64,000 nucleotides of DNA, taken from contig JASBSS010000013.1 in NCBI GenBank assembly GCA_030148805.1, positions 1-64,000 on the forward strand. The letters run 5' to 3'. Below, piece after piece: positions 1 through 64,000 of the stretch. How positions within the stretch are numbered: position 1 is the first letter of the stretch; each line of letters starts with the position of its first letter. The notes beneath the pieces are model-generated. The model did no database searches and was not told the DNA's origin. It saw only the letters and a program-made list of their open reading frames with translations. Position numbers and translations under genes: made by a program. The stretch is from Thiogranum sp. GTDB lineage: Bacteria; Pseudomonadota; Gammaproteobacteria; DSM-19610.

Positions 1-15
1 GGTTGATAATTTCAT
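1..15 (-). CDS. 5' end of an unidentified gene leaving the left edge
   Basis: A minus-strand ATG lies at 15-13, preceded by a good Shine-Dalgarno (GAGG at 25-22, six-base spacer). Only the first five codons (M-K-L-S-T) are in the window, so the product cannot be named. The assignment rests on the ribosome binding site and on a plausible minus-strand promoter with a Fur-like box at 82-116. If correct, the gene is probably iron-responsive. Confidence 0.4.
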
Positions 16-81
16 GATTCGCCTCATTTGACTCCCAGGCGCAACACCTTGCCAAGTGTGCGTCTCCGTTTCATCAACAGT

Positions 82-116
82 TGTAATGATAATAATACTT
101 GACTCTTTTAGTCAAG
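82..116 (-). promoter_or_regulatory. Fur-like box and inverted repeat in a minus-strand promoter
   Basis: Positions 82-100 match about 13 of 19 bases of the Fur consensus (core aatgataataat). It abuts a perfect 7-base inverted repeat, CTTGACT/AGTCAAG, at 98-104 and 110-116. On the minus strand the right arm supplies a TTGACT -35-like element (115-110) and TATTAT (94-89) can serve as -10, with a short 15-base spacer. An iron repressor here would cover the -10. The consensus is known; its use here is inference. Confidence 0.4.
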
Positions 117-136
117 AATAATTCCCGGGCGGCCGG

Positions 137-165
137 AAAAAACCCTGTTTACAACCGTAAACAGG
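137..165 (-). terminator. Rho-independent terminator of the YbaK-HDOD gene
   Basis: A perfect 9-base-pair stem (CCTGTTTAC at 144-152 with GTAAACAGG at 157-165) and a four-base loop are followed on the minus strand by a run of six T (137-142 as A on the plus strand). It lies 57 bases after the stop of the minus-strand gene at 222. Confidence 0.8.
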
Positions 166-221
166 CGAGTTGGTAAAACTGCGGGGATAGAGGAAAATTT
201 ATCTCAAAAACCGGCGTCGTG

Positions 222-1613
222 TCAAGCGGCCAGACGTCGTGCCAGCTCGTCCATTTCTTCCCGGTTTTCAATAATTTTATTAGTTATTTCCATGACTTGG
301 TCTTCCTTCAGGCCGAGCATTTCGAGGCTGAAAGCCGGTAATCCGGGCCTGTCGGTCTCGCCCAGCCCGTGGACAGCCAGGGCGCGGTTGGCGACGAGCA
401 CCAGCTGCGGGCAGGTGCAGTGCGCGTCCCAGTAGCCTTCGTCGTGATGGTGGCGCACGGCGATGACCAGCTCCTGCGGCAGGCCCCAGGCCTCCATCAG
501 CCAAGCGCCGATCTGATCATGTGTGACACCCAGCACATGACGCTCCAGCTCCGTGGTGGCCATCTCCGGATTGGCCTGGGCGAAGCGGTTGAGAATGTAG
601 AACTCCGGCTGGAACGCGTGCCCCAGAACCAGGCGACCGAGGTTCTGTAAAAGGCCGGCGAGGTAGGCGGTGCCGCGCGCCGGCTGCTGCCGGCGCGGCA
701 GCAGCGCCGCCAGTTGTTCGACCAGCCGGGCGGCGTGCACCGAGTGACGCCAGAAGGCGTCTAGACCGAACGGCCCTTCCGGGGTGACCCGCAACGAGCG
801 TCCGATGGAAAACCCCAAGGCGAGATTGAGTACGAAATCGAAACCGAGCACTCGTGCGATGGCGCTCTGCAGATCCTTGATGCGCCCGGCGTAGCCGTAC
901 AGGGACGAGTTGGCGTAGCGCAGCACCTGGGCGGCGAGTGCGGGATCCTGCTCGATCACCTCGGCCAGTTGTCTGGCGTTGGCGCGGCTGTCGCCGGCCA
1001 GACGCAGGATATGCGCGGCGGAAACCGGCAGGGCGGGCAGTTCGTGGAATTCCTCGATATCGCGTTTGACGCGTGCCGGCGTGAACTGGTTGACTACTGC
1101 GGACAGCAAGTGGTCGTTATCGGCGCAATCCGCCCGCAGCGAAGCGACCGGCCGGGAGAAGCGGCCTTGCACGGATGTACCGAGCAGACGGCGAAAATCG
1201 TCCTGGCTGACCTGCAACAGGGTGGTGTGGACGCCGGGTTCGAAGGTCACCGTCTGCAGATCCGCGAGCGCCGTGTCGACCACCACATCCAGGTCATAGG
1301 CCGGTGCCACCGGCGGATAGGAGCGCGGCTCGCAGTCGTCGAAAATGGCGCTCAACTGGTTGCCCGGCACCAGTTCCAGGTCACGTTGCAGGAGGGTGCA
1401 CAGCGCTGCGAAATCCAACACATGATCGGCGGGCAGCACCGCCATCAGCAGGCCGCGGGCATCGACCAGGATCACCGCGCGCGCCAGCTGGGAAAACGGG
1501 ATGTCGCAGACCTCGGCGGCCTGGGCCAGGGTCGAGGTGCGTGGATGCGTCAGCATCTGGTAAGCGATATTCTCGCGCTCCAGGTAGGCGCGGACGTTCA
1601 GCGGCAGTCCCAT
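222..1613 (-). CDS. YbaK/aminoacyl-tRNA deacylase domain fused to HDOD domain protein
   Basis: A 463-residue cytoplasmic protein with two modules. Residues 1-150 resemble the YbaK/ProX aminoacyl-tRNA deacylase fold (for example L-x-H-P-R-T-S-T-L-A-Q-A near the start). Residues 185-400 are an HDOD output domain (E-L-P-A-L-P, then D-P-A-L-A-A-Q-V-L-R-Y-A-N-S). HDOD domains are HD-phosphohydrolase relatives that usually lack the catalytic HD pair and act in signalling. The ATG at 1613 has a strong AAAGGAAA site. This fusion recurs in gammaproteobacteria, but its physiological role is unknown; tRNA-linked stress sensing is a guess. It is transcribed divergently from rsd. Confidence 0.82.
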   Translation of the reverse strand: MGLPLNVRAYLERENIAYQMLTHPRTSTLAQAAEVCDIPFSQLARAVILVDARGLLMAVLPADHVLDFAALCTLLQRDLELVPGNQLSAIFDDCEPRSYPPVAPAYDLDVVVDTALADLQTVTFEPGVHTTLLQVSQDDFRRLLGTSVQGRFSRPVASLRADCADNDHLLSAVVNQFTPARVKRDIEEFHELPALPVSAAHILRLAGDSRANARQLAEVIEQDPALAAQVLRYANSSLYGYAGRIKDLQSAIARVLGFDFVLNLALGFSIGRSLRVTPEGPFGLDAFWRHSVHAARLVEQLAALLPRRQQPARGTAYLAGLLQNLGRLVLGHAFQPEFYILNRFAQANPEMATTELERHVLGVTHDQIGAWLMEAWGLPQELVIAVRHHHDEGYWDAHCTCPQLVLVANRALAVHGLGETDRPGLPAFSLEMLGLKEDQVMEITNKIIENREEMDELARRLAA

Positions 1614-1816
1614 TCTGATTTCCTTTATTCTGATTGCATTGGCAAGCTAAAAAGCAAAAAACGAACCATCCTTGAAAAAATCTTGCAATTCAGTATCCTG
1701 AGCTATCGGAGCGGGGCTGGATCCGGTGCAAGCGACAGAGCTTCGACGCTCGGGCGGGCCGGTTACTGTTAGAATCCCGGCTATTGACTATAAATTCAGG
1801 TGAGTGGAGCCATCCG

Positions 1817-2284
1817 ATGAAGAGCGAAAACGCCGTAGACAACGACCGCCGCAGTCGGTCGAAAGAGAAACTGGCAACACTGGTCAAAACCCGCAGCGAC
1901 ACGCTTTCTCTTTATACCGAATTGGCCAACCAGCGCCCCTTCGAAGCCGACGAGGTCACCAACGAGGCGCTGCAGGAGTTCTGTCAGGCGTTGATCGACT
2001 ATGCCGCCAGCGCACACTTCCAGCTTTACCGATTCATCTCCGATCGCCTGGAGCGCCGTACTCCGGTATTGGCGGTGGCCGACAAGGTCTATCCAAAAAT
2101 CGTCCAGACCACCGACAGCATCCTGCGTTTCAATGATAAATATGAAGCGGTGAATCTGGTCAACGGCGATCGGGAAATACTCGGCTTGCTGGACTCCGAC
2201 CTCTCCCGTCTGGGGGAAACTCTGGCCGAACGCATCCAGCTTGAGGATCAGGTGATCGGTGCGATCACCGGTCAGTCACACTAG
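1817..2284 (+). CDS. rsd: Rsd/AlgQ family anti-sigma-70 regulator
   Basis: A 155-residue, mainly helical protein matching the Rsd/AlgQ family. In E. coli Rsd binds region 4 of sigma-70 in stationary phase; AlgQ in Pseudomonas affects alginate and siderophore genes. Recognisable segments include the N-terminal helix with K-L-V-K-T-R-x-D-x-L-S-L-Y and Q-A-L-I-D-Y-x-S-A-x-H-F-x-L-Y. I chose the ATG at 1817 because GGAG sits seven bases upstream (1806-1809); an in-frame TTG at 1784 has no comparable site. The 3' end overlaps the converging methyltransferase-like gene by four bases. Confidence 0.85.
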   Translation: MKSENAVDNDRRSRSKEKLATLVKTRSDTLSLYTELANQRPFEADEVTNEALQEFCQALIDYAASAHFQLYRFISDRLERRTPVLAVADKVYPKIVQTTDSILRFNDKYEAVNLVNGDREILGLLDSDLSRLGETLAERIQLEDQVIGAITGQSH

Positions 2285-2955
2285 GGAAACGGCTCGGGAG
2301 GCGACCGGTCCCGACTCTGGCGCAACAGCTGGTCCGCCTCCGCCATGCTGAGATGACGCCAGGGCAGCGGCAGCAGGCCCGGCACCAGTGCCCGATAGCG
2401 CTTATAGCTGTCACCGTACAAAGCGATCAGTTTATTTTCTTCGAGGCGTGAGCCGACGATCAGGTAGAGGGTCAGCAGCACCGCCGTGAGCAGCAACGCT
2501 GCGTTCATCTCCCGCGTCCACAGGATCACCAGTGCGAAAAAATACCAGGGATGGCGGACCCAGCGGTGCAGCGGGGAGAGCGTCAACGGCGCCTGGTCCA
2601 AGCTGTCCGCCGCTGGCCGGCGCCACTGCCGCGTACCGAGAAATTCCGCCATATCGTAATAGCGCAGACTCCAGAGAAAACCGGCCAGCGCCAGCAGCGC
2701 CGCCGCGTCGGCGAACCAGGACAGTGGAGGTGTCCAGCGCCACAGCGGCGCTGGCGGATAGCCCGCCAGCAGCGCCAGCGGGGGCAACAGCAGGACGGCG
2801 GCGAGCAGGTTGTAGCACAACCGGTAGCAGCGATACTGCCGCGGGAACCGGCGTTGCGCGGCCCGTTTGCTACGGTTGGCGGCCAGCAGGCTGTGCAGCA
2901 GGGCATAGAACAGCCAGAAACCGGCCAGCAGGGTCAATTGCAGAGCAGGCGACAT
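2281..2955 (-). CDS. Membrane protein of the isoprenylcysteine methyltransferase / NnrU-like family
   Basis: A 224-residue integral membrane protein with about five hydrophobic segments. The C-terminal part carries the R-H-P-W-Y motif followed by E-E-N-K-L-I-x-x-Y-G-x-x-Y, typical of ICMT/PEMT-like membrane methyltransferases and the related NnrU and MddA proteins. These bind S-adenosylmethionine near the C terminus. The substrate cannot be told from sequence. The gene converges on rsd and has no obvious operon partner. Confidence 0.65.
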   Translation of the reverse strand: MSPALQLTLLAGFWLFYALLHSLLAANRSKRAAQRRFPRQYRCYRLCYNLLAAVLLLPPLALLAGYPPAPLWRWTPPLSWFADAAALLALAGFLWSLRYYDMAEFLGTRQWRRPAADSLDQAPLTLSPLHRWVRHPWYFFALVILWTREMNAALLLTAVLLTLYLIVGSRLEENKLIALYGDSYKRYRALVPGLLPLPWRHLSMAEADQLLRQSRDRSPPEPFP

Positions 2956-3000
2956 GAGCCAAAGTGTAGTCGGCGGGGGAGGCTGGGGGTGTCATACATT

Positions 3001-3035
3001 AGAAAATTATAATAAAATAAATTAATGTAGGACAT
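3001..3035 (+). promoter_or_regulatory. AT-rich region with a candidate -10 ahead of fbp
   Basis: The otherwise GC-rich intergenic stretch 2956-3115 contains an AT-rich block with an exact TATAAT at 3008-3013. No convincing -35 is spaced correctly, so this is only a candidate promoter. The downstream leader to the fbp ATG is about 95 bases. Confidence 0.3.
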
Positions 3036-3115
3036 CGACCGCGTTTATGCGTGGAACAGGCCTGTGGGGGCCTGTCGATGACCGTCGCGCTTAAAAAATA
3101 TCGAGGACAAGGACA

Positions 3116-4144
3116 ATGGAACAGGGTACCACTTTGACACAATTCATTATCGAGGAGCAGCGCCGCACGCCCGGTGCCACGGGTGACTTCACGTCGCTGC
3201 TGAACGATATCTTGACGGCCTGTAAAAAAATCTCCTGTACCGTCAACCGCGGTGGCCTGATCGGCGTTCTGGGTTCCGCCGGAACGGAGAATGTGCAGGG
3301 CGAAACGCAGAAGAAACTCGACATCATCAGCAACGATGTCATGGTCAGCGCCCTGGAGTGGACCGGTCATCTGGCCGGTATGGCCTCGGAGGAAATGGAG
3401 GACCCGCTGCCGATTCCCGACCTCTATCCGCGCGGCAAGTACCTTATTTTGTTCGATCCGCTGGATGGTTCTTCCAATATCGATGTGAACTTGTCGGTCG
3501 GCACTATTTTTTCCGTGTTGCGTTGCCCGCCGGGCGTGGACAATCCGCGGGTCGAGGATTTCCTCCAGCCCGGCACGCGTCAGGTCTGCGCCGGTTACGC
3601 GCTCTACGGGCCGTCGACCATGCTGGTGTTGACCACCGGTCACGGGGTCAACGGCTTCACGCTGGATCGCGGCGTCGGCGAATTCATTCTCAGTCATCCC
3701 GACATGCGGGTGCCCGCGTCGACACGTGAATTCGCCATCAACATGTCCAACCAGCGGTTCTGGAACCATGCCGTGTCGCGTTACGTCGACGAATGCCTGC
3801 TGGGCAAGGACGGCCCGCGCGGCGAGAACTTCAATATGCGCTGGGTCGCCTCTATGGTCGCCGAGGTCCACCGTATTCTCACCCGCGGCGGTATCTTCAT
3901 GTATCCCGCCGACAGCCGTCCTGGCGCGGAAAACGGCAAACTGCGTCTGATGTATGAAGCCAACCCCATGAGTTTCATCATCGAGCAGGCCGGCGGCGCC
4001 AGCCACACCGGCCACGAGCGGATTCTCGACGTGGCCCCCCAGGGTCTGCACCAGCGGGTGCCGGTGATCCTGGGGTCGCGCGAGGAAGTCGAGCGCGTTG
4101 TCGGTTACCACGGTGGCGGGGACGGGGATCGTCGCGTCGCCTGA
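3116..4144 (+). CDS. fbp: Class I fructose-1,6-bisphosphatase
   Basis: A 342-residue cytoplasmic enzyme that hydrolyses fructose 1,6-bisphosphate to fructose 6-phosphate, in gluconeogenesis and, in autotrophs, the Calvin cycle. The metal and substrate site [11 protein letters not shown] is intact at about residues 118-128, and length and end points match the class I family (E. coli Fbp 332). The ATG at 3116 follows an AGGACAAGGA ribosome site. The gene is monocistronic: a strong terminator lies 25 bases after the stop. No other Calvin-cycle gene is in view, so autotrophy is not shown. Confidence 0.96.
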
Positions 4145-4169
4145 ACACGGACCATTAGGTGAATCCCGG

Positions 4170-4201
4170 GCCGGACAGCGTGTATGCTCTGTCCGGCTTT
4201 T
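4170..4201 (+). terminator. Rho-independent terminator after fbp
   Basis: The nine-base-pair stem GCCGGACAG (4170-4178) / CTGTCCGGC (4189-4197) has a ten-base loop and is followed by TTTTCTTTTT. It lies between fbp and mazG. Confidence 0.88.
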
Positions 4202-4220
4202 CTTTTTCAGGGAACGGTTG

Positions 4221-4944
4221 ATGGACGATTCACGGCGTGGGACATCCCGGCTCGACGAACTGCTCGATATCATGGCGCGGCTGCGCGACCCCGAGCGCGG
4301 CTGTCCCTGGGATCTGCAACAGGATTTTTCCACCGTCGCGCCCTACACGCTGGAAGAAGCCTACGAGGTGGTCGACGCCATTGCACGAAACCAGGCGCGG
4401 GACTTGTGTGACGAGCTGGGCGATCTGCGGGAAAATGATCCGGCGCCACCCGCATGTGTTCGCCGGCGAACAGATCGCAGACGCGGCGCAGCAGGCCGCG
4501 GCGTGGGAGCGGCACAAGGCGGCCGAACGCGGCGCCCGGTCCAGCGCCGAGCACAGCGCATTGGAGGGCGTGCCATTGGCATTGCCGGCGCTTGTGCGGG
4601 CGCAGAAGCTGCAGCGCCGTGCCGCGCGGCAGGGCTTCGACTGGAAGCAGCGCCAGCAGGTGGTGGCCAAACTCGACGAGGAAATCGGGGAGCTGAAAAG
4701 CGCGCTGAGCGACGGCGAACCGCTGGCACGCGTACAGGAGGAGTTGGGCGACGTGCTTTTCAGCGCCGTGAACCTGGCCCGGTTTGTGGACGCCGACGCC
4801 GAGACTCTGCTGCGTTGCGCCAACGAGAAATTCAGCGCGCGTTTCCGCCGCGTCGAAGCCTTCGCCGCCGAACAGGGAAAGCCGCTGCCGGAGTGCTCGC
4901 TTGAACAGATGGAAGCCTGGTGGCAGCGGGCAAAGGATAGCTGA
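4221..4944 (+). pseudogene. mazG: mazG, nucleoside triphosphate pyrophosphohydrolase, broken by an internal out-of-frame deletion
   Basis: MazG hydrolyses (d)NTPs to monophosphates and pyrophosphate. Frame 1 from the ATG at 4221 gives a normal start (R-L-R-D-P-E-R-G-C-P-W-D, then E-E-A-Y-E-V-V-D-A) up to D-E-L-G-D-L at 4413-4427. The gene then continues in another frame as A-I-C-G-K-M-I-R-R-H-P-H-V-F through the second domain (E-E-I-G-E-L, E-E-L-G-D-V) to the stop at 4944. About 26 family residues between the two parts are absent. The junction falls on GCGATCTG (4420-4427), which reads as the end of one part and the start of the other, as expected from deletion between direct repeats. Unbroken translation is impossible. 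A restart at ATG 4435 could make only the second domain. Confidence 0.85.
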
Positions 4945-5005
4945 TGGCGGGTCTGCGGGTGTAAACGCCGGTGACGGTGACCGGCGCCGTGCAAGGATCA
5001 CGTTG

Positions 5006-5860
5006 ATGCCGCTACGCCGGCTCCTGTTGTTGTCATGTATCGGATCGCTGGCGGCCTGTAGCGAGCTGTTTTTCGTGCCCGCCAAAGACATGGTCCGGAC
5101 CCCTGCAAGCCTGGGCCTGGAATACCGCGACGTCGGCGTCGACGTTGCACACGGCGTGCAGTTGCGCGGTTGGTTGCTCGAAGGAATCGCGCCGGTCAAA
5201 GGCACGGTGGTGTTCCTGCACGGAAACGCTCAGAACATCAGCTATCACCTAGCCTCGGTGGATTGGCTGCCGCAGCGCCATTACAACGTCTTTATTTATG
5301 ATTACCGCGGTTACGGCGAGTCGAGTGGCCGCCCGTCCATAGCAACTTCAGTGACGGATTTTCCCTTCGTCATGGACGCTCTGCAGGCCATGCTCCCCGC
5401 GGCTCAACGGCGCTATGTTGTGTTCGGGCAGAGTCTCGGCGGCAGCTTCGCGATTGCCCAGGTGGCGCGTTACAAAGACCGTTATCCGATCAAGGCGCTG
5501 ATCGTCGACAGCGGGTTTGCCGGGTTTCGGCGTATCGCCAGAGAGAAACTGCACGATTTCGCGCTGACGCGCCCATTTGATTGGCTGCTGCAGTGGTTGT
5601 TCCCCGACCAACCCGATGTGCTGCGAGACGTCGCCCGCATTCATCCGCTGCCGCTTCTGATCATTCACGGTCTGGCCGATACGATCGTTCCGGCCCGGCA
5701 CGCCGAACTTTTGTTCCAGCACGCATCGCAGCCAAAGGCGCTGTGGCTGATACCCGGGGTAGGGCATATCCGTTTTCTCAGCGCGGCGGCGGGCCGTGAT
5801 CGCCTTGCCCGATATCTGGACGCTCGGTTCGATCGGTCAGTGTCGCCAAATTTGCACTAA
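5006..5860 (+). CDS. Alpha/beta hydrolase lipoprotein
   Basis: A 284-residue protein with a short lipoprotein signal ending in the lipobox L-A-A-C (Cys about residue 18), so probably attached to the outer or inner membrane on the periplasmic side. The hydrolase fold shows the oxyanion stretch F-L-H-G-N-A, nucleophile elbow G-Q-S-L-G-G-S, acid D in H-G-L-A-D-T-I-V-P and His in G-V-G-H-I. It resembles BEM46/ABHD13-type serine hydrolases of unknown substrate. I chose the ATG at 5006, downstream of CAAGGA, because the in-frame extension upstream is only a shadow of mazG. Confidence 0.75.
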   Translation: MPLRRLLLLSCIGSLAACSELFFVPAKDMVRTPASLGLEYRDVGVDVAHGVQLRGWLLEGIAPVKGTVVFLHGNAQNISYHLASVDWLPQRHYNVFIYDYRGYGESSGRPSIATSVTDFPFVMDALQAMLPAAQRRYVVFGQSLGGSFAIAQVARYKDRYPIKALIVDSGFAGFRRIAREKLHDFALTRPFDWLLQWLFPDQPDVLRDVARIHPLPLLIIHGLADTIVPARHAELLFQHASQPKALWLIPGVGHIRFLSAAAGRDRLARYLDARFDRSVSPNLH

Positions 5861-5927
5861 TTCTGTGCATATCGGGCCCCATTTTTGACAACCTGCCCGG
5901 CGGTGGTGAACGGGTGCCGGTAAAAAT

Positions 5928-5955
5928 TTGATAACCACAGTGAAAACATTAAGAT
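5928..5955 (+). promoter_or_regulatory. Candidate sigma-70 promoter of the ammonium transporter gene
   Basis: TTGATA (5928-5933) and TAAGAT (5950-5955) are separated by 16 bases in an AT-rich interval upstream of the transporter ATG at 6013. I see no clear -24/-12 sigma-54 element, which would be usual for nitrogen control. Confidence 0.4.
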
Positions 5956-6012
5956 ATCCCCTTTATACAATAACCGGCTGAACGCACCTTTTTCGCCCCC
6001 TCGGAGACCCCA

Positions 6013-7209
6013 ATGGAAAATTATCAAGCTGGCAGTGACGTTCTGTTCATTCTACTCGGCGCCATTATGGTGTTGGCCATGCATGCGGGTTTTGCGTTTC
6101 TCGAGGTCGGCACTGTGCGCGAAAAAAACCAGGTCAACGCGCTGGTGAAAATCATCGCCGATTTCGCCATGTCCACGATCGCCTATTTTTTTATCGGTTT
6201 CAGCGTCGCCTACGGCGTGGACTTCTTTTCCGGCGCGCAAGTGTTGAGCGCCAAGCACGGCTACGAATTGGTGAAGTTCTTTTTCCTGTTGACCTTCGCC
6301 GCGGCCATTCCGGCGATCATCTCCGGCGGCATCGCCGAGCGGGCCCGTTTCAATCCACAACTGCTCGCCACCTTTGTGCTGGTGGCGGCGGTCTATCCTT
6401 TCTTCGAGGGCATCACCTGGAACGGCAATTACGGTGTGCAGTCCTGGATCGAAGCCACCACCGGCGCGGCGTTCCATGATTTCGCCGGTTCGGTGGTGGT
6501 ACACGCCATGGGTGGCTGGATCGCATTGACCGCGGTGCTGTTGCTGGGACCGCGCCACGGACGCTACACCCGAGAGGGGGGGGTCACCGCGCATCCGCCG
6601 TCGAGTATTCCGTTCCTGGCCCTGGGTGCCTGGATTCTTTCGGTCGGCTGGTTCGGCTTCAACGTGATGTCGGCGCAGACCATCGACGCGGTCAGCGGTC
6701 TGGTGGCGGCCAATTCGCTGATGGCCATGGTCGGTGGCATTCTCGCCGCGTTGTTCGTCGGTCGTAACGATCCGGGTTTCGTCCACAACGGTCCGCTGGC
6801 GGGGCTGGTGGCGATCTGTGCCGGTTCCGACGTCATGCATCCGCTGGGAGCGCTGACCACCGGCGCGGTCGCCGGCGCGCTGTTCGTGTGGCTGTTCACC
6901 CTCACGCAGAATCGCTGGAAAATCGATGACGTCCTCGGCGTCTGGCCGCTGCACGGTCTGTGCGGCGCCTGGGGCGGTATCGCCTGCGGCATTTTCGGCA
7001 GCCAGTCGCTCGGCGGTCTCGGCGGTGTCAGTATGGGCGCGCAGCTGATTGGTACCGCACTGGGTATCGGCGTGGCACTGATCGGCGGCTTCATCACCTA
7101 TGGCGCGATCAAGCTGCTGATGGGGTTGCGTCTGGATCAGGAAGAGGAATTCCGCGGCGCCGATCTGAGTATTCACCATATCACGGCGACACCGGAGTTC
7201 GACCGCTGA
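6013..7209 (+). CDS. amt: Ammonium transporter (Amt family)
   Basis: A 398-residue inner-membrane channel with about eleven hydrophobic segments. Family hallmarks include H-A-G-F-A-F-L-E-V-G near the N terminus and the pore-lining twin histidines in V-V-V-H-A-M-G-G (about residue 164) and W-P-L-H-G-L-C-G-A-W-G-G (about 315). It conducts ammonium/ammonia. It lacks the cleavable signal of E. coli AmtB, and no glnK or other PII gene is adjacent, which is unusual since amt and glnK are often paired. Confidence 0.93.
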   Translation: MENYQAGSDVLFILLGAIMVLAMHAGFAFLEVGTVREKNQVNALVKIIADFAMSTIAYFFIGFSVAYGVDFFSGAQVLSAKHGYELVKFFFLLTFAAAIPAIISGGIAERARFNPQLLATFVLVAAVYPFFEGITWNGNYGVQSWIEATTGAAFHDFAGSVVVHAMGGWIALTAVLLLGPRHGRYTREGGVTAHPPSSIPFLALGAWILSVGWFGFNVMSAQTIDAVSGLVAANSLMAMVGGILAALFVGRNDPGFVHNGPLAGLVAICAGSDVMHPLGALTTGAVAGALFVWLFTLTQNRWKIDDVLGVWPLHGLCGAWGGIACGIFGSQSLGGLGGVSMGAQLIGTALGIGVALIGGFITYGAIKLLMGLRLDQEEEFRGADLSIHHITATPEFDR

Positions 7210-7282
7210 GAGAAGGCAGGCGCCGGCGCGCCGGCGTCACCGCGTTGCTATTTGTACGCGCTTTCATTAAAGTGCCGCCAAG

Positions 7283-7476
7283 CTTCAGGTGCTCCCAGGG
7301 TTATTCAACCGGGGAGTGAAACGGGAAGCCGGTGCGTCCGCATCCAGTGGACTAGGCCGGCGCTGCCCCCGCAACGGTAAGTGGGTGTAGGCGGATCATC
7401 ATGCCACTGTGGACAACACGGGAAGGCGATTCGCCGGAAAGGTGACTTTCACTCGCGAGCCCGGAGACCGGCCTGC
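7283..7476 (+). ncRNA. Cobalamin riboswitch
   Basis: Conserved blocks appear in order: CAGGTGCTCCC (about 7286), GGGAAGCCGGTG, GCTGCCCCCGCAACGGTAA (7362-7380), CCACTG, GGGAAGGCG, and the B12 box GAGCCCGGAGACCGGCCTG (7457-7475). Such RNAs bind adenosylcobalamin and lower expression of downstream genes. The next gene is btuB, 132 bases on, leaving room for an expression platform. The boundaries are approximate. Confidence 0.93.
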
Positions 7477-7607
7477 GGCGATACGGCCACGCGGAGGGCG
7501 TTGGCGCTGCGCGGTATTTTCCGATTCCGACGTCCTTCCTCCCCGTGGTTTGCTACAACAGGGTATGCCGTGCGCGCGGGTGTGCGCCCGGCGACGGGAA
7601 TAACCTT

Positions 7608-9554
7608 ATGTCTGAATTTTCTTTGCTGCGGCCAGCCGCCTTGCTGGCGGTGTCCGTGTGCGTGCCGTTGGCCGCCTCCGCTGAACAGAACGCCGTGGTC
7701 GTGACCGCGACCCGTATCGCCACCCCCGAGAGCCAGATCGGCAGCTCGGTCAGTGTGATCACCGCCGAGCAGATAGCGCGGAAACAATACAAGAGCGTCC
7801 CGGAGGCGCTGCGTTCCCTGCCCGGTCTGGACGTGGTGCAGGCCGGCGGCCCCGGTCAGCAGACTTCGGTGTTCATCCGTGGCGCGAGCTCTTCGCATAC
7901 ACTGGTGTTGATCGACGGCATCAATATCACCGACCCCAGCAACCCGACCGGCGCGGTGGATTTTTCCGGCCTGCTGTTGGATAACGTTGAGCGTATCGAA
8001 GTGGTCCGCGGTCCGCAAAGCACGCTCTATGGTGCCAACGCCATCGGCGGGGTGATCAATATTATCACCCGCAAAGGGCAGGGCGATCCGCGCGCGACGT
8101 TGACGCTGCAGGCGGGGAACCATGCCAGCTACTATCAGCAGCTGGGTGTGCAGGGCGCGTCGCAGCCGTTCGACTATGCGCTCAGCGCCACGCATCTCAC
8201 CACCCACGCCGACTCGGTCACGCCGAAGAACCTGCGTAACGGGCTGCCGGCGGAGGCCGACGGCTATCGCAACGGCACGCTATCGGCGAACCTGGGGCTG
8301 CAAGCGACGCAAACGCTGGACTTCGCCTTTAGCGGTCGTTATATCAAGGATCAGACGGCGCTCGACCCCGAAGCCGGTTTCGGCACCATCGAGGATCCTG
8401 ACGCGGAGCTGAAAAACCGTGAAGTCTTTTTGCGTGGCCAGGGACACGCGGTGTTGCTGGACGGTCGCTGGGACGCCACGCTGGCGACCTCCTATGTCGA
8501 CTACAACCGGCGCAACAACAACCCGCGCCTCGATCCGTCGGCCACCTTGCAGCAGACCCGGTTCCAGGGGGACACGCTCGAGTTCAGCATGAACAACGAT
8601 TTCTACCTGAATCCCGCGCACACGCTCACCCTGGGCGGTGGCACCAAGCGCGAGCGGATGAACAACGACGGTTTCTCCGATTTCGGCGGTTTCATCGTCA
8701 GCGAGTTGTCCTCGGCGAGCGCGCGCACCAATTATGCCTATGCGCAGGATCAGTTCGCGTTCGGCAAGCGCATTTTCGGTACCGCCGGTTTGCGTCTCGA
8801 CGACCGCGACGATTTCGGCACCGAACTCACCTATCGGCTGACCGGGGTCTACCGTCACACGCCCAGCGGCACGCGTTTCACCGGCAGTGTCGGCACCGGT
8901 TTCCGCGCGCCCTCGCTGTTCGAACTGTACGGTTTTACGCCCAATAACTTCGGCAGCGCCTACCGCGGCAACCCCGATCTGGAAGCGGAGAAGAGTTTCG
9001 GCTGGGAAGTGGGCGTGGAGCAGTCGTTCGCCAAAGAACGCCTGCAGCTGGGCGCGACCTGGTTCAGCAACGATGTCGACAATCTGATTGAAACCGTGTT
9101 CGATGCGTCATTCAACAGCACGGTGGAAAACATCAACAAGGTTCACCTGCGCGGGCTGGAAACTTTTCTCACGGCGCAATTGCTGCCGCAACTGTCATCG
9201 CGTATCGACTATACCTTTACCGACGCCGATGTGAGCGACGACAGCGACCGGCCGCTGCTCAGGCGCCCGCGGCACAAAGCCAGCGCCAGCCTGGGCTATA
9301 CGCCGACACCGCGCAGCAGCGTCGATCTGAGCGCCGACTATGTCGGTAAGCGCAAGGATATCGACCGCGTCAGCGGCGTCGTCAAAACCGTGCAGGACTA
9401 CACCGTTTTCAACGCCAGCATGACCTATACTGTCAATCCGTCGCTGCGTCTGGAGGCGCGGGTGGAGAACCTGCTGGACAAGCACTACGAACCGGCGGAT
9501 GGCTTTGAGGCGCTGGGACGCTATATCATGTTGGGCTTTACCGCCACGCTTTGA
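7608..9554 (+). CDS. btuB: TonB-dependent vitamin B12 outer-membrane receptor
   Basis: A 648-residue outer-membrane beta-barrel importing cobalamin with TonB energy. There is a signal peptide of about 24 residues ending A-A-S-A. The TonB-box-like segment A-V-V-V-T-A-T-R follows at once, then a plug domain (V-P-E-A-L-R-S-L-P-G-L-D-V; I-R-G-A-S-S-S-H-T-L-V-L-I-D-G-I) and a barrel ending in alternating residues at G-F-T-A-T-L. I chose the ATG at 7608 because it gives a clean signal peptide after GACGGGAA; the longer in-frame reading runs back into the riboswitch platform. The riboswitch and the following B12 enzyme gene support the substrate. Confidence 0.93.
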   Translation: MSEFSLLRPAALLAVSVCVPLAASAEQNAVVVTATRIATPESQIGSSVSVITAEQIARKQYKSVPEALRSLPGLDVVQAGGPGQQTSVFIRGASSSHTLVLIDGINITDPSNPTGAVDFSGLLLDNVERIEVVRGPQSTLYGANAIGGVINIITRKGQGDPRATLTLQAGNHASYYQQLGVQGASQPFDYALSATHLTTHADSVTPKNLRNGLPAEADGYRNGTLSANLGLQATQTLDFAFSGRYIKDQTALDPEAGFGTIEDPDAELKNREVFLRGQGHAVLLDGRWDATLATSYVDYNRRNNNPRLDPSATLQQTRFQGDTLEFSMNNDFYLNPAHTLTLGGGTKRERMNNDGFSDFGGFIVSELSSASARTNYAYAQDQFAFGKRIFGTAGLRLDDRDDFGTELTYRLTGVYRHTPSGTRFTGSVGTGFRAPSLFELYGFTPNNFGSAYRGNPDLEAEKSFGWEVGVEQSFAKERLQLGATWFSNDVDNLIETVFDASFNSTVENINKVHLRGLETFLTAQLLPQLSSRIDYTFTDADVSDDSDRPLLRRPRHKASASLGYTPTPRSSVDLSADYVGKRKDIDRVSGVVKTVQDYTVFNASMTYTVNPSLRLEARVENLLDKHYEPADGFEALGRYIMLGFTATL

Positions 9555-9588
9555 ACCGGCTGGCGGATCCAGGTAACGGAGCCACACG

Positions 9589-10140
9589 ATGGGGCACAGG
9601 CTTTCCAGAATTTATACCCGCACCGGCGATGACGGCAGCACCGGTCTGGGAGACGGCAGTCGCACCGGCAAGGACAGTCCGCGGGTGGAGGCTTTTGGCG
9701 CCGTCGACGAGCTGAACTGCCTCATCGGCCAGTTGCTGAGTCTGCAGCCGCCGGCGGAGTTGGCGGCCGAACTGGTCACTATCCAGCACGAACTGTTCGA
9801 TCTAGGCGGCGAGCTGTGCATTCCGGGTCACGCGATGATTGTCGACACCCAGGTGGAGCGGCTGGAACAGTGTCTGGACCGGCTCAACGCCGACCTGCGG
9901 CCGCTGAAGGAGTTCATCCTGCCCGGCGGTACTCCGGCCGCGGCCGTGTGTCACCTGGCGCGGGGTGTGTGCCGGCGCGCGGAGCGACGCGTCGTGGCCC
10001 TGGCGCGGGCCGAGCCGGTGAACGACCCCGGCAGGCGCTATTTGAACCGTCTCTCCGATTTGCTGTTCGTGATGGCGCGGCATCTCAATCACGCCGCCGG
10101 TGTCGGCGACGTACTCTGGCAGCGCGACCGAAACGCTTGA
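9589..10140 (+). CDS. pduO: PduO-type cob(I)alamin adenosyltransferase
   Basis: A 183-residue cytoplasmic enzyme that adenosylates cob(I)alamin to make coenzyme B12. The N terminus R-I-Y-T-R-T-G-D-D-G-S-T-G-L and the segment G-A-V-D-E-L-N-C form the ATP and corrinoid site of the PduO/MMAB family. R-R-A-E-R-R-V and Y-L-N-R-L-S-D-L-L-F are also diagnostic. It follows btuB by 34 bases, presumably in the same riboswitch-controlled transcript, so imported B12 is activated at once. It is not the CobA/BtuR type. Confidence 0.93.
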   Translation: MGHRLSRIYTRTGDDGSTGLGDGSRTGKDSPRVEAFGAVDELNCLIGQLLSLQPPAELAAELVTIQHELFDLGGELCIPGHAMIVDTQVERLEQCLDRLNADLRPLKEFILPGGTPAAAVCHLARGVCRRAERRVVALARAEPVNDPGRRYLNRLSDLLFVMARHLNHAAGVGDVLWQRDRNA

Positions 10141-10150
10141 GGCGACGTGC

Positions 10151-11041
10151 TCAGCGCGCCTGCGCGCGCCGCGCCCGGTCCAGGTCACGACAGAGAATTC
10201 TGGCGCCCTCGACGATGCGCGGGGTTTGCCGCTGAATCAGATCCGGGTCGATGGCGTAGAGCTGATCGTGCCGTACCGCCGAGATCTGTGGCCAGTCGCG
10301 CCACCGTTCCAGCCATTCAGGGCGCTCGGCGCCCAGGCCGCTGGCGATGATCACCTCGGGGTCGGCCGCGATGACCGCTTCGCGATTCACCGTCGGTGCC
10401 AGCGTCGGTAGCGCCGCGAAAATATTGCGCCCGCCGCACAGCCTGATGACCTCGCTGATCAACTGCTCGCCGTTGACGGTGATAAGCGGCTGGTGCCAGA
10501 TCTGATAGAAGGTCCGCACCGGCGCGCGCTGCGCGTATTCGTGGCCGATTTCCCGGTAGGCGCGGCGAAAATCGGCCGCCGCCCGTTGCGCCGCGGCCGG
10601 CGTGCCGGCGAGGCGCCCGAGCCGCTCCAGGTTGCTGGCGATATCCTCCAGGTGACGCGGTTCGCTGAGGAAGACCGGCAGGCCGAAACGTTTCAACTGC
10701 TCGACCTGATGCCCCGGATTGCCGCTAGCCCAGGCCACCACCAGATCCGGTTTGAGCGCCACGATCGCTTCCACGTTCAGGCTTTCGGCGCCGCCCACCG
10801 AGGGCAGACGGCGCGCCGCCGGGGGGTAATTGCTGGCGGCGGCGACGCCCACCACCCGCGCCCCGGCGCCGGCCGCGTACAGCAGCTCGGTGGCATGCGG
10901 CGACAGACTGACAATCCGGTTTGCCGGTTCCTCCAGCCGCACGCTCAGTCCCTTGTCGTCGCGCACGCTGACCGCGGCGACCGACACCGCCGCATGGGAG
11001 AAACACAGCGTCAGCAGCAGATAACGGGCGAAGGTTCCCAT
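10151..11041 (-). CDS. btuF: Periplasmic cobalamin-binding protein BtuF-like
   Basis: A 296-residue protein with a signal peptide (about 22 residues) and the fold of helical-backbone metal/cobalamin ABC receptors: R-I-V-S-L-S-P-H-A-T-E-L-L-Y-A-A-G at 42-58, then L-K-P-D-L-V-V-A-W. It would pass B12 to BtuCD. No btuC or btuD is in the window. The gene faces the adenosyltransferase tail to tail with ten bases between. The riboswitch does not serve this strand, so its control must differ. Confidence 0.85.
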   Translation of the reverse strand: MGTFARYLLLTLCFSHAAVSVAAVSVRDDKGLSVRLEEPANRIVSLSPHATELLYAAGAGARVVGVAAASNYPPAARRLPSVGGAESLNVEAIVALKPDLVVAWASGNPGHQVEQLKRFGLPVFLSEPRHLEDIASNLERLGRLAGTPAAAQRAAADFRRAYREIGHEYAQRAPVRTFYQIWHQPLITVNGEQLISEVIRLCGGRNIFAALPTLAPTVNREAVIAADPEVIIASGLGAERPEWLERWRDWPQISAVRHDQLYAIDPDLIQRQTPRIVEGARILCRDLDRARRAQAR

Positions 11042-11098
11042 GGTGGGCTCCGGTCGGCTTTAGGGTAAACTAGCGCATCGTTACACAAACAGAAATCG

Positions 11099-11602
11099 AT
11101 GAACATGGAAAGAGTCCTTGAAAATATGCTCTACGCCAGCCGCTGGGTGCTGGCGCCCATCTACCTGGGTCTGAGCGCCGCGCTGCTGCTGCTCGGCGTC
11201 AAATTCTTCCAGGAGGTGCTACATACGGTGCCGCTGGTGTTGGAGATGTCCGAGGCCGATCTGGTGCTGGTGGTGCTGTCGCTGGTCGACATGGCTCTGG
11301 TGGGCGGCCTGCTGGTGATGGTGATGTTCTCCGGCTACGAGAATTTTGTCTCTCGCATCGACGTCGCCGACGGGACCGAAAAACTCAGTTGGCTCGGCAA
11401 GCTCGACGCCGGTTCGCTGAAACAGAAAGTCGCCGCCTCGATCGTCGCCATTTCGTCCATCCATCTGTTGCGCGCCTTCATGAGCGCCCACACCATCCCC
11501 AACGACAAGTTGATGTGGTTTGTGATCATTCATCTGACCTTCGTGCTCTCGGCGCTGGGCATGGCCGTCGTCGACAAAATGAATCAGCACCATTCGCACT
11601 GA
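11099..11602 (+). CDS. YqhA/UPF0114 family membrane protein
   Basis: A 167-residue protein with three to four hydrophobic segments, matching the UPF0114 (YqhA, TIGR00645) family: [11 protein letters not shown] near the N terminus, S-G-Y-E-N-F-V-S and W-L-G-K-L-D in the middle. Function is unknown. Either ATG 11099 or ATG 11105 may be the start. It is followed one base later by pgl, suggesting cotranscription. Confidence 0.85.
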
Positions 11603-11603
11603 G

Positions 11604-12284
11604 ATGAGCGGGGTCCGCTGGCACAGCTGCGCCGACGCCGCTGCGGTGGCCGGGGAAACCGTGCGCCGTGTGCTGGCGGCGGCGCAGCGGGCCATAGCGG
11701 CGCGCGGCGTGTTTCGTCTGGTGCTGGCCGGCGGCGGCACGCCGGAGCGGGCTTATCGCCAGCTGGCGGACAGCCGCGCCGACTGGGCGCGCTGGCAGCT
11801 CTATCTGGGCGACGAACGTTGCCTGCCGGCGACCGACAGCGGACGCAACAGCGTCATGATCGAGCGCGCCTGGCTGGCCGACTCGCCGATAGCGTCGGCA
11901 AACATCCATTGGATCCCGGCCGAACTCGGTGCCGAGGCGGGGGCGGCTGCTTACCGTGCGGTGATCGAGGCGGCGCTGCCGTTCGATCTGGTTCTGTTGG
12001 GCATGGGGGAGGACGGGCATACCGCCAGTCTGTTCCCCGGCCACCGTCACGATCCCGATCGTCTGGTGGTCGCCGTGCACGAGGCGCCCAAGCCGCCACC
12101 GGATCGCATCAGCCTGACGCCACGGGCGTTGTGTCAAAGTGAACAAATTCTGCTGCTGATCACCGGCGCCGGCAAGCGCGAGGCGGTGCGCCGCTGGCGC
12201 GAGGGCGAGGACCTGCCGGTGGCCGGTCTGCAATGTTCCAACGGAATCGACGTGCTGATTGACCGGGCCGCCACCGCGCAATAG
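11604..12284 (+). CDS. pgl: 6-phosphogluconolactonase, DevB type
   Basis: A 226-residue cytoplasmic enzyme hydrolysing 6-phosphogluconolactone in the oxidative pentose phosphate pathway. Family motifs are L-A-G-G-G-T-P (residues 41-47), G-D-E-R-C-L-P, G-R-N-S and [13 protein letters not shown]. zwf and gnd are not nearby; in relatives pgl is often beside zwf, so its position after yqhA is slightly unusual. Confidence 0.92.
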
Positions 12285-12333
12285 GTGGCGCGGCGAATCC
12301 CGATACCAGGTGACAGTGGGTGCCGACCAGAAA

Positions 12334-12412
<79 letters not shown>

Positions 12413-12419
12413 TGTCGTT

Positions 12420-13442
12420 TCAGTAACTGCGATTGACCGAAAACTCGGCCAGGCCGTAAAGGGCCTCTTTATAAGGACCCGCCGGCAGCTCGGCCAGCGC
12501 CTCGATGGCCAGTTCCGCCTCCTGTTGCGCGGACTGCGCAGTGTACGCGATGGCCTGGGTCGATTCAATTGCCTCGAGTACCGTGTCGATCTGCTCCAGG
12601 CCGCCGTTCTCAATCGCGGCGCGAATGGCGCGGACCTGCTCGGGAGTGCCCTTGCGCATGGCGTGGATCAGCGGCAGCGTGGGTTTGCCTTCGGCCAGGT
12701 CGTCGCCGATATTCTTGCCGATATCCGCGCCGGAGGCGCCGTAATCCAGCGCGTCGTCGATCAGCTGGAAGGCCGTACCCAGGTGCATGCCGTAACGCGC
12801 CAGCGCCTGCTCCACCGACGCCGGCTGCCGTCCGAGCACCGCGCCGAGCTGCGCCGATGCCTCGAACAGCTTGGCGGTTTTATAACGGATCACATTGCGG
12901 TAGTGCTCTTCGCTGGTGTCCGGGTCGTGACAATTAAGCAACTGCAGCACCTCGCCCTCGGCGATGGTGTTGGTGGTGTGAGACAAAATCTCCATCACAC
13001 GCAGGCTGCCGACGCTGACCATCATTTCGAACGCGCGTGAATAGAGGAAATCGCCCACCAGCACGGCGGCTTCGTTGCCCCACAGGGCGTTGGTGGTCTG
13101 ACTGCCGCGGCGCAGTTCGGAGGCATCCACGACATCGTCGTGCAACAGCGTCGCGGTGTGGATGAATTCGATCACCGCCGCCAGTTCTATATGGTCGTGG
13201 CCCTGGTAACCGCAGGCGCGCGCCGCCAGCAGCACCAGCAGCGGGCGCAGACGCTTGCCGCCGCTGTCGACGATATAGCGGCCGACTTCGTTGATCAGCG
13301 CCACGTCCGAACGCAGGCGCTTCAAAATAAGGCGATCCACCGCCTGGGTTTCGCCCCGCAGCAACCGTCTGATATCTTCGATATCCGGGCTTACTTTTTG
13401 TTTTTCAATGACTTCCTGCATGGGTAGGTACTGGCTCTGCAA
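12420..13442 (-). CDS. ispB: Octaprenyl (polyprenyl) diphosphate synthase
   Basis: A 340-residue trans-prenyltransferase that makes the ubiquinone side chain from FPP and IPP. The first aspartate-rich motif is L-L-H-D-D-V-V-D (about 97-104) and the second is L-I-D-D-A-L-D-Y. The G-G-K-R-L-R-P IPP-binding segment is present. It diverges from rplU-rpmA, the order seen in many gammaproteobacteria. The start may be the ATG eight codons further in (M-Q-E-V-I-E-K). Confidence 0.93.
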
Positions 13443-13512
13443 ATACGGATCGGGTGATATTCAAGAGCTTAGTCTAGCCGCGAACCCGGCATGGTACCAG
13501 ATGCCGCGGGGT

Positions 13513-13541
13513 TTGACGCTCAGCGCGACTATCTATAGAAT
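13513..13541 (+). promoter_or_regulatory. Sigma-70 promoter of rplU-rpmA
   Basis: TTGACG (13513-13518) and TAGAAT (13536-13541) are separated by exactly 17 bases, 40 bases upstream of the rplU ATG. This is the best-matched sigma-70 promoter I see in the window, fitting a ribosomal protein operon. Confidence 0.75.
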
Positions 13542-13581
13542 TGCGCGTCTTTCGGATGCACCTTAGTTGGAGAATTCAGCC

Positions 13582-13893
13582 ATGTACGCAGTTATCGTGA
13601 CTGGCGGCAAACAGTACCGCGTCAGCCAGGGCGACAAGCTCCGGGTTGAAAAACTCGACGTCGCCGAAGGCGACAACATCGAACTCGATCAGGTGCTGAT
13701 GGTGGTCGACGGCGACGACATCAAAATCTGCGCGCCGGTCCTCGACGGTGGCAAGGTCATCGCCCAGGTCAAAGGCCACTGACGCGACGACAAGGTGGAG
13801 ATCATCAAATTCCGCCGCCGCAAGCATCATATGAAGCGCCAGGGTCATCGCCAGGCGTTCACGGAACTGGAAATCACGGGCATCAGTGCCTGA
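13582..13893 (+). pseudogene. rplU: rplU, ribosomal protein L21, with an in-frame TGA at codon 67
   Basis: The reading frame from ATG 13582 encodes L21 ([14 protein letters not shown]) for 66 residues and stops at TGA 13780-13782. The same frame continues without a break as [16 protein letters not shown] through E-I-T-G-I-S-A to the TGA at 13891-13893. With the internal TGA counted as a residue the product is 103 residues, exactly the family length. In E. coli L21 the position is a Gly (H-G-R-G). A single GGA to TGA change, a base-call error or readthrough could explain it. L21 binds 23S rRNA, and the lost 36 residues include much of the basic binding surface. Promoter and partner rpmA are intact. 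Confidence 0.85.
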
Positions 13894-13910
13894 GTGTGAG
13901 GTAAGCAGCA

Positions 13911-14168
13911 ATGGCACATAAAAAAGCCGGTGGTAGTACGCGCAACGGGCGCGATTCGGAATCCAAACGTCTGGGCGTGAAAATCTACGGCGGCCAGGAA
14001 ATCCACGCCGGCGGTATCATCGTGCGCCAGCGCGGCACCCGCCTGCACGCCGGCGTTAACGTCGGCTGCGGACGCGACCACACCCTGTTCGCCAAGACCG
14101 ACGGTACCGTTCGCTTCGTCACCCGCGGTCCGAAAAGCCGCAAATTCGTGGACGTGGTTTCTTCCTGA
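13911..14168 (+). CDS. rpmA: 50S ribosomal protein L27
   Basis: An 85-residue protein with the conserved L27 start [16 protein letters not shown] and R-L-G-V-K-x-Y-G-G-Q. Its N terminus reaches toward the peptidyl transferase centre. It follows rplU by 17 bases with a GAGGTAAG ribosome site and ends just before a strong terminator. Confidence 0.97.
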
Positions 14169-14190
14169 CCGTCCGACGGTCACGAGCACA

Positions 14191-14216
14191 AGCCCCGTCC
14201 CGGCACGGGGCTTTTT
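14191..14216 (+). terminator. Rho-independent terminator of rplU-rpmA
   Basis: The stem AGCCCCG (14191-14197) / CGGGGCT (14205-14211) is followed by six T in total, 23 bases after the rpmA stop. Confidence 0.88.
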
Positions 14217-14248
14217 TGTGTCTGTTATATTTGCGCTTTATGCGCTGA

Positions 14249-16452
<2,204 letters not shown>

Positions 16453-16470
16453 GCGGGCTGGGCATAAAAA

Positions 16471-16496
16471 AAGCCGGTCGGCGACCGGCTTTTTTC
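16471..16496. terminator. Bidirectional terminator between proB and rpsT
   Basis: The nine-base stem AAGCCGGTC (16471-16479) / GACCGGCTT (16483-16491) has a three-base loop, A-rich on the left and T-rich on the right. It can end both proB (plus) and rpsT (minus). Confidence 0.88.
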
Positions 16497-16514
16497 GGGA
16501 CCTGGAGAAATGGC

Positions 16515-16784
16515 TTAGCCGGCTTGCAGCGCCCGCACGTGGCGCCCGAGACGACTTTTATGGCGCGCCGCCTTGTTTTTGTGGATCAGGCCCTTGCCGG
16601 CCGATTTGTCGATCACCGGGACGGCCGCGGCGTAAGCGCTGCTGGCGGCGGCGGCATCGCCGGCCTCGATGGCCTTGACGACGTTCTTGATATAGGTGCG
16701 CATCATCGAGCGCTGACTGGCGTTGCGCTTGCGACTGACTTCCGCCTGGCGCGCGCGTTTTCTTGCTTGAGCCGAGTTTGCCAA
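16515..16784 (-). CDS. rpsT: 30S ribosomal protein S20
   Basis: An 89-residue S20, basic and helical: [12 protein letters not shown] then [16 protein letters not shown] near the end. Homology begins directly after a TTG at 16784, which has an AGGGGAAAGA ribosome site just upstream. No ATG is suitably placed, so TTG is taken as the start. E. coli rpsT also uses UUG, which is tied to its autoregulation. It is divergent from murJ. Confidence 0.93.
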
Positions 16785-16876
16785 AATCTTTCCCCTGTTC
16801 CAGGTCCCAAAGAGCCCGGTATTATGCGGATTCCAGCCAAAAGCGTCAATGAGAATCCGAGCCGGCAGCCCCCCAC

Positions 16877-18451
16877 ATGAGCCGAAAACTGGTCCAAAGC
16901 ACTGCAATTGTCGGGGTTATGACGCTGGTTTCCCGCGTGCTCGGTCTGCTGCGCGACATGGTTTTCGCGCGCTTTGGCGTCGACGCCGGCATGGACGCCT
17001 TTTTCGTCGCCTTCAAGATCCCCAACTTCATGCGCCGTCTGTTCGCCGAGGGCGCCTTCTCGCAAGCCTTTGTGCCGGTACTCAGTCAATACAAAACGCA
17101 GCGCGAGCACGCCGAGGTACAGGCCCTGGTGGACCGGGTCGCGGGTACGCTGCTGGGCCTGCTGGGTCTGCTGGTGCTGGTGGCGGTACTGGCCAGCCCC
17201 CTGGTGGTCATCCTGTTCGCACCGGGCTTCTGGGACGATCCGGTAAAGTTCGACCTGACCGCCCACATGTTGCGTTTCACCTTTCCCTATCTGCTGTTCA
17301 TGGCGCTGGTCTCCTTCGCCGCCGGTATCCTCAACAGCTACGGGCGCTTCGCCGCCGCCGCTTTCACCCCGGTCTGGCTCAATCTGGTGCTGATCGCCGC
17401 GGCGCTGTGGGTGGCGCCGCAGCTGGAGGAACCGATGGTGGCGCTGGCCTGGGGGGTGTTGGTGGCCGGCCTGGTGCAGTTGCTGTTCCTGTTGCCGGCG
17501 CTGGCGCGCCTGCGCCTGTTGCCGCGGCCGCGCTGGGGCTGGCGCGACAGCGGCGTGCGGCGGGTGCTGCGCCTGATGGGACCGGGCATCATCGGCTCCT
17601 CGGTGTCCCAGATCAATCTGCTGTTCGACACGCTGCTGGCCTCGTTTCTGGTGACCGGCAGCGTCAGCTGGTTGTACTACGCCGACCGCCTGGTCGAGTT
17701 TCCCCTTGGGGTTTTTGGTATCGCCCTGGCCACGGTGATACTGCCGGTGTTGTCGCGCGCCCATGCCAGCGGCACCCCGGCGGCCTTCTCCCGCACCCTG
17801 GACGCCGCGCTGCGCTGGGTGTTGCTGGTGGGGCTGCCGGCGGCCGCCGGGCTGATGGTGCTGGCGCGGCCCATGCTCTCGGTCCTGTTCGAGTACGGGG
17901 ATTTCCACGCCGGCGATGTGGCCATGGCGGGTCTGGCGCTGCTGGCCTACGGGCTGGGGCTGCCCGGTTTCATGCTGGTCAAGGTGCTGGCGCCGGCGTT
18001 CTATGCCCGTCAGGACACCCGGACTCCGGTAAAGGTCGCCATCCGCGCGATGCTGGCCAATATGCTGATGAACGTGCTGTTCGTGGTGCCGCTGGTATTA
18101 CTGCAAGTGCCGGGGGCGCACGCCGGGCTGGCGCTGGCCACGGCGCTGGCCGCCTATGTCAACGCCGGGCTGCTCTACCGTCGGCTGCGGGGCGATGGTA
18201 TCTACCAGCCGCATGCCGGCTGGCGGCGGCTGCTGGGACAGATGCTGTTTGCGCTTACCCTCATGATTCTGGTCATCGCCTGGGGCACACCCGACGACGC
18301 CGCCATGAGCGCCATGAGCGTGGCCGGCCGTGCCGGCAGCCTGGCATTATGGATCGGGGCCGGCGCGGCGACCTATCTGCTCGTCTTGCGTCTGACCGGT
18401 TTGCGCCTGTCGATGCTGTGGGCGCCGGCGCAATCGGGTCCGGCGCCATGA
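16877..18451 (+). CDS. murJ: Lipid II flippase MurJ (MviN)
   Basis: A 524-residue inner-membrane protein with about 14 transmembrane segments that moves lipid II across the membrane for peptidoglycan synthesis. The N terminus S-R-V-L-G-L-L-R-D and [21 protein letters not shown] are classic MurJ sequence. It heads murJ-ribF-ileS-lspA-fkpB-ispH, a common gammaproteobacterial order. Confidence 0.96.
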
Positions 18452-18495
18452 CAAGCGCGACCGGTCCGTTATAATCGCCACTTTTAGCCGGCCCC

Positions 18496-19422
18496 ATGCA
18501 ACTAATACGAGGACTTCACAATCTGCGGCCCGAACACCGGGGCAGCGCCGTGACCATCGGCAACTTCGACGGCTTGCACCGTGGCCATCAGGCGGTGTTG
18601 CGGCGGCTGCGCGAGCGCGCCGATGCGTTGGGATTGAGCACCACGGTGATGACCTTCGAGCCGACGGCACAGGAGTACTTCACGCCGCAGCAGGCGCCGG
18701 CCCGTCTGCAGCGATTGCGCGACAAACTGATGTTGCTACGCGAGTTCGGGGTCGACCGCACCTTGTGTCTGCGCTTCGACCGGCGTCTGGCCGAGCTGAG
18801 CGCGGACGAATTCGTCGAGCGGATCCTGCTGCGCGGACTCGGCGTGCGTTATCTGGTGGTGGGCGACGATTTCCGCTACGGCCGGGACCGCAGCGGCGAT
18901 TTCGCCCAGTTGCAGCGCGCGGGGCGGGACGGCGGGTTCGAGGTGGCCGACACCGCCACCTTCTGTCACGACGACGAGCGCATCAGCAGCACCCGGGTGC
19001 GCGAGGTGCTGGCGGCCGGCGATTTTGCCACCGCCACCCGGCTGCTGGGGCGTCCGTTCCGTATCTGCGGACGGGTGGCGCCGGGCCAGCAGCGTGGCCG
19101 GACCATCGGTTTTCATACCGCCAATCTGCGCCTGCACCGTCGCCTGTCGCCGCTGAAAGGCGTGTTCGCGGTGCTGGTCCACGGCCTCGGCGCCAGGGCG
19201 CTCACGGGCGTGGCCAATCTCGGCACCCGGCCGACCGTGGACGGGCGCGACTTTGTACTGGAGGTTCATCTGTTCGATTTCGATCAGGACATCTACGGGC
19301 GCTATCTGGATGTCGAGTTCTGTACCCGGCTGCGCGACGAGCAAAAGTTCGAATCCTTCGACTTACTGCGCCAGCAGATCGGCCGCGACGCCGCCGCCGC
19401 GCGGCGCTATTTCAACGAGTGA
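18496..19422 (+). CDS. ribF: Bifunctional riboflavin kinase / FAD synthetase
   Basis: A 308-residue enzyme making FMN and FAD. The N-terminal nucleotidyltransferase domain has T-I-G-N-F-D-G-L-H-R-G-H (residues 20-31) and I-S-S-T-R-V-R. The C-terminal kinase domain (about 185-305) has A-N-L-R-L and G-V-A-N-L-G-T-R-P-T. It is only six bases from ileS, the usual neighbour. Confidence 0.96.
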   Translation: MQLIRGLHNLRPEHRGSAVTIGNFDGLHRGHQAVLRRLRERADALGLSTTVMTFEPTAQEYFTPQQAPARLQRLRDKLMLLREFGVDRTLCLRFDRRLAELSADEFVERILLRGLGVRYLVVGDDFRYGRDRSGDFAQLQRAGRDGGFEVADTATFCHDDERISSTRVREVLAAGDFATATRLLGRPFRICGRVAPGQQRGRTIGFHTANLRLHRRLSPLKGVFAVLVHGLGARALTGVANLGTRPTVDGRDFVLEVHLFDFDQDIYGRYLDVEFCTRLRDEQKFESFDLLRQQIGRDAAAARRYFNE

Positions 19423-19428
19423 ATGTGA

Positions 19429-22278
19429 GTGAGCAACTATAAAGACACCCTGAACCTGCCGCAGACCGATTTCCCCATGAAAGCCGGTCTGGCCAAGCGT
19501 GAGCCGGAGACGCTGAAATACTGGGACGACATCGGCCTGTATGGCAAGTTGCGCGAACTGGCGCGCGAACAGGATCGACCGAAATTCATCCTCCACGACG
19601 GACCGCCTTACGCCAACGGCGAAATCCACATCGGTCACGCGGTGAACAAGATCCTCAAGGACATTATCGTCAAGAGCAAGACGCTCGGCGGTTTCGACGC
19701 GCCCTCTGTGCCCGGCTGGGACTGCCACGGCCTGCCGCTCGAACTGAACGTGGAGAAGAAAGTCGGCAAAGTGGGGCAGAAGGTCGACGCCGCCGGCTTT
19801 CGCCGCAAGTGCCGCGACTACGCCGCCAGACAGGTGGACGGCCAGCGCCGGGATTTCATCCGCCTTGGGGTGTTCGGCGACTGGGCGCACCCGTATCTGA
19901 CCATGGATTACCGCTTCGAGGCGTATATCGTGCGCGCCCTGGGCCGTATCATCGCCAACGGCCACCTGCATAAAGGTTACAAGCCCGTACACTGGTGTAC
20001 CGATTGCGGTTCCGCGCTGGCCGAGGCCGAAGTCGAATACGAAGACAAGACCTCGCCGGCAATCGACGTGCGTTTCGGCGTGCTTGACGAAGCGGCCTTG
20101 CTGCAGCGCTGCGCGCCGGCCGCCGACGCCGGCACGGGGCCGATTTCGGTGGTCATCTGGACCACCACACCCTGGACGTTGCCGGCCAACCGCGCGGTGG
20201 CGCTGCACGCCGAGCTGGACTATGTGCTGGTACAGGTCGAACTGGGCCAGGGTCCGGAACGGTTGTTGCTCGCCGAGGCCCTGCTGGAGGCGACCATGCA
20301 GCGCTACGGCGGCGGGGACTATCGGGTGCTGGCCGGCTGCAAAGGCGCGGCGCTGGAACATCTGCGCCTCAGGCATCCGTTCTATGAGCGCGACGTGCCG
20401 CTGATTCTGGGCGAGCATGTGACCACCGAGGCCGGCACGGGGGCGGTGCACACCGCGCCCGGTCATGGTCAGGACGACTATCTGGTGGGACAGCGTTATC
20501 AGCTCGAGGTGGACAATCCGGTGGCCGGTAACGGCGTGTTCCTGGCCGGCACCGAACTGTTCGCCGGCAAGCACGTCTTCGCCGCCAACGACGCCGTGAT
20601 CGAGACGCTGCACCAGCGCGGCGCGCTGGTGCACAGTGCCGGCCTGCGTCACAGCTATCCGCACTGCTGGCGGCACAAGACGCCGATCATTTTCCGCGCC
20701 ACGCCGCAATGGTTCATCAGCATGGAACAGCGCGGCCTGCGGGCCGCCGCCCTGCAGGCTATCGGCGAAGTGCAATGGCTGCCGGGATGGGGCAAGGCGC
20801 GCATCGAGGGTATGGTCGCGGGACGGCCCGACTGGTGTATTTCGCGCCAGCGTACCTGGGGTGTGCCGATCGCACTGTTTGTGCATCGCGAAAGTGGAGA
20901 ACTGCACCCCGACAGCGCGCGTCTGATCGAGGAAATCGCCATGCGCATCGAGCGCCACGGCGTGGACGCCTGGTTCGACCTCGATGCCCAGGAGCTGTTG
21001 GGCGACGCTGCCGGCGACTACGAGAAAATCAATGACACGTTGGATGTCTGGTTCGATTCCGGTACCACCCATCACGCCGTGCTCGAGCGGCGCCCGGAGC
21101 TCGGTTTTCCCGCCGACCTTTATCTCGAAGGTTCCGACCAGCATCGCGGCTGGTTCCAGTCGTCGTTGCTGACCTCGGTGGCCATGCACGCGCGCGCGCC
21201 GTACCGGCAGGCGCTGACGCACGGGTTTACCGTCGACGCCAAGGGTCAGAAAATGTCCAAGTCCAAGGGCAACGTGGTGGCGCCGCAAAAAGTCGTCAAC
21301 AGCCTGGGCGCCGATATTCTGCGCCTGTGGGTGGCCGCGACCGACTATCGCGCCGAGATCACCGTCTCGGATGAAATCCTCAAGCGCGCCGCCGACGCCT
21401 ATCGGCGCATGCGCAATACCGCCCGTTTTCTGCTGGCCAATCTGGTCGGTTTCGACCCGGTGGAGCATGCGCTGGCGCCCGAGGCGATGCTGGTGCTGGA
21501 CCGCTGGGTGGTGGCGCGCACCGCGGCCTTGCAGCAGGAAATCGTCGCCGCTTACGCCGACTACGAGTTTCACCATATCTACCAGAAGGTGCATAATTTC
21601 TGCGCCAACGATCTGGGCGGGTTCTACCTGGACGTCATCAAGGACCGCCAGTACACCACCCAGGCCGACAGCGTGGCGCGGCGCTCGACCCAGACGGCGA
21701 TGTATTTTATCGCCGAGGCGCTGGTGCGCTGGCTGGCGCCGATATTGAGTTTTACCGCCGAGGAGATCTGGCGCCACCTGCCGGGCAAGCGCGAGGAGAG
21801 CGTGTTTCTGGAGACCTGGTTCGAACTGCCGCAGATGTTTCTGCCCGACGAGCCCGAGGCGCAACGCTTCGGTCCGGCATTCTGGGAAGACGTGCTGGCG
21901 GTGCGCGATCTAGTGAAAAAAGAGGCGGAGAAAGTCCGCGTCGCCGGCGACATCGGCTCGTCGCTGGACGCCGAGATCGATTTGTACTGCGACGCGCAGT
22001 GGCTGGAAAAACTCTCGCGTCTGGAGGACGAGCTGCGCTTCGTGCTGATCACTTCTTATGCGCGGGTGCATCCCGCGCAGGAGCGGCCCGATGACGCCTT
22101 GGTGCTGGCGCTGCGCGACAGCACCATCGCGATCCGGGTCGAAGCCTCGGCGCATCCGAAATGTGTTCGTTGCTGGCATCATCGCGAGGACGTCGGCGCG
22201 AGTGCGCAACATCCCGAACTTTGCGGGCGCTGTGTCGCCAATGTCGCCGGTGACGGCGAGCGGCGCCGGTTCGCCTGA
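19429..22278 (+). CDS. ileS: Isoleucyl-tRNA synthetase
   Basis: A 949-residue class I synthetase (E. coli 938). The HIGH-type motif is H-I-G-H within [11 protein letters not shown], and K-M-S-K-S is present at about residue 606. The editing domain lies between, and the C-terminal zinc finger has C-V-R-C and C-G-R-C pairs (about 905-935). The start is GTG at 19429, giving [13 protein letters not shown]. The reading frame is intact. Confidence 0.97.
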
Positions 22279-22290
22279 AGCGGTGACTTT

Positions 22291-22779
22291 ATGAATAATA
22301 CCTCCACTCCGTTATGCAAATGGCTGGCGCTTTCGCTGCTGATCGTGGTGCTGGATCAACTGAGCAAATACATCGCCCAGCAACATCTGGGCTACGCCCA
22401 ACCATTGGCCGTGATGCCGTCGTTCAATTTCACCCTGCTGTACAATCGCGGCGCGGCGTTCAGCTTTCTCAGTGACGCCGGTGGCTGGCAACGCTGGTTC
22501 TTCGTCACCGTCTCGCTGTTGGCGTCGATCGCACTGGTGATCTGGCTGAGCCGCCTGCAGCGCCAGCAGCGGCGTCTGGCGCTGGCACTGGCGCTGGTGT
22601 TGGGCGGCGCGCTCGGCAATCTGATCGACCGCCTGTGGCTCGGGCACGTGGTGGATTTCATCCAGCTCTATTACCGCCACTGGTACTACCCCGCCTTCAA
22701 TATCGCCGACTCGGCCATCACCATAGGCGCGGTGCTGTTGATCTGGGACAGTCTGCGCGCGCGACGCGAAGCGCGCTGA
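22291..22779 (+). CDS. lspA: Lipoprotein signal peptidase II
   Basis: A 162-residue four-helix membrane aspartic protease that cleaves prolipoprotein signals. Conserved segments are Y-N-R-G-A-A-F-S-F, G-N-L-I-D-R (first catalytic Asp region), V-V-D-F-I and F-N-I-A-D-S-A-I with the second catalytic Asp. It lies between ileS and fkpB; its substrates would include the lipoprotein at 5006. Confidence 0.96.
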   Translation: MNNTSTPLCKWLALSLLIVVLDQLSKYIAQQHLGYAQPLAVMPSFNFTLLYNRGAAFSFLSDAGGWQRWFFVTVSLLASIALVIWLSRLQRQQRRLALALALVLGGALGNLIDRLWLGHVVDFIQLYYRHWYYPAFNIADSAITIGAVLLIWDSLRARREAR

Positions 22780-22780
22780 G

Positions 22781-23227
22781 ATGCAGATTTCACCCGGTTC
22801 GCAGGTCACGCTGCACTTTTCCCTGCGCCTGGCCGATGGCCTGCTGGTGGAAAGCAGCTTCGACGACCACCCGCTGACCTTCCGGCTCGGCGACGGCACC
22901 CTGGACCACGGTCTCGAGCTGGCCTTGTATGGCCTGCGCGCGCAGGAGCGCCAGACGCTGACGCTGATGCCCGGACAGGCGTTCGGACAGCGCGATGAGA
23001 CGGCGGTGCAGCGCTTGCCGCGGGCGGATTTTCCCGCCGACATGGTGCTCGAAACCGGCCAGATCATCGCCTTCAGCGGCGCCGACGGCGAAACCGTTCC
23101 CGGTGCCGTCGTGGCGCTCGGGGACGACCAGGTCACGGTGGATTTCAACCATCCGCTGGCCGGCCGCGAGATCGTTTTCGAAGTCGAAATCCTGGCGGTG
23201 GAAAACCCCGCCGCAGAGCAGGACTAA
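22781..23227 (+). CDS. fkpB: FKBP-type peptidyl-prolyl isomerase, SlpA type
   Basis: A 148-residue cytoplasmic SlyD/SlpA-like isomerase: L-A-D-G-L-L-V-E-S-S-F-D-D at 17-29, G-D-G-T-L-D-H-G-L-E, and P-G-Q-A-F-G. The inserted IF chaperone domain is present. It starts one base after the lspA stop. Confidence 0.92.
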   Translation: MQISPGSQVTLHFSLRLADGLLVESSFDDHPLTFRLGDGTLDHGLELALYGLRAQERQTLTLMPGQAFGQRDETAVQRLPRADFPADMVLETGQIIAFSGADGETVPGAVVALGDDQVTVDFNHPLAGREIVFEVEILAVENPAAEQD

Positions 23228-23278
23228 GGGGCGCCTCAAGGGGGTATAATCGGGGGCCGTTCAGGCCAGCGACAGACT

Positions 23279-24223
23279 ATGCAACTCTATCTCGCCAATC
23301 CGCGCGGTTTCTGCGCCGGCGTCGACCGCGCCATCGACATCGTCAACCGGGCGCTGGAGATTTTCGGCGCGCCCATCTACGTGCGCCACGAAGTCGTGCA
23401 CAACCGCTATGTGGTCAACGACCTGCGCGCCAAGGGCGCGGTGTTCGTCGATCAGCTGGCGCAGGTGCCCGACGGTGCCACGGTGATTTTCAGCGCTCAC
23501 GGTGTCGCCCGGCGCGTCCGGCGCGAGGCCGAACAGCGCGGCTTGCGCGTCTTCGACGCCACCTGTCCGCTGGTCACCAAGGTCCACCTGGAGGTGGCGC
23601 GCTGCAGCCAGCAGGGCCGCGAGTGCGTGCTCATCGGCCACCAGGGACACCCGGAAGTCGAGGGCACCATGGGCCAGTACGACAGCGGCGCCGGCGGGCG
23701 CATGTATCTGGTGCAGACATTGGAGGACGTACAGCGGCTCGAGGTGCGCTCGGCGCAGTGCCTGAGCTTCGTCACCCAGACCACCCTGTCGGTGGACGAC
23801 ACGGCGCGCATCATCGACGCCCTGCGGCAGCGTTTTCCGGCCATCGAAGTGCCGCGCAAGGACGATATCTGCTATGCCACCCAGAACCGCCAGGACGCCG
23901 TGCGCGAACTGGCCGGACACTGTGACGTGGTGCTGGTGGTGGGTTCGCCCAACAGTTCCAACTCCAACCGCCTGCGCGAACTGGCCGCGCAGCAGGGCGT
24001 GCCGGCCTGGCTGCTCGACGATCCCGAGCAGATCCAGCCCGGGTGGCTGGACGGCAAGCAACGCGTCGGCGTCACCGCGGGTGCCTCTGCGCCGGAATTG
24101 CTGGTGCAGCAGGTGGTGCGGCGCCTGCGCGAATGGGGCGTCGAGACGGCTAACGAGCTCAGCGGGCGCGAGGAGACCGTCACCTTCGCACTGCCACGCG
24201 AGCTGCGCGCCAACGCCGACTAG
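23279..24223 (+). CDS. ispH: 4-hydroxy-3-methylbut-2-enyl diphosphate reductase
   Basis: A 314-residue iron-sulfur enzyme giving IPP and DMAPP at the end of the MEP pathway. The three cluster cysteines are visible: G-F-C-A-G-V-D-R (Cys12), [11 protein letters not shown] and [22 protein letters not shown] is also diagnostic. It ends the operon and its stop directly abuts the stop of the reverse-strand gene. Confidence 0.96.
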
Positions 24224-25138
24224 TCAAAACGTCGTCGGCGTCAGCGGCGGTATTTTTTCCATCACCTCGAAGGCGTCATGGCGCACGTGATTGTGGCGCA
24301 TCTGTTCGCGGACCCCGCTTTCGCTGAGCTTTCCCTGTTGCAGGCATTCCTTTAGCAGGGCGAAAAACAAGCGCTCCTGCAGCGGGTCCGGGTGCGGCCG
24401 GTAGTGCCCCAGAAACGCGTATTCGCCGAACCACTTGCGACGCAGTTTCATCACCCAGGCCAGCGGTGGGAAATAGGGAAACTTCTCCCGCGGACGGTGA
24501 TCGATGGGCAAACCGGTTTTCCACGGCTGCGTTTTGCGCTTGGTGGTATGCAGCATGCGCGTGGCCGTGCTCAATTTGTCAAAGTCGTTCCATTCGTTTT
24601 CAAACAGACCAATAGTTTCGGCGGGCTCGGTTTTCAGGCAAATCCAGCGCATGTAGTCGCGCCTGCCGGTGAACATCTGGTTGAACTGTTCCTCCACCTG
24701 CCAGTGTCTCAGCCGGGCGTTGTCCAGCAGCATGACGCTGCTGGCCATGCAGCGGTCGAATCTCCCTTTGCTGCCGGTGCGCGCCCGACAGAGAATGGCT
24801 TTGCCCCCCATGTCGCGCGAGAGCAGTTCCCAGACATCGGCCACGGCGAAGACGTCCGGATCGATCACCAGGGCGCGGCCCTGCTAGTCAATCAGCCGCG
24901 GCGGCATGAAGCGCAGCGGCGTGAAGGACTGCAGGTCGTCGTTCAGCCAGGGGCGGCGCATGCCGTCGCGCAGGTAGAGCTGTCCCTCGCGGGCGGCGAA
25001 GAAGGCATAGTCTTTGAGCTGAATGATTCTGACGTCGAACTGGTCGTTGTGGCGCGAGTAGCGCCGCAGCGCGTGCTCGGCCACAATGGCGCCGACTATC
25101 TGCTTGTGGTTGGTGTGAATAAAAACGCAAGGCTTCAT
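24224..25138 (-). pseudogene. Glycosyltransferase-like protein interrupted by an in-frame TAG
   Basis: Two segments lie in one reading frame. Residues 1-84 from ATG 25138 (M-K-P-C-V-F-I-H-T-N-H-K-Q) stop at TAG 24886-24884. The frame then continues as Q-G-R-A-L-V-I-D-P-D-V-F-A-V to TGA 24224, giving about 304 residues if the TAG is read. A single TAT or TAC (Tyr) to TAG change would explain it. The V-I-D-P-D-V-F segment looks like the D-x-D nucleotide-sugar site of GT-A glycosyltransferases, and a Trp/Tyr-rich C-terminal half follows. I do not recognise the exact family. It sits between ispH and a DUF302 gene. Confidence 0.65.
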
Positions 25139-25193
25139 GAGCTGCGCTCCTGTGTTTTGTTCCGACCTCGCGCGAGGCGGGCACCAGGCAGCA

Positions 25194-25652
25194 TTATTTC
25201 GCCTGACGCAATTCGTCCATAATGGCGGTCACGTCCTTTTCCCAGCGCTCGAATATCGGTTTCAGCGCCGGATTGGGAAACAGGCTTTCCAGCATGCGTG
25301 GATGGCTGCTGACCAGAATAGCCTGATCGCCCTCGGCGAAAATGGTGATGTTCAATGGCAGAAACGGGATCAGTTCCGGGGTGGTGGAGGCCACCTGTTT
25401 GATTTCATCGTACTTGCCGAAGTAGACCACGCGGTACATGTCGCTGGGGTAGTCGCGCCGTTGCAGGTTTTCGTTGACCTGTTGCAGGCGGGTAATACGG
25501 TAGCCGCGCGCGGATATCGCGCTTTGCAGCAGCGCCATGGCTTCCGGAAACAGTTTGTCGGCGCGCGCCATCAGCAGGCCGTCGGCGGCGGCCGGAGCGC
25601 CGGGCAGTAAAAACATAGTGGCGAGGATCAGGCGGCGCAGCAGGCGGGTCAT
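25194..25652 (-). CDS. Secreted DUF302 protein
   Basis: A 152-residue protein with a signal peptide (L-I-L-A-T-M-F-L-L-P-G-A-P-A-A-A) followed by one DUF302 domain. Recognisable parts are A-L-L-Q-S-A-I-S-A-R-G-Y, Y-R-V-V-Y-F-G-K and L-P-L-N-I-T-I-F, where DUF302 proteins usually read lipid- or metal-like pockets of unknown role. The start ATG 25652 overlaps the upstream cytochrome stop as ATGA, so the two are coupled. Function is unknown. Confidence 0.75.
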   Translation of the reverse strand: MTRLLRRLILATMFLLPGAPAAADGLLMARADKLFPEAMALLQSAISARGYRITRLQQVNENLQRRDYPSDMYRVVYFGKYDEIKQVASTTPELIPFLPLNITIFAEGDQAILVSSHPRMLESLFPNPALKPIFERWEKDVTAIMDELRQAK

Positions 25653-26695
25653 AAGGTGGCCTCGTCCATAATCGCGGCGTAGCTCTCGCGCATGCGTTCG
25701 CACAGCCGGTTGAGTTCGGAATTGTTGAACAGCCGGCTCAGCACCTTTGGGTTGACCGACATTACCTCCACTTGGCCGTCATGCTCGACGATAGTGATGC
25801 GGCAGGGAAGGAACATGCCGACGCGCGGGTCCACGGCCAGGGCCTGATTCAGCAGGCTGATGTTGCAGAAGTAGACGATGATCTGTTTTTTGTTTTCCTT
25901 CTCCGCCGCCGTCAGCCCATAGTCCAGCGACTGCACCCGGCCGTAAAAGAAATTGTTGTTACTCACCGCCTTTTTCACGTTTTCCACCGTGGTGTTCAGG
26001 TCGTAGGGAGAGCGGCGGATCATCACCGGGCTTTGCGCCGGCAGCACTTGCGCCGATGCCGCCGGTGGCTGGGCGGCGAAACCGCGCACATAGCTGACGA
26101 TGTCGTCGATGTCCGCCTCACTGAGACCCTGCTTTAGAAAAGAGGACATCGGCGTGCCTTTGCGCCCGTTGATCAAGGTTGCCTTGATCATGGCGTCGGG
26201 TGCCGCGGCCAGGAAGCCGGGATTATGCAGAGCCGGCGCCATGATCGGCAGATCGCGCGGGCGGGAAAAAGTCACCCCGGTACCTTCACCGCCAGCGCCC
26301 TGCTTGCCATGGCAGGCGGCGCAATATTGAGCGAACAGCCGCTCGCCGTGCCGCGCATCGCCAGTGATCGGCTCGGCGGAATAAGTGGCGCCGGCCCCGG
26401 GGTTCCAGGCGCGTACATAGCGCACCAGCGCTTCGACCTGGGCGTCCGTCAGATGGGGGAAGGCCGGCATCACCCTGCCCGGGCGGCCGAGACGAATCGT
26501 GCGTCGCAGGTAGTCGTCGCTGATGCTCGCCTGGAACGAGGGCAGGGCCAGTGGTACGCCGATGCCGCCGTTGCCGTTTTCGCCGTGGCAGGCGGCGCAA
26601 TTACGACCATAGAGGGTGGCGCCGTCGGCGGTTTCCGCCTGCGCGGCACCGCTGGCCAGAGCGAGTACAACAATTGCCCCAAGACGGCTGATCAT
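25649..26695 (-). CDS. Periplasmic dihaem c-type cytochrome fused to a DUF302 domain
   Basis: A 348-residue secreted protein. After a 20-residue signal peptide there are two class I cytochrome c domains, each with C-A-A-C-H (Cys33-Cys36-His37 and Cys125-Cys128-His129) and likely Met ligands in M-P-A-F-P and M-S-S-F-L. A DUF302 domain fills about 230-335 and contains Cys residues in V-Y-F-C-N-I and L-P-C-R-I. The gene precedes and overlaps a second DUF302 gene. The ATG at 26695 follows AAAGGAAAGG. An FNR-type box (26759-26772) lies about 70 bases upstream, suggesting low-oxygen control. Role unknown; electron transfer to or from a DUF302 ligand is inference. Confidence 0.85.
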   Translation of the reverse strand: MISRLGAIVVLALASGAAQAETADGATLYGRNCAACHGENGNGGIGVPLALPSFQASISDDYLRRTIRLGRPGRVMPAFPHLTDAQVEALVRYVRAWNPGAGATYSAEPITGDARHGERLFAQYCAACHGKQGAGGEGTGVTFSRPRDLPIMAPALHNPGFLAAAPDAMIKATLINGRKGTPMSSFLKQGLSEADIDDIVSYVRGFAAQPPAASAQVLPAQSPVMIRRSPYDLNTTVENVKKAVSNNNFFYGRVQSLDYGLTAAEKENKKQIIVYFCNISLLNQALAVDPRVGMFLPCRITIVEHDGQVEVMSVNPKVLSRLFNNSELNRLCERMRESYAAIMDEATL

Positions 26696-26758
26696 AGCCT
26701 TTCCTTTTTGTTCCCGCAGGCGAGGGTTTTCATTCTAGAGCCACAGGAGCGGCAGATT

Positions 26759-26772
26759 TTGACGTAGATCAA
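26759..26772. promoter_or_regulatory. FNR/Anr-type box, cytochrome-DUF302 side
   Basis: TTGAC-GTAG-ATCAA matches the FNR/Anr consensus TTGAT-N4-ATCAA at nine of ten fixed bases. Its centre is 70 bases upstream of the cytochrome-DUF302 ATG. A class II activator site would place transcription near 26724. Confidence 0.6.
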
Positions 26773-26852
26773 AGCCGCGTTCGTCGAGCTTCGAGATGCG
26801 CTGTCCGTTGCGCTCGTCGCGGTTTGGGCGTAGCTGCCCCGTCGCTCGCGGT

Positions 26853-26866
26853 TTGACCCAGGTCAA
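26853..26866. promoter_or_regulatory. FNR/Anr/Dnr-type box, hemN side
   Basis: TTGAC-CCAG-GTCAA is a perfect palindrome and a common variant of the FNR-family site. Its centre lies 61 bases before the hemN ATG, so a -41.5 geometry would start transcription around 26901. hemN is a classical Anr/FNR target. Confidence 0.6.
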
Positions 26867-26920
26867 GCCGCCCGATGCGCAGCGGCCTTAAGCTATGCGC
26901 AACTTTTCCGGAGTTCGCCC

Positions 26921-28303
26921 ATGTTCGACCATCGAGTGGAATTCGACGCCGATCTGATCCGCCGTTATGAAGGCCGCGGGCCACGCTATACCTCATACCC
27001 GACGGCCGTCGAGTTCACGCCCGCGGTGGATGCCGAGGTGTGCCGGCAATGGCTGGCGCGGAGCAACGGCGCGGCGCGTCCGCTATCTTTGTACCTGCAC
27101 ATTCCTTTTTGCGCGCATGTCTGCTACTACTGCGGCTGCAATAAAGTGGTCACGGCCAATCGCGCCAGGGCGAAGGAATATCTGCAACGGCTGGAGCGCG
27201 AGATCCGCCTGCGCGCGGCGCTGCTCGATCCCGGGCGGCGGGTCGAGCAGTTGCACTGGGGCGGCGGCACGCCGACGTTTCTCGACGATGCGCAGATCCG
27301 TGGCCTGATGCAAACGCTGGCTGAGCACTTCCAGCTGGCCGACGACGACAGCGGCGAGTTCTCCATCGAGATCGACCCGCGCGAGCTGCGCGCGAACACC
27401 CTGGCGGTATTGCGCGACTGTGGCTTCAACCGCATCAGCATCGGCGTGCAGGACTTCGATTCGCGGGTGCAGCAGGCCGTGCACCGGCAGCAAAGCGAAG
27501 CGCAGACGCTAGGCGCGCTGGCGCAGGCCCGAAACCTGGGTTTTCGTTCGGTGAATATCGATTTGATGTATGGGTTGCCGCTGCAGACGGCGGACAGTTT
27601 CGCCGTCACCCTGGACAAGATCGTCCAGGCGCGGCCCGAGCGCATCTCGGTGTTCGCCTACGCCCATTTGCCCGAGCGCTTCCCGCCGCAGCGGCGCATC
27701 CGCGACCAAGACCTGCCGGACGCCGCCGCCCGGCTGGAATTGCTGGCGCTGAGTATTGAACGGCTGACCGCCGCCGGCTATCAATACATAGGTATGGATC
27801 ACTTCGCGCTGGCCGACGACGAACTTGCTCGCGCGCAGCGTCTCGGCACGCTGCAACGCAACTTCCAGGGCTATGCCACCCACGCGGGGACCGACCTGAT
27901 CGGCATGGGCGTCAGCGCGATCAGTGCCAGCGCCGACGGGTTTAGTCAGAACCAGGTGGCGTTGGATGCTTACTATCACGAACTGGATGCCGACCGCCTA
28001 CCGGTTGCCAGGGGGGTAGAGCTAAGTGCCGACGATCGGTTGCGCGCTGCGGTCATCCAGCAACTGATCTGCCACAACTGTCTGCCCATTGAGCAGTTCG
28101 AAGCGGTTCACCAGGTGGCGTTCGAGCGCTATTTTGCCGCCGAACTGGCGTTGCTCGCGCCACTGCAGGCCGACGGGCTGCTACAGCTGGAAACGCACGC
28201 GCTGACGGTGACGCCGCGCGGGCGACTGCTGATCCGCACTATCTGCGCTGTGTTCGATCGTTACCGGCGCGCCCGCGCGCGTCCCTGCGCGGCAATGATT
28301 TGA
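26921..28303 (+). CDS. hemN: Oxygen-independent coproporphyrinogen III oxidase
   Basis: A 460-residue radical-SAM enzyme for anaerobic haem synthesis. The cluster motif C-A-H-V-C-Y-Y-C-G-C is at about residues 64-73, preceded by the HemN hallmark G-P-R-Y-T-S-Y-P-T-A. W-G-G-G-T-P-T, S-I-G-V-Q-D-F and Y-Q-Y-I-G-M-D-H-F-A-L also match true HemN, as against HemW. It diverges from the cytochrome-DUF302 operon, consistent with shared low-oxygen control and haem demand. Confidence 0.96.
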   Translation: MFDHRVEFDADLIRRYEGRGPRYTSYPTAVEFTPAVDAEVCRQWLARSNGAARPLSLYLHIPFCAHVCYYCGCNKVVTANRARAKEYLQRLEREIRLRAALLDPGRRVEQLHWGGGTPTFLDDAQIRGLMQTLAEHFQLADDDSGEFSIEIDPRELRANTLAVLRDCGFNRISIGVQDFDSRVQQAVHRQQSEAQTLGALAQARNLGFRSVNIDLMYGLPLQTADSFAVTLDKIVQARPERISVFAYAHLPERFPPQRRIRDQDLPDAAARLELLALSIERLTAAGYQYIGMDHFALADDELARAQRLGTLQRNFQGYATHAGTDLIGMGVSAISASADGFSQNQVALDAYYHELDADRLPVARGVELSADDRLRAAVIQQLICHNCLPIEQFEAVHQVAFERYFAAELALLAPLQADGLLQLETHALTVTPRGRLLIRTICAVFDRYRRARARPCAAMI

Positions 28304-28315
28304 GACCGCGCTTAC

Positions 28316-28696
28316 CTACCAGCAATCGATGCCGCCGCCGTTGTCTGTCTTAACGTTCGCCTGGTCCACGGTGAGGACACCGCAGGGGTCGCTGCTCTGT
28401 GCGCCGGTGGGTGTCGCGGTCAGGGTGAAGGTGCTGGCGGTCGCCGAGTAGGCCAGATTGTAGTAGCCCTCGTCCGAGTGGGCGGGGATGGTTGCGCCGA
28501 CATAGGTGCCATTCTGGGTGAAGAACCGTTCAGCCAGCTGCACACCCATGAGCAACGCGGTCTTGCCATCGGCGCGGTGCGATTTCTGCACCTGGTCGCG
28601 ATAGGCCGGATAGGCGATGGCGGCGAGGATGCCGACGATGGCCACCACGATCATCAGTTCGATCAGGGTGAAGCCCTTGTGATGCGCTCTGTTCAT
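28316..28696 (-). CDS. pilE: Type IV pilus minor pilin PilE
   Basis: A 126-residue prepilin with leader M-N-R-A-H-H-K-G and processing site G/F-T-L-I-E-L, Glu5 of the mature form and a hydrophobic helix. The C-terminal Cys pair (D-P-C-G, D-C-W) fits a D-region disulfide. It is the last gene of fimT-pilV-pilW-pilX-pilY1-pilY2-pilE, the Pseudomonas order. Minor pilins prime pilus assembly in the inner membrane. Confidence 0.92.
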
Positions 28697-28731
28697 GGTT
28701 TTATAAGCTCCTTTCTAGTCACTGGATGCAC

Positions 28732-29049
28732 TCAGTCGAGATAGATCCAGATTTCCGCTATTTTGGGGATGGCGTTGTTGCCGTCCAACGGCGAAGTGCG
28801 GAACCCGACGTGGGTGCCGTTGACCAGCGCGTCCCTGGACACAAAACCCTTGCCCATCGGCGCGTGGACCACGGTCCTGTCGTCGATCCGGTAAAAGCTG
28901 CCCTCGATCATCATGCCGCTGCCGTCGGCGCTGATTTCGCTGATCACTCCGGTGCGCGTCTGATCGTCGGCCAGCAACCGCGCCGGTGAAAGCGCGATGG
29001 CCAGTCCCAGCAGGCAAGCTGCCGTTATACCTCGTCTCATGTTGATCAT
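28732..29049 (-). CDS. pilY2: PilY2-like secreted protein
   Basis: A 105-residue protein with a signal peptide (A-C-L-L-G-L-A-I-A-L-S-P-A-R-L-L-A) and a small beta-rich domain: G-V-I-S-E-I-S-A-D-G and Y-R-I-D-D-R-T-V-V-H. Position between pilY1 and pilE and size match PilY2 of Pseudomonas, a poorly understood pilus biogenesis factor. Sequence similarity alone would be weak support. Confidence 0.65.
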   Translation of the reverse strand: MINMRRGITAACLLGLAIALSPARLLADDQTRTGVISEISADGSGMMIEGSFYRIDDRTVVHAPMGKGFVSRDALVNGTHVGFRTSPLDGNNAIPKIAEIWIYLD

Positions 29050-29074
29050 TTCAATCTCTCCCGCAGTCGCGATG

Positions 29075-32000
29075 CTATTGGATCTGGCGCCAGGACTGAC
29101 GGCCCTTGGTGGAATCGCCCTTCTCCGTCACCGTCTTGATGTCACCGCTCGATCCGCTGACATACTTGAATTCCTTCTCGCCGGCGTCGATGACCACCGG
29201 CTGACTGATGATCTCCCCGAAGCGCTGCCCGCTCACCGGGACCTTGCTGCCATCGGGCAGCGTCATATAATCGCCATCATCGAACAGCCCGTCATTGTCC
29301 AGATCGAACACGCTGTAGGGGAAGCGCGCGCCGTTGATCGCATCCAGCTCCATCAACCAGCCGGAGCCGCCGAAACCGCACGGATCGGACGCCGGGATCA
29401 AGGTGGAGAAAATGATGCGGCCGTTGCGCAGCAGCGGTGCGGACACCACGCGTTCGCCCTCGGCACCCTTGACCGGCGAGCGCAGGTCGACGTACCAGCC
29501 CGCCTGGGTGGTGTAGTCCACCTCGTTGGTGGACACCGCGCGCACATCGTAGGATTCGCTGCCAAACGTCTGGTTGTAAAGCTCGTAGTCGATGGTCTGC
29601 TGCTGCAACTGACTGCGGCCGCTGACCACGACTTTGTTGTCGCGGATGCCGTAGAAGGTGTTGATCTGCGGCGAGCCGGGGATGATGTTGTCACCCACCT
29701 CGAAGAACTTGCCGGTGCCGAAGTACACCATGATGCCGCCATCGGGGTGCGAGCCCACCGCCGGGCGCACCGTGATGGCCTGCGAGGCACCGCCGACGTC
29801 CTTGGCCTTGAACAGCGGCGCCGGGCTGGGCGATCCGCCACCGGTGCTGGTGAAAGGGATTTTCCAGCTGTTGGGGTTGCTGGCCGACACGTCGAACTTC
29901 CACAGATTGCCCTGCAGGTCGCCGGCATAGATCACATCGGTGATTCTGTCGCCATCGAGGTCGACCGGTACCGGCGCCGACAGTCCGTTCGGACTGGTCG
30001 CGTCGCCGACACCCGTATCGATTTTCTTCAGCAGAGTACCGTCGGATAGCTTGATGATGAACAGCATGGCGCGATCATTGGCGCTGTTGTAACCGTTGCC
30101 CACCAGGGCGACCCAGGTGCCGTCGTTCATGCGCGCGATGGTCGGCTGTCCGAGCACATTGCCCAGATCGGCGTCGTCGGCGGCGGTGTACTCCCACATC
30201 GCCTTGGAGGCGTCAAAGCCGGACGGACTGGTGACATCCAGGGCGAAGATCGAACGGCCGCCCGCGGCCGGCGCGCCCACCAGTACCGTTTTCCAGACGC
30301 CGCCCAGGTAGGCGTCGCTGGCGCGCGGCGAACCGTTGACGAAATAGCGGTGAGCGTAGTTGCTCTCGGTCAGGGTGTCCAGATTCGGGAACACCGTGGT
30401 CGGAACGTAGGCGAATAACTCGCTGCCGGTGTTGGCGTTGAACGCGTGCAGCATGCCGTCGTTGGCGCCGACATAGAGCGCGGGTGTGCGGCTCTTGTAA
30501 CTCGCCGAGTTGCGGAAAGTGAGGTAGCTGCTGCCTTCCGTGCCGGGGATGGCCTTGAAGCCATAATCGCGCGTGCCGACGAAGGCCGGGTTGGAGTTGA
30601 CGATATCGCCCAGCACCGTCTTGCGGCTGCGGAACGCCGGGTTATAGGTGCCGCCGCTGCTGGTATCACCGCGCAGATAGTTGACCAGTTCGTCACCATA
30701 GGTCTGGTTGGCCGCGCGCTCCGAGCCGCTGGTGGTATTCCAGGGGTAGGGCGCGTTGTTCAACAAGGCCTGCACCATGGCGCTGTTGAGATCGGTGCCC
30801 GCCGTCAACGAGTTGTAGTCGCTGGGCCACTTGAAGGCGATGCCGGCGTCGTTGACGGTGTCATAGGTGAAGATCTTGCGGCTGGTCGCGGTGACCGTGG
30901 CGGTGGCCGCCGGCGGCAGCAGCGCCTGCGCCGACCACTGCGGTGACGTGTTGGCGTTGCCGGTGGTCGGATTCAGGCTGAACGCCAACAGGTCGCCGGA
31001 CCAGTCGCGGCTGTCGAAACGCGCCTGGTAAATGGTGGTGTTGGTGTCCAGACGGGTGGAGTTGGTGGCCACGGCCGCGGCCGCCGCCTGGCCCTTGAAC
31101 TTGGCGTCGTCGATGGCATTTTTCAGCGCATCGGCCAGATCCGAGGCGTTGTTGGCGGTGAAGTACAGCCCGTTGCCATATTCGGCGGCGTCTTGCAGCA
31201 TCTGATTGCTCTGCGCGAAACCTATGGTGTAGGTCTCCATGCTCTGCTTGGGAAAATTGGGGTCCTGATAACTGACACCCGCGTTATCGGTGCCACCGGT
31301 CTTGAAGTCGATGTCGTAGCCGAACTTGGCGATGTCGTCCAGATACAGCGAGTAACCCTCATTGCCTTCGTTGCCCGATGGCTGGAAGCCGTCCGAATAC
31401 TGCGGGAAGTTGGGGTACATGCCGGTGGTGGTGTTCGGCGCCAGTCCGTCCCAGTTGGGCAGGTTGCCGGAGGGATCGTCCGGATCGTTGGTCGCAAAAG
31501 TGGTGTCGCGCGTCGGCAGACCGTCGGTTATCACCACCGCGAAGTTGTGCTGGCAGCGATACTGGATCGGGCTGGTGTGGCTGACACCGTCGATATAAAA
31601 GCTGCTCATGCCGCGGAAATAACGCGTCACCTCGTACAGCGCCTCGGCCAGCGGTGTGTTGGTGGAGGCCGAATAGCCGTCGATGGCCGAGTCGATAGTG
31701 CTGGTTGGGCTGCCGCAGGCCGCGTCGATGCGCGCGCCGTGGCCATAGTTCTGGCTCGACGGGCCGTAGAAACTGGCGCTGCCGAAGCGCACGCCGGGAG
31801 TCTGGGCGACGAGGTTTTTCGCCGCGGTCTTGGCCACTTGCATGCGTGTGCCGGTGGGAATCTGACCACCTCGCAGATCGGTATTGTTCGGGTAGGTGTC
31901 GAAAAGAAAACTCAGATAGTTGCCCGAATAGCGGGTGTAACCGCTACCGACCGGATCGGGCAGGCGCAGACATTTTGCCGTGCCCGAGGCCGGGTCGTTG

Positions 32001-32305
32001 CCCTGCCGCCAGCCGCTGGAGCAACCGCCCTGCTTCATGCCGGCGATGAAATTATTGCCCGAGGTGGGGCTGTAGTTATCGCCGCCGTCGCTCCAGTTCG
32101 GATAGGTCACCGTATTGTCGTAGGCGTCCGCCCAGATGATGTTGTCCATACTGCCGGAGGTGTCCATCAACAGCATGACGTTCGGATCGACGGCCGCGCC
32201 GATGAACAGCGGCGTATCCGCGATGCTGATGGCGTGGGCCGGTGCCTGGCACAGCATCCCGGCCAACAGGGCCGCACTGGCAAATGATCTGGATAGTGTA
32301 TTCAT
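29075..32305 (-). CDS. pilY1: PilY1 pilus-tip adhesin / assembly factor
   Basis: A 1,076-residue secreted protein. A 25-residue signal peptide ending A-H-A leads to an N-terminal von Willebrand A domain with the MIDAS D-T-S-G-S at 48-52. The C-terminal half is the PilY1 beta-propeller, with the calcium site D-L-D-G-D-R-I-T-D at about 780 and W-K-F-D repeats. PilY1 caps type IV pili and in Pseudomonas controls extension, surface sensing and adhesion. It lies 40 bases after pilX in the minor-pilin operon. Confidence 0.95.
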   Translation of the reverse strand: MNTLSRSFASAALLAGMLCQAPAHAISIADTPLFIGAAVDPNVMLLMDTSGSMDNIIWADAYDNTVTYPNWSDGGDNYSPTSGNNFIAGMKQGGCSSGWRQGNDPASGTAKCLRLPDPVGSGYTRYSGNYLSFLFDTYPNNTDLRGGQIPTGTRMQVAKTAAKNLVAQTPGVRFGSASFYGPSSQNYGHGARIDAACGSPTSTIDSAIDGYSASTNTPLAEALYEVTRYFRGMSSFYIDGVSHTSPIQYRCQHNFAVVITDGLPTRDTTFATNDPDDPSGNLPNWDGLAPNTTTGMYPNFPQYSDGFQPSGNEGNEGYSLYLDDIAKFGYDIDFKTGGTDNAGVSYQDPNFPKQSMETYTIGFAQSNQMLQDAAEYGNGLYFTANNASDLADALKNAIDDAKFKGQAAAAAVATNSTRLDTNTTIYQARFDSRDWSGDLLAFSLNPTTGNANTSPQWSAQALLPPAATATVTATSRKIFTYDTVNDAGIAFKWPSDYNSLTAGTDLNSAMVQALLNNAPYPWNTTSGSERAANQTYGDELVNYLRGDTSSGGTYNPAFRSRKTVLGDIVNSNPAFVGTRDYGFKAIPGTEGSSYLTFRNSASYKSRTPALYVGANDGMLHAFNANTGSELFAYVPTTVFPNLDTLTESNYAHRYFVNGSPRASDAYLGGVWKTVLVGAPAAGGRSIFALDVTSPSGFDASKAMWEYTAADDADLGNVLGQPTIARMNDGTWVALVGNGYNSANDRAMLFIIKLSDGTLLKKIDTGVGDATSPNGLSAPVPVDLDGDRITDVIYAGDLQGNLWKFDVSASNPNSWKIPFTSTGGGSPSPAPLFKAKDVGGASQAITVRPAVGSHPDGGIMVYFGTGKFFEVGDNIIPGSPQINTFYGIRDNKVVVSGRSQLQQQTIDYELYNQTFGSESYDVRAVSTNEVDYTTQAGWYVDLRSPVKGAEGERVVSAPLLRNGRIIFSTLIPASDPCGFGGSGWLMELDAINGARFPYSVFDLDNDGLFDDGDYMTLPDGSKVPVSGQRFGEIISQPVVIDAGEKEFKYVSGSSGDIKTVTEKGDSTKGRQSWRQIQ

Positions 32306-32344
32306 GACGGTGCCTCGATAAGAGTCAAGCGTGTGTTTCGCGGC

Positions 32345-32884
32345 TTAGCGTTTGAACGAAGCCTGCAGTAGGGTCACGGCCTTGTTCGAGCCTTCTCCAC
32401 GCGCGGTAACCCGGTATACGCGAGTATCGGGTAGCGGCTCGTCGGCGGCGACACTGCCCTTCGGGTCCGGTACCGGCGCCAGTTCCTCGATGATGTATTT
32501 GGGCTGGTCGCCGACCGCGTCCAGGGTGCCGCTGTAGCTCAGCGCCCCGCTGCTCCAGGTCGCGGCAACTTCCCACAGCTCCGGACTGCCGGCGGCGGCC
32601 GGCTGATAAAGCCCGGTGTTGGTTCCGTCGAAGGCCGGCAGCACCGCGGCCTGCAATTCGGTCTCGCCCTGGCGCAACGCCGCTTCGGCGGCCTGGAACG
32701 ATAGATCGATGTCGCGCACGTTCGACACCATTTTCTCTTCCATGGAACTGTTCTGCGCCCCGGTGATGCCGATCAGCGTCATCACCAGTAGCATCACCAG
32801 CGAAATGAAAAGCACCGCGCCGCGCTGTCGCGAACGGTCGGCGCAAGTGAATCGGTCGAGGCATGGGGTTCGGTTCAGCATCAT
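32345..32884 (-). CDS. pilX: Minor pilin PilX
   Basis: A 179-residue prepilin-like protein. R-Q-R-G-A-V-L-F-I-S-L-V-M-L-L-V-M-T-L carries the PilX N-terminal helix, in which a Val/Leu-rich start replaces the usual F-T-L-I-E. The segment N-S-S-M-E-E-K-M-V-S-N is highly typical of PilX. It forms part of the tip complex with PilVW, FimU and PilY1. Confidence 0.92.
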   Translation of the reverse strand: MMLNRTPCLDRFTCADRSRQRGAVLFISLVMLLVMTLIGITGAQNSSMEEKMVSNVRDIDLSFQAAEAALRQGETELQAAVLPAFDGTNTGLYQPAAAGSPELWEVAATWSSGALSYSGTLDAVGDQPKYIIEELAPVPDPKGSVAADEPLPDTRVYRVTARGEGSNKAVTLLQASFKR

Positions 32885-32894
32885 TGAGTCTCCG

Positions 32895-33995
32895 TCATGA
32901 CGCCCGGTTGCGCACGGTCACGGTGGCGGTGAACTCGCGCCGCAGATAGCGGTCGCTGCTGGGCAGCGAAGTGGCGGTCACCTTAGCGCCGTTGAAGGTG
33001 TAGGCGGTGGGCGAGTCGGCGAGATTGTTGTCGTTGCTGCGCAGTAACAGATGGATGCGCGCGCTGACCACCTGCGACCAGTCGACAACCGCGTCGGCGG
33101 TGCGGTAGACATCGGCGGTGCGGTCCTGGTCGGTGTCCTCGCCATAGTCGATTTGCAGATCCTCGGCGCCCTCGACCAACTCGGAGACCGTGGCGCCGTC
33201 ATAGCGGTTCAGCACCGGCATGCCGTCGGCACGCACGCTGACGAAATACACGAAGGTGCCGATACGCACGATTTCCGCGTCCTCGTCGAACTGTTCGTTC
33301 GCCGGCGCGCTGGCGCCGCCCCAGGACGAGGGCGTGTTGCCGGGGTCGCCGGAGGAGGGGTGGGTGATATTGGCCTCGGTACCGCCGGTGACGGTGATGT
33401 TCCCGGCCTGGAAAACCCGCGACTTGACGCAGTCGGAGACCATCAGAATATCGCCCTGGCAGATGCCGCTGATTTTGTCAGTGCCGTCGCTGCAGCCGCC
33501 TTTCACCTCTGAGGTGGCTTCGGCGAAAATCTGGGCGCTGCTGTTGTTCTTGGTCACCCGCGTGGGTTGATCCTTATCGCGTCGGATGACGATGACATCG
33601 GTGCCCGGCGCCGGCGTGATGCCGGCGGCAGAGAGAATCGCCGGCGGTGACGCGCCGACATCGTTGAAGCCGGTGAGCCCCACCTCGAAGTCGTAGGCGA
33701 GTTCGGTTTTGTCGTTCAGCGTGTTGGTGACCTCGCCGAAATTGGTGCAACCCTTGTAACCGGCCATGCGCACATCGCGGGTCAGATAATTGAGCGCGAA
33801 GCGCCCGTTCTCCTGCAACCGGGACATGTTGTCCTGCAGCCGGTAGGTGCCCTTGGTACCGACGAAAATCTGGATCACACCGGCGAGCAGGATCACGCTG
33901 AGCGCCACCGCCACCATGATCTCCACCAGCGTGAGACCGTTCTGGCGCGCGCGGCAACCGATTGCCATGGGGTGTATTGTTCGCGGTCTGTTCAT
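32895..33995 (-). CDS. pilW: Minor pilin PilW
   Basis: A 366-residue prepilin with cleavage at Q-N-G/L-T-L-V-E-I and a hydrophobic helix, then the PilW signature R-L-Q-E-N-G-R-F-A-L-N-Y-L-T-R-D-V-R-M-A-G-Y. The C-terminal part is beta-rich with several Cys. I chose the ATG at 33995, which overlaps the pilV stop as ATGA. Confidence 0.92.
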   Translation of the reverse strand: MNRPRTIHPMAIGCRARQNGLTLVEIMVAVALSVILLAGVIQIFVGTKGTYRLQDNMSRLQENGRFALNYLTRDVRMAGYKGCTNFGEVTNTLNDKTELAYDFEVGLTGFNDVGASPPAILSAAGITPAPGTDVIVIRRDKDQPTRVTKNNSSAQIFAEATSEVKGGCSDGTDKISGICQGDILMVSDCVKSRVFQAGNITVTGGTEANITHPSSGDPGNTPSSWGGASAPANEQFDEDAEIVRIGTFVYFVSVRADGMPVLNRYDGATVSELVEGAEDLQIDYGEDTDQDRTADVYRTADAVVDWSQVVSARIHLLLRSNDNNLADSPTAYTFNGAKVTATSLPSSDRYLRREFTATVTVRNRAS

Positions 33996-34438
33996 AGCTG
34001 AGTCTCTACGGTCGTGCTCGCGGTGCTGCTGCCCTTGGCACGGCTGTCGTCCCACTGCACCGTCACCGTGACCATGCCGCCGTTGACGCTGGCGGCACCA
34101 TCGCCGCTAGGCAGGTTATCATTGATCAGGTGCTTCCACTCGCGCAGATCGGTCTCGGCGATGGTCGTGCCGGTGGGCGCGCCGGTACCCAGGGCGATGT
34201 TGTAAGTGCCGGACAGGGCGCTCAGCCGGTTGGCGCGCATGCGGTCGATGATGTCGTAACTGTAAGTGACGGCCTGTGAGCGCAAATAGGCGCTGTGGTT
34301 GCTGCGCAGGCCGCTGGCCTGCAGACCGGCCAGCCCCAGCAGCCCGATGGACAGGACCAACACAGAGATCATCACTTCGAGCAGGGTGAAGCCTCTCTGT
34401 CTGGGGTGTCTGCTATCCGTTGTTACGCTGACTCGCAC
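33992..34438 (-). CDS. pilV: Minor pilin PilV
   Basis: A 148-residue prepilin, R-Q-R-G/F-T-L-L-E-V-M-I-S-V-L-V-L-S-I-G-L-L-G-L-A-style PilV helix. I chose the GTG at 34438 because AGGAGTGAG sits just upstream and the leader is a normal length of about 16 residues; an upstream GTG at 34468 would overlap fimT and lengthen the leader. It is coupled to pilW. Confidence 0.88.
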   Translation of the reverse strand: MRVSVTTDSRHPRQRGFTLLEVMISVLVLSIGLLGLAGLQASGLRSNHSAYLRSQAVTYSYDIIDRMRANRLSALSGTYNIALGTGAPTGTTIAETDLREWKHLINDNLPSGDGAASVNGGMVTVTVQWDDSRAKGSSTASTTVETQL

Positions 34439-34458
34439 GTGCTCACTCCTGTGCCGTC

Positions 34459-34977
34459 TCACGGGCACGCCGTTTTGGTCACGCCGCCGACCCGGCCGGA
34501 GCCGGTGACATCGATGGAACGCTGCTGCAGGCCGGTGCAGCCTGGAATAGTGTGGTTAAAGGTGAGCGCGCCGGCGCTGCCGCGCATGCCGTCGCTCTGA
34601 AAGCGGACAAAGCTCGCGCCGCCGGCCTCGCTGACCTTGGGTTTGCCCGGCAGCGCGTCCCAGACGCGGATGATCTGGTTCACCGACGGGTTGCCGGTGG
34701 CGTTGTTATCAGTGAACAGAATCCAGCCCTTGGCCCAGTCGTTGGTGCCCGAGCAGGTGGCCTGGTCGCTGCTGGCGCACACCGAGACCGCCGTGCTCTG
34801 GCGGATGGCCTCCATGCGCGCCATGTTGAGCGCCGAGACCATCTCGTTGACCTGGGTGGTAATGCGGTTGTTCTGCATCAGATCGCGAAAGCTGGGCACC
34901 GCCAGAGTCAATATGATGGCGGCGATCACCAGCGTGATCATCAGTTCAACCAATGTGAAGCCGTGTTGTTTTCCCAT
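34459..34977 (-). CDS. fimT: Minor pilin FimT/FimU (GspH family)
   Basis: A 172-residue prepilin with the short leader M-G-K-Q-H-G and site G/F-T-L-V-E-L, then the GspH/FimT body: A-V-P-S-F-R-D-L, R-I-T-T-Q-V-N-E and A-R-M-E-A-I-R. It ends in Cys. It opens the first minor-pilin operon. Confidence 0.9.
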   Translation of the reverse strand: MGKQHGFTLVELMITLVIAAIILTLAVPSFRDLMQNNRITTQVNEMVSALNMARMEAIRQSTAVSVCASSDQATCSGTNDWAKGWILFTDNNATGNPSVNQIIRVWDALPGKPKVSEAGGASFVRFQSDGMRGSAGALTFNHTIPGCTGLQQRSIDVTGSGRVGGVTKTACP

Positions 34978-35228
34978 GCGTTAAACCTAAACCCTTCAAA
35001 GCGAAGCCGTAAATCGAATCCCGACGAATGGCGCCGGTTTCGCGACGAGCGGCTCGGGGTCCGCTACCCGGCCGGCGCGGAGCAACCTTATATAGGGGCG
35101 ATGAGGCCAGAAACTTTATAGCGGCCGGCGGGTTGCCGACAGGCGGCGGGTTTCGCGGCATAGGCGGCGCCGGGCTACCGGTGGCGGCGAAATCCGGTAA
35201 AACGGGTGGTTGGAGCGGTCGGGCAGCG

Positions 35229-35290
35229 CGGTTAGGTAGAACGGCAGGTAAAACGGCTGGTAGAGCGTACGGCGGAGCGGCTGGGTAGAA
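35229..35290. repeat. Degenerate 12-13-base tandem repeat
   Basis: Five units of the form cgg-N2-ggta-raa (for example cggttaggtagaa at 35229, cggcaggtaaaa at 35242, cggctggtagag at 35254, a diverged unit at 35266, cggctgggtagaa at 35278) run head to tail. Start and end are judged by eye. Confidence 0.6.
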
Positions 35291-35298
35291 GGGAAGGG

Positions 35299-35348
35299 TC
35301 AGGTTCAAGGATCAGGTTCAAGAGCTAGGTTCAAGAGCTAGGTTCAAG
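35299..35348. repeat. 13-14-base tandem repeat, four copies
   Basis: Units tcaggttcaagga (35299), tcaggttcaagagc (35312), taggttcaagagc (35326) and taggttcaag (35339) are nearly identical. They follow the degenerate repeat at 35229-35290 and lie directly upstream of the 3' end of the second operon. Confidence 0.8.
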
Positions 35349-35386
35349 CGCCAAGCGGGGCGGTGGGGTGGAATGGTCGGATGGGG

Positions 35387-35815
35387 TCAGGGGGAAGAGG
35401 CTTCAGGGAGCAGCCAGCGGCTGTCCGCGGGTCGGTCGTCGGCGTTAGTGCTGATCTCCAGCCGCAGCGGTTGCGAAACCTGCCCAGCGGGCCGCTGCCA
35501 GCGAAGCGCGGCCCGGTTCACGGTCAGGGTGCCGCCGTCGGTCGCCTCGGCCTGTCGGGTCAGGCGGATTTCGGTGAGGGCGCCGGTTCGCCGCAGCAGC
35601 GGTGCCCGCGCGGTCTCGGGCAGCCAGGCGAGCGGGGCGGTTTCCAGCAGATTGGCGCCGCGCAGTTGTGCGCCGACCTGAACATGGAGATCCTCTGCCG
35701 CCACCCACAGGCGCACCTGCAACCGCACCAGCGCAAGCACGCCGAGGCTCAGCACCAGCAAGGTCACCAGCGCCTCGATCAGACTGAACCCGTCCGGTTT
35801 GCGCGCGCCGTTCAA
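35387..35815 (-). CDS. PilV-like minor pseudopilin of the second operon
   Basis: A 142-residue prepilin-like protein with leader K-P-D-G and site G/F-S-L-I-E-A-L-V-T-L-L-V-L-S-L-G-V-L-A-L, closest to PilV. No ATG is available. TTG at 35815 has GGAGGG upstream and overlaps the previous stop as TTGA, so I take it as start. It is the last gene of gspH-pilW-pilX-pilV-like order. Confidence 0.75.
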   Translation of the reverse strand: MNGARKPDGFSLIEALVTLLVLSLGVLALVRLQVRLWVAAEDLHVQVGAQLRGANLLETAPLAWLPETARAPLLRRTGALTEIRLTRQAEATDGGTLTVNRAALRWQRPAGQVSQPLRLEISTNADDRPADSRWLLPEASSP

Positions 35816-36915
35816 AAGTCCCTCCAACTGCCGGGGATCGCCACCGTGCGCAACACCGGCAGGCGCAAGCGCACCGCCGCCGGGTCGATCTGTTGGATGT
35901 GGCTCAGCCGCAGCCCGGCGTCGCCGGTGCGCAGTTTGCCGTCCACCGCCAGCGTGCCGATCACTTCCAGCGTCAGGGTGCCGGGCGGCGCCTGACAGCC
36001 GCCGGCGATATACACCACGCCGACAATCCGCACCCCCGCGCCAAAGCGTGGGCAGCCATCCGGGAACACCAGTACCACCGGCGCCGCCGCGCTGCCGAGA
36101 CTTCGGCGCCAGACATCGCCTGCCCGCGTCTGCGCCAGCCAGTGACGCCGTCTTCCCGCCGCTAGCGCAAGCTCGCCAGCCGCCAGCTCCGCGTAGGCCT
36201 CGCGGCTGAGCGAGAACAGCTGTCCCCATAGGCCGGTTTCCATGTCGGAACCGGCACCGGCATCGGCATCGGCATCGGCATCGGCATCAGTATCGGTATC
36301 GGTATCGAATGACAGGCGCCGTATTTCGCCGCCGTGGGTGTCCAGCATCGCCATCGGTGCGCAGCGTCCGGCGCCGTACTGCCACAACGCGGCGCCGGCG
36401 TTATCGCTGTCGCTGTCGCGCGGACGGATATCGACCGGCGTGCCGGCCGTCAGGCAGCCGTTGAGTACCAGCGGGGGTGCGTTTTCGCCGCGCGGCGAGA
36501 GCGAGCTCAACAGGCGCAGGGTCTGGCGAATGCGGGCTTCGCCCGGCGGTCCGTCGACAAAGTGCGTGCGTGTTTCCAGCGCCACCACCGGGCTGTCGGG
36601 CGCGGCGCGGCGGTAGCGGATATGCGCGGCGATGCCGTCTTCGCCGCTCAGCGTCGATTCACTGACCAGGCCTTGGTCCGTCGCCTGCCAGGCCAGCGGC
36701 GCCGGCGCCCGCAGGCGCACACTGGCGCGTTGCCAGAGCGACTCGGCGCGCCGGGCGAGGTGGGCCGACAACTGCTCCTGTGCGCTGGCGCGGCTCTCGC
36801 CGAGCTGGGAGCGCGCCACTGTCAGCGTGGCCAGGGTGGTCGACAGCAACAACCCCAGCACCACCACCAGGGCGGCCGCGCCGGCGGCGTTCGGGACCGG
36901 TGGCCGCGGGTTCAT
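35812..36915 (-). CDS. PilX-like membrane-anchored pseudopilin with Asp-rich repeat
   Basis: A 367-residue protein with a single N-terminal hydrophobic helix (A-A-L-V-V-V-L-G-L-L-L-S-T-T-L-A) preceded by N-A-A-G, without the usual Glu5, as in PilX/GspK-like components. The body is beta-rich. At about residues 204-221 a run of alternating Asp-Thr and Asp-Ala comes from a hexanucleotide repeat (36251-36304). I chose ATG 36915, overlapping the upstream stop as ATGA. The PilX role is inferred from position and the N terminus only. Confidence 0.65.
   Translation of the reverse strand: MNPRPPVPNAAGAAALVVVLGLLLSTTLATLTVARSQLGESRASAQEQLSAHLARRAESLWQRASVRLRAPAPLAWQATDQGLVSESTLSGEDGIAAHIRYRRAAPDSPVVALETRTHFVDGPPGEARIRQTLRLLSSLSPRGENAPPLVLNGCLTAGTPVDIRPRDSDSDNAGAALWQYGAGRCAPMAMLDTHGGEIRRLSFDTDTDTDADADADADAGAGSDMETGLWGQLFSLSREAYAELAAGELALAAGRRRHWLAQTRAGDVWRRSLGSAAAPVVLVFPDGCPRFGAGVRIVGVVYIAGGCQAPPGTLTLEVIGTLAVDGKLRTGDAGLRLSHIQQIDPAAVRLRLPVLRTVAIPGSWRDF
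36251..36304. repeat. In-gene hexanucleotide repeat
   Basis: Nine head-to-tail six-base units (ccggca, tcggca, tcagta, tcggta variants) encode alternating Asp and Thr/Ala on the minus strand. Copy-number change would alter the protein by two residues per unit and never shift the frame. Confidence 0.9.
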
Positions 36916-37634
36916 GGCGCCGCCACCAGACGGTCGTTGCGCACCCGCACCCAACGCGTGAGTTGCAATGATTGTTGCGGTCGCGCGCGCGGATGGGCGC
37001 GCACATCGATGCGCACCGAGCGTTGCAGCAGACGCGGTTGGCCGGGGACGCAGTCCTCTGCGCCGGATGACGCCAGGTTCACGCAGTGGGTGTAGAGCCG
37101 AAAGCGCAACCCGGCGATGACCAGGTCGGGATCGTTCAGGCGCTGCCAATGGCCGCTGTCGCAGTCCAGGCCGCGGCCGCCATAACGCGCCTGCAAGCCG
37201 CCCGCGCGCAGGCGATAGCCGAACTGTTCGACATTGTCGTCGTCGCGCGGCGCGGCGCAGCGACCGTCGCAGGCGCCGACCCCGACATGGCCGTCGCCAT
37301 CCAGGTCGTAAGCCAGCAGCAGACAGGAGGCCGGCGCCTCGCCCGCCAGCGCGGCCACGCGCAGACGGTTACCGCCCTGTTGAAACGGATTGTCGGCGGG
37401 CGAGGCGCGGGTGGCGTCGAAGCGCCAGTAACCCGCGCGGCGCAGATCGCGGCCGATCAGAAACAGCAGCGTTTGGAGTTGTTGATGCAGGTGGGTGGAT
37501 TGCAGTTGCAGCCCGGCGTGGCGCGCGCTGGTGCCATAGGCGCTGACCGCCGCGGCCAGCGCGATGAGCGAGATCGCGCTGGCGACCATCAGCTCGACCA
37601 GGCTGAAACCGCGTGGGCGGCTGGCGCTCAACAT
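36912..37634 (-). CDS. PilW-like pseudopilin of the second operon
   Basis: A 240-residue prepilin: leader M-L-S-A-S-R-P-R-G, site G/F-S-L-V-E-L-M-V-A-S-A-I-S-L, then a PilW-like L-I-G-R-D-L-R-R-A-G-Y-W. A D-L-D-G-D-G-H-V-G segment resembles a calcium-binding loop. ATG 37634 overlaps the upstream stop. Confidence 0.8.
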   Translation of the reverse strand: MLSASRPRGFSLVELMVASAISLIALAAAVSAYGTSARHAGLQLQSTHLHQQLQTLLFLIGRDLRRAGYWRFDATRASPADNPFQQGGNRLRVAALAGEAPASCLLLAYDLDGDGHVGVGACDGRCAAPRDDDNVEQFGYRLRAGGLQARYGGRGLDCDSGHWQRLNDPDLVIAGLRFRLYTHCVNLASSGAEDCVPGQPRLLQRSVRIDVRAHPRARPQQSLQLTRWVRVRNDRLVAAP

Positions 37635-38158
37635 GGCGCGAACAGACGGCCGCGCTCCGCGCACACCCGCACCCTTCCGAGCGGACTGACGACCACGCGC
37701 GCCTCGCCGGCACCGCCCGACAGGCGCAGACTGGCGGCCGTGGCCAGGGCGCGTGGCGGGGCGAAGCGCAGCTCGAACCGCGCGGCATTACCCGGCAGAC
37801 GCAGCGCCAGCCGCGGAAAATCCGCCGCCAGACGCCGTTGCCGCGCGTCGCCCTCGCCGCAGGCGTCGGACGCCGCCGCACCCGCCCGGCAATCGCAGGA
37901 CCCGCCCGCGCGCCAGCCGTAACACCAGTCCCCGGCGGGACTGGTCGCAAAATTGAAATAGACCGGTTGCTGAACCGCCAGCGTGCGCTGGCGCGCCGCG
38001 CGCAGATCCTGCGCCAGCAGTTCGGCCGCGCCGCGCAAGCGGCCGCGTTCGGCGAACTGCGACATCGCCGGCGCGGCGAGTGCGGCCAGCAGCGCGATCA
38101 GCGCCAGCGTGATCAGCAGTTCGATAAGGGTAAAACCGGCGTGTCCTGTCTCGTCCAT
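37628..38158 (-). CDS. GspH/FimT-like pseudopilin of the second operon
   Basis: A 176-residue prepilin with leader M-D-E-T-G-H-A-G and site G/F-T-L-I-E-L-L-I-T-L-A-L-I-A-L-L. GspH-like features follow: A-A-P-A-M-S-Q-F, L-A-Q-D-L-R-A-A-R-Q-R and a Cys-rich middle (C-Y-G-W..C-D-C-R). It is the first gene of the second minor-pilin operon and diverges from a PilE-like gene at 38269. Confidence 0.8.
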   Translation of the reverse strand: MDETGHAGFTLIELLITLALIALLAALAAPAMSQFAERGRLRGAAELLAQDLRAARQRTLAVQQPVYFNFATSPAGDWCYGWRAGGSCDCRAGAAASDACGEGDARQRRLAADFPRLALRLPGNAARFELRFAPPRALATAASLRLSGGAGEARVVVSPLGRVRVCAERGRLFAPC

Positions 38159-38268
38159 GATCAGGCTCCCGGGCAACTTGTTCCCTGTTGTTGCGGCAAG
38201 TATAGTCGGCCCTGCGTACCGCGCAAGGATGTGCGGCGCAGAAACCATACAGCAAAAGGAGTTGCGCC

Positions 38269-38676
38269 ATGAACCGATTCCCGCTGACGGGATTTTCCTT
38301 AACCGAACTGCTGACCACCCTGGCCATCGTTGCTATTCTCGCTGTCATTACCGTGCCGTCCTTCAGTGGACTGGTCGCCAAATCGCGCCGCAGCGACGCC
38401 ATGGCGGCGCTGTTGCAGGTGCAGCTGGCGCAGGCGCGCTGGCACGCGCTCAATCTGCGCTACGCCCGGGCGCTGGATGCGCTGGGCTGGACCAGCGACA
38501 ACTCGCCCGACGGTCACTACCGCCTGCGCATCATCGCCGCCGACCGGCGCGGCTTTAAAGCCAGCGCGCGCCCGGTGGGGTCGCAGCAGAGCGACCGCTG
38601 CGGCGCTTTCGCTGTCGACGAACTGGGCCCCACGTACGGACAAGGTTTCGCCGACGCACACTGCTGGCGCCGCTGA
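38269..38676 (+). CDS. PilE-like pilin, divergent from the second operon
   Basis: A 135-residue prepilin with leader M-N-R-F-P-L-T-G and site G/F-S-L-T-E-L-L-T-T-L-A-I-V-A-I-L, then K-S-R-R-S-D-A-M-A-A-L-L and a C-terminal Cys pair, the pattern of PilE-type minor pilins. It is read away from the gspH-like gene and runs toward thiO, ten bases on. A clear AAAGGAG ribosome site precedes the ATG. Confidence 0.82.
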   Translation: MNRFPLTGFSLTELLTTLAIVAILAVITVPSFSGLVAKSRRSDAMAALLQVQLAQARWHALNLRYARALDALGWTSDNSPDGHYRLRIIAADRRGFKASARPVGSQQSDRCGAFAVDELGPTYGQGFADAHCWRR

Positions 38677-38685
38677 CCCCCACCG

Positions 38686-39798
38686 GTGGTCGGCGTGAAA
38701 CCCGACTGCCTGGTCATCGGCGCCGGCCTGATCGGCATGCTCAGCGCGCGCCAGCTGGCCGACGCCGGTCTGCGCGTCACCCTGCTGGAGAAAACCCAGC
38801 CGGCGCAGGAGTCCTCCTGGGCCGGCGGCGGCATCCTGTCGCCGCTCTACCCCTGGCGTTACAGCGATGCCGTCAACCGGCTGGCGCGTCTCAGCCAGCA
38901 GCGTTATCCGGATTACTGCGCGCAACTGCACGCCGACACCGGCATCGACCCGCAATGCCTGCCCTCGGGGATGCTGGTGACCGACGTCGACGACGCTAAA
39001 AACGCCGAGCGCTGGGCGCGCGAGTTCGGCGCCAGCCTGCAATGGCGCTCCGCCGCCGAGGCCCGCGAACTGGAGCCGCGCCTGGGCATCGAGCCGGCGC
39101 GCAGCGCCTGGCTGGCCAATGTGCGTCAGGTGCGCAACCCGAGACTGGCGCAGGCGGTGCGCGCGCGCCTGGCGCAACAGGGCGTGACGATTCTGAACGA
39201 CTGCCCCGCGCTGGGCTGGCGCCAGGAGGACGGGCGCATCAGCGCCGTGCGAACGCCGCAAGGCGACCTGTCCGCCGGCCACTATGTGGTCGCCGGCGGT
39301 GCCTGGAGCGGCGAACTGCTGGCACCCACCGGCCTGACGTTGCCGATCGAGCCGGTGCGCGGCCAGATGATTCTATACAAGGGGCCGCCCGGCCTGCTCA
39401 CACCCATCACCCTGCACCAGGGGCGCTACGCCATCCCGCGCCAGGACGGCCATGTGCTGTTCGGCAGCACACTGGAGTACACCGGCTTTGACAAACACAC
39501 CACCGGGGTGGCGCGTGACGAACTGACCGCCGCCGCCCAGATCCTGCTGCCGGCGCTGGCCGAACTGCCCATCGTCAGGCACTGGGCCGGGCTGCGCCCC
39601 GGCAGCCCCGACGGCACGCCGGTCATCGGCCGCCACCCGCAACTGAGCAACCTTTATATAAACGCCGGCCATTTCCGCAACGGCGTGGTGCTGGGCCTGG
39701 CCAGCGCCATCCTGCTGGCCGAGCTGCTGCTGGGGCACGCGCCCGAACTCGATGCCACCCCCTATCGACCTGAAAAACATACGAAAAACACCGGCTAA
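38686..39798 (+). CDS. thiO: Glycine oxidase ThiO-like FAD protein
   Basis: A 370-residue flavoprotein of the DAO family: FAD Rossmann motif V-I-G-A-G-L-I-G-M-L-S-A-R near residue 9, S-S-W-A-G-G-G-I-L-S and G-L-R-P-G-S-P-D-G-T-P-V-I-G near the C terminus. ThiO makes the iminoglycine used for thiazole synthesis. The start is GTG 38686 or GTG 38695, with no ATG available. Other thiamine genes are not present. Confidence 0.88.
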   Translation: MVGVKPDCLVIGAGLIGMLSARQLADAGLRVTLLEKTQPAQESSWAGGGILSPLYPWRYSDAVNRLARLSQQRYPDYCAQLHADTGIDPQCLPSGMLVTDVDDAKNAERWAREFGASLQWRSAAEARELEPRLGIEPARSAWLANVRQVRNPRLAQAVRARLAQQGVTILNDCPALGWRQEDGRISAVRTPQGDLSAGHYVVAGGAWSGELLAPTGLTLPIEPVRGQMILYKGPPGLLTPITLHQGRYAIPRQDGHVLFGSTLEYTGFDKHTTGVARDELTAAAQILLPALAELPIVRHWAGLRPGSPDGTPVIGRHPQLSNLYINAGHFRNGVVLGLASAILLAELLLGHAPELDATPYRPEKHTKNTG

Positions 39799-39843
39799 CC
39801 GGCAATCTGGACTTTGTCTAAATCGGCGTCGTATACTGATTGA

Positions 39844-40287
39844 ATGGAGCACAGCCGGACAATCGACAGACTCAGCGATGACGAAGCCGCCGCGCGCCTG
39901 CGCGCGCACGACATCCTGCCGACCCAACAGCGGCTGGAAATCGCCCGCGTGCTCTTCACCCGCGACCAGCACGTCAGCGCCGACCAGGTGATGGAACTGG
40001 TCAACCAGGGCAGCGGGCGGGTGTCGAAGGCCACCGTCTATAACACCCTGGGGCTGTTCGCCGAAAAGGGCCTGTTGCGCGAAGTGCACGTCGACCCCAG
40101 CCGCGCCTTCTACGACACCAACCGCGGCAACCATCATCATTTTTACAACGTCGACACCGGTGAGCTTTCCGACATCCCCAGCGGTCAGTTGCCGGTGGAC
40201 CAACTGCCGGCCGCCCCGCCGGGCACCGAACTGGACGGCGTGGACATCATCATCCGCGTGCGCAACCACGAACTGCCCAAAGGCTGA
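39844..40287 (+). CDS. Fur-family regulator, Irr-like
   Basis: A 147-residue winged-helix regulator. The DNA-binding part has I-L-P-T-Q-Q-R-L-E-I-A and V-S-K-A-T-V-Y-N-T-L-G-L-F. The H-H-H-F-Y and L-S-D-I-P segments resemble Irr, the haem-responsive iron regulator of alphaproteobacteria. The protein has no cysteine, so it lacks the structural C-x-x-C zinc site of canonical Fur. It follows thiO and precedes a ferritin-like gene, a fitting iron-linked neighbour. Whether it senses haem, iron or peroxide is unknown. Confidence 0.8.
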   Translation: MEHSRTIDRLSDDEAAARLRAHDILPTQQRLEIARVLFTRDQHVSADQVMELVNQGSGRVSKATVYNTLGLFAEKGLLREVHVDPSRAFYDTNRGNHHHFYNVDTGELSDIPSGQLPVDQLPAAPPGTELDGVDIIIRVRNHELPKG

Positions 40288-40392
40288 ACCCGCGCCGGCG
40301 GGCGCGATGCCTGCCCGCCAGGCAATACCCAGGAGCGGCCCAACGGTTCAGCCGCCAATGTGGGCAATCCGGCACACCCTACCCCGTCCCGC

Positions 40393-40902
40393 TCATTCCT
40401 CCCGCTGTGTCAACCGTGCCAATTGTGCCTCGAAGGCGCGTTCGTGCTCGGCCTCGAAGGCCGACAGGCGCCGGTACATCTGCGCCTGGACGGGGTCGGC
40501 GGTGCGCCGCTGCAGGCTGGCGTAGAAATCCCGTGTGCAGCGCTCGATATCCAGCGCCGCCGACAGCAGCGAATAAGCCCCCCATTCATTGATAATGAAA
40601 AAGTGCTCGCCGAAGGCGGCAAAGCGGGGCAGATAGTCCTGTAACAGCTCGGGCGGCGTCTCGCCGGGGGGTGGCGGCGGCTCGTTGAAAGTCTCGCGGT
40701 ACAGCGCCACCAACTGGCGCTCGTGGTCGCGCTCCTCCACCACCAGCGCTTCGAGAAACAGCGCCATCGCCGTGTCATAGGCGCGAAAGCGCAGCGCCCA
40801 CTCCTGAAAACGCTCGGCATTGTGGCGCTCGATGGCGATACCCAGCGCCAGCGCCTGGCGCGCCGAGTCGGTGGCGGGGGTGTTGCAGGGATCGGCGTTC
40901 AT
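40393..40902 (-). CDS. Ferritin-like (rubrerythrin-type) helical protein
   Basis: A 169-residue all-helical protein. The spaced E-R-H-N, E-E-R-D-H-E, D-I-E-R and E-A-E-H-E segments fit the E...ExxH...E...ExxH pattern of a ferritin-like di-iron four-helix bundle. I chose ATG 40902; upstream in-frame codons run into the FNR-like box. Function is unknown; oxidative or iron stress is plausible. It converges on the Irr-like regulator gene. Confidence 0.65.
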   Translation of the reverse strand: MNADPCNTPATDSARQALALGIAIERHNAERFQEWALRFRAYDTAMALFLEALVVEERDHERQLVALYRETFNEPPPPPGETPPELLQDYLPRFAAFGEHFFIINEWGAYSLLSAALDIERCTRDFYASLQRRTADPVQAQMYRRLSAFEAEHERAFEAQLARLTQREE

Positions 40903-40936
40903 AACCACCAGCCTACGCCCCGCGGCGGAGCGGATA

Positions 40937-40950
40937 TTGATCCGGATCAA
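40937..40950. promoter_or_regulatory. Perfect FNR/Anr box upstream of the ferritin-like gene
   Basis: TTGAT-CCGG-ATCAA is an exact match to the FNR/Anr consensus. Its centre is 41.5 bases before the ferritin-like ATG at 40902, so a standard class II promoter would start transcription at the start codon itself, implying a leaderless message or a different start. It is also 68 bases upstream of tRNA-Thr. Confidence 0.65.
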
Positions 40951-40995
40951 GACCCTGCGCCCAAAACCCAAATGGACCCGACCGGCGGCATCTTT

Positions 40996-41001
40996 TATAC
41001 T
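40996..41001 (+). promoter_or_regulatory. Candidate -10 of tRNA-Thr
   Basis: TATACT lies 11 bases upstream of the tRNA. The -35 position 17 bases further holds TGGACC, a partial match. Confidence 0.4.
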
Positions 41002-41011
41002 GACCGCCGTC

Positions 41012-41087
<76 letters not shown>

Positions 41088-41131
41088 TACAATCAAAAGC
41101 TTATCTATCCTCAGTGGTCGTGACACAATGT

Positions 41132-41155
41132 AGAAGCCCTTGGGTTTCTTTTTTT
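41132..41155 (+). terminator. Terminator of tRNA-Thr
   Basis: The stem AGAAGCCC (41132-41139) / GGGTTTCT (41142-41149, one G-U pair) is followed by a run of T to 41155. Confidence 0.7.
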
Positions 41156-41780
41156 GCGATAGTGCTGGATAGTATTGTAAATACATTGCCTCCAAGAAAG
41201 CCGCCGCCGAGGCCGAAGTAAACGATGCCTCTCAGACGACCTACCTAATTGTAGATTCGGGAATCGAGTTTTAAGGAGAATCAATAGGATTCCGCTACTG
41301 AGTTATTAGAAGTACCCTGCGAGTCGCCATTAGGTCGGGGGCGAAGTATTCTTCGTAACTTAGATGGCCAACTACTGGCTAGGTAACCAGGGGTTGATGG
41401 TAAGAATTGGGTTCTCGTTTGGTGTTAGATAGGACTCTATCGAAGGATTACGACTTGGGGCAGAAAGTTGGCTTGACAAGCGGATCACCCGTAATCATAA
41501 GGCAGTGGTGATTGATCAAAAGAGATACGGTTATTACGAATAGCCGTGCACTGATGCCGGTTGATAGGATCGTAAAAGGAGAAAGGATAGGAATGTCAGT
41601 TCCGATATGGATCTCAGATATTAACTGAGCGAACGGCCGCTAACCGGCAGTAATAACTAGAACGCGTCCTTCAGGAGAAGGGCATCATCCCGCGTTACAA
41701 ACAGATTCGTTTCTGGATTTGGGCTGCCTAGGATAAGAAATGTATCTGTCCCGGTTTTCTCTTGATATTAGGGAATGATC
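41156..41780 (+). other. Unexplained 625-base stretch at the start of the island
   Basis: No believable coding frame is present on either strand and stop codons are frequent. The composition is clearly AT-richer than the flanks. The plus strand is rich in purine blocks of the type AGGAT/GGATAG/GATAGG (for example 41286, 41428, 41565, 41584, 41730). Small hairpins occur at 41528-41546 (CGGTTATT/AATAGCCG) and 41612-41628 (CTCAG/CTGAG). It could be a leader or structured RNA of the following operon, or decayed DNA. I see no known RNA family. Confidence 0.5.
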
Positions 41781-43772
41781 ATGAGCGCTGATAAAAACGA
41801 CCAACACCTGCATATGAAGCTGGACATGAATGTCCTTAATCATCTTGGTATCGGATTATATAGCAACACTCCAGCTGTTCTTACTGAAATCATCGCAAAC
41901 GGTTGGGATGCCGATGCTACGGAGCTACACATCGACATTGATGACAAGAAAGGGGAGATAGTTATACGCGACAATGGTATAGGGATGGACCATCCTGCGT
42001 TACAGGATAAGTTCCTGACAGTGGGTTATGCCAGGCGCGAACATAACGAAGCGTCAACGCCAAGTGGTAGACAGTGCATGGGGAGAAAAGGGATAGGCAA
42101 GCTAGCGATGTTTTCGCTTGCAAACGAAATCCATCTTGTTTCCCGGACAAAACAATCAGCGGAAGAAGGTTTTATTATAAATGTTGGTGACCTTAAGGAA
42201 GAGATAGTTCAAAACAAGGACTATTACCCAGTAATAATAGATGGGTTTGGCGAATATGATCTTTTCCCTACCGGTACTACTATTATCCTCAAAGACCTCA
42301 ATAAGCGAGTCAATAGAACGGAATCGTTTTTACGAAGGCGTATTGCCAGAAGATTCAGTATCCTTGGTGCTTCCCATAACTTTAAAGTCTTCGTCAACGG
42401 AAACGAGGTGACTATTGGTGACAGGGGGTTTTACGATGTGGTGCAGTTGTTGTGGACGTTTGGCGACAATGGCAAACGGTTAGAAACCGAGGCATTATGC
42501 GAAAACGTGCAGAGAAAGAGACATTTTGACGGTATTATAGATTCCTCAGAGTTTCGTATAAATGGCTTCATTGCAGGCGTGACAAAGCCTCAACAATTAA
42601 TTACAGATGATGATAACAACAACAAAATAACGCTTATGGCAAACGGTCGTATCTTCGACGAAGACCTGCAAAAAAGAATCGATGACTCAAAAGTTTTCAA
42701 TAGTTATTTAGTCGGAGAACTTGAGGTCGATTTTCTTGACAAGAATGATCGGCCTGACATGGCCGTAAGTAGTCGCCAGGGAGTGCAGGAAAATGATCCA
42801 CGATTCCAAAGCTTTATGGTTTATCTAAAGTCGCGCTTGAGTGATATAGCTGGCAATTGGGATGAGTGGCGTCGCGAATTGGGTGGCAATCAAACTATCG
42901 CGGAATTTCCAAAGATACAGGACTGGATTGAGACCCTTAAACCAAAACTAAGAACCAAAGCGAAGCAGCTTGTTGGAAAAGTCAACACTATGCGCTTTAG
43001 CGGTGCGGAAGATGAACAAAAGAGCCAGAAGCGAGAAGTTATCAGGCATCATATCCTCGCATTTGAAAAGCTACAGCTTCAGGACAATCTTGAGGCTATC
43101 AATGGCATTGATATTGATAACAACGTTACTGAGTTTAATAACGTGCTTCTTTCGGTCGAAGACTTGGAGGCGTCAATGCATCGCGACATAGTTGAACAGC
43201 GTCTAGCTGTTGTCAGCAAATTAAAGTCACATAACATAGACAGTGTTCGTGAGCGCGTTGTGCAGGAGCATATATATGAGCATTTGTGGCTTGTTGATTC
43301 GTCCTGGGAATACAAGGATGAGCCAACTGATTTCGAGCTGAAATTATCTGAATATCTTAAACAGGAATGTCCTGACACAACGGAAGGGGCTAGGCTTGAT
43401 ATCGGATATAGAACGACTGCTGGGAAATACATTGTTATTGAATTAAAGAAGCCTGGAATAACAACTAGCATGAAGAAGTTGATAGACCAAGGTGAAAAAT
43501 ATTCTATCGCGTTGAGAAGGTACTTTCATGAAAACCCTGGTTCATGCCCAGTAAATGGGCAAATTCCGGTAATTGAAGTTATTTTTCTAGTCGATAAGAG
43601 GCCTCCAGTGAATGAGTATAGCAAAGACATGTTTGATGCTAACTTGAAGAATATTAACGGGACGATAAACACATATACCGACCTCATTAATCAAGCAGAA
43701 AGGGCATACGACGAATTTCTGAAAGCCTCTCGTAAAGTCAACAGGATTAGAGAAATCATCGACTCTATCTAA
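41781..43772 (+). CDS. MutL/MORC-like GHKL ATPase fused to a predicted PD-(D/E)XK nuclease
   Basis: A 663-residue cytoplasmic protein. The N-terminal GHKL ATPase has N box E36-I-I-A-N40-G-W-D43-A, D-N-G-I-G-M-D at 64-70 and G-R-K-G-I-G-K at 101-107, and is followed by an S5-like region to about 330. A helical linker leads to a C-terminal nuclease-like core with Asp540 in A-R-L-D-I-G, then Glu554-x-Lys556 (I-V-I-E-L-K-K). MutL/MORC-like ATPases in restriction-modification loci are a known class, so this is the likely restriction or effector subunit for the methyltransferase nearby. I preferred ATG 41781 over 41775 because AGGGA is then properly spaced. vsr follows three bases later. GC content is far below the flanks, suggesting transfer. 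Confidence 0.8.
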   Translation: MSADKNDQHLHMKLDMNVLNHLGIGLYSNTPAVLTEIIANGWDADATELHIDIDDKKGEIVIRDNGIGMDHPALQDKFLTVGYARREHNEASTPSGRQCMGRKGIGKLAMFSLANEIHLVSRTKQSAEEGFIINVGDLKEEIVQNKDYYPVIIDGFGEYDLFPTGTTIILKDLNKRVNRTESFLRRRIARRFSILGASHNFKVFVNGNEVTIGDRGFYDVVQLLWTFGDNGKRLETEALCENVQRKRHFDGIIDSSEFRINGFIAGVTKPQQLITDDDNNNKITLMANGRIFDEDLQKRIDDSKVFNSYLVGELEVDFLDKNDRPDMAVSSRQGVQENDPRFQSFMVYLKSRLSDIAGNWDEWRRELGGNQTIAEFPKIQDWIETLKPKLRTKAKQLVGKVNTMRFSGAEDEQKSQKREVIRHHILAFEKLQLQDNLEAINGIDIDNNVTEFNNVLLSVEDLEASMHRDIVEQRLAVVSKLKSHNIDSVRERVVQEHIYEHLWLVDSSWEYKDEPTDFELKLSEYLKQECPDTTEGARLDIGYRTTAGKYIVIELKKPGITTSMKKLIDQGEKYSIALRRYFHENPGSCPVNGQIPVIEVIFLVDKRPPVNEYSKDMFDANLKNINGTINTYTDLINQAERAYDEFLKASRKVNRIREIIDSI

Positions 43773-43775
43773 GTT

Positions 43776-44186
43776 ATGGGTAAATCCTGCGATGAAAAGC
43801 GCAGCTCAATCATGCGCGCTGTTCCTAGAAAGGACACATCGCCCGAACTTCATGTGCGTCGATGTGCGCACCGAATGGGATTGAAATACAGGATTCATCG
43901 AAAGGACCTTCCTGGGACACCGGATTTGGTCTTTCCAAAATATCGAACAATCATCTTCGTTCACGGATGCTTCTGGCACCGTCATGAAGGGTGTAGATAC
44001 ACGACATCACCTTCCACAAGAAGAGAGTTTTGGCAAAGCAAGTTCGCTAAAAATATAGAGCGTGATGAGAGGAATACCGATGAGCTGGAGAAAGCGGGTT
44101 GGCGAGTGGTTGTGATCTGGGAGTGTGAAACGAAAGATGATCAACGGTTAACAACTATCTTGAAAGGCATATTCAACCGGACTTAA
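43776..44186 (+). CDS. vsr: Very-short-patch repair endonuclease Vsr
   Basis: A 136-residue endonuclease of the Vsr fold. G-T-P-D-L-V-F (with the catalytic Asp), F-V-H-G-C-F-W-H-R-H-E-G-C and F-W-Q-S-K-F-A-K-N-I-E-R-D are characteristic. Vsr nicks T:G mismatches formed by deamination of 5-methylcytosine, so pairing with a cytosine-5 methyltransferase is expected. It is cotranscribed with the GHKL protein, and its last 14 bases overlap the end of the converging methyltransferase gene. Confidence 0.93.
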   Translation: MGKSCDEKRSSIMRAVPRKDTSPELHVRRCAHRMGLKYRIHRKDLPGTPDLVFPKYRTIIFVHGCFWHRHEGCRYTTSPSTRREFWQSKFAKNIERDERNTDELEKAGWRVVVIWECETKDDQRLTTILKGIFNRT

Positions 44187-45219
44187 GCTTGTTTATGTGC
44201 TCTGTGAGGCTTCTGCCGATCGCTCTACCAAGCTTCACTGGAACCGCATTGCCTATCATTCGCCCGATCGGAGCTAGTTCCACCCGATCACCTGGCATTA
44301 CGAAGCGATATTTCTTTGGGAACGTTTGCAACATTGCCGCTTCCCTAAGTGAAATTGCGCGGTGCTGAGAGGGGTGACCGAAGCGGCCGTTTCCGAATCC
44401 ATAGCACTGTGTCGTCATCGTAGGGCTGGGTTCGTTCCAACTCATACGTGCATATACTCCGCTATATGATCGACCGGTACCTTTACGATGGCAATCGGCA
44501 CGCAGCTTTTCAGGCCAATCCCACCAAGAACCACCGGGTCTTGATGCAAGCATGCGTTCCATATTCAACTCAGAAAGACCCGCAGCTTTGTGTAACGGAT
44601 CGTTGGGATGTTGTTTCCCTGCCTTAAGAGGGGGCAGTGCGGAAATGGTTTGTTTGACAGTTTTGTATGTCTTGGGTGTATGCGTCGGCTTGATCATTTC
44701 AATTGAGCCGAGTATTGAAGCCAAAAGTACATGGCGGGTACGTTTTTGCGGTGTGCCGTAGTCGGGGCAGTAAACTGGTTCAGCCCATACGTGGTAGCCA
44801 GCCCTCTTCAGGCTGCTCACAAAGTCATGATATACCTGATGCTTGACGACATCGGGAACATTTTCCATGGTCACCAAATCGGGTTCAATTTCAGAAATTA
44901 TTCTCGCGAATTCATAAAGTAGTGGCCATTTTTTATCGTTCCTGGCATTGCGACCCTGCGAGTACGTAGAGAATGGCTGACAAGGAGCGCAGCCTGCCAG
45001 CAACTTTACATGGCCTCTCGGATAGTGAGAGGCCATGTCTTTACCGCTCACCTCGGCTATATCTTGCAAATGGAATTCCGCACGATTGTTGTATTCGTAT
45101 GGGTACCTACACGCTTCGTCGATGTCATAGCCTGCGCGAACACTTATCCCGGCTTGGTCGAGGCCGTAAGTCAAACCGCCAACTCCACAGAACAAGTCAA
45201 CTGCAGCAATTTTCTTCAC
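44173..45219 (-). CDS. DNA cytosine-5 methyltransferase
   Basis: A 348-residue C5-methyltransferase. Motif I is D-L-F-C-G-V-G-G-L (8-16), motif IV P-C-Q-P-F-S with catalytic Cys80, motif VI E119-N-V, motif VIII Q-K-R-T-R and motif X G-N-A-V-P. The target recognition region lies roughly at 190-265. The start is GTG 45219. It faces vsr tail to tail. A perfect inverted repeat overlaps its promoter (45244-45263). The target sequence cannot be read from the protein. Confidence 0.93.
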   Translation of the reverse strand: MKKIAAVDLFCGVGGLTYGLDQAGISVRAGYDIDEACRYPYEYNNRAEFHLQDIAEVSGKDMASHYPRGHVKLLAGCAPCQPFSTYSQGRNARNDKKWPLLYEFARIISEIEPDLVTMENVPDVVKHQVYHDFVSSLKRAGYHVWAEPVYCPDYGTPQKRTRHVLLASILGSIEMIKPTHTPKTYKTVKQTISALPPLKAGKQHPNDPLHKAAGLSELNMERMLASRPGGSWWDWPEKLRADCHRKGTGRSYSGVYARMSWNEPSPTMTTQCYGFGNGRFGHPSQHRAISLREAAMLQTFPKKYRFVMPGDRVELAPIGRMIGNAVPVKLGRAIGRSLTEHINKLKSG

Positions 45220-45243
45220 GATTCTTACCCGAAAATAATTGTT

Positions 45244-45263
45244 ATATCATTCATGATATTATA
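45244..45263 (-). promoter_or_regulatory. Operator-like inverted repeat over the methyltransferase -10
   Basis: A perfect ATATCAT (45244-45250) / ATGATAT (45253-45259) repeat with a two-base gap lies 25-40 bases upstream of the GTG. The minus-strand TATAAT (45263-45258) overlaps it. A repressor or the methyltransferase itself bound here would block transcription. Confidence 0.5.
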
Positions 45264-45383
45264 ACGGACTTGTAGTTAAAAATCGATTGCGTCCTGTCTG
45301 TGCATCGGGCGGCCTGAGAAAGAGCATGTTAGGAAACTGGCCGCATGTTGAGAGATAGCGACATGCTGCGAGGATTATCACTG

Positions 45384-45677
45384 ATGGGTATGCATAATCC
45401 CCCTCATCCGGGCGAATTCATTCGGGAAGTCTACATAGCGCCGAATGCGCTCAGTGTGAGAAAGGTGGCGGCAGGTCTTGGGGTCTCGCCGTCGACGCTG
45501 AACCGGCTGCTCAACGGTCAGAGCAACGTGTCGCCGGAAATGGCGTTGCGTCTTTCCAAGGCGCTTGGGCGCTCGCCGGAAAGTTGGCTGGCGATGCAGG
45601 ATCTGTACGATCTTTGGCATGCGCGCAGAAACGTCGACCTCAAACAAGTCAAGAAGCTCAGTCTGTCTGTGGCGTGA
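45384..45677 (+). CDS. higA: HigA/VapI-type helix-turn-helix antitoxin-like protein
   Basis: A 97-residue XRE-family protein with the HigA signature H-P-G-E-F-I-R-E and the helix-turn-helix L-S-V-R-K-V-A-A-G-L-G-V-S-P-S-T-L-N-R-L-L-N-G. I chose ATG 45384 with AGGA nine bases before. HigA usually partners a small RelE-like HigB toxin encoded just upstream. None is visible in the 125 bases before it, so it appears orphan. It could instead regulate the island. Confidence 0.8.
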   Translation: MGMHNPPHPGEFIREVYIAPNALSVRKVAAGLGVSPSTLNRLLNGQSNVSPEMALRLSKALGRSPESWLAMQDLYDLWHARRNVDLKQVKKLSLSVA

Positions 45678-45950
45678 TCGACGGGGCAAGGTGGTATGGA
45701 GGTATGTCCGAGTGGCGCCGTCGAAGGAATCATTCCACTGTTCGTCCAGGGAACTGGTGAGCCGTAGTCCGTGGCTTGTTCATGCGCCTGCAACTAAACC
45801 CACCCCTCGCTGTCTGAAATAAAATCACTGCCACCAACGTCGCACATAGGCTGTACCGGTTATAGGGGGGAAGCACCTGTCCTTGCAGCCAGGGCGGTTC
45901 GAAAAGGCGGAACTCTTTTTTATTCAGTCAACTAACCACAGGGTGAACGT

Positions 45951-46526
45951 GTGAGACACACCAACCTTTGCAGATTCTATTGTCTTCTTTTCTGTCTGAT
46001 CGGGCTGTCGCTGGCGAAGACGTCACTGGCGGGGGCCAAGTCGCCCTCGGCGGCCGAGCGCATGCTGGCGGGGATCGACGAGGCCACCTGGGTCGAGGAG
46101 GGTCAGGGTCCGCGCGTGGTCTATGTCTTTTTCGATCCGAACTGTCCCTATTGTCACCAGGTGTATGTCGATACGCGTGATTACGTGAAGCGCGGCGAGG
46201 TGCGGTTGCGCTGGGTGCCGGTGGGGGTGTTGACGACCACCAGTTTCGGCAAGGCGGCGGCGATTCTCGATGCTAAGGATCCGTTGCAGGCGTTCCATCA
46301 GAACGAGGATCACTACCAGAGCGGTGACGGCGGCGCGGTGGACGAGGCGCTGGAGGCGAGCGAGAAGGCCGACAAGGCGTTGGCCGCCAATGCGCGCCTG
46401 TTGCGCTTCAGCGGTTTCGACGCGGTGCCCAGTCTGTTGTTCCGCGCCAAGGGCGGCGAGGCGGTGCTGGTGCAGGGCGCGCCGCCGGCGGCGAAGCTGA
46501 AGCGGATTCTGGAGGCGGTGGAATGA
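45951..46526 (+). CDS. DsbG/DsbC-like thiol-disulfide protein
   Basis: A 191-residue secreted thioredoxin-fold protein. An N-terminal hydrophobic signal (F-C-L-I-G-L-S-L-A) precedes the active site F-D-P-N-C-P-Y-C-H at about residues 62-70, the C-P-Y-C form seen in DsbG/DsbC-type isomerases. The N-terminal dimerisation domain of DsbG is missing. The start is GTG 45951. It lies beside a TlpA-like gene on the opposite strand. Confidence 0.78.
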   Translation: MRHTNLCRFYCLLFCLIGLSLAKTSLAGAKSPSAAERMLAGIDEATWVEEGQGPRVVYVFFDPNCPYCHQVYVDTRDYVKRGEVRLRWVPVGVLTTTSFGKAAAILDAKDPLQAFHQNEDHYQSGDGGAVDEALEASEKADKALAANARLLRFSGFDAVPSLLFRAKGGEAVLVQGAPPAAKLKRILEAVE

Positions 46527-46595
46527 AAGTGGTCGGCGGCGCGGTGCTATCGAGTTGAGGGTGCCGGCTGTCGCGGGGGCATGGCGCCGGGCGCG

Positions 46596-47870
46596 TCACT
46601 CCCGTTCGTTCATCAGGGATTCGAGCGTCGCCACCACCTGCGCGTCCTCCCAGTCCACCGCCCCAAACACCCCATAACGAATCTTCCCATTTTTATCCAC
46701 TAAAAAACTGGTGGGGAAGGCCTGCACCTTCCACGCCAGGGTGGTGCGGTTGTCGCGATCGAGCAGCACGGTGAAATCGGCCTGCATGCGTTGCATGAAG
46801 GCGCGCACGGTTTCTGGTGCCTCGGCCATGTTGATGGCCAGGATCCTGAACGGGCGGCCGGCGAGTTTTTGCTGCAGGCGCTGCATGGAGGGGATTTCGT
46901 GCACGCAAGGCGGGCACCAGCTGGCCCAGAAGTTCACCAGCACCACCTTGCCGCGCTGGTCGGCGAGGCGCTGGGTATTGCCGTCGAGGTCGGGCAGGGT
47001 GAATCCGGGGCTGGCGATGCTGCCCTGATAGGGGATCAGCTGCTGGCTGAGCACCGGCTTGTGCGCGCTGGCCGCGGTGGCCGGTTTGGGGGCGTCGGTG
47101 CTTGCGCCCTGGATCGCCGGGGTGGTGGGCAGCAGGGCGGCGGCGCGCGCCAGCATGGCGGGCAGTTTTGTGCTGGCGGCGTTCTCGGCCTCGCTGGCGT
47201 CGGCGCGGAAGAAGAAGCGGTCGCGCGCGCTGTCCACGCTCTGGGTATAGGCCGCGGTGCCGGCCGCGGCCAGGCGCGCCTGCATCGCCTCGGCGCGCAG
47301 ATGACCGACCGACAGCCGGGGCATGATGATGTACAGGGGCACGTTGGGCTGATCGATGATGGGCTGGTACTCGGGGTCCTGGCCGGCGGCTGGGGTGCGT
47401 ACCAGCAGGTTGGGGCTGATCAACAGGGCGCCGAGCAGGTCGCCCGGTGTCTTGGCGTGGGCGCGGTAGTCGGCGGCGGCGCGCAGGGTCAGTCCGGCGC
47501 CGTGGTCGTTGCTGAACAGCAGCACGGGTTTGCCGCTGGCGGCGGCCACGTGGGCAATCAGGCGGCTGACCAGTTCGGGTTCCAGGCGGTTGAGGCTGCT
47601 CACGCCCGGGGGCAGGAAGCGGGCGCCGAACAGGTCGGCGTACCAGACGTCGAAGCCCACCTTGGCCAGGCCCTCGCTCAGGCGCGCGCGCGCATCGCCA
47701 TAGGGGGTTTCGCCGGGGATCCACAGCAGCGCGGCGGCGGGCTGGTCACCGCGGTAGCGCTCCACCGGGATGTCGGTGTCGCCGATGCTGACCTCGAGGC
47801 TCTGGCCGGCGGCCAGCAGCGGCCGGGCGCACAGGAGCAACAGCAGGCACATCAGGGCGCGCAGCTTCAT
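46596..47870 (-). CDS. Alpha/beta hydrolase-like domain fused to a TlpA-like thioredoxin
   Basis: A 424-residue exported protein. After a signal peptide (L-M-C-L-L-L-L-L-C-A-R-P-L-L-A-A), residues 20-255 look like a divergent alpha/beta hydrolase (L-L-W-I-P-G-E, L-L-F-S-N-D-H-G-A-G). Residues 290-424 are TlpA-like, with W-A-S-W-C-P-P-C at about 326-333. TlpA proteins reduce periplasmic disulfides, often for cytochrome c maturation. I chose ATG 47870 to place the signal peptide at the N terminus. The hydrolase half lacks a clear G-x-S-x-G elbow. Confidence 0.75.
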   Translation of the reverse strand: MKLRALMCLLLLLCARPLLAAGQSLEVSIGDTDIPVERYRGDQPAAALLWIPGETPYGDARARLSEGLAKVGFDVWYADLFGARFLPPGVSSLNRLEPELVSRLIAHVAAASGKPVLLFSNDHGAGLTLRAAADYRAHAKTPGDLLGALLISPNLLVRTPAAGQDPEYQPIIDQPNVPLYIIMPRLSVGHLRAEAMQARLAAAGTAAYTQSVDSARDRFFFRADASEAENAASTKLPAMLARAAALLPTTPAIQGASTDAPKPATAASAHKPVLSQQLIPYQGSIASPGFTLPDLDGNTQRLADQRGKVVLVNFWASWCPPCVHEIPSMQRLQQKLAGRPFRILAINMAEAPETVRAFMQRMQADFTVLLDRDNRTTLAWKVQAFPTSFLVDKNGKIRYGVFGAVDWEDAQVVATLESLMNERE

Positions 47871-47916
47871 GGTCCTGGTTTCCCGGCGGGCTCGGTCGCA
47901 GTGCATGGCGGCGGGC

Positions 47917-48753
47917 TCAATCGAAGCGCAGGGAGAAGTCCACCGCGCGCACGTGCTTGGTCAGCGCGCCCACCGAGATGTAGTCGACGCCGGTCTTGGC
48001 GTACTCGCGGAGGTTGTCCAGGTTGATGTTGCCCGAGGCTTCCAGTTCGGCGCGCCCGTCGGTCAGGGCGACGGCTTCTCGCAACTGCTCGAGCACGAAG
48101 TTGTCGAGCAGCACGCGGTCGGCGCCGGCGGCCAGCGCCTGGGCCAGTTGATCGAGGTCCTCCACCTCGATCTCGACCATCAGCTCGGGTTGTTGGCGGC
48201 GCGCGGCCTCCACGGCGGCCTTGATCGAGCCGCAGGCGGCGATGTGGTTCTCCTTGATCAGAAAGGCCTCGAACAGCCCCATGCGGTGGTTGTGGCAGCC
48301 GCCGCAGCGCACGGCGTATTTCTGCGCGTGGCGCAGGCCGGGGAGGGTCTTGCGGGTGTCCAGGATGCGGGTCTTGAGGCCCTCGACCTTGCGCGCGTAG
48401 CGCTGTGCCTGGGTGGCGGTGCCCGAGAGGGTCTGGAGAAAGTTCAGCGCGGTGCGCTCGCCGCTGAGCAGCGCGCGCGCCGGGCCCTTGAGGGTGCACA
48501 CCACCTGGTGCGGCGCGATGGCCTCGCCGTCGGCGCTGTACCAGCGGATGTCGATGCGCTCGTCGAGGTGGCGGAACACGGCGTCGAACCAGTTGCGCCC
48601 GCACAGCACGGCGTTCTCGCGGGTGTAGACGCTGGCTTTCCAGATGCGCTCGGCCGGCACCAGGGCGGCGCTGATGTCGCCGCTGCCCAGGTCCTCGGCC
48701 AGGGCCAGGCGCACGGCCTCGTCGATATGCGCTTCCAGGGCTTCGAGCAGCAT
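47917..48753 (-). CDS. nadC: Nicotinate-nucleotide pyrophosphorylase
   Basis: A 278-residue quinolinate phosphoribosyltransferase for NAD synthesis. Conserved blocks are [45 protein letters not shown] and S-V-G-A-L-T-K-H. It is intact and directly follows the FKBP gene. Confidence 0.96.
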
Positions 48754-49104
48754 CTATTCCGACAGTTCCAGCAGCTCGATCTCGAACACCAGGGTGGCGT
48801 TGGGGGGGATGACGCCGCCGGCGCCGCGCTCGCCGTAGGCCAGCTCGGGTGGCACGGTGAGCTTGCGCACGCCGCCGACCTGCATGCCCTGCACGCCCTC
48901 GTCCCAACCGGGGATGACGTAGCCGCACTGCACGGGGAAGCTGAACGGATCGTCGCGGTCCTTGCTGGAGTCGAACTTGGTGCCGTCGGTCAGCCACCCG
49001 GTGTAGTGCACGATGGCGGTCTGGCCGCGGCCGGTGCACACGGGGCCGTCGCCGGCGGTGAGGTCCTCGTAGACGAGGCCGCTGTCAGTGGTCGTGGTTG
49101 TCAT
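48754..49104 (-). CDS. FKBP-type peptidyl-prolyl isomerase
   Basis: A 116-residue stand-alone FKBP domain: V-H-Y-T-G-W-L-T-D-G-T-K-F-D-S-S, V-I-P-G-W-D-E-G-V-Q-G-M and P-E-L-A-Y-G-E-R-G. There is no signal peptide, so it is cytoplasmic. I chose ATG 49104, overlapping the end of the AGCS gene by four bases. Confidence 0.9.
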   Translation of the reverse strand: MTTTTTDSGLVYEDLTAGDGPVCTGRGQTAIVHYTGWLTDGTKFDSSKDRDDPFSFPVQCGYVIPGWDEGVQGMQVGGVRKLTVPPELAYGERGAGGVIPPNATLVFEIELLELSE

Positions 49105-50486
49105 TCGTCTTGCAGCTGTGGTCGGTTTTCTCTCCAGGCGGAAAAATACGCGTTCTTCAGGCGTTGTACCAGCCCTGCCAATAGGGCGAGGCTCAGCAGG
49201 TTGGGTAAGGCCATGAGAATGTTGGTGATATCGGCCAGGTTCCAGACCAGTTGCAGCGGCACGGCGGCGCCGATCAGCACCAGCAGGGTGAACACCAGCC
49301 GGTAGGGGCGCACCGCGCGCTCGCCGAACAGAAAGCGCGCCGAGCGATCGCCGTAATAGGACCAGGCGATGATGGTGGAAAAGGCGAACAGGCTCAGCCC
49401 CACGCCTACCACCGCGGCCCCGGCGGTGCCCAGCGACGACTCGAAGGCGTGCGCGGTCAGGGCGGCGCCCACCAGGCCGTCCTGCCCGCTGGCGTAGGCG
49501 CCGGTGACGACAATCACCAGCCCGGTCATGGTGCAGATCACCAGGGTGTCGATGAACGGCTCCAGCATCGCCACCAGGCCCTCGCGCACCGGTTGGTTGG
49601 TGCGCGCCGCGGCGTGCGCCATGGGCGAGGAGCCCAGGCCGGCCTCGTTGGAGAACAGGCCGCGCGCCACCCCCCAGCGGATGGCCTCGCCGACGGCCGC
49701 GCCGCCGACCGCCCAGGGGTTGAGGGCGTGGTTGACGATGGTCGCCAGGGCGGCGGGGATCTGCGCGGCGTGCTGGACCAGCACCAGCGCCGCGCCGCCG
49801 ATGTACAGCAGCGCCATGGCCGGTACGATGGCGCTGGCGACGTGGGCGATGCGCTGCACCCCGCCGAGAATCACCAGGCCGACGAGAAAGGCCATCAGCG
49901 CCCCGGCCAGCCAGGCGTAGTCGCGCACCTGCGGCAGCAGATAGCCCAGGCCGTCGACCACCGAGTTGGCCTGCACCATGTTGCCGATGCCGAACGAGGC
50001 CACCAGCGCAAAGCCGGCGAACAGCATGGCGGTGCGTTTCATCTTCAGGCCGTGGAGCAGGGTGTACATGGGGCCGCCGGCGACCTCGCCGTCGACGCCG
50101 ATTTCGCGGAACTTCAGCGCCAGGGTGCATTCGGTGAACTTGGTGGCCATGCCGAAAAAGGCCGTCACCCACATCCACAGCAGCGCGCCCGGCCCGCCGA
50201 GCGAAATGGCGGTGGCCACGCCGGCGATGTTGCCGGTGCCGACGGTGGCCGACAGGGCGGTGGACAGGGCCTGGAAATGGCTGATCTGGCCCGGGTCGCC
50301 GGGATCGCTGTAACGCCCCGAGACCAGCGCCAGCGAATGGCGCAGGCCGCGCAGCTGGACGAAACCCAGGCGCAGGGTCAGATACAGGCCCATGCCGAGC
50401 AGGATCGCCAGGGTCAGGCCGTTGCCCCACAGCAGACCGGCCAGTTGGCCGCTCCAGGCGGTGAGGGTGGCGAGCGCTTCAGTCAT
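49101..50486 (-). CDS. Sodium:alanine symporter family (AGCS) transporter
   Basis: A 461-residue inner-membrane protein with about ten transmembrane segments. Family segments are A-L-S-A-T-V-G-T-G-N-I-A-G-V-A-T-A, G-G-P-M-Y and G-L-F-S-N-E-A-G-L-G-S-S-P. It probably imports alanine or glycine with sodium. It overlaps both neighbours, forming the unit egtC-egtB-protease-AGCS-FKBP-nadC. Confidence 0.92.
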   Translation of the reverse strand: MTEALATLTAWSGQLAGLLWGNGLTLAILLGMGLYLTLRLGFVQLRGLRHSLALVSGRYSDPGDPGQISHFQALSTALSATVGTGNIAGVATAISLGGPGALLWMWVTAFFGMATKFTECTLALKFREIGVDGEVAGGPMYTLLHGLKMKRTAMLFAGFALVASFGIGNMVQANSVVDGLGYLLPQVRDYAWLAGALMAFLVGLVILGGVQRIAHVASAIVPAMALLYIGGAALVLVQHAAQIPAALATIVNHALNPWAVGGAAVGEAIRWGVARGLFSNEAGLGSSPMAHAAARTNQPVREGLVAMLEPFIDTLVICTMTGLVIVVTGAYASGQDGLVGAALTAHAFESSLGTAGAAVVGVGLSLFAFSTIIAWSYYGDRSARFLFGERAVRPYRLVFTLLVLIGAAVPLQLVWNLADITNILMALPNLLSLALLAGLVQRLKNAYFSAWRENRPQLQDE

Positions 50487-51000
50487 GCGGGCGTAGGATC
50501 AAGGTGTCGCCTTGCTGGCTGAAAGAGAGTTGTTTGAGCACGCTCATGCCCAGCAGGATCTCCATGTCGCGCATGCCGGGGTTGATGCTGGCGGGCACGT
50601 CGCGCACTTCGAGCGGGCCGATGGCAAGACTGTCGAGGGTGGTGCGCCAGGCGGTGACGCGACCGTTGGCGGTCTGGTACTGCACCGCGCGGCCGCGCTT
50701 CAGGCCCAGGCGCTCGGCCAGCTCGGCCGGGATGGCGACGTCGCTGGCGCCGGTGTCGAGCAGGAACACCACCGGCACGCCGTTGACGGTGCCGCTGGTG
50801 ACATAGTGGCCGAAGCGGTTGCGCTTGAGCACGACTTCGCTGACGCCGTCCTCGACCCGGCTGAACACCGTCTGGTTGGGGTTGCGCTGATGCTCCAGCC
50901 TGGCGTTGAAAAACAGGGTGAGCAGCGCCAGGGCGACGATCCAGGCGGCGACGATCATCGCCTTGCCGAGTCGCTGGGTGTCGTGGGGCGGTTCGCTCAC
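50479..51000 (-). CDS. Retropepsin-like aspartic protease, membrane-anchored
   Basis: A 173-residue protein with one N-terminal transmembrane helix (I-V-A-A-W-I-V-A-L-A-L-L-T-L-F-F) and a single-lobe aspartic protease domain: F-L-L-D-T-G-A-S-D-V-A-I-P at about 79-91. This is the bacterial clan AA type (TIGR02281-like), likely acting as a dimer in the periplasm. The start is GTG 51000. Substrate is unknown. Confidence 0.85.
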   Translation of the reverse strand: MSEPPHDTQRLGKAMIVAAWIVALALLTLFFNARLEHQRNPNQTVFSRVEDGVSEVVLKRNRFGHYVTSGTVNGVPVVFLLDTGASDVAIPAELAERLGLKRGRAVQYQTANGRVTAWRTTLDSLAIGPLEVRDVPASINPGMRDMEILLGMSVLKQLSFSQQGDTLILRPHD

Positions 51001-51011
51001 GCGGCCGGTCC

Positions 51012-52166
51012 TCAGTACACCAGGCGCAGCCCGGCGAACACATGGCGCTTGTCGGCCTCGAAGAAATTGCGGAAGCTCGGGCGCTTGATCGCCGGTTGGG
51101 TATAGAGGCTGCCGCCCTTGAGGGCGTAGTGGCTGCCGTCGAACCAGGGCTGGGAATACTCGTCGTAGGGGAAGGGCTGGAAGCCGTCGTAGGGCTGAAA
51201 GCTGTTGCCGCACCATTCCCAGACCCGCCCGGTCTGTTGCAGCGCGCCGATGCGGCAGGCCGCTTCCCATTGATACTCGTGCGGCAGGCCGGCGCCGGCC
51301 CAGCGGGCGAAGGCGCTGGCCTCGTAGTGGTTCAGGCCGCTGACCGGCTCCTCGGGCGCCAGGGCGTAGGCGCCGCGAACGCCCAGGCCCTGCCACTGGC
51401 CCTCGGCGTCGCGGCGCCAGTGATCGGGGTGGGCGGCGCCACTGGCCTGGCGCCAGGCGTTGCCCGCCGCGTCCCACAGGCTGGCATCGGCGTAGCCGCC
51501 GCTGTCGATGAAACCGAGGTACTCGGCGTTGCTCACCGGGCGCCGGGCGATGCTGAAGGGGCCGAGTTCGGCCTGCTGCGGAGGCAGTTCGTTGTCGTAG
51601 GCCATCGGCCGTTCGCCGCCGATGCGGTAGTGGCCGCCGGGTATGTCGATGCTGTCGCGCGCCGGTGTCGCGGCCTGCAGCGCGCCGGGCGCGGCGTGCT
51701 CGGGGGTGTATTCGCCGAGGCTTTTCTGCGTCAGCACCATGAGCATGGTCTCGTAGTGCTGGCTGTTGTGCTGGAGCAGGAAATGGATCAGGTAGTCGTC
51801 CTGCAACAGGGGATGCCGGCTGAGCTCGGGGCGCAGATTGCGCAGGTAGTGCAGGTTGTAGTGCTGCATCTCCTGGGCCCAGGTCAGCAGGTCCGCGCGC
51901 GGCGGCAGGCGGCGCCCGCGTTCCTCCTTGGGGGTGCGCGGGGGGGTGTAGAAGTCGGCGATCGGCGCGGTGACGCTGTCGTCGCCGCGCAGTTTCTCGT
52001 GCAGCCAGAAGCACTCGTTGTAGACGCAATGGCCCAGGTGCCAGCCCAGCGGGCTGAGGTCGGCGTGGTGCTGGTGGCGGTAGGCGGCCTCGTCGGCGTC
52101 GGCGACCAGGGCCTGCACCAGGGCCTGGGAGCGGCCCAGGCTGTCGATCAGCGCTTCGCGGCTCAC
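51012..52166 (-). CDS. egtB: Ergothioneine synthesis protein EgtB
   Basis: A 384-residue non-haem iron sulfoxide synthase. The N-terminal DinB-like domain has the iron triad in H-x-x-x-H-x-E style (L-Q-H-N-S-Q-H-Y-E-T), and the C-terminal FGE/sulfatase-modifying domain spans about 195-384 (P-V-S-N-A-E-Y; V-W-E-W-C-G-N; K-G-G-S). The start is GTG 52166, overlapping egtC as GTGA. EgtB joins gamma-glutamylcysteine or cysteine to trimethylhistidine. The methyltransferase EgtD is not in view. Confidence 0.9.
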   Translation of the reverse strand: MSREALIDSLGRSQALVQALVADADEAAYRHQHHADLSPLGWHLGHCVYNECFWLHEKLRGDDSVTAPIADFYTPPRTPKEERGRRLPPRADLLTWAQEMQHYNLHYLRNLRPELSRHPLLQDDYLIHFLLQHNSQHYETMLMVLTQKSLGEYTPEHAAPGALQAATPARDSIDIPGGHYRIGGERPMAYDNELPPQQAELGPFSIARRPVSNAEYLGFIDSGGYADASLWDAAGNAWRQASGAAHPDHWRRDAEGQWQGLGVRGAYALAPEEPVSGLNHYEASAFARWAGAGLPHEYQWEAACRIGALQQTGRVWEWCGNSFQPYDGFQPFPYDEYSQPWFDGSHYALKGGSLYTQPAIKRPSFRNFFEADKRHVFAGLRLVY

Positions 52167-52942
52167 AGCGACAACAGGTCCGGCGGTTCCTCGGGATCGA
52201 GGATGAGGATCTGGTGTTCCGGCACGCTCTGCCAGAGGCCGGAGTCGGTCAGCGGTTCGGAGGCCAGCAGCTGCGCCTCGGGGAAGGCCTCGTCGTCGGT
52301 GGTGTAGTAGAGCGTGGGGCTGTCGTCGCCCCAGGCGTGGCGCACCGCGTAGAGGCGCTCGCCGTCGCTGACCGCCAGGGTCATCAGGCCGCGGCTGCCG
52401 TCGCACCAGTCCTCGACCCGCTGCATCAGCTCGCCCAGGGCGCTTTCCACCGGCAGGTCCGGGTTGTCGTTGAGCAGCTGGCGCAGCAGCGCGAACAGGT
52501 ATTCCGATTCGGTGTTGCCGCGCACGCTCTGCAGATACAGCGGGTCGAGCTCGGCGCACAGGCGCGGGCGCACGCGGCTGTGGAAATCGTCGATCAGGCC
52601 GTTGTGGTCGAACAGGTATTCGCCGTCGACGAAGGGCTGGGTGTTGGCGTGGTTGACCGGGTTGCCCGGCGTGGCGCTGCGCACGCTCGCCAGCCACAGG
52701 TCGCTGACCAGGGCGCGCGCCAGGTGGGGCAGGTTGGGGTCGTGCCAGATGGGGGCGGGGTTGACGTAGACCGCGGGCTGGCCCTCGTCGTCGTACCAGC
52801 TGAAACCGAAACCGTCGGCGTTGAGCCGGGCGTAACGCAGCTCGCGCGGCGCCCAGCCCTGCACCAGCAGGCTGTGCGGCGGCGCCAGCAGGAACTGCTC
52901 CAGCGCGATGGGTTCACCCAGATAGGCGGCGATGCGACACAT
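52163..52942 (-). CDS. egtC: Gamma-glutamyl hercynylcysteine S-oxide hydrolase EgtC
   Basis: A 259-residue class II glutamine amidotransferase-type hydrolase. The N-terminal nucleophile is Cys2 (M-C-R-I-A-A-Y-L-G), followed by N-A-D-G-F-G, F-D-H-N-G-L-I-D-D and S-E-Y-L-F. Together with the overlapping egtB this points to ergothioneine synthesis. Confidence 0.88.
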   Translation of the reverse strand: MCRIAAYLGEPIALEQFLLAPPHSLLVQGWAPRELRYARLNADGFGFSWYDDEGQPAVYVNPAPIWHDPNLPHLARALVSDLWLASVRSATPGNPVNHANTQPFVDGEYLFDHNGLIDDFHSRVRPRLCAELDPLYLQSVRGNTESEYLFALLRQLLNDNPDLPVESALGELMQRVEDWCDGSRGLMTLAVSDGERLYAVRHAWGDDSPTLYYTTDDEAFPEAQLLASEPLTDSGLWQSVPEHQILILDPEEPPDLLSL

Positions 52943-53038
52943 GCTGTGATCAATCCCTGCTGACTCGTCCCCGGTGCGGCGATGGTATCCTACGCTGATG
53001 AATATCCCAAGACATGCAAAGCAAACGCTTTTTGCCCG

Positions 53039-53067
53039 CCGTCATACAACTGTAACATTTTTACGGT
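53039..53067 (+). promoter_or_regulatory. Pho box upstream of phoB
   Basis: Seven-base repeats CCGTCAT (53039-53045), CTGTAAC (53050-53056) and TTACGGT (53061-53067), the first two close to the CTGTCAT consensus, are separated by four-base AT-rich spacers ACAA and ATTT. The site lies 64-92 bases before the phoB ATG and implies autoregulation by PhoB under phosphate limitation. Confidence 0.7.
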
Positions 53068-53130
53068 GTACTATTTCAAAAAGGTGACCGCGGCCGGGCA
53101 GGCGGCCGGGCAGCGCCGTTATCCCGCACT

Positions 53131-53832
53131 ATGAGCAGGCAATCGATGAAACGTATACTGGTGGTCGAAGACGAGCAGCCGATCCGCGAAATGGTGGGCT
53201 TCGCCCTGAAGAAGGCCGGCCTGCAATTCGAGGAGGCCGCCGACGCCGAGCAGGCGCTGGTGGCGGTGGCCAGCAACCCGCCGGATCTGATGCTGCTCGA
53301 CTGGATGCTGCCGGGAATGAGCGGCGTGGATCTGGCGCGCCGCCTGCGGCGCGAGGACGTCACCGCCAAGATGCCGATCATCATGCTGACCGCGCGGGTG
53401 GAGGAGAACGACCGGGTGCACGGACTGGAGGTCGGCGCCGACGACTACATCACCAAGCCGTTCTCGCCGCGCGAACTGATCGCGCGCATCAACGCCGTGC
53501 TGCGCCGCAGCCAGGCCGCCGCCGGCGAGGAGCCGATCGAATATGACGGCCTGTCGCTCGATCCGGTGGGCCACCGGGTGCAGGTCGACGGCGTGCCGCT
53601 GAACCTGGCGCCCACGGAGTTCCGCCTGCTGCATTTCTTTATGAGCAACCCGGACCGGGTGTACAGTAGGGAGCAGTTACTCGACCATGTGTGGGGGCGT
53701 GGTGTCTTTGTCGAAGAACGCACTGTCGATGTGCACATCCGGCGTCTGCGCAAAGCGCTCGCCGAGCAGTCCTATGATCGTTTCATCCAGACCGTGCGTG
53801 GAGCCGGCTACCGCTTCTCCATCAGGAACTGA
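53131..53832 (+). CDS. phoB: Phosphate regulon response regulator PhoB
   Basis: A 233-residue OmpR-type regulator. The receiver domain has the phospho-acceptor Asp57 in L-L-D-W-M-L-P-G and Lys in I-T-K-P-F. The winged-helix domain ends with [12 protein letters not shown] and V-R-G-A-G-Y-R-F. A Pho box is directly upstream. phoR follows after two bases. Confidence 0.96.
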
Positions 53833-53834
53833 GC

Positions 53835-55133
53835 GTGACTGACCCCTGGCGGGGCGAATGGCAACGGCTCGCCGGCCTGGCGCTGCTGGGCGTGCTGTTG
53901 GGGTTGCTGCTGGGCGACGTGGCCCTGGGGCTGTTGCTGGTGCTGCTCGCGTATCTCGCCTGGCACCTTTACAACATGCTGCGCCTGGTGCGCTGGTTGC
54001 GCGAGAGCAAGAAGTTCGAGCCGCCCGAGGCCAGCGGCATCTGGGACCACGCCTTCGAACAGATCTTCCGCCTGCAGCAGCGCAACCGCAAGCGCAAGCA
54101 CAACCTGCGCCGGCTGCTCAAGCGCTTCCACAAGATCACCGTGGCGCTGCCCGATGCCACCGTGGAGCTGCGCCCCGGCAGCGACGAGATCGAATGGTGG
54201 AACAACGCCGCGGCGCGCTATCTGGGTTTCCACTATCCGCGCGACACCGGCCAGCGTATCAGCAACCTGATCCGCTACCCCCGGTTTCTGGCCTATCTGC
54301 ACTCGGGCGACTGGCAGCGCGAAGTGGAGATCCCCTCGCCGGTGAACGAGGACATCACCCTGCGGGTACGTATCATCCCCTATTCCAAGAACCGCCGCCT
54401 GCTGGTGGCGCGCGATGTCACCCGCATCCAGCGCCTGGAGCGCACCCGCCAGGATTTCGTCGCCAATGTGTCGCACGAGCTGCGCAGCCCGCTGACGGTG
54501 GTCACCGGTTATCTGGAGACGCTGGTCGATGGCGAGGAGTGCGCCGGCCAGCTCGGCGACCAGTTGCGCAGCATGCGCTCGCAGACCGAGCGCATGAACC
54601 GCATCGTCAACGACCTGATGCTGTTGTCGCGGCTCGAAAGCGAGGACCCGCAGATCGACACCGCGGTGGTCGTGGTCGGTTCCCTGATCGACACCATCGC
54701 TGATCACGCGCGCGATCTCAGCGGCGAGAGCGAGCACAGTATCCGCCTGGAGGTCGACCCGCAGCTGTGCCTGATGGGCCACGATTCCGAGCTTTACAGC
54801 GCGTTTTCCAATCTGGTGTTCAACGCCGTGCGCTACACGCCGGCGGGTGGCGAGATTCTGATTCGCTGGGAGGAGGCCGGCGGCGAGCTGGTGTTCTCGG
54901 TCACCGATACCGGCATGGGGATCGCGCCGCACCATATCCCGCGCCTGACCGAGCGCTTCTATCGGGTCGACACCGGGCGCTCGCGCGCGACCGGCGGTAC
55001 CGGGCTCGGCCTGGCGATCGTCAAGCACGTGCTGCTGCGCCACGAAGGCCGGCTGGAAATCGACAGCGAACTGGGCACCGGCAGTACCTTCGCCTGCCAT
55101 TTCCCGCTGGCGCGCAAGGCCGACTGTCCTTGA
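53835..55133 (+). CDS. phoR: Phosphate regulon sensor kinase PhoR
   Basis: A 432-residue membrane histidine kinase. Two N-terminal hydrophobic segments (about 12-45) are followed by a PAS-like region. The H box is V-S-H-E-L-R-S-P, the N box N-L-V-F-N-A-V-R-Y-T and G boxes D-T-G-M-G-I and G-T-G-L-G-L-A-I-V. The start is GTG 53835. PhoR, PhoU and PstSCAB together sense phosphate. Confidence 0.95.
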   Translation: MTDPWRGEWQRLAGLALLGVLLGLLLGDVALGLLLVLLAYLAWHLYNMLRLVRWLRESKKFEPPEASGIWDHAFEQIFRLQQRNRKRKHNLRRLLKRFHKITVALPDATVELRPGSDEIEWWNNAAARYLGFHYPRDTGQRISNLIRYPRFLAYLHSGDWQREVEIPSPVNEDITLRVRIIPYSKNRRLLVARDVTRIQRLERTRQDFVANVSHELRSPLTVVTGYLETLVDGEECAGQLGDQLRSMRSQTERMNRIVNDLMLLSRLESEDPQIDTAVVVVGSLIDTIADHARDLSGESEHSIRLEVDPQLCLMGHDSELYSAFSNLVFNAVRYTPAGGEILIRWEEAGGELVFSVTDTGMGIAPHHIPRLTERFYRVDTGRSRATGGTGLGLAIVKHVLLRHEGRLEIDSELGTGSTFACHFPLARKADCP

Positions 55134-55136
55134 GGT

Positions 55137-55165
55137 TTGTCACACAATGGTAATATTTTCGTAAT
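55137..55165 (+). promoter_or_regulatory. Pho box upstream of pstS
   Basis: Three seven-base repeats, TTGTCAC (55137-55143), TGGTAAT (55148-55154) and TCGTAAT (55159-55165), are separated by ACAA and ATTT, the same spacers as in the phoB site. It lies just after the phoR stop. Confidence 0.75.
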
Positions 55166-55226
55166 AGACTTCTCCCCCGGCAGGAAAAGACTTATTCGAT
55201 GTTTTGTGCTTCGAGGAGATGACTCA

Positions 55227-56198
55227 ATGAAATCAAGTAAATTCCCCATGCTGGCCGGTGTGCTGGCGGTCTGTCTGAGCGGCGTGGCGCTGGCGGACGC
55301 CAAGGTCGACAGCGCCTTGACGGATTACAAGCGCGCCAGCGGCGTATCCGGCAATCTCTCCAGCGTGGGCTCGGATACGCTGGCCAATCTGATGACGCTG
55401 TGGGCCGAGGAGTACAAGCGCGAATATCCGAACGTCAATATCCAGATCCAGGCGGCCGGTTCTTCTACCGCGCCCCCCGCGTTGACCGAGGGTACGTCCA
55501 ATTTCGGCCCCATGAGTCGTAAGATGAAAGACAAGGAAGTGGAGGCTTTCGAGAAGCGCTACGGCTACAAGCCGACGCCCATCCGGGTGGCCATCGACGC
55601 GCTGGCGGTGTTCGTCAACAAGGACAATCCGATCAAGGGCATGACCATTCCCCAGGTCGACGCGGTGTTCTCCTCCACCCGCAAGTGCGGCATCGCCGAG
55701 CCGATCGACACCTGGGGCGGCCTGGGTCTGGACGGTGCCTGGAAGACGCGCGCCATCCAGCTCTACGGGCGCAACTCGGTCTCCGGTACCTATGGCTACT
55801 TCAAGAAGCACGCGCTGTGCAAGGGCGACTACCGCAACAACGTCAACGAGCAGCCCGGTTCGGCCTCGGTGGTGCAGTCGGTGTCCTCGTCGCTCAACGG
55901 CATCGGTTATTCCGGCATCGGCTACAAGACCTCGGGCGTGCGCGCCGTGCCCCTGAGCAAATCCGAGGGCAAGCCGTTCGTGGCGGCGACCACGGAAAAC
56001 GCCATCGACGGCAAGTATCCGTTGGCGCGTTTCCTCTACGTCTACGTGAACAAGCACCCCAACAAGCCGCTGCCGCCGCTGGAAGCCGAGTTCATCAAGA
56101 TGGTAATGTCCAAGGTCGGTCAGAAGATCGTCGTCAAGGACGGCTATATTCCGCTGCCGGCCTCGGTGGCCAACAAGGAACTGGCGAAACTGAAATAG
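55227..56198 (+). CDS. pstS: Phosphate ABC transporter substrate-binding protein PstS
   Basis: A 323-residue periplasmic protein with a signal peptide ([12 protein letters not shown]). Phosphate-site segments include [20 protein letters not shown] and [12 protein letters not shown] chose ATG 55227, with GAGGAG upstream, since the upstream in-frame codons overlap the Pho box. It is the Pho-box-driven first gene of the transporter. Confidence 0.94.
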
Positions 56199-56221
56199 AC
56201 GCCGGGGATGCCCGGAGCGAG

Positions 56222-56252
56222 GCCCCTGTGCCGCGAGGCGCAGGGGCTTTGT
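56222..56252 (+). terminator. Terminator-like hairpin after pstS
   Basis: GCCCCTG (56222-56228) pairs with CAGGGGC (56241-56247), followed by a weak T-rich tail (TTTGTCTT). It may let pstS accumulate above the downstream permease genes. Confidence 0.55.
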
Positions 56253-56268
56253 CTTACCGGGGTGTCAC

Positions 56269-56586
56269 TCAGGCGGCGTTGAGCATGTAGCGCAGGGCAT
56301 CGAATTCCCGGTATCCTACGTGCTGCAGCATGAGGCCGACACCCTGTTCGCTGCCATGCACGACAAAGGCCGGCAGACGGTGTTCGGTGGTCTTTCCCCG
56401 GCAGTTCGCGGTGAAGCAGATTTCCAGGCGGGTCTGGGGGGGGATGTTGATGCCCTTGAGGTCGACGTACATGCCTTCCAGGCTGATGTTGCGGGTTTTG
56501 CCGTTGATCATGCCAACGGGCGGGTAATACAAGTTAACATCGATATTGATGTCTTTGCGGGAGCTCCAACGGTGTTCGGTACCCAT
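56269..56586 (-). CDS. PilZ-domain protein
   Basis: A 105-residue single PilZ domain. The cyclic-di-GMP-binding features are Arg-rich W-S-S-R-K-D near the N terminus and R-N-I-S-L-E-G-M near residue 36, the R-x-x-x-R and D/N-x-S-x-x-G pattern. I chose ATG 56586 since it has GGAGAAAACT upstream; an ATG four codons earlier has none. It is inserted in antisense between pstS and pstC. Confidence 0.8.
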   Translation of the reverse strand: MGTEHRWSSRKDINIDVNLYYPPVGMINGKTRNISLEGMYVDLKGINIPPQTRLEICFTANCRGKTTEHRLPAFVVHGSEQGVGLMLQHVGYREFDALRYMLNAA

Positions 56587-56712
56587 AGTTTTCTCCATGC
56601 ACGGTGGTCTAGGTGCTTGCCTTTGCTGGCTGCTAGCAAAGCAAGTTCGATGCCAGGCGCCCGGATATCATCTCCCGCATGAAGTATCCACAGGATCTGA
56701 TTGACCCTAAAG

Positions 56713-58965
56713 ATGAATAAGAACAGCGTTCAACCGGTCGCCGGCGGGTCGTATCAGGACAGCCGGCATTTTCGTCGGCGGCTGTGGCGCGATCGCCTCA
56801 GCCGCTATGCGGTGGCCGCTGGCGGGAACGGCGTGATCGTCGCTATCTTATTGATTTTAATATATTTGCTTTATGTGGTCTTGCCGCTAGGGAAGTCTCC
56901 GGAAATGTGGCAGGAGGCCAGCTACCGCCTGCCGACGGAGGCGCCCGTGCTCTATCTGGCGATGGAGGAACAGGCCGAGGTCGGCCTGGCGTTGGAGCGC
57001 GGCGGGCAGGTGCGTTTCTTCTCCACCCACGACGGTCGCACGCTCGACGAGGTCCGCCTGCCGCTGCCCGACGGGGTGACGATCGACAGTTTTTCGGCGG
57101 CGCGTCCGGATTCCGGCGTCCTGGCGCTGGGGCTGAGCAACGGTCAGGCGCTGGTGTTCAAGGCCGAATACCGGGTGAGCTATCCCGACGACAAGCGGGT
57201 GATCACTCCCGCGATCGTCTATCCGCTGGGCGAGACGCCGGTGGTGGTGGACCCGCGCGGTCTGCCGTTGCAGCGGCTGGCCGTGCAGGCGGCCGAATCC
57301 TACACCCTGGCGGGCTGGTCGGATGACGGCACCCTGTCGCTGCTGCGCGCCGCGGCCAGCGAATCGCTGCTGGCCGAGGAGGGCAGCTTCGAGTTCGAGC
57401 ACAGCAGCGCGCAGACCAACGTGCAAAGCCCGCGCGCGCTGCTGCTCGACCCCGCCCAACGCGATCTCTATGTGGTGGGCAAGGACGGCACGCTGGGCTG
57501 GTACGAACTCGACGGCGACGAGATGCGCCTGCACGAGCAGATCCGTACCACGCCGGCCGGCGTGGGCGTGGCCGCCGCCCAGCTGCTGGCCGGCGGCACC
57601 TCGATCCTGGTGGCCGCCGACGATGGCCGGATCAGCCAGTGGTTCTCGGTCCGCGGCGAGGCCGGACTGCGTCACTTGAAAATGATCCGCGACTTCAAGG
57701 CGCCGAAGAATGTCACCGCCCTGGCGCCGGAGTTCAGCCGCAAGGGCTTTCTGGTGGCCGATGGCAGCGGCGGCGTGGGGGTGTATCACGCCACCGCGCA
57801 CCAGTTGCTGATGCATCAACCGGTGGCCGACAGCGGCATCGCGCAACTGGCCGTGGGGCCGCGCTCGCACGCCCTGCTGGCCCTGGATCGGGACGGCACG
57901 CTGCATTTCTGGCGGGTGGTGAACGAGCACCCCGAGGTCTCCTGGGAGGCGCTGTGGTCGAAAGTCTGGTACGAGGGCTATGACGAGCCGGCCTACATCT
58001 GGCAGTCGTCGTCGGCAGATAACACCTTCGAGCCGAAGTTCAGTCTCACGCCCTTGACCTTCGGCACCCTCAAGGCGGCCTTCTACGCCATGCTCTTCGC
58101 CATTCCGCTGGCGATCCTGGGGGCGATCTTCACCGCCTATTTCATGGCGCCGAAAATGCGCCAGGTGGTCAAGCCCTCGATCGAGATCATGGAGGCGATG
58201 CCGACGGTGATCCTCGGTTTTCTTGCCGGGCTGTGGCTGGCGCCGCTGGTGGAATCGCACCTGTCGGGCATTTTCCTGGTGTTCCTGCTGCTGCCGCTGG
58301 TGGTGTTGCTGGCCGCCTACGGCTGGCACCGGCTGCCCGGGTCGCTGCGCCAGCGGGTCCCCGACGGCTGGGAGGCGGCGCTGCTGATCCCGGTGCTGGC
58401 GCTGGCGGTGTGGGCGGCCCTGGCGGTCAGTTCGCCGCTGGAGCACTGGCTGTTCGGCGGCGACCTGCCCCACTGGCTGGACACCCACGGCGTCGGTTTC
58501 GACCAGCGCAACTCGCTGGTGGTGGGCATGGCGATGGGCTTTGCCGTGATCCCGACCATCTTTTCGATCGCCGAGGACGCCATTTTCGCCGTTCCCAAGC
58601 ACCTGACCAACGGCTCGCTGGCGCTCGGCGCCACGCCCTGGCAGACCTTGCTGCGGGTGGTGCTGCTCACCGCCAGCCCGGGTCTGTTCTCGGCGGTGAT
58701 GATGGGGGTCGGGCGCGCGGTGGGCGAGACCATGATCGTGCTCATGGCCACCGGCAACACGCCGGTGATGGACATGAGCATTTTCCAGGGCATGCGTACG
58801 CTGTCGGCGAACATCGCCGTGGAAATGCCGGAGTCCGAGGTCGACAGCACCCATTACCGGGTCCTGTTCCTGGCCGCGCTGGTGCTGTTCCTGTTCACCT
58901 TCCTGTTCAACACCGGCGCGGAGCTGATCCGTCAGCGCCTGCGCGGCAAGTACAGCAGTCTCTAG
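56713..58965 (+). CDS. pstC: Phosphate transporter permease PstC, long form
   Basis: A 750-residue inner-membrane protein. After one N-terminal helix (about 36-60), a WD-like beta-rich region of about 380 residues precedes the usual permease core (about 450-750), with the ATPase-contact loop G-S-L-A-L-G-A-T-P-W-Q-T-L. E. coli PstC has about 319 residues. ATG 56713 is the likely start; TTG 56701 is possible. It lies 500 bases after pstS with a reversed pilZ gene between. Confidence 0.88.
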   Translation: MNKNSVQPVAGGSYQDSRHFRRRLWRDRLSRYAVAAGGNGVIVAILLILIYLLYVVLPLGKSPEMWQEASYRLPTEAPVLYLAMEEQAEVGLALERGGQVRFFSTHDGRTLDEVRLPLPDGVTIDSFSAARPDSGVLALGLSNGQALVFKAEYRVSYPDDKRVITPAIVYPLGETPVVVDPRGLPLQRLAVQAAESYTLAGWSDDGTLSLLRAAASESLLAEEGSFEFEHSSAQTNVQSPRALLLDPAQRDLYVVGKDGTLGWYELDGDEMRLHEQIRTTPAGVGVAAAQLLAGGTSILVAADDGRISQWFSVRGEAGLRHLKMIRDFKAPKNVTALAPEFSRKGFLVADGSGGVGVYHATAHQLLMHQPVADSGIAQLAVGPRSHALLALDRDGTLHFWRVVNEHPEVSWEALWSKVWYEGYDEPAYIWQSSSADNTFEPKFSLTPLTFGTLKAAFYAMLFAIPLAILGAIFTAYFMAPKMRQVVKPSIEIMEAMPTVILGFLAGLWLAPLVESHLSGIFLVFLLLPLVVLLAAYGWHRLPGSLRQRVPDGWEAALLIPVLALAVWAALAVSSPLEHWLFGGDLPHWLDTHGVGFDQRNSLVVGMAMGFAVIPTIFSIAEDAIFAVPKHLTNGSLALGATPWQTLLRVVLLTASPGLFSAVMMGVGRAVGETMIVLMATGNTPVMDMSIFQGMRTLSANIAVEMPESEVDSTHYRVLFLAALVLFLFTFLFNTGAELIRQRLRGKYSSL

Positions 58966-58975
58966 GGGCCGGCGC

Positions 58976-60646
58976 ATGGACCGATCATTCACAGCCTGGT
59001 GGCGCAGCGGCACGCCCTGGATCTGGTTGAACGCCGCGGCGGTGGCCGCCAGCCTGGCGATGGTCATCGGCCTGCTCGGGCTGATCGCCTACAACGGCCT
59101 GGGGCACTTCTGGCCGCACCCGGTCTGGGAGTTCAGCTATCGCGCCGCCGACGGCTCGGGCGTGCAGCACCTGATCGGCGAGCTCAGCGACAGCGAGGTG
59201 ACCAGCGTCGAGCGCATGCGCCACGCCGGGGCGCAACTGCCGGAGAACATCGGCGAGGATCTCGAACGCTATCTGTTGAAAACCGGGAATCGCGATGTGT
59301 CGGGGCTGGATTTCCGCTGGATCCTGCAGCCCTTGATCCTGGAGCGTCACCGACCGCCCGATCTGGTGGTGTTCGAGCGCACCGAATGGGGAAATTTCTA
59401 CGGCTTTCTCAAGAATCTGAAACAGGGCGGCAAGGTGGTCAGCGAAGGCGACGCCGCCTGGCGGGAGCTGCAGGCGCGGCTGGATTACGTCGACCAGGTG
59501 CGCGCCCAGATCAAGGAGATCGAAAAGGACCGCATCGGCGAAATCAACTACCGGATCGAGCAGTTGCGCCTGGACCAGCGGCGCCTGGAACTGGAAGGCC
59601 GCGACACCCCGCAGCGCCTGGCGCAGATCGAACAACAACGCGCCGGGCTGCAGGCGCGTTTCCGCGAGCTGCAAAAAGAACTCGACGCCAAGTACCAGGA
59701 GATCTCCGGCGACAGCGTGACCATGACCGCCATGGGCGAGCAGGAGGTGGAAGTGCCGGTGGCGCGGATTGTGCGCGCCTATCGCCCCAACGACATGAGC
59801 GCCTGGCAGAAGGCCGGTTTCTATCTCGCCAAGCTGTGGGAGTTCGTCAGCGCCGAGCCGCGTGAAGCCAACACCGAGGGCGGTATCTTTCCGGCCATCT
59901 TCGGCACCGTGATCATGGTCATGCTGATGTCGGTCATGGTCACGCCCTTTGGCGTGGTCGCCGCCGTCTATCTGCGCGAGTACGCCAAGCAGGGGCCGCT
60001 GACGCGCTTGATCCGCATCGCGGTGAACAACCTCGCCGGGGTACCCTCGATCGTCTACGGCGTGTTCGGTCTGGGTTTTTTCGTCTATTTTCTGGGCGGC
60101 AACATCGACCAGTTGTTCTATCCCGAGGCGCTGCCGGCGCCCACCTTCGGCACGCCGGGGCTGCTGTGGGCCTCGTTGACCCTGGCGCTGCTCACCCTGC
60201 CGGTGGTGATCGTGGCCACCGAGGAAGGTCTGGCGCGCATCCCCAGTTCGATCCGCGAGGGCAGTCTCGCCCTGGGCGCGACCAAGGCCGAAACCCTCTG
60301 GCGCACCGTGCTGCCGATGGCCAGCCCGGCGATGATGACCGGTCTGATCCTGGCCGTGGCGCGCGCCGCCGGCGAAGTGGCGCCGCTGATGCTGGTGGGG
60401 GTGGTGAAGCTGGCCCCCTCGCTGCCGCTCGACGGCAACCCGCCCTTCGTGCACCTGGACCGCAAGTTCATGCACCTGGGTTTCCATATCTACGATGTGG
60501 GCTTCCAGAGCCCGAATGTCGAGGCGGCCCGGCCGCTGGTATACGCCACCGCGCTGTTGCTGGTGGTGGTTATACTGGTGCTCAACCTGGCGGCCATTTC
60601 GATCCGCAACCATCTTCGCGAGCGTTATCGCGAACTGGAACAGTAA
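58976..60646 (+). CDS. pstA: Phosphate transporter permease PstA, long form
   Basis: A 556-residue permease, versus about 296 in E. coli. An N-terminal helix is followed by a large extracytoplasmic region, including a coiled coil at about 160-240 rich in Glu, Arg and Leu. The permease core is at about 300-556, with contact loop G-S-L-A-L-G-A-T-K-A-E-T-L. It follows pstC by ten bases and directly abuts pstB. Confidence 0.88.
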   Translation: MDRSFTAWWRSGTPWIWLNAAAVAASLAMVIGLLGLIAYNGLGHFWPHPVWEFSYRAADGSGVQHLIGELSDSEVTSVERMRHAGAQLPENIGEDLERYLLKTGNRDVSGLDFRWILQPLILERHRPPDLVVFERTEWGNFYGFLKNLKQGGKVVSEGDAAWRELQARLDYVDQVRAQIKEIEKDRIGEINYRIEQLRLDQRRLELEGRDTPQRLAQIEQQRAGLQARFRELQKELDAKYQEISGDSVTMTAMGEQEVEVPVARIVRAYRPNDMSAWQKAGFYLAKLWEFVSAEPREANTEGGIFPAIFGTVIMVMLMSVMVTPFGVVAAVYLREYAKQGPLTRLIRIAVNNLAGVPSIVYGVFGLGFFVYFLGGNIDQLFYPEALPAPTFGTPGLLWASLTLALLTLPVVIVATEEGLARIPSSIREGSLALGATKAETLWRTVLPMASPAMMTGLILAVARAAGEVAPLMLVGVVKLAPSLPLDGNPPFVHLDRKFMHLGFHIYDVGFQSPNVEAARPLVYATALLLVVVILVLNLAAISIRNHLRERYRELEQ

Positions 60647-61483
60647 ATGAGCACGGACATGAAACAGACCCACGGCATCGATCCCGACGTGATTCCGCGA
60701 TCGCTCGAGAGCACCAACCTGAGCGACGAGGATCACTGCATCCGGGTGCGTGACCTCAATCTCTATTACGGCGAGACCCAGGCGCTGAAAAACATCAGCA
60801 TGGACATCGCCCGGCGTCGGGTGACGGCCTTCATCGGCCCCAGCGGTTGCGGCAAATCGACGCTGCTGCGCTGCTTCAATCGCATGAACGACCTGGTCGG
60901 CAGCGTGCGCATCGAAGGTAGCATCGAACTCGACGGCGAGGAGATCAATGCCAAGACGGTGCAGGTCGCGCAGTTGCGCCAGCGCGTGGGCATGGTCTTC
61001 CAGAAGCCCAACCCGTTTCCCAAGAGTATCTATGAGAATGTCGCTTACGGTTTACGCTTGCAGGGCATCAAGAGTCGGCGCACCCTGGACGATATCATCG
61101 AGAAGGCCTTGCGGGGGGCCGCGCTGTGGGACGAGGTCAAGGACCGGCTGCACGACAACGCGCTGGGGATGTCCGGCGGGCAGCAGCAGCGCCTGGTGAT
61201 CGCCCGGGCCATCGCGGTGGAGCCGGAAGTCCTGCTGCTGGACGAACCGGCCTCGGCGCTGGACCCGATCTCGACGCTGAAAATCGAAGAGCTGATTGAC
61301 GAGTTGAAGGATAAATACACGATTCTCATTGTCACACACAATATGCAGCAGGCGGCGCGCGTCTCGGACTATACGGCTTTCATGTACCTGGGCAAATTGA
61401 TCGAGTACGGCGCGACTAACAAAATATTCACCAATCCTGGCGAGAAGATGACGGAAGACTATGTCACCGGTCGTTACGGATAA
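60647..61483 (+). CDS. pstB: Phosphate transporter ATP-binding protein PstB
   Basis: A 278-residue ABC ATPase. Walker A is G-P-S-G-C-G-K-S, signature M-S-G-G-Q-Q-Q-R, Walker [14 protein letters not shown]. The family-specific L-N-L-Y-Y-G and D-Y-T-A-F-M-Y-L-G segments are present. It energises PstCA. Confidence 0.97.
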
Positions 61484-61495
61484 TGAGGCTGAGAC

Positions 61496-62209
61496 ATGGA
61501 TAATCTGAATCTGGGTCAGCATATTTCCCGGCGCTACAACGAAGAGCTGGAGGACGTGCGCAACCGCGTGTTGGCCATGGGTGGTCTGGTCGAGCAGCAA
61601 CTGCTCAACGCCATGGCGGCGTTGGAAAACAAGGATGCTTCGCTGGCGCAACAGGTCGTTTCCAACGACCTGCAGGTCAACGCCATGGAGGTGGCGATCG
61701 ACGAGGAGTGCAATACTATCCTGGCGCGGCGTCAGCCGGCGGCCAGCGATCTGCGCCTGGTCACCGCCGTGATCAAGACTATCACCGACCTGGAGCGTAT
61801 CGGCGACGAGGCCGAGCGCATCGCCCGCATGGCCTACGACCTGGCCGACGAGGAGCGCGTCAACCGCCTGTTCACCCAGATCCATCACCTCGGCCAGCAC
61901 GCGCGGTTGTTGTTGCGCGGCGCGCTGGATGCCTTTGCCCATCTGGACACCGAGAAGGCCGTGGCCACCTGGAACGAGGACCGCAAGGTCGATCGGGAAT
62001 ACGAGGCGTTGCTGCGCGAACTGATGACTTACATGATGCAGGACGCCGACTCGATCCCGTTCGTGCTCAAGACCATATTCGCCGCGCGCGCCATCGAGCG
62101 CATCGGCGACCGCGCGGGCAATATCTGCGAGTATGTGATCTATCTGGTCAAAGGCAAGGACGTGCGCCACACCCGTCTACTCGAAGAAGGCGTGCCGGGC
62201 GACGACTGA
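61496..62209 (+). CDS. phoU: Phosphate signalling protein PhoU
   Basis: A 237-residue two-bundle helical protein with the repeated PhoU signature E-R-I-G-D-E-A-E-R-I-A and E-R-I-G-D-R-A-G-N-I. It represses PhoR output when phosphate is abundant. It is the last gene of the pst-pho cluster. Confidence 0.96.
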   Translation: MDNLNLGQHISRRYNEELEDVRNRVLAMGGLVEQQLLNAMAALENKDASLAQQVVSNDLQVNAMEVAIDEECNTILARRQPAASDLRLVTAVIKTITDLERIGDEAERIARMAYDLADEERVNRLFTQIHHLGQHARLLLRGALDAFAHLDTEKAVATWNEDRKVDREYEALLRELMTYMMQDADSIPFVLKTIFAARAIERIGDRAGNICEYVIYLVKGKDVRHTRLLEEGVPGDD

Positions 62210-62254
62210 GCGCTCCCGGCGGGCTTGTCCAGCCGGGTCCGGGTCACCGGCAGT

Positions 62255-63160
62255 TCAGACGGCGACCAGAAACTCCAGCAGCGCCTTCTGCGCGTGCAGG
62301 CGGTTCTCCGCCTCGTCCCAGACCACGCTCTGTGCGCCGTCGATCACCTCGGCGGTCACTTCCTCGCCGCGGTGGGCGGGCAGGCAGTGCATGAACAGCG
62401 CGTCCTTGGCGGCCTGTGCCATCAGCTCGGCGTTCACCTGATAGTTGGCGAAGACTTTCCCCCGCTCGTGCTGTTCTTCCTCCTGGCCCATGCTGGCCCA
62501 CACATCCGTGACCACCAGGTTGGCGCCGGCGGCGGCGGCCAGCGGCTGGTCGAACAGCTTCACTCGCTCGCCGGCCGCGGCGACGATGGCGGCATCGGGC
62601 TGGTATTGTGCCGGTGCGGCGATGTGCAGTTGAAAATCGAACTGACGCGCGGCGTTGATATAGGAGTGGCACATGTTGTTGCCGTCACCGATGAAGGCCA
62701 CCGTGGCGCCGCGGATGGCGCCGCGCTGCTCGCACCAGGTCTGCATGTCGGCCAACAGCTGGCAAGGGTGGTAGAGATCGGTCAGCGCGTTGATCACCGG
62801 GCAGGCGGAATAGGCGGCGAAACGCTCGATCTTCTCGTGCTCGAAGGTGCGTACCATGATGGCATCGACCATGCGCGACATCACCCGCGCGCTGTCCTCC
62901 AGCGGCTCGCCGCGTCCGAACTGGGTATCGCGCGGCGACAGGAACATGGCGTGGCCGCCCAGTTGCACCATGCCGGATTCGAAAGACACCCGCGTGCGGG
63001 TCGAGGATTTCTCGAACACCATCGCCAGGACCTTGTTCTTCAGCGGTTCGTAGATGCGCGATTGGCGTTGCCATTGCTTGAGTTCGATCGCCCGCTCGAT
63101 CAGGCGCGCGAGTTCCTCGGGCGAGAGATCCATCAGGGTGAGAAAATGACGTACGCTCAT
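62255..63160 (-). CDS. argF: Ornithine carbamoyltransferase
   Basis: A 301-residue enzyme forming citrulline in arginine synthesis. Carbamoyl phosphate site F-E-K-S-S-T-R-T-R (residues 50-58), H-P-C-Q, D-V-W-A-S-M-G and H-C-L-P-A-H-R-G are intact. It overlaps argD by four bases and converges on phoU. Confidence 0.96.
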
Positions 63161-64000
63161 GCCGGGCCACCCGTGAATTGCTCGATCAGATCGCTGACTT
63201 CAGCGACGATGGTGTCGGCCTGTTCGTCGCTGATGATCAGCGGCGGCAGCAGGCGTACCACCTTTTCGGCGGTGACGTTGATCAGCAGATCGCGCTCCAG
63301 GGCCTGCGTGACCAGCTCGGCGCAGGGGCGCTCCAGCTCGATGCCGAGCATCAGACCGCAGCCGCGCACGGCGACGACACCGCTTCTGCCCTGAAGGCGG
63401 GCGCGCAATCCCTGCAGCATGCGTTCGCCGAGCTCGCCCGCCCGGGCGTCGAGCCGCTGTTGCTCGATGGTATGCACCACCGCCAGCGCGGCGCTGGCCG
63501 CCAGCGGGTTGCCGCCGAAGGTGGAGCCGTGGTTGCCCGGCTGGAAGACCCCGGCGGCGGCGCCGCGCGCCAGGCAGGCCCCGATCGGGACGCCGTTGCC
63601 CAGCCCCTTGGCCAGGGTCATCACATCGGGCTGGATGCCGGCGTGCTGGTGGGCGAACCAGCGGCCGGTGCGGCCCATGCCGGTCTGGATTTCGTCGAGC
63701 ATCAACAGCCAGCCGTGCTGGTCGCACAGCTCGCGCAGCTGGGGCAGATAATCGCCCGCGGGGACACGGATGCCGCCTTCGCCGGTGATCGGTTCCACCA
63801 GCAACGCCACCACGTCACGGCTGTTGTGAGCGATCCGCTTCAGTGCTTCCAGGTCGTCGTAGGGCGCGCGCAGAAAGCCCTGCACCAGCGGCTCGAAGCC
63901 GGCCTGGATCTTGCGGTTGCCGGTGGCCGTCAGGGTCGCCAGGGTGCGCCCATGGAAGCTGCCCTCGGTGACGATGATCCGGGGGTTGTCGATACCGCGT
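63157..64000 (-). CDS. argD: Acetylornithine aminotransferase, partial (5' end beyond window)
   Basis: The visible 281 codons form the C-terminal part of a class III PLP aminotransferase. They run from [19 protein letters not shown] at the right edge, through [11 protein letters not shown] and the PLP lysine in [13 protein letters not shown]. Length and end fit ArgD. Reading continues unbroken to the window edge, so the start lies outside. ATGA overlap with argF indicates an argDF operon. Confidence 0.94.

What the first reader, a model, noticed from the sequence alone, without database searches (positions are those of the whole stretch)
13780..13782. In-frame TGA at a Gly position in the ribosomal protein L21 gene
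The rplU frame stops at codon 67, yet the following 36 codons continue the L21 sequence in the same frame to exactly the family length of 103. In E. coli L21 the position is Gly (H-G-R-G); GGA to TGA is one change. Promoter, ribosome site and rpmA are normal. A truncated L21 would lose most of its basic C-terminal rRNA-binding part. The options are base-call error, an L21-truncated lineage, a second rplU copy elsewhere, or readthrough/recoding. TGA serves as the ordinary stop of many genes here, so general reassignment is unlikely.
Basis: partly seen in the sequence, partly recalled or inferred. Interest (0 to 1): 0.65.

Follow-up and report, generated by a model that had tools for sequence, protein, structure and literature searches.

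The report
Stray stop codon in ribosomal gene
The gene for ribosomal protein L21 in this genome really carries a stop codon two thirds of the way along, but the evidence points to a sequence fault or a very recent mutation rather than a new way of reading the genetic code.

Summary
rplU (13582-13893, +) has an in-frame TGA at codon 67 (13780-13782), and the same frame continues as full-length L21. It is the only rplU found in the 3.78-Mb, 38-contig assembly. All 13 congeners in which the gene was found have Gly there. I found no support for recoding: TGA ends 155 of 293 long ORFs sampled, none of the 43 tRNA places has a UCA anticodon, no tRNA-Sec match reaches the cut-off, downstream RNA folding is ordinary. 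The downstream third has stayed under protein-level constraint, so the stop is very young, absent from the cells, or read through. Five other residues are private within the genus; four lie with the stop in codons 50-69, one at an invariant Gly. I read this as most likely a local fault in the assembled sequence, next a genuine recent nonsense mutation. The same contig has two other broken genes: mazG (80-nt deletion) and an unknown gene with a TAG. Raw reads would decide. Interest is low.

The parts
13582..13893 (+). rplU, ribosomal protein bL21, 103 codons plus stop if codon 67 is read through
13780..13782 (+). in-frame TGA, codon 67, at a Gly position
13729..13788 (+). codons 50-69: cluster of states private to this genome within its genus (C50, I60, G65, stop67, D69)
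   Evidence: 5 of 6 private changes within 20 codons, chance 0.02 if uniform
13795..13797 (+). first in-frame start-like codon (GTG) after the TGA; no Shine-Dalgarno seen by eye at normal spacing
13911..14168 (+). rpmA (bL27), open frame of 85 aa; name by gene order and recalled L27 sequence
14291..15319 (+). obgE, open frame of 342 aa; name by gene order and recalled knowledge
4222..4944 (+). mazG broken by an 80-nt deletion near 4423 relative to four congeners
   Evidence: MazG domain matched in the downstream piece
24224..25138 (-). gene without Pfam match, split by TAG at 24884-24886, where two congener paralogs have Tyr

Best explanation
The TGA is a local fault of the assembled sequence: one or more wrong bases (poor local consensus or mixed strains) in codons 50-69 of an otherwise normal, single-copy rplU. 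The living cells make ordinary 103-residue L21. Shown: the stop, the single assembled copy, the intact and constrained downstream frame, the lack of signs of recoding, the absence of the stop in the relatives seen, and the cluster of private changes. Inferred: that the change is absent from the cells.
For: Only rplU in the assembly, in its usual place before rpmA and obgE. 13 of 13 congeners Gly. Codons 68-103 differ from four near congeners (G004, G011, G001, G003, my choice) by 11-16 bases but only 2-3 residues; the lowest of 2000 neutral simulations for each was 3-6 residues, always above the observed number for that congener. Private changes of this gene are 6 nonsynonymous (stop included) and 0 synonymous, against 28 and 54 in the 13 congeners together (Fisher P 0.0025). 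5 of the 6 fall in 20 codons (P 0.02 if uniform), and one hits a Gly invariant in 110 of 110 relatives. In a dead or relaxed gene changes should be spread; codons 70-103 have no private change. The assembly is incomplete (no PF00562 match).
Against: No reads could be seen. Base quality looks good elsewhere: no internal stop in 67 ABC_tran matches or in 21 ACR_tran matches of this genome, and the frameshift search over congener-aligned parts of this contig flagged only mazG. The 80-nt mazG deletion is not a base miscall, so real gene loss may occur here; a few ACR_tran matches are short fragments that may be remnants. The excess of private changes at invariant positions against four neighbour genes is weak (3 of 70 against 8 of 693, P 0.07). 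The synonymous/nonsynonymous contrast is soft because codon states are shared by saturation, and two congeners (G003, G007) have as many private replacements, 6 each, though spread along the gene.
Confidence: 0.5

Rival explanations
1. A genuine, very recent nonsense mutation: the population makes a 66-residue L21 fragment or none, and tolerates a weaker large subunit.
For: Two other genes of the same contig are broken, mazG by an 80-nt deletion that cannot be a miscall and an unknown gene by a TAG. Private replacements at conserved L21 positions 50, 60 and 69 could mean relaxed constraint. [quoted passage not shown] coli and B. subtilis are not essential when individually deleted (PMC9035817, passages seen); that L21 is among them is recalled, not read.
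Against: None of 52 relatives with a match has a stop in rplU. Codons 70-103 show no private change. Loss of most of the basic C-terminal part should be costly (inference).
Confidence: 0.33
2. Readthrough: the TGA is real and a near-cognate tRNA inserts an amino acid often enough to supply L21.
For: Downstream frame intact and constrained. The next base is C; UGAC is recalled as a weak termination context in E. coli.
Against: 33 of 155 ordinary TGA ends in the sample are also followed by C. No UCA anticodon at the 43 tRNA places, no tRNA-Sec match over the cut-off, no unusual RNA fold downstream (z -0.94), the stop is in none of the relatives seen. L21 is needed in ribosome-level amounts (recalled).
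Confidence: 0.09
3. Split L21: residues 1-66 and a separately started C-terminal piece (GTG at 13795, or ATG at 13831) assemble together.
For: The GTG lies 12 bases after the TGA, close enough for termination-reinitiation; changes at 65 and 69 flank the break.
Against: No Shine-Dalgarno seen at normal spacing before GTG or ATG (by eye). No split gene among 52 relatives. The one other disrupted rplU seen in the class sample, G084, is a frameshift near codon 53 whose TGA follows from the shift and lies elsewhere.
Confidence: 0.03
4. A second, intact rplU lies in the part of the genome that was not assembled or binned.
Against: The broken copy sits in the usual rplU-rpmA-obgE order, and each of the 13 congeners with a match has one copy.
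Confidence: 0.05

Closest known systems
Ribosomal protein bL21 (Pfam PF00829)
   Same: Full length, whole profile matched, usual neighbour rpmA
   Different: Stop at codon 67; residues private within the genus at 32, 50, 60, 65, 69
Nonsense pseudogene or miscall in a draft genome
   Same: One in-frame stop, frame intact on both sides, seen in one genome only
   Different: Falls in a highly conserved ribosomal gene
Selenocysteine or other UGA recoding
   Same: In-frame TGA with a conserved continuation
   Different: No tRNA-Sec match over the cut-off, no notable downstream fold, relatives have Gly (2 of 110 Val) at the position and not Cys, stop not seen in relatives

Membership tests
bL21 (PF00829) | match over the full profile | tested here: met
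   1-99 of 99, 125.1 bits with X at codon 67
bL21 (PF00829) | uninterrupted reading frame | tested here: not met
   TGA at codon 67
Selenoprotein | tRNA-Sec in the genome | tested here: not met
   13 RF01852 matches, none over the cut-off; the two best are an ordinary tRNA-Ser and tRNA-Leu; assembly incomplete
Selenoprotein | SECIS-like hairpin just after UGA | tested here: inconclusive
   fold z-score -0.94, 38 of 200 shuffles fold as well; no SECIS model was run
UGA reassignment | UGA no longer used as stop | tested here: not met
   155 of 293 long ORFs end in TGA in 448,542 bases sampled
UGA reassignment | tRNA with UCA anticodon | tested here: not met
   none at the 43 RF00005 places; assembly incomplete
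Conserved readthrough gene | stop kept in related species | tested here: not met
   0 of 52 relatives with a match
Sequence artefact | reads disagree with the assembled base | not testable with these tools
   no reads available

The most novel reading that the evidence does not exclude
The TGA is real and L21 is still made, by efficient UGA readthrough or as two separately translated halves, so this lineage runs on a recoded or split core ribosomal protein; the replacements at 50, 60, 65 and 69 would then be adaptation to it.
Probability: 0.1. Interest if true: 0.75.

Novelty: not a real feature. Interest (0 to 1): 0.13.

Why it matters
If the stop were real and L21 still made, it would be a striking case of recoding or splitting in a core ribosomal protein. 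As the evidence stands it matters mainly as a caution: a single stop in one draft genome, seen in none of its relatives, is better checked on reads than read as biology.

Tried and rejected
General UGA reassignment: rejected. Selenocysteine: rejected on present evidence. Genus-wide truncation of L21: rejected. A second assembled copy: rejected. A coding-potential scan for stops inside coding frames was of little use: its best hit, TAG at 48754-48756, is an ordinary junction (an FKBP-like gene ends, a nadC-like gene starts at the next base, names recalled); its strict filter kept 4 places and lost rplU itself; the other 3 places and the rest of the unfiltered list, apart from the TAG at 24886, were not followed up one by one. 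The first list of stops inside congener alignments was mostly antisense shadow frames. After keeping the best-scoring frame, 16 stops were listed; I accepted 13780 and 24886 as breaks within genes and set the other 14 aside by eye as gene ends, upstream extensions or weak fringe alignments. In one search four 'private' positions of ispB that are alignment ends were dropped before the count used, and six genes compared with only two congeners were not counted.

Literature: searches; only the listed rows (4 to 15 of up to 1,947 papers) were seen, and none of those titles or abstract starts is about a stop in bacterial rplU or loss of L21. Passages were seen of PMC10931766, PMC7535068 and PMC9035817. 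Two papers on dispensable ribosomal proteins are not held. Class sample: one search lists only part of its 355 matches; I then asked for 160 of the genomes it had not listed. At least 20 of the sample were not seen.

Full report
What is there. The window carries rplU at 13582-13893 on the + strand, followed by rpmA (13911-14168) and obgE (14291-15319) (the two neighbour names rest on order and recalled sequence). Codon 67 is TGA (13780-13782), and the frame goes on to codon 103 and a second TGA. The read-through product matches Pfam Ribosomal_L21p end to end and the best solved bL21 chain over 1-103. A search of the whole genome (3,775,139 bases, 38 contigs, 95.87% complete, 4.45% contamination) found this one rplU and no other.

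Relatives. Of 56 genomes searched (this one and 55 relatives), 53 have a match; in the 52 relatives with a match none has an internal stop. Three of 16 congeners have no match. Codon 67 is Gly in 13 of 13 congeners with the gene; in 110 distinct relative sequences it is Gly in 108 and Val in 2. The nearest named loci by this gene are MAGs titled Thiogranum, Thiohalobacter or Gammaproteobacteria (85-86% identity). In a class sample of 369 genomes, 355 have a match. Neither the rows shown there nor two sets of 80 further genomes from it have another whole rplU with a stop; G084 has the gene in two pieces. Read directly, G084 has a frameshift near codon 53 and its TGA follows from the shift. G284 has a partial match beginning at base 14 of its contig. 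At least 20 genomes of the sample were not seen.

Is the downstream part still a protein? Codons 68-103 differ from four near congeners by 11-16 bases but 2-3 residues; random change of the same size gives 8-11 residues on average and 3-6 at the least in 2000 trials each. The downstream third was therefore under protein-level constraint for nearly all the time since these species parted. This leaves three possibilities: the stop is very young, it is not in the cells, or it is read through (or translated apart).

Local oddities. Residues N32, C50, I60, G65 and D69 occur in none of 13 congeners; C50 replaces a Gly kept in 110 of 110 relatives, and I60 is found in none of the 110. With the stop, five of these six private changes lie in codons 50-69; a uniform scatter does so with probability 0.02. 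Private changes here are six nonsynonymous (stop counted) and no synonymous; in the 13 congeners together 28 and 54 (P 0.0025). Codon states are shared through saturation, so that contrast is soft; and two congeners (G003, G007) also have six private replacements each, spread out. The four neighbour genes compared over 9-14 taxa show no such cluster; the excess at invariant positions against them is only suggestive (3 of 70 against 8 of 693, P 0.07). Six more genes were compared with two congeners only and say little.

Recoding tests. TGA ends 155 of 293 long ORFs in 448,542 bases of this genome; 33 of the 155 are followed by C, the base that follows the rplU stop. RF00005 gave 43 places, 42 over the cut-off; all were typed and none has a UCA anticodon. 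tRNA-Sec gave 13 matches, none over the cut-off. No tRNA-Trp was among those typed and the RpoB domain PF00562 has no match; contig C2 ends within 221 bases of a Thr-Gly-Tyr tRNA cluster, so I infer an assembly gap at the tuf/rpo region. The RNA after the stop folds no better than shuffles (z -0.94). The start-like codons after it, GTG 13795 and ATG 13831, show no Shine-Dalgarno at normal spacing by eye.

How reliable is the sequence? There is no internal stop in 67 ABC_tran matches or 21 ACR_tran matches of this genome, although some of the latter are short fragments. In the first 130 kb of the contig, about 91 kb aligned with congener genes held three breaks that I accept: mazG with an 80-nt out-of-frame deletion, rplU, and an unknown gene with TAG where two congener paralogs have Tyr. 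The mazG deletion cannot be a base miscall, so gene loss, misassembly or strain mixing is possible here. Stops are rare but not unique to rplU.

Verdict. I put a local fault of the assembled sequence first (0.5), a genuine young nonsense mutation second (0.33), then readthrough (0.09), a missing second copy (0.05) and a split protein (0.03). The first two cannot be separated without reads. A paper states that at least half of ribosomal proteins are not essential when individually deleted in E. coli and B. subtilis (PMC9035817, passages seen), so a real stop might be survivable; that L21 is one of these is recalled and was not confirmed in a paper I could open.

Noticed in passing
window 4222-4944 (+): mazG carries an 80-nt out-of-frame deletion relative to four congeners; both halves are otherwise conserved.
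   Followed up: partly
window 24224-25138 (-): Gene without Pfam match, 68-69% identical to two paralogs in a congener, split by TAG at 24884-24886.
   Followed up: partly
window 48753-48756 (-): An FKBP-like gene ends in TAG and a nadC-like gene starts at the very next base in the same frame; ordinary (names recalled).
   Followed up: yes
window 19429-22278 (+): ileS (name by recalled gene order) shows 98 private residues here against 31 and 57 in the two congeners compared, more than its neighbours do; cause unknown.
   Followed up: no
   Followed up: partly
G000:C35:10536-12583 and G000:C38:382238-382441: Short ACR_tran fragments in small open frames, possible remnants of a broken transporter gene.
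   Followed up: no
G084:C1:2601421-2601722 (in L222): Another class member has rplU in two overlapping frames, a frameshift near codon 53 in a one-contig assembly.
   Followed up: yes
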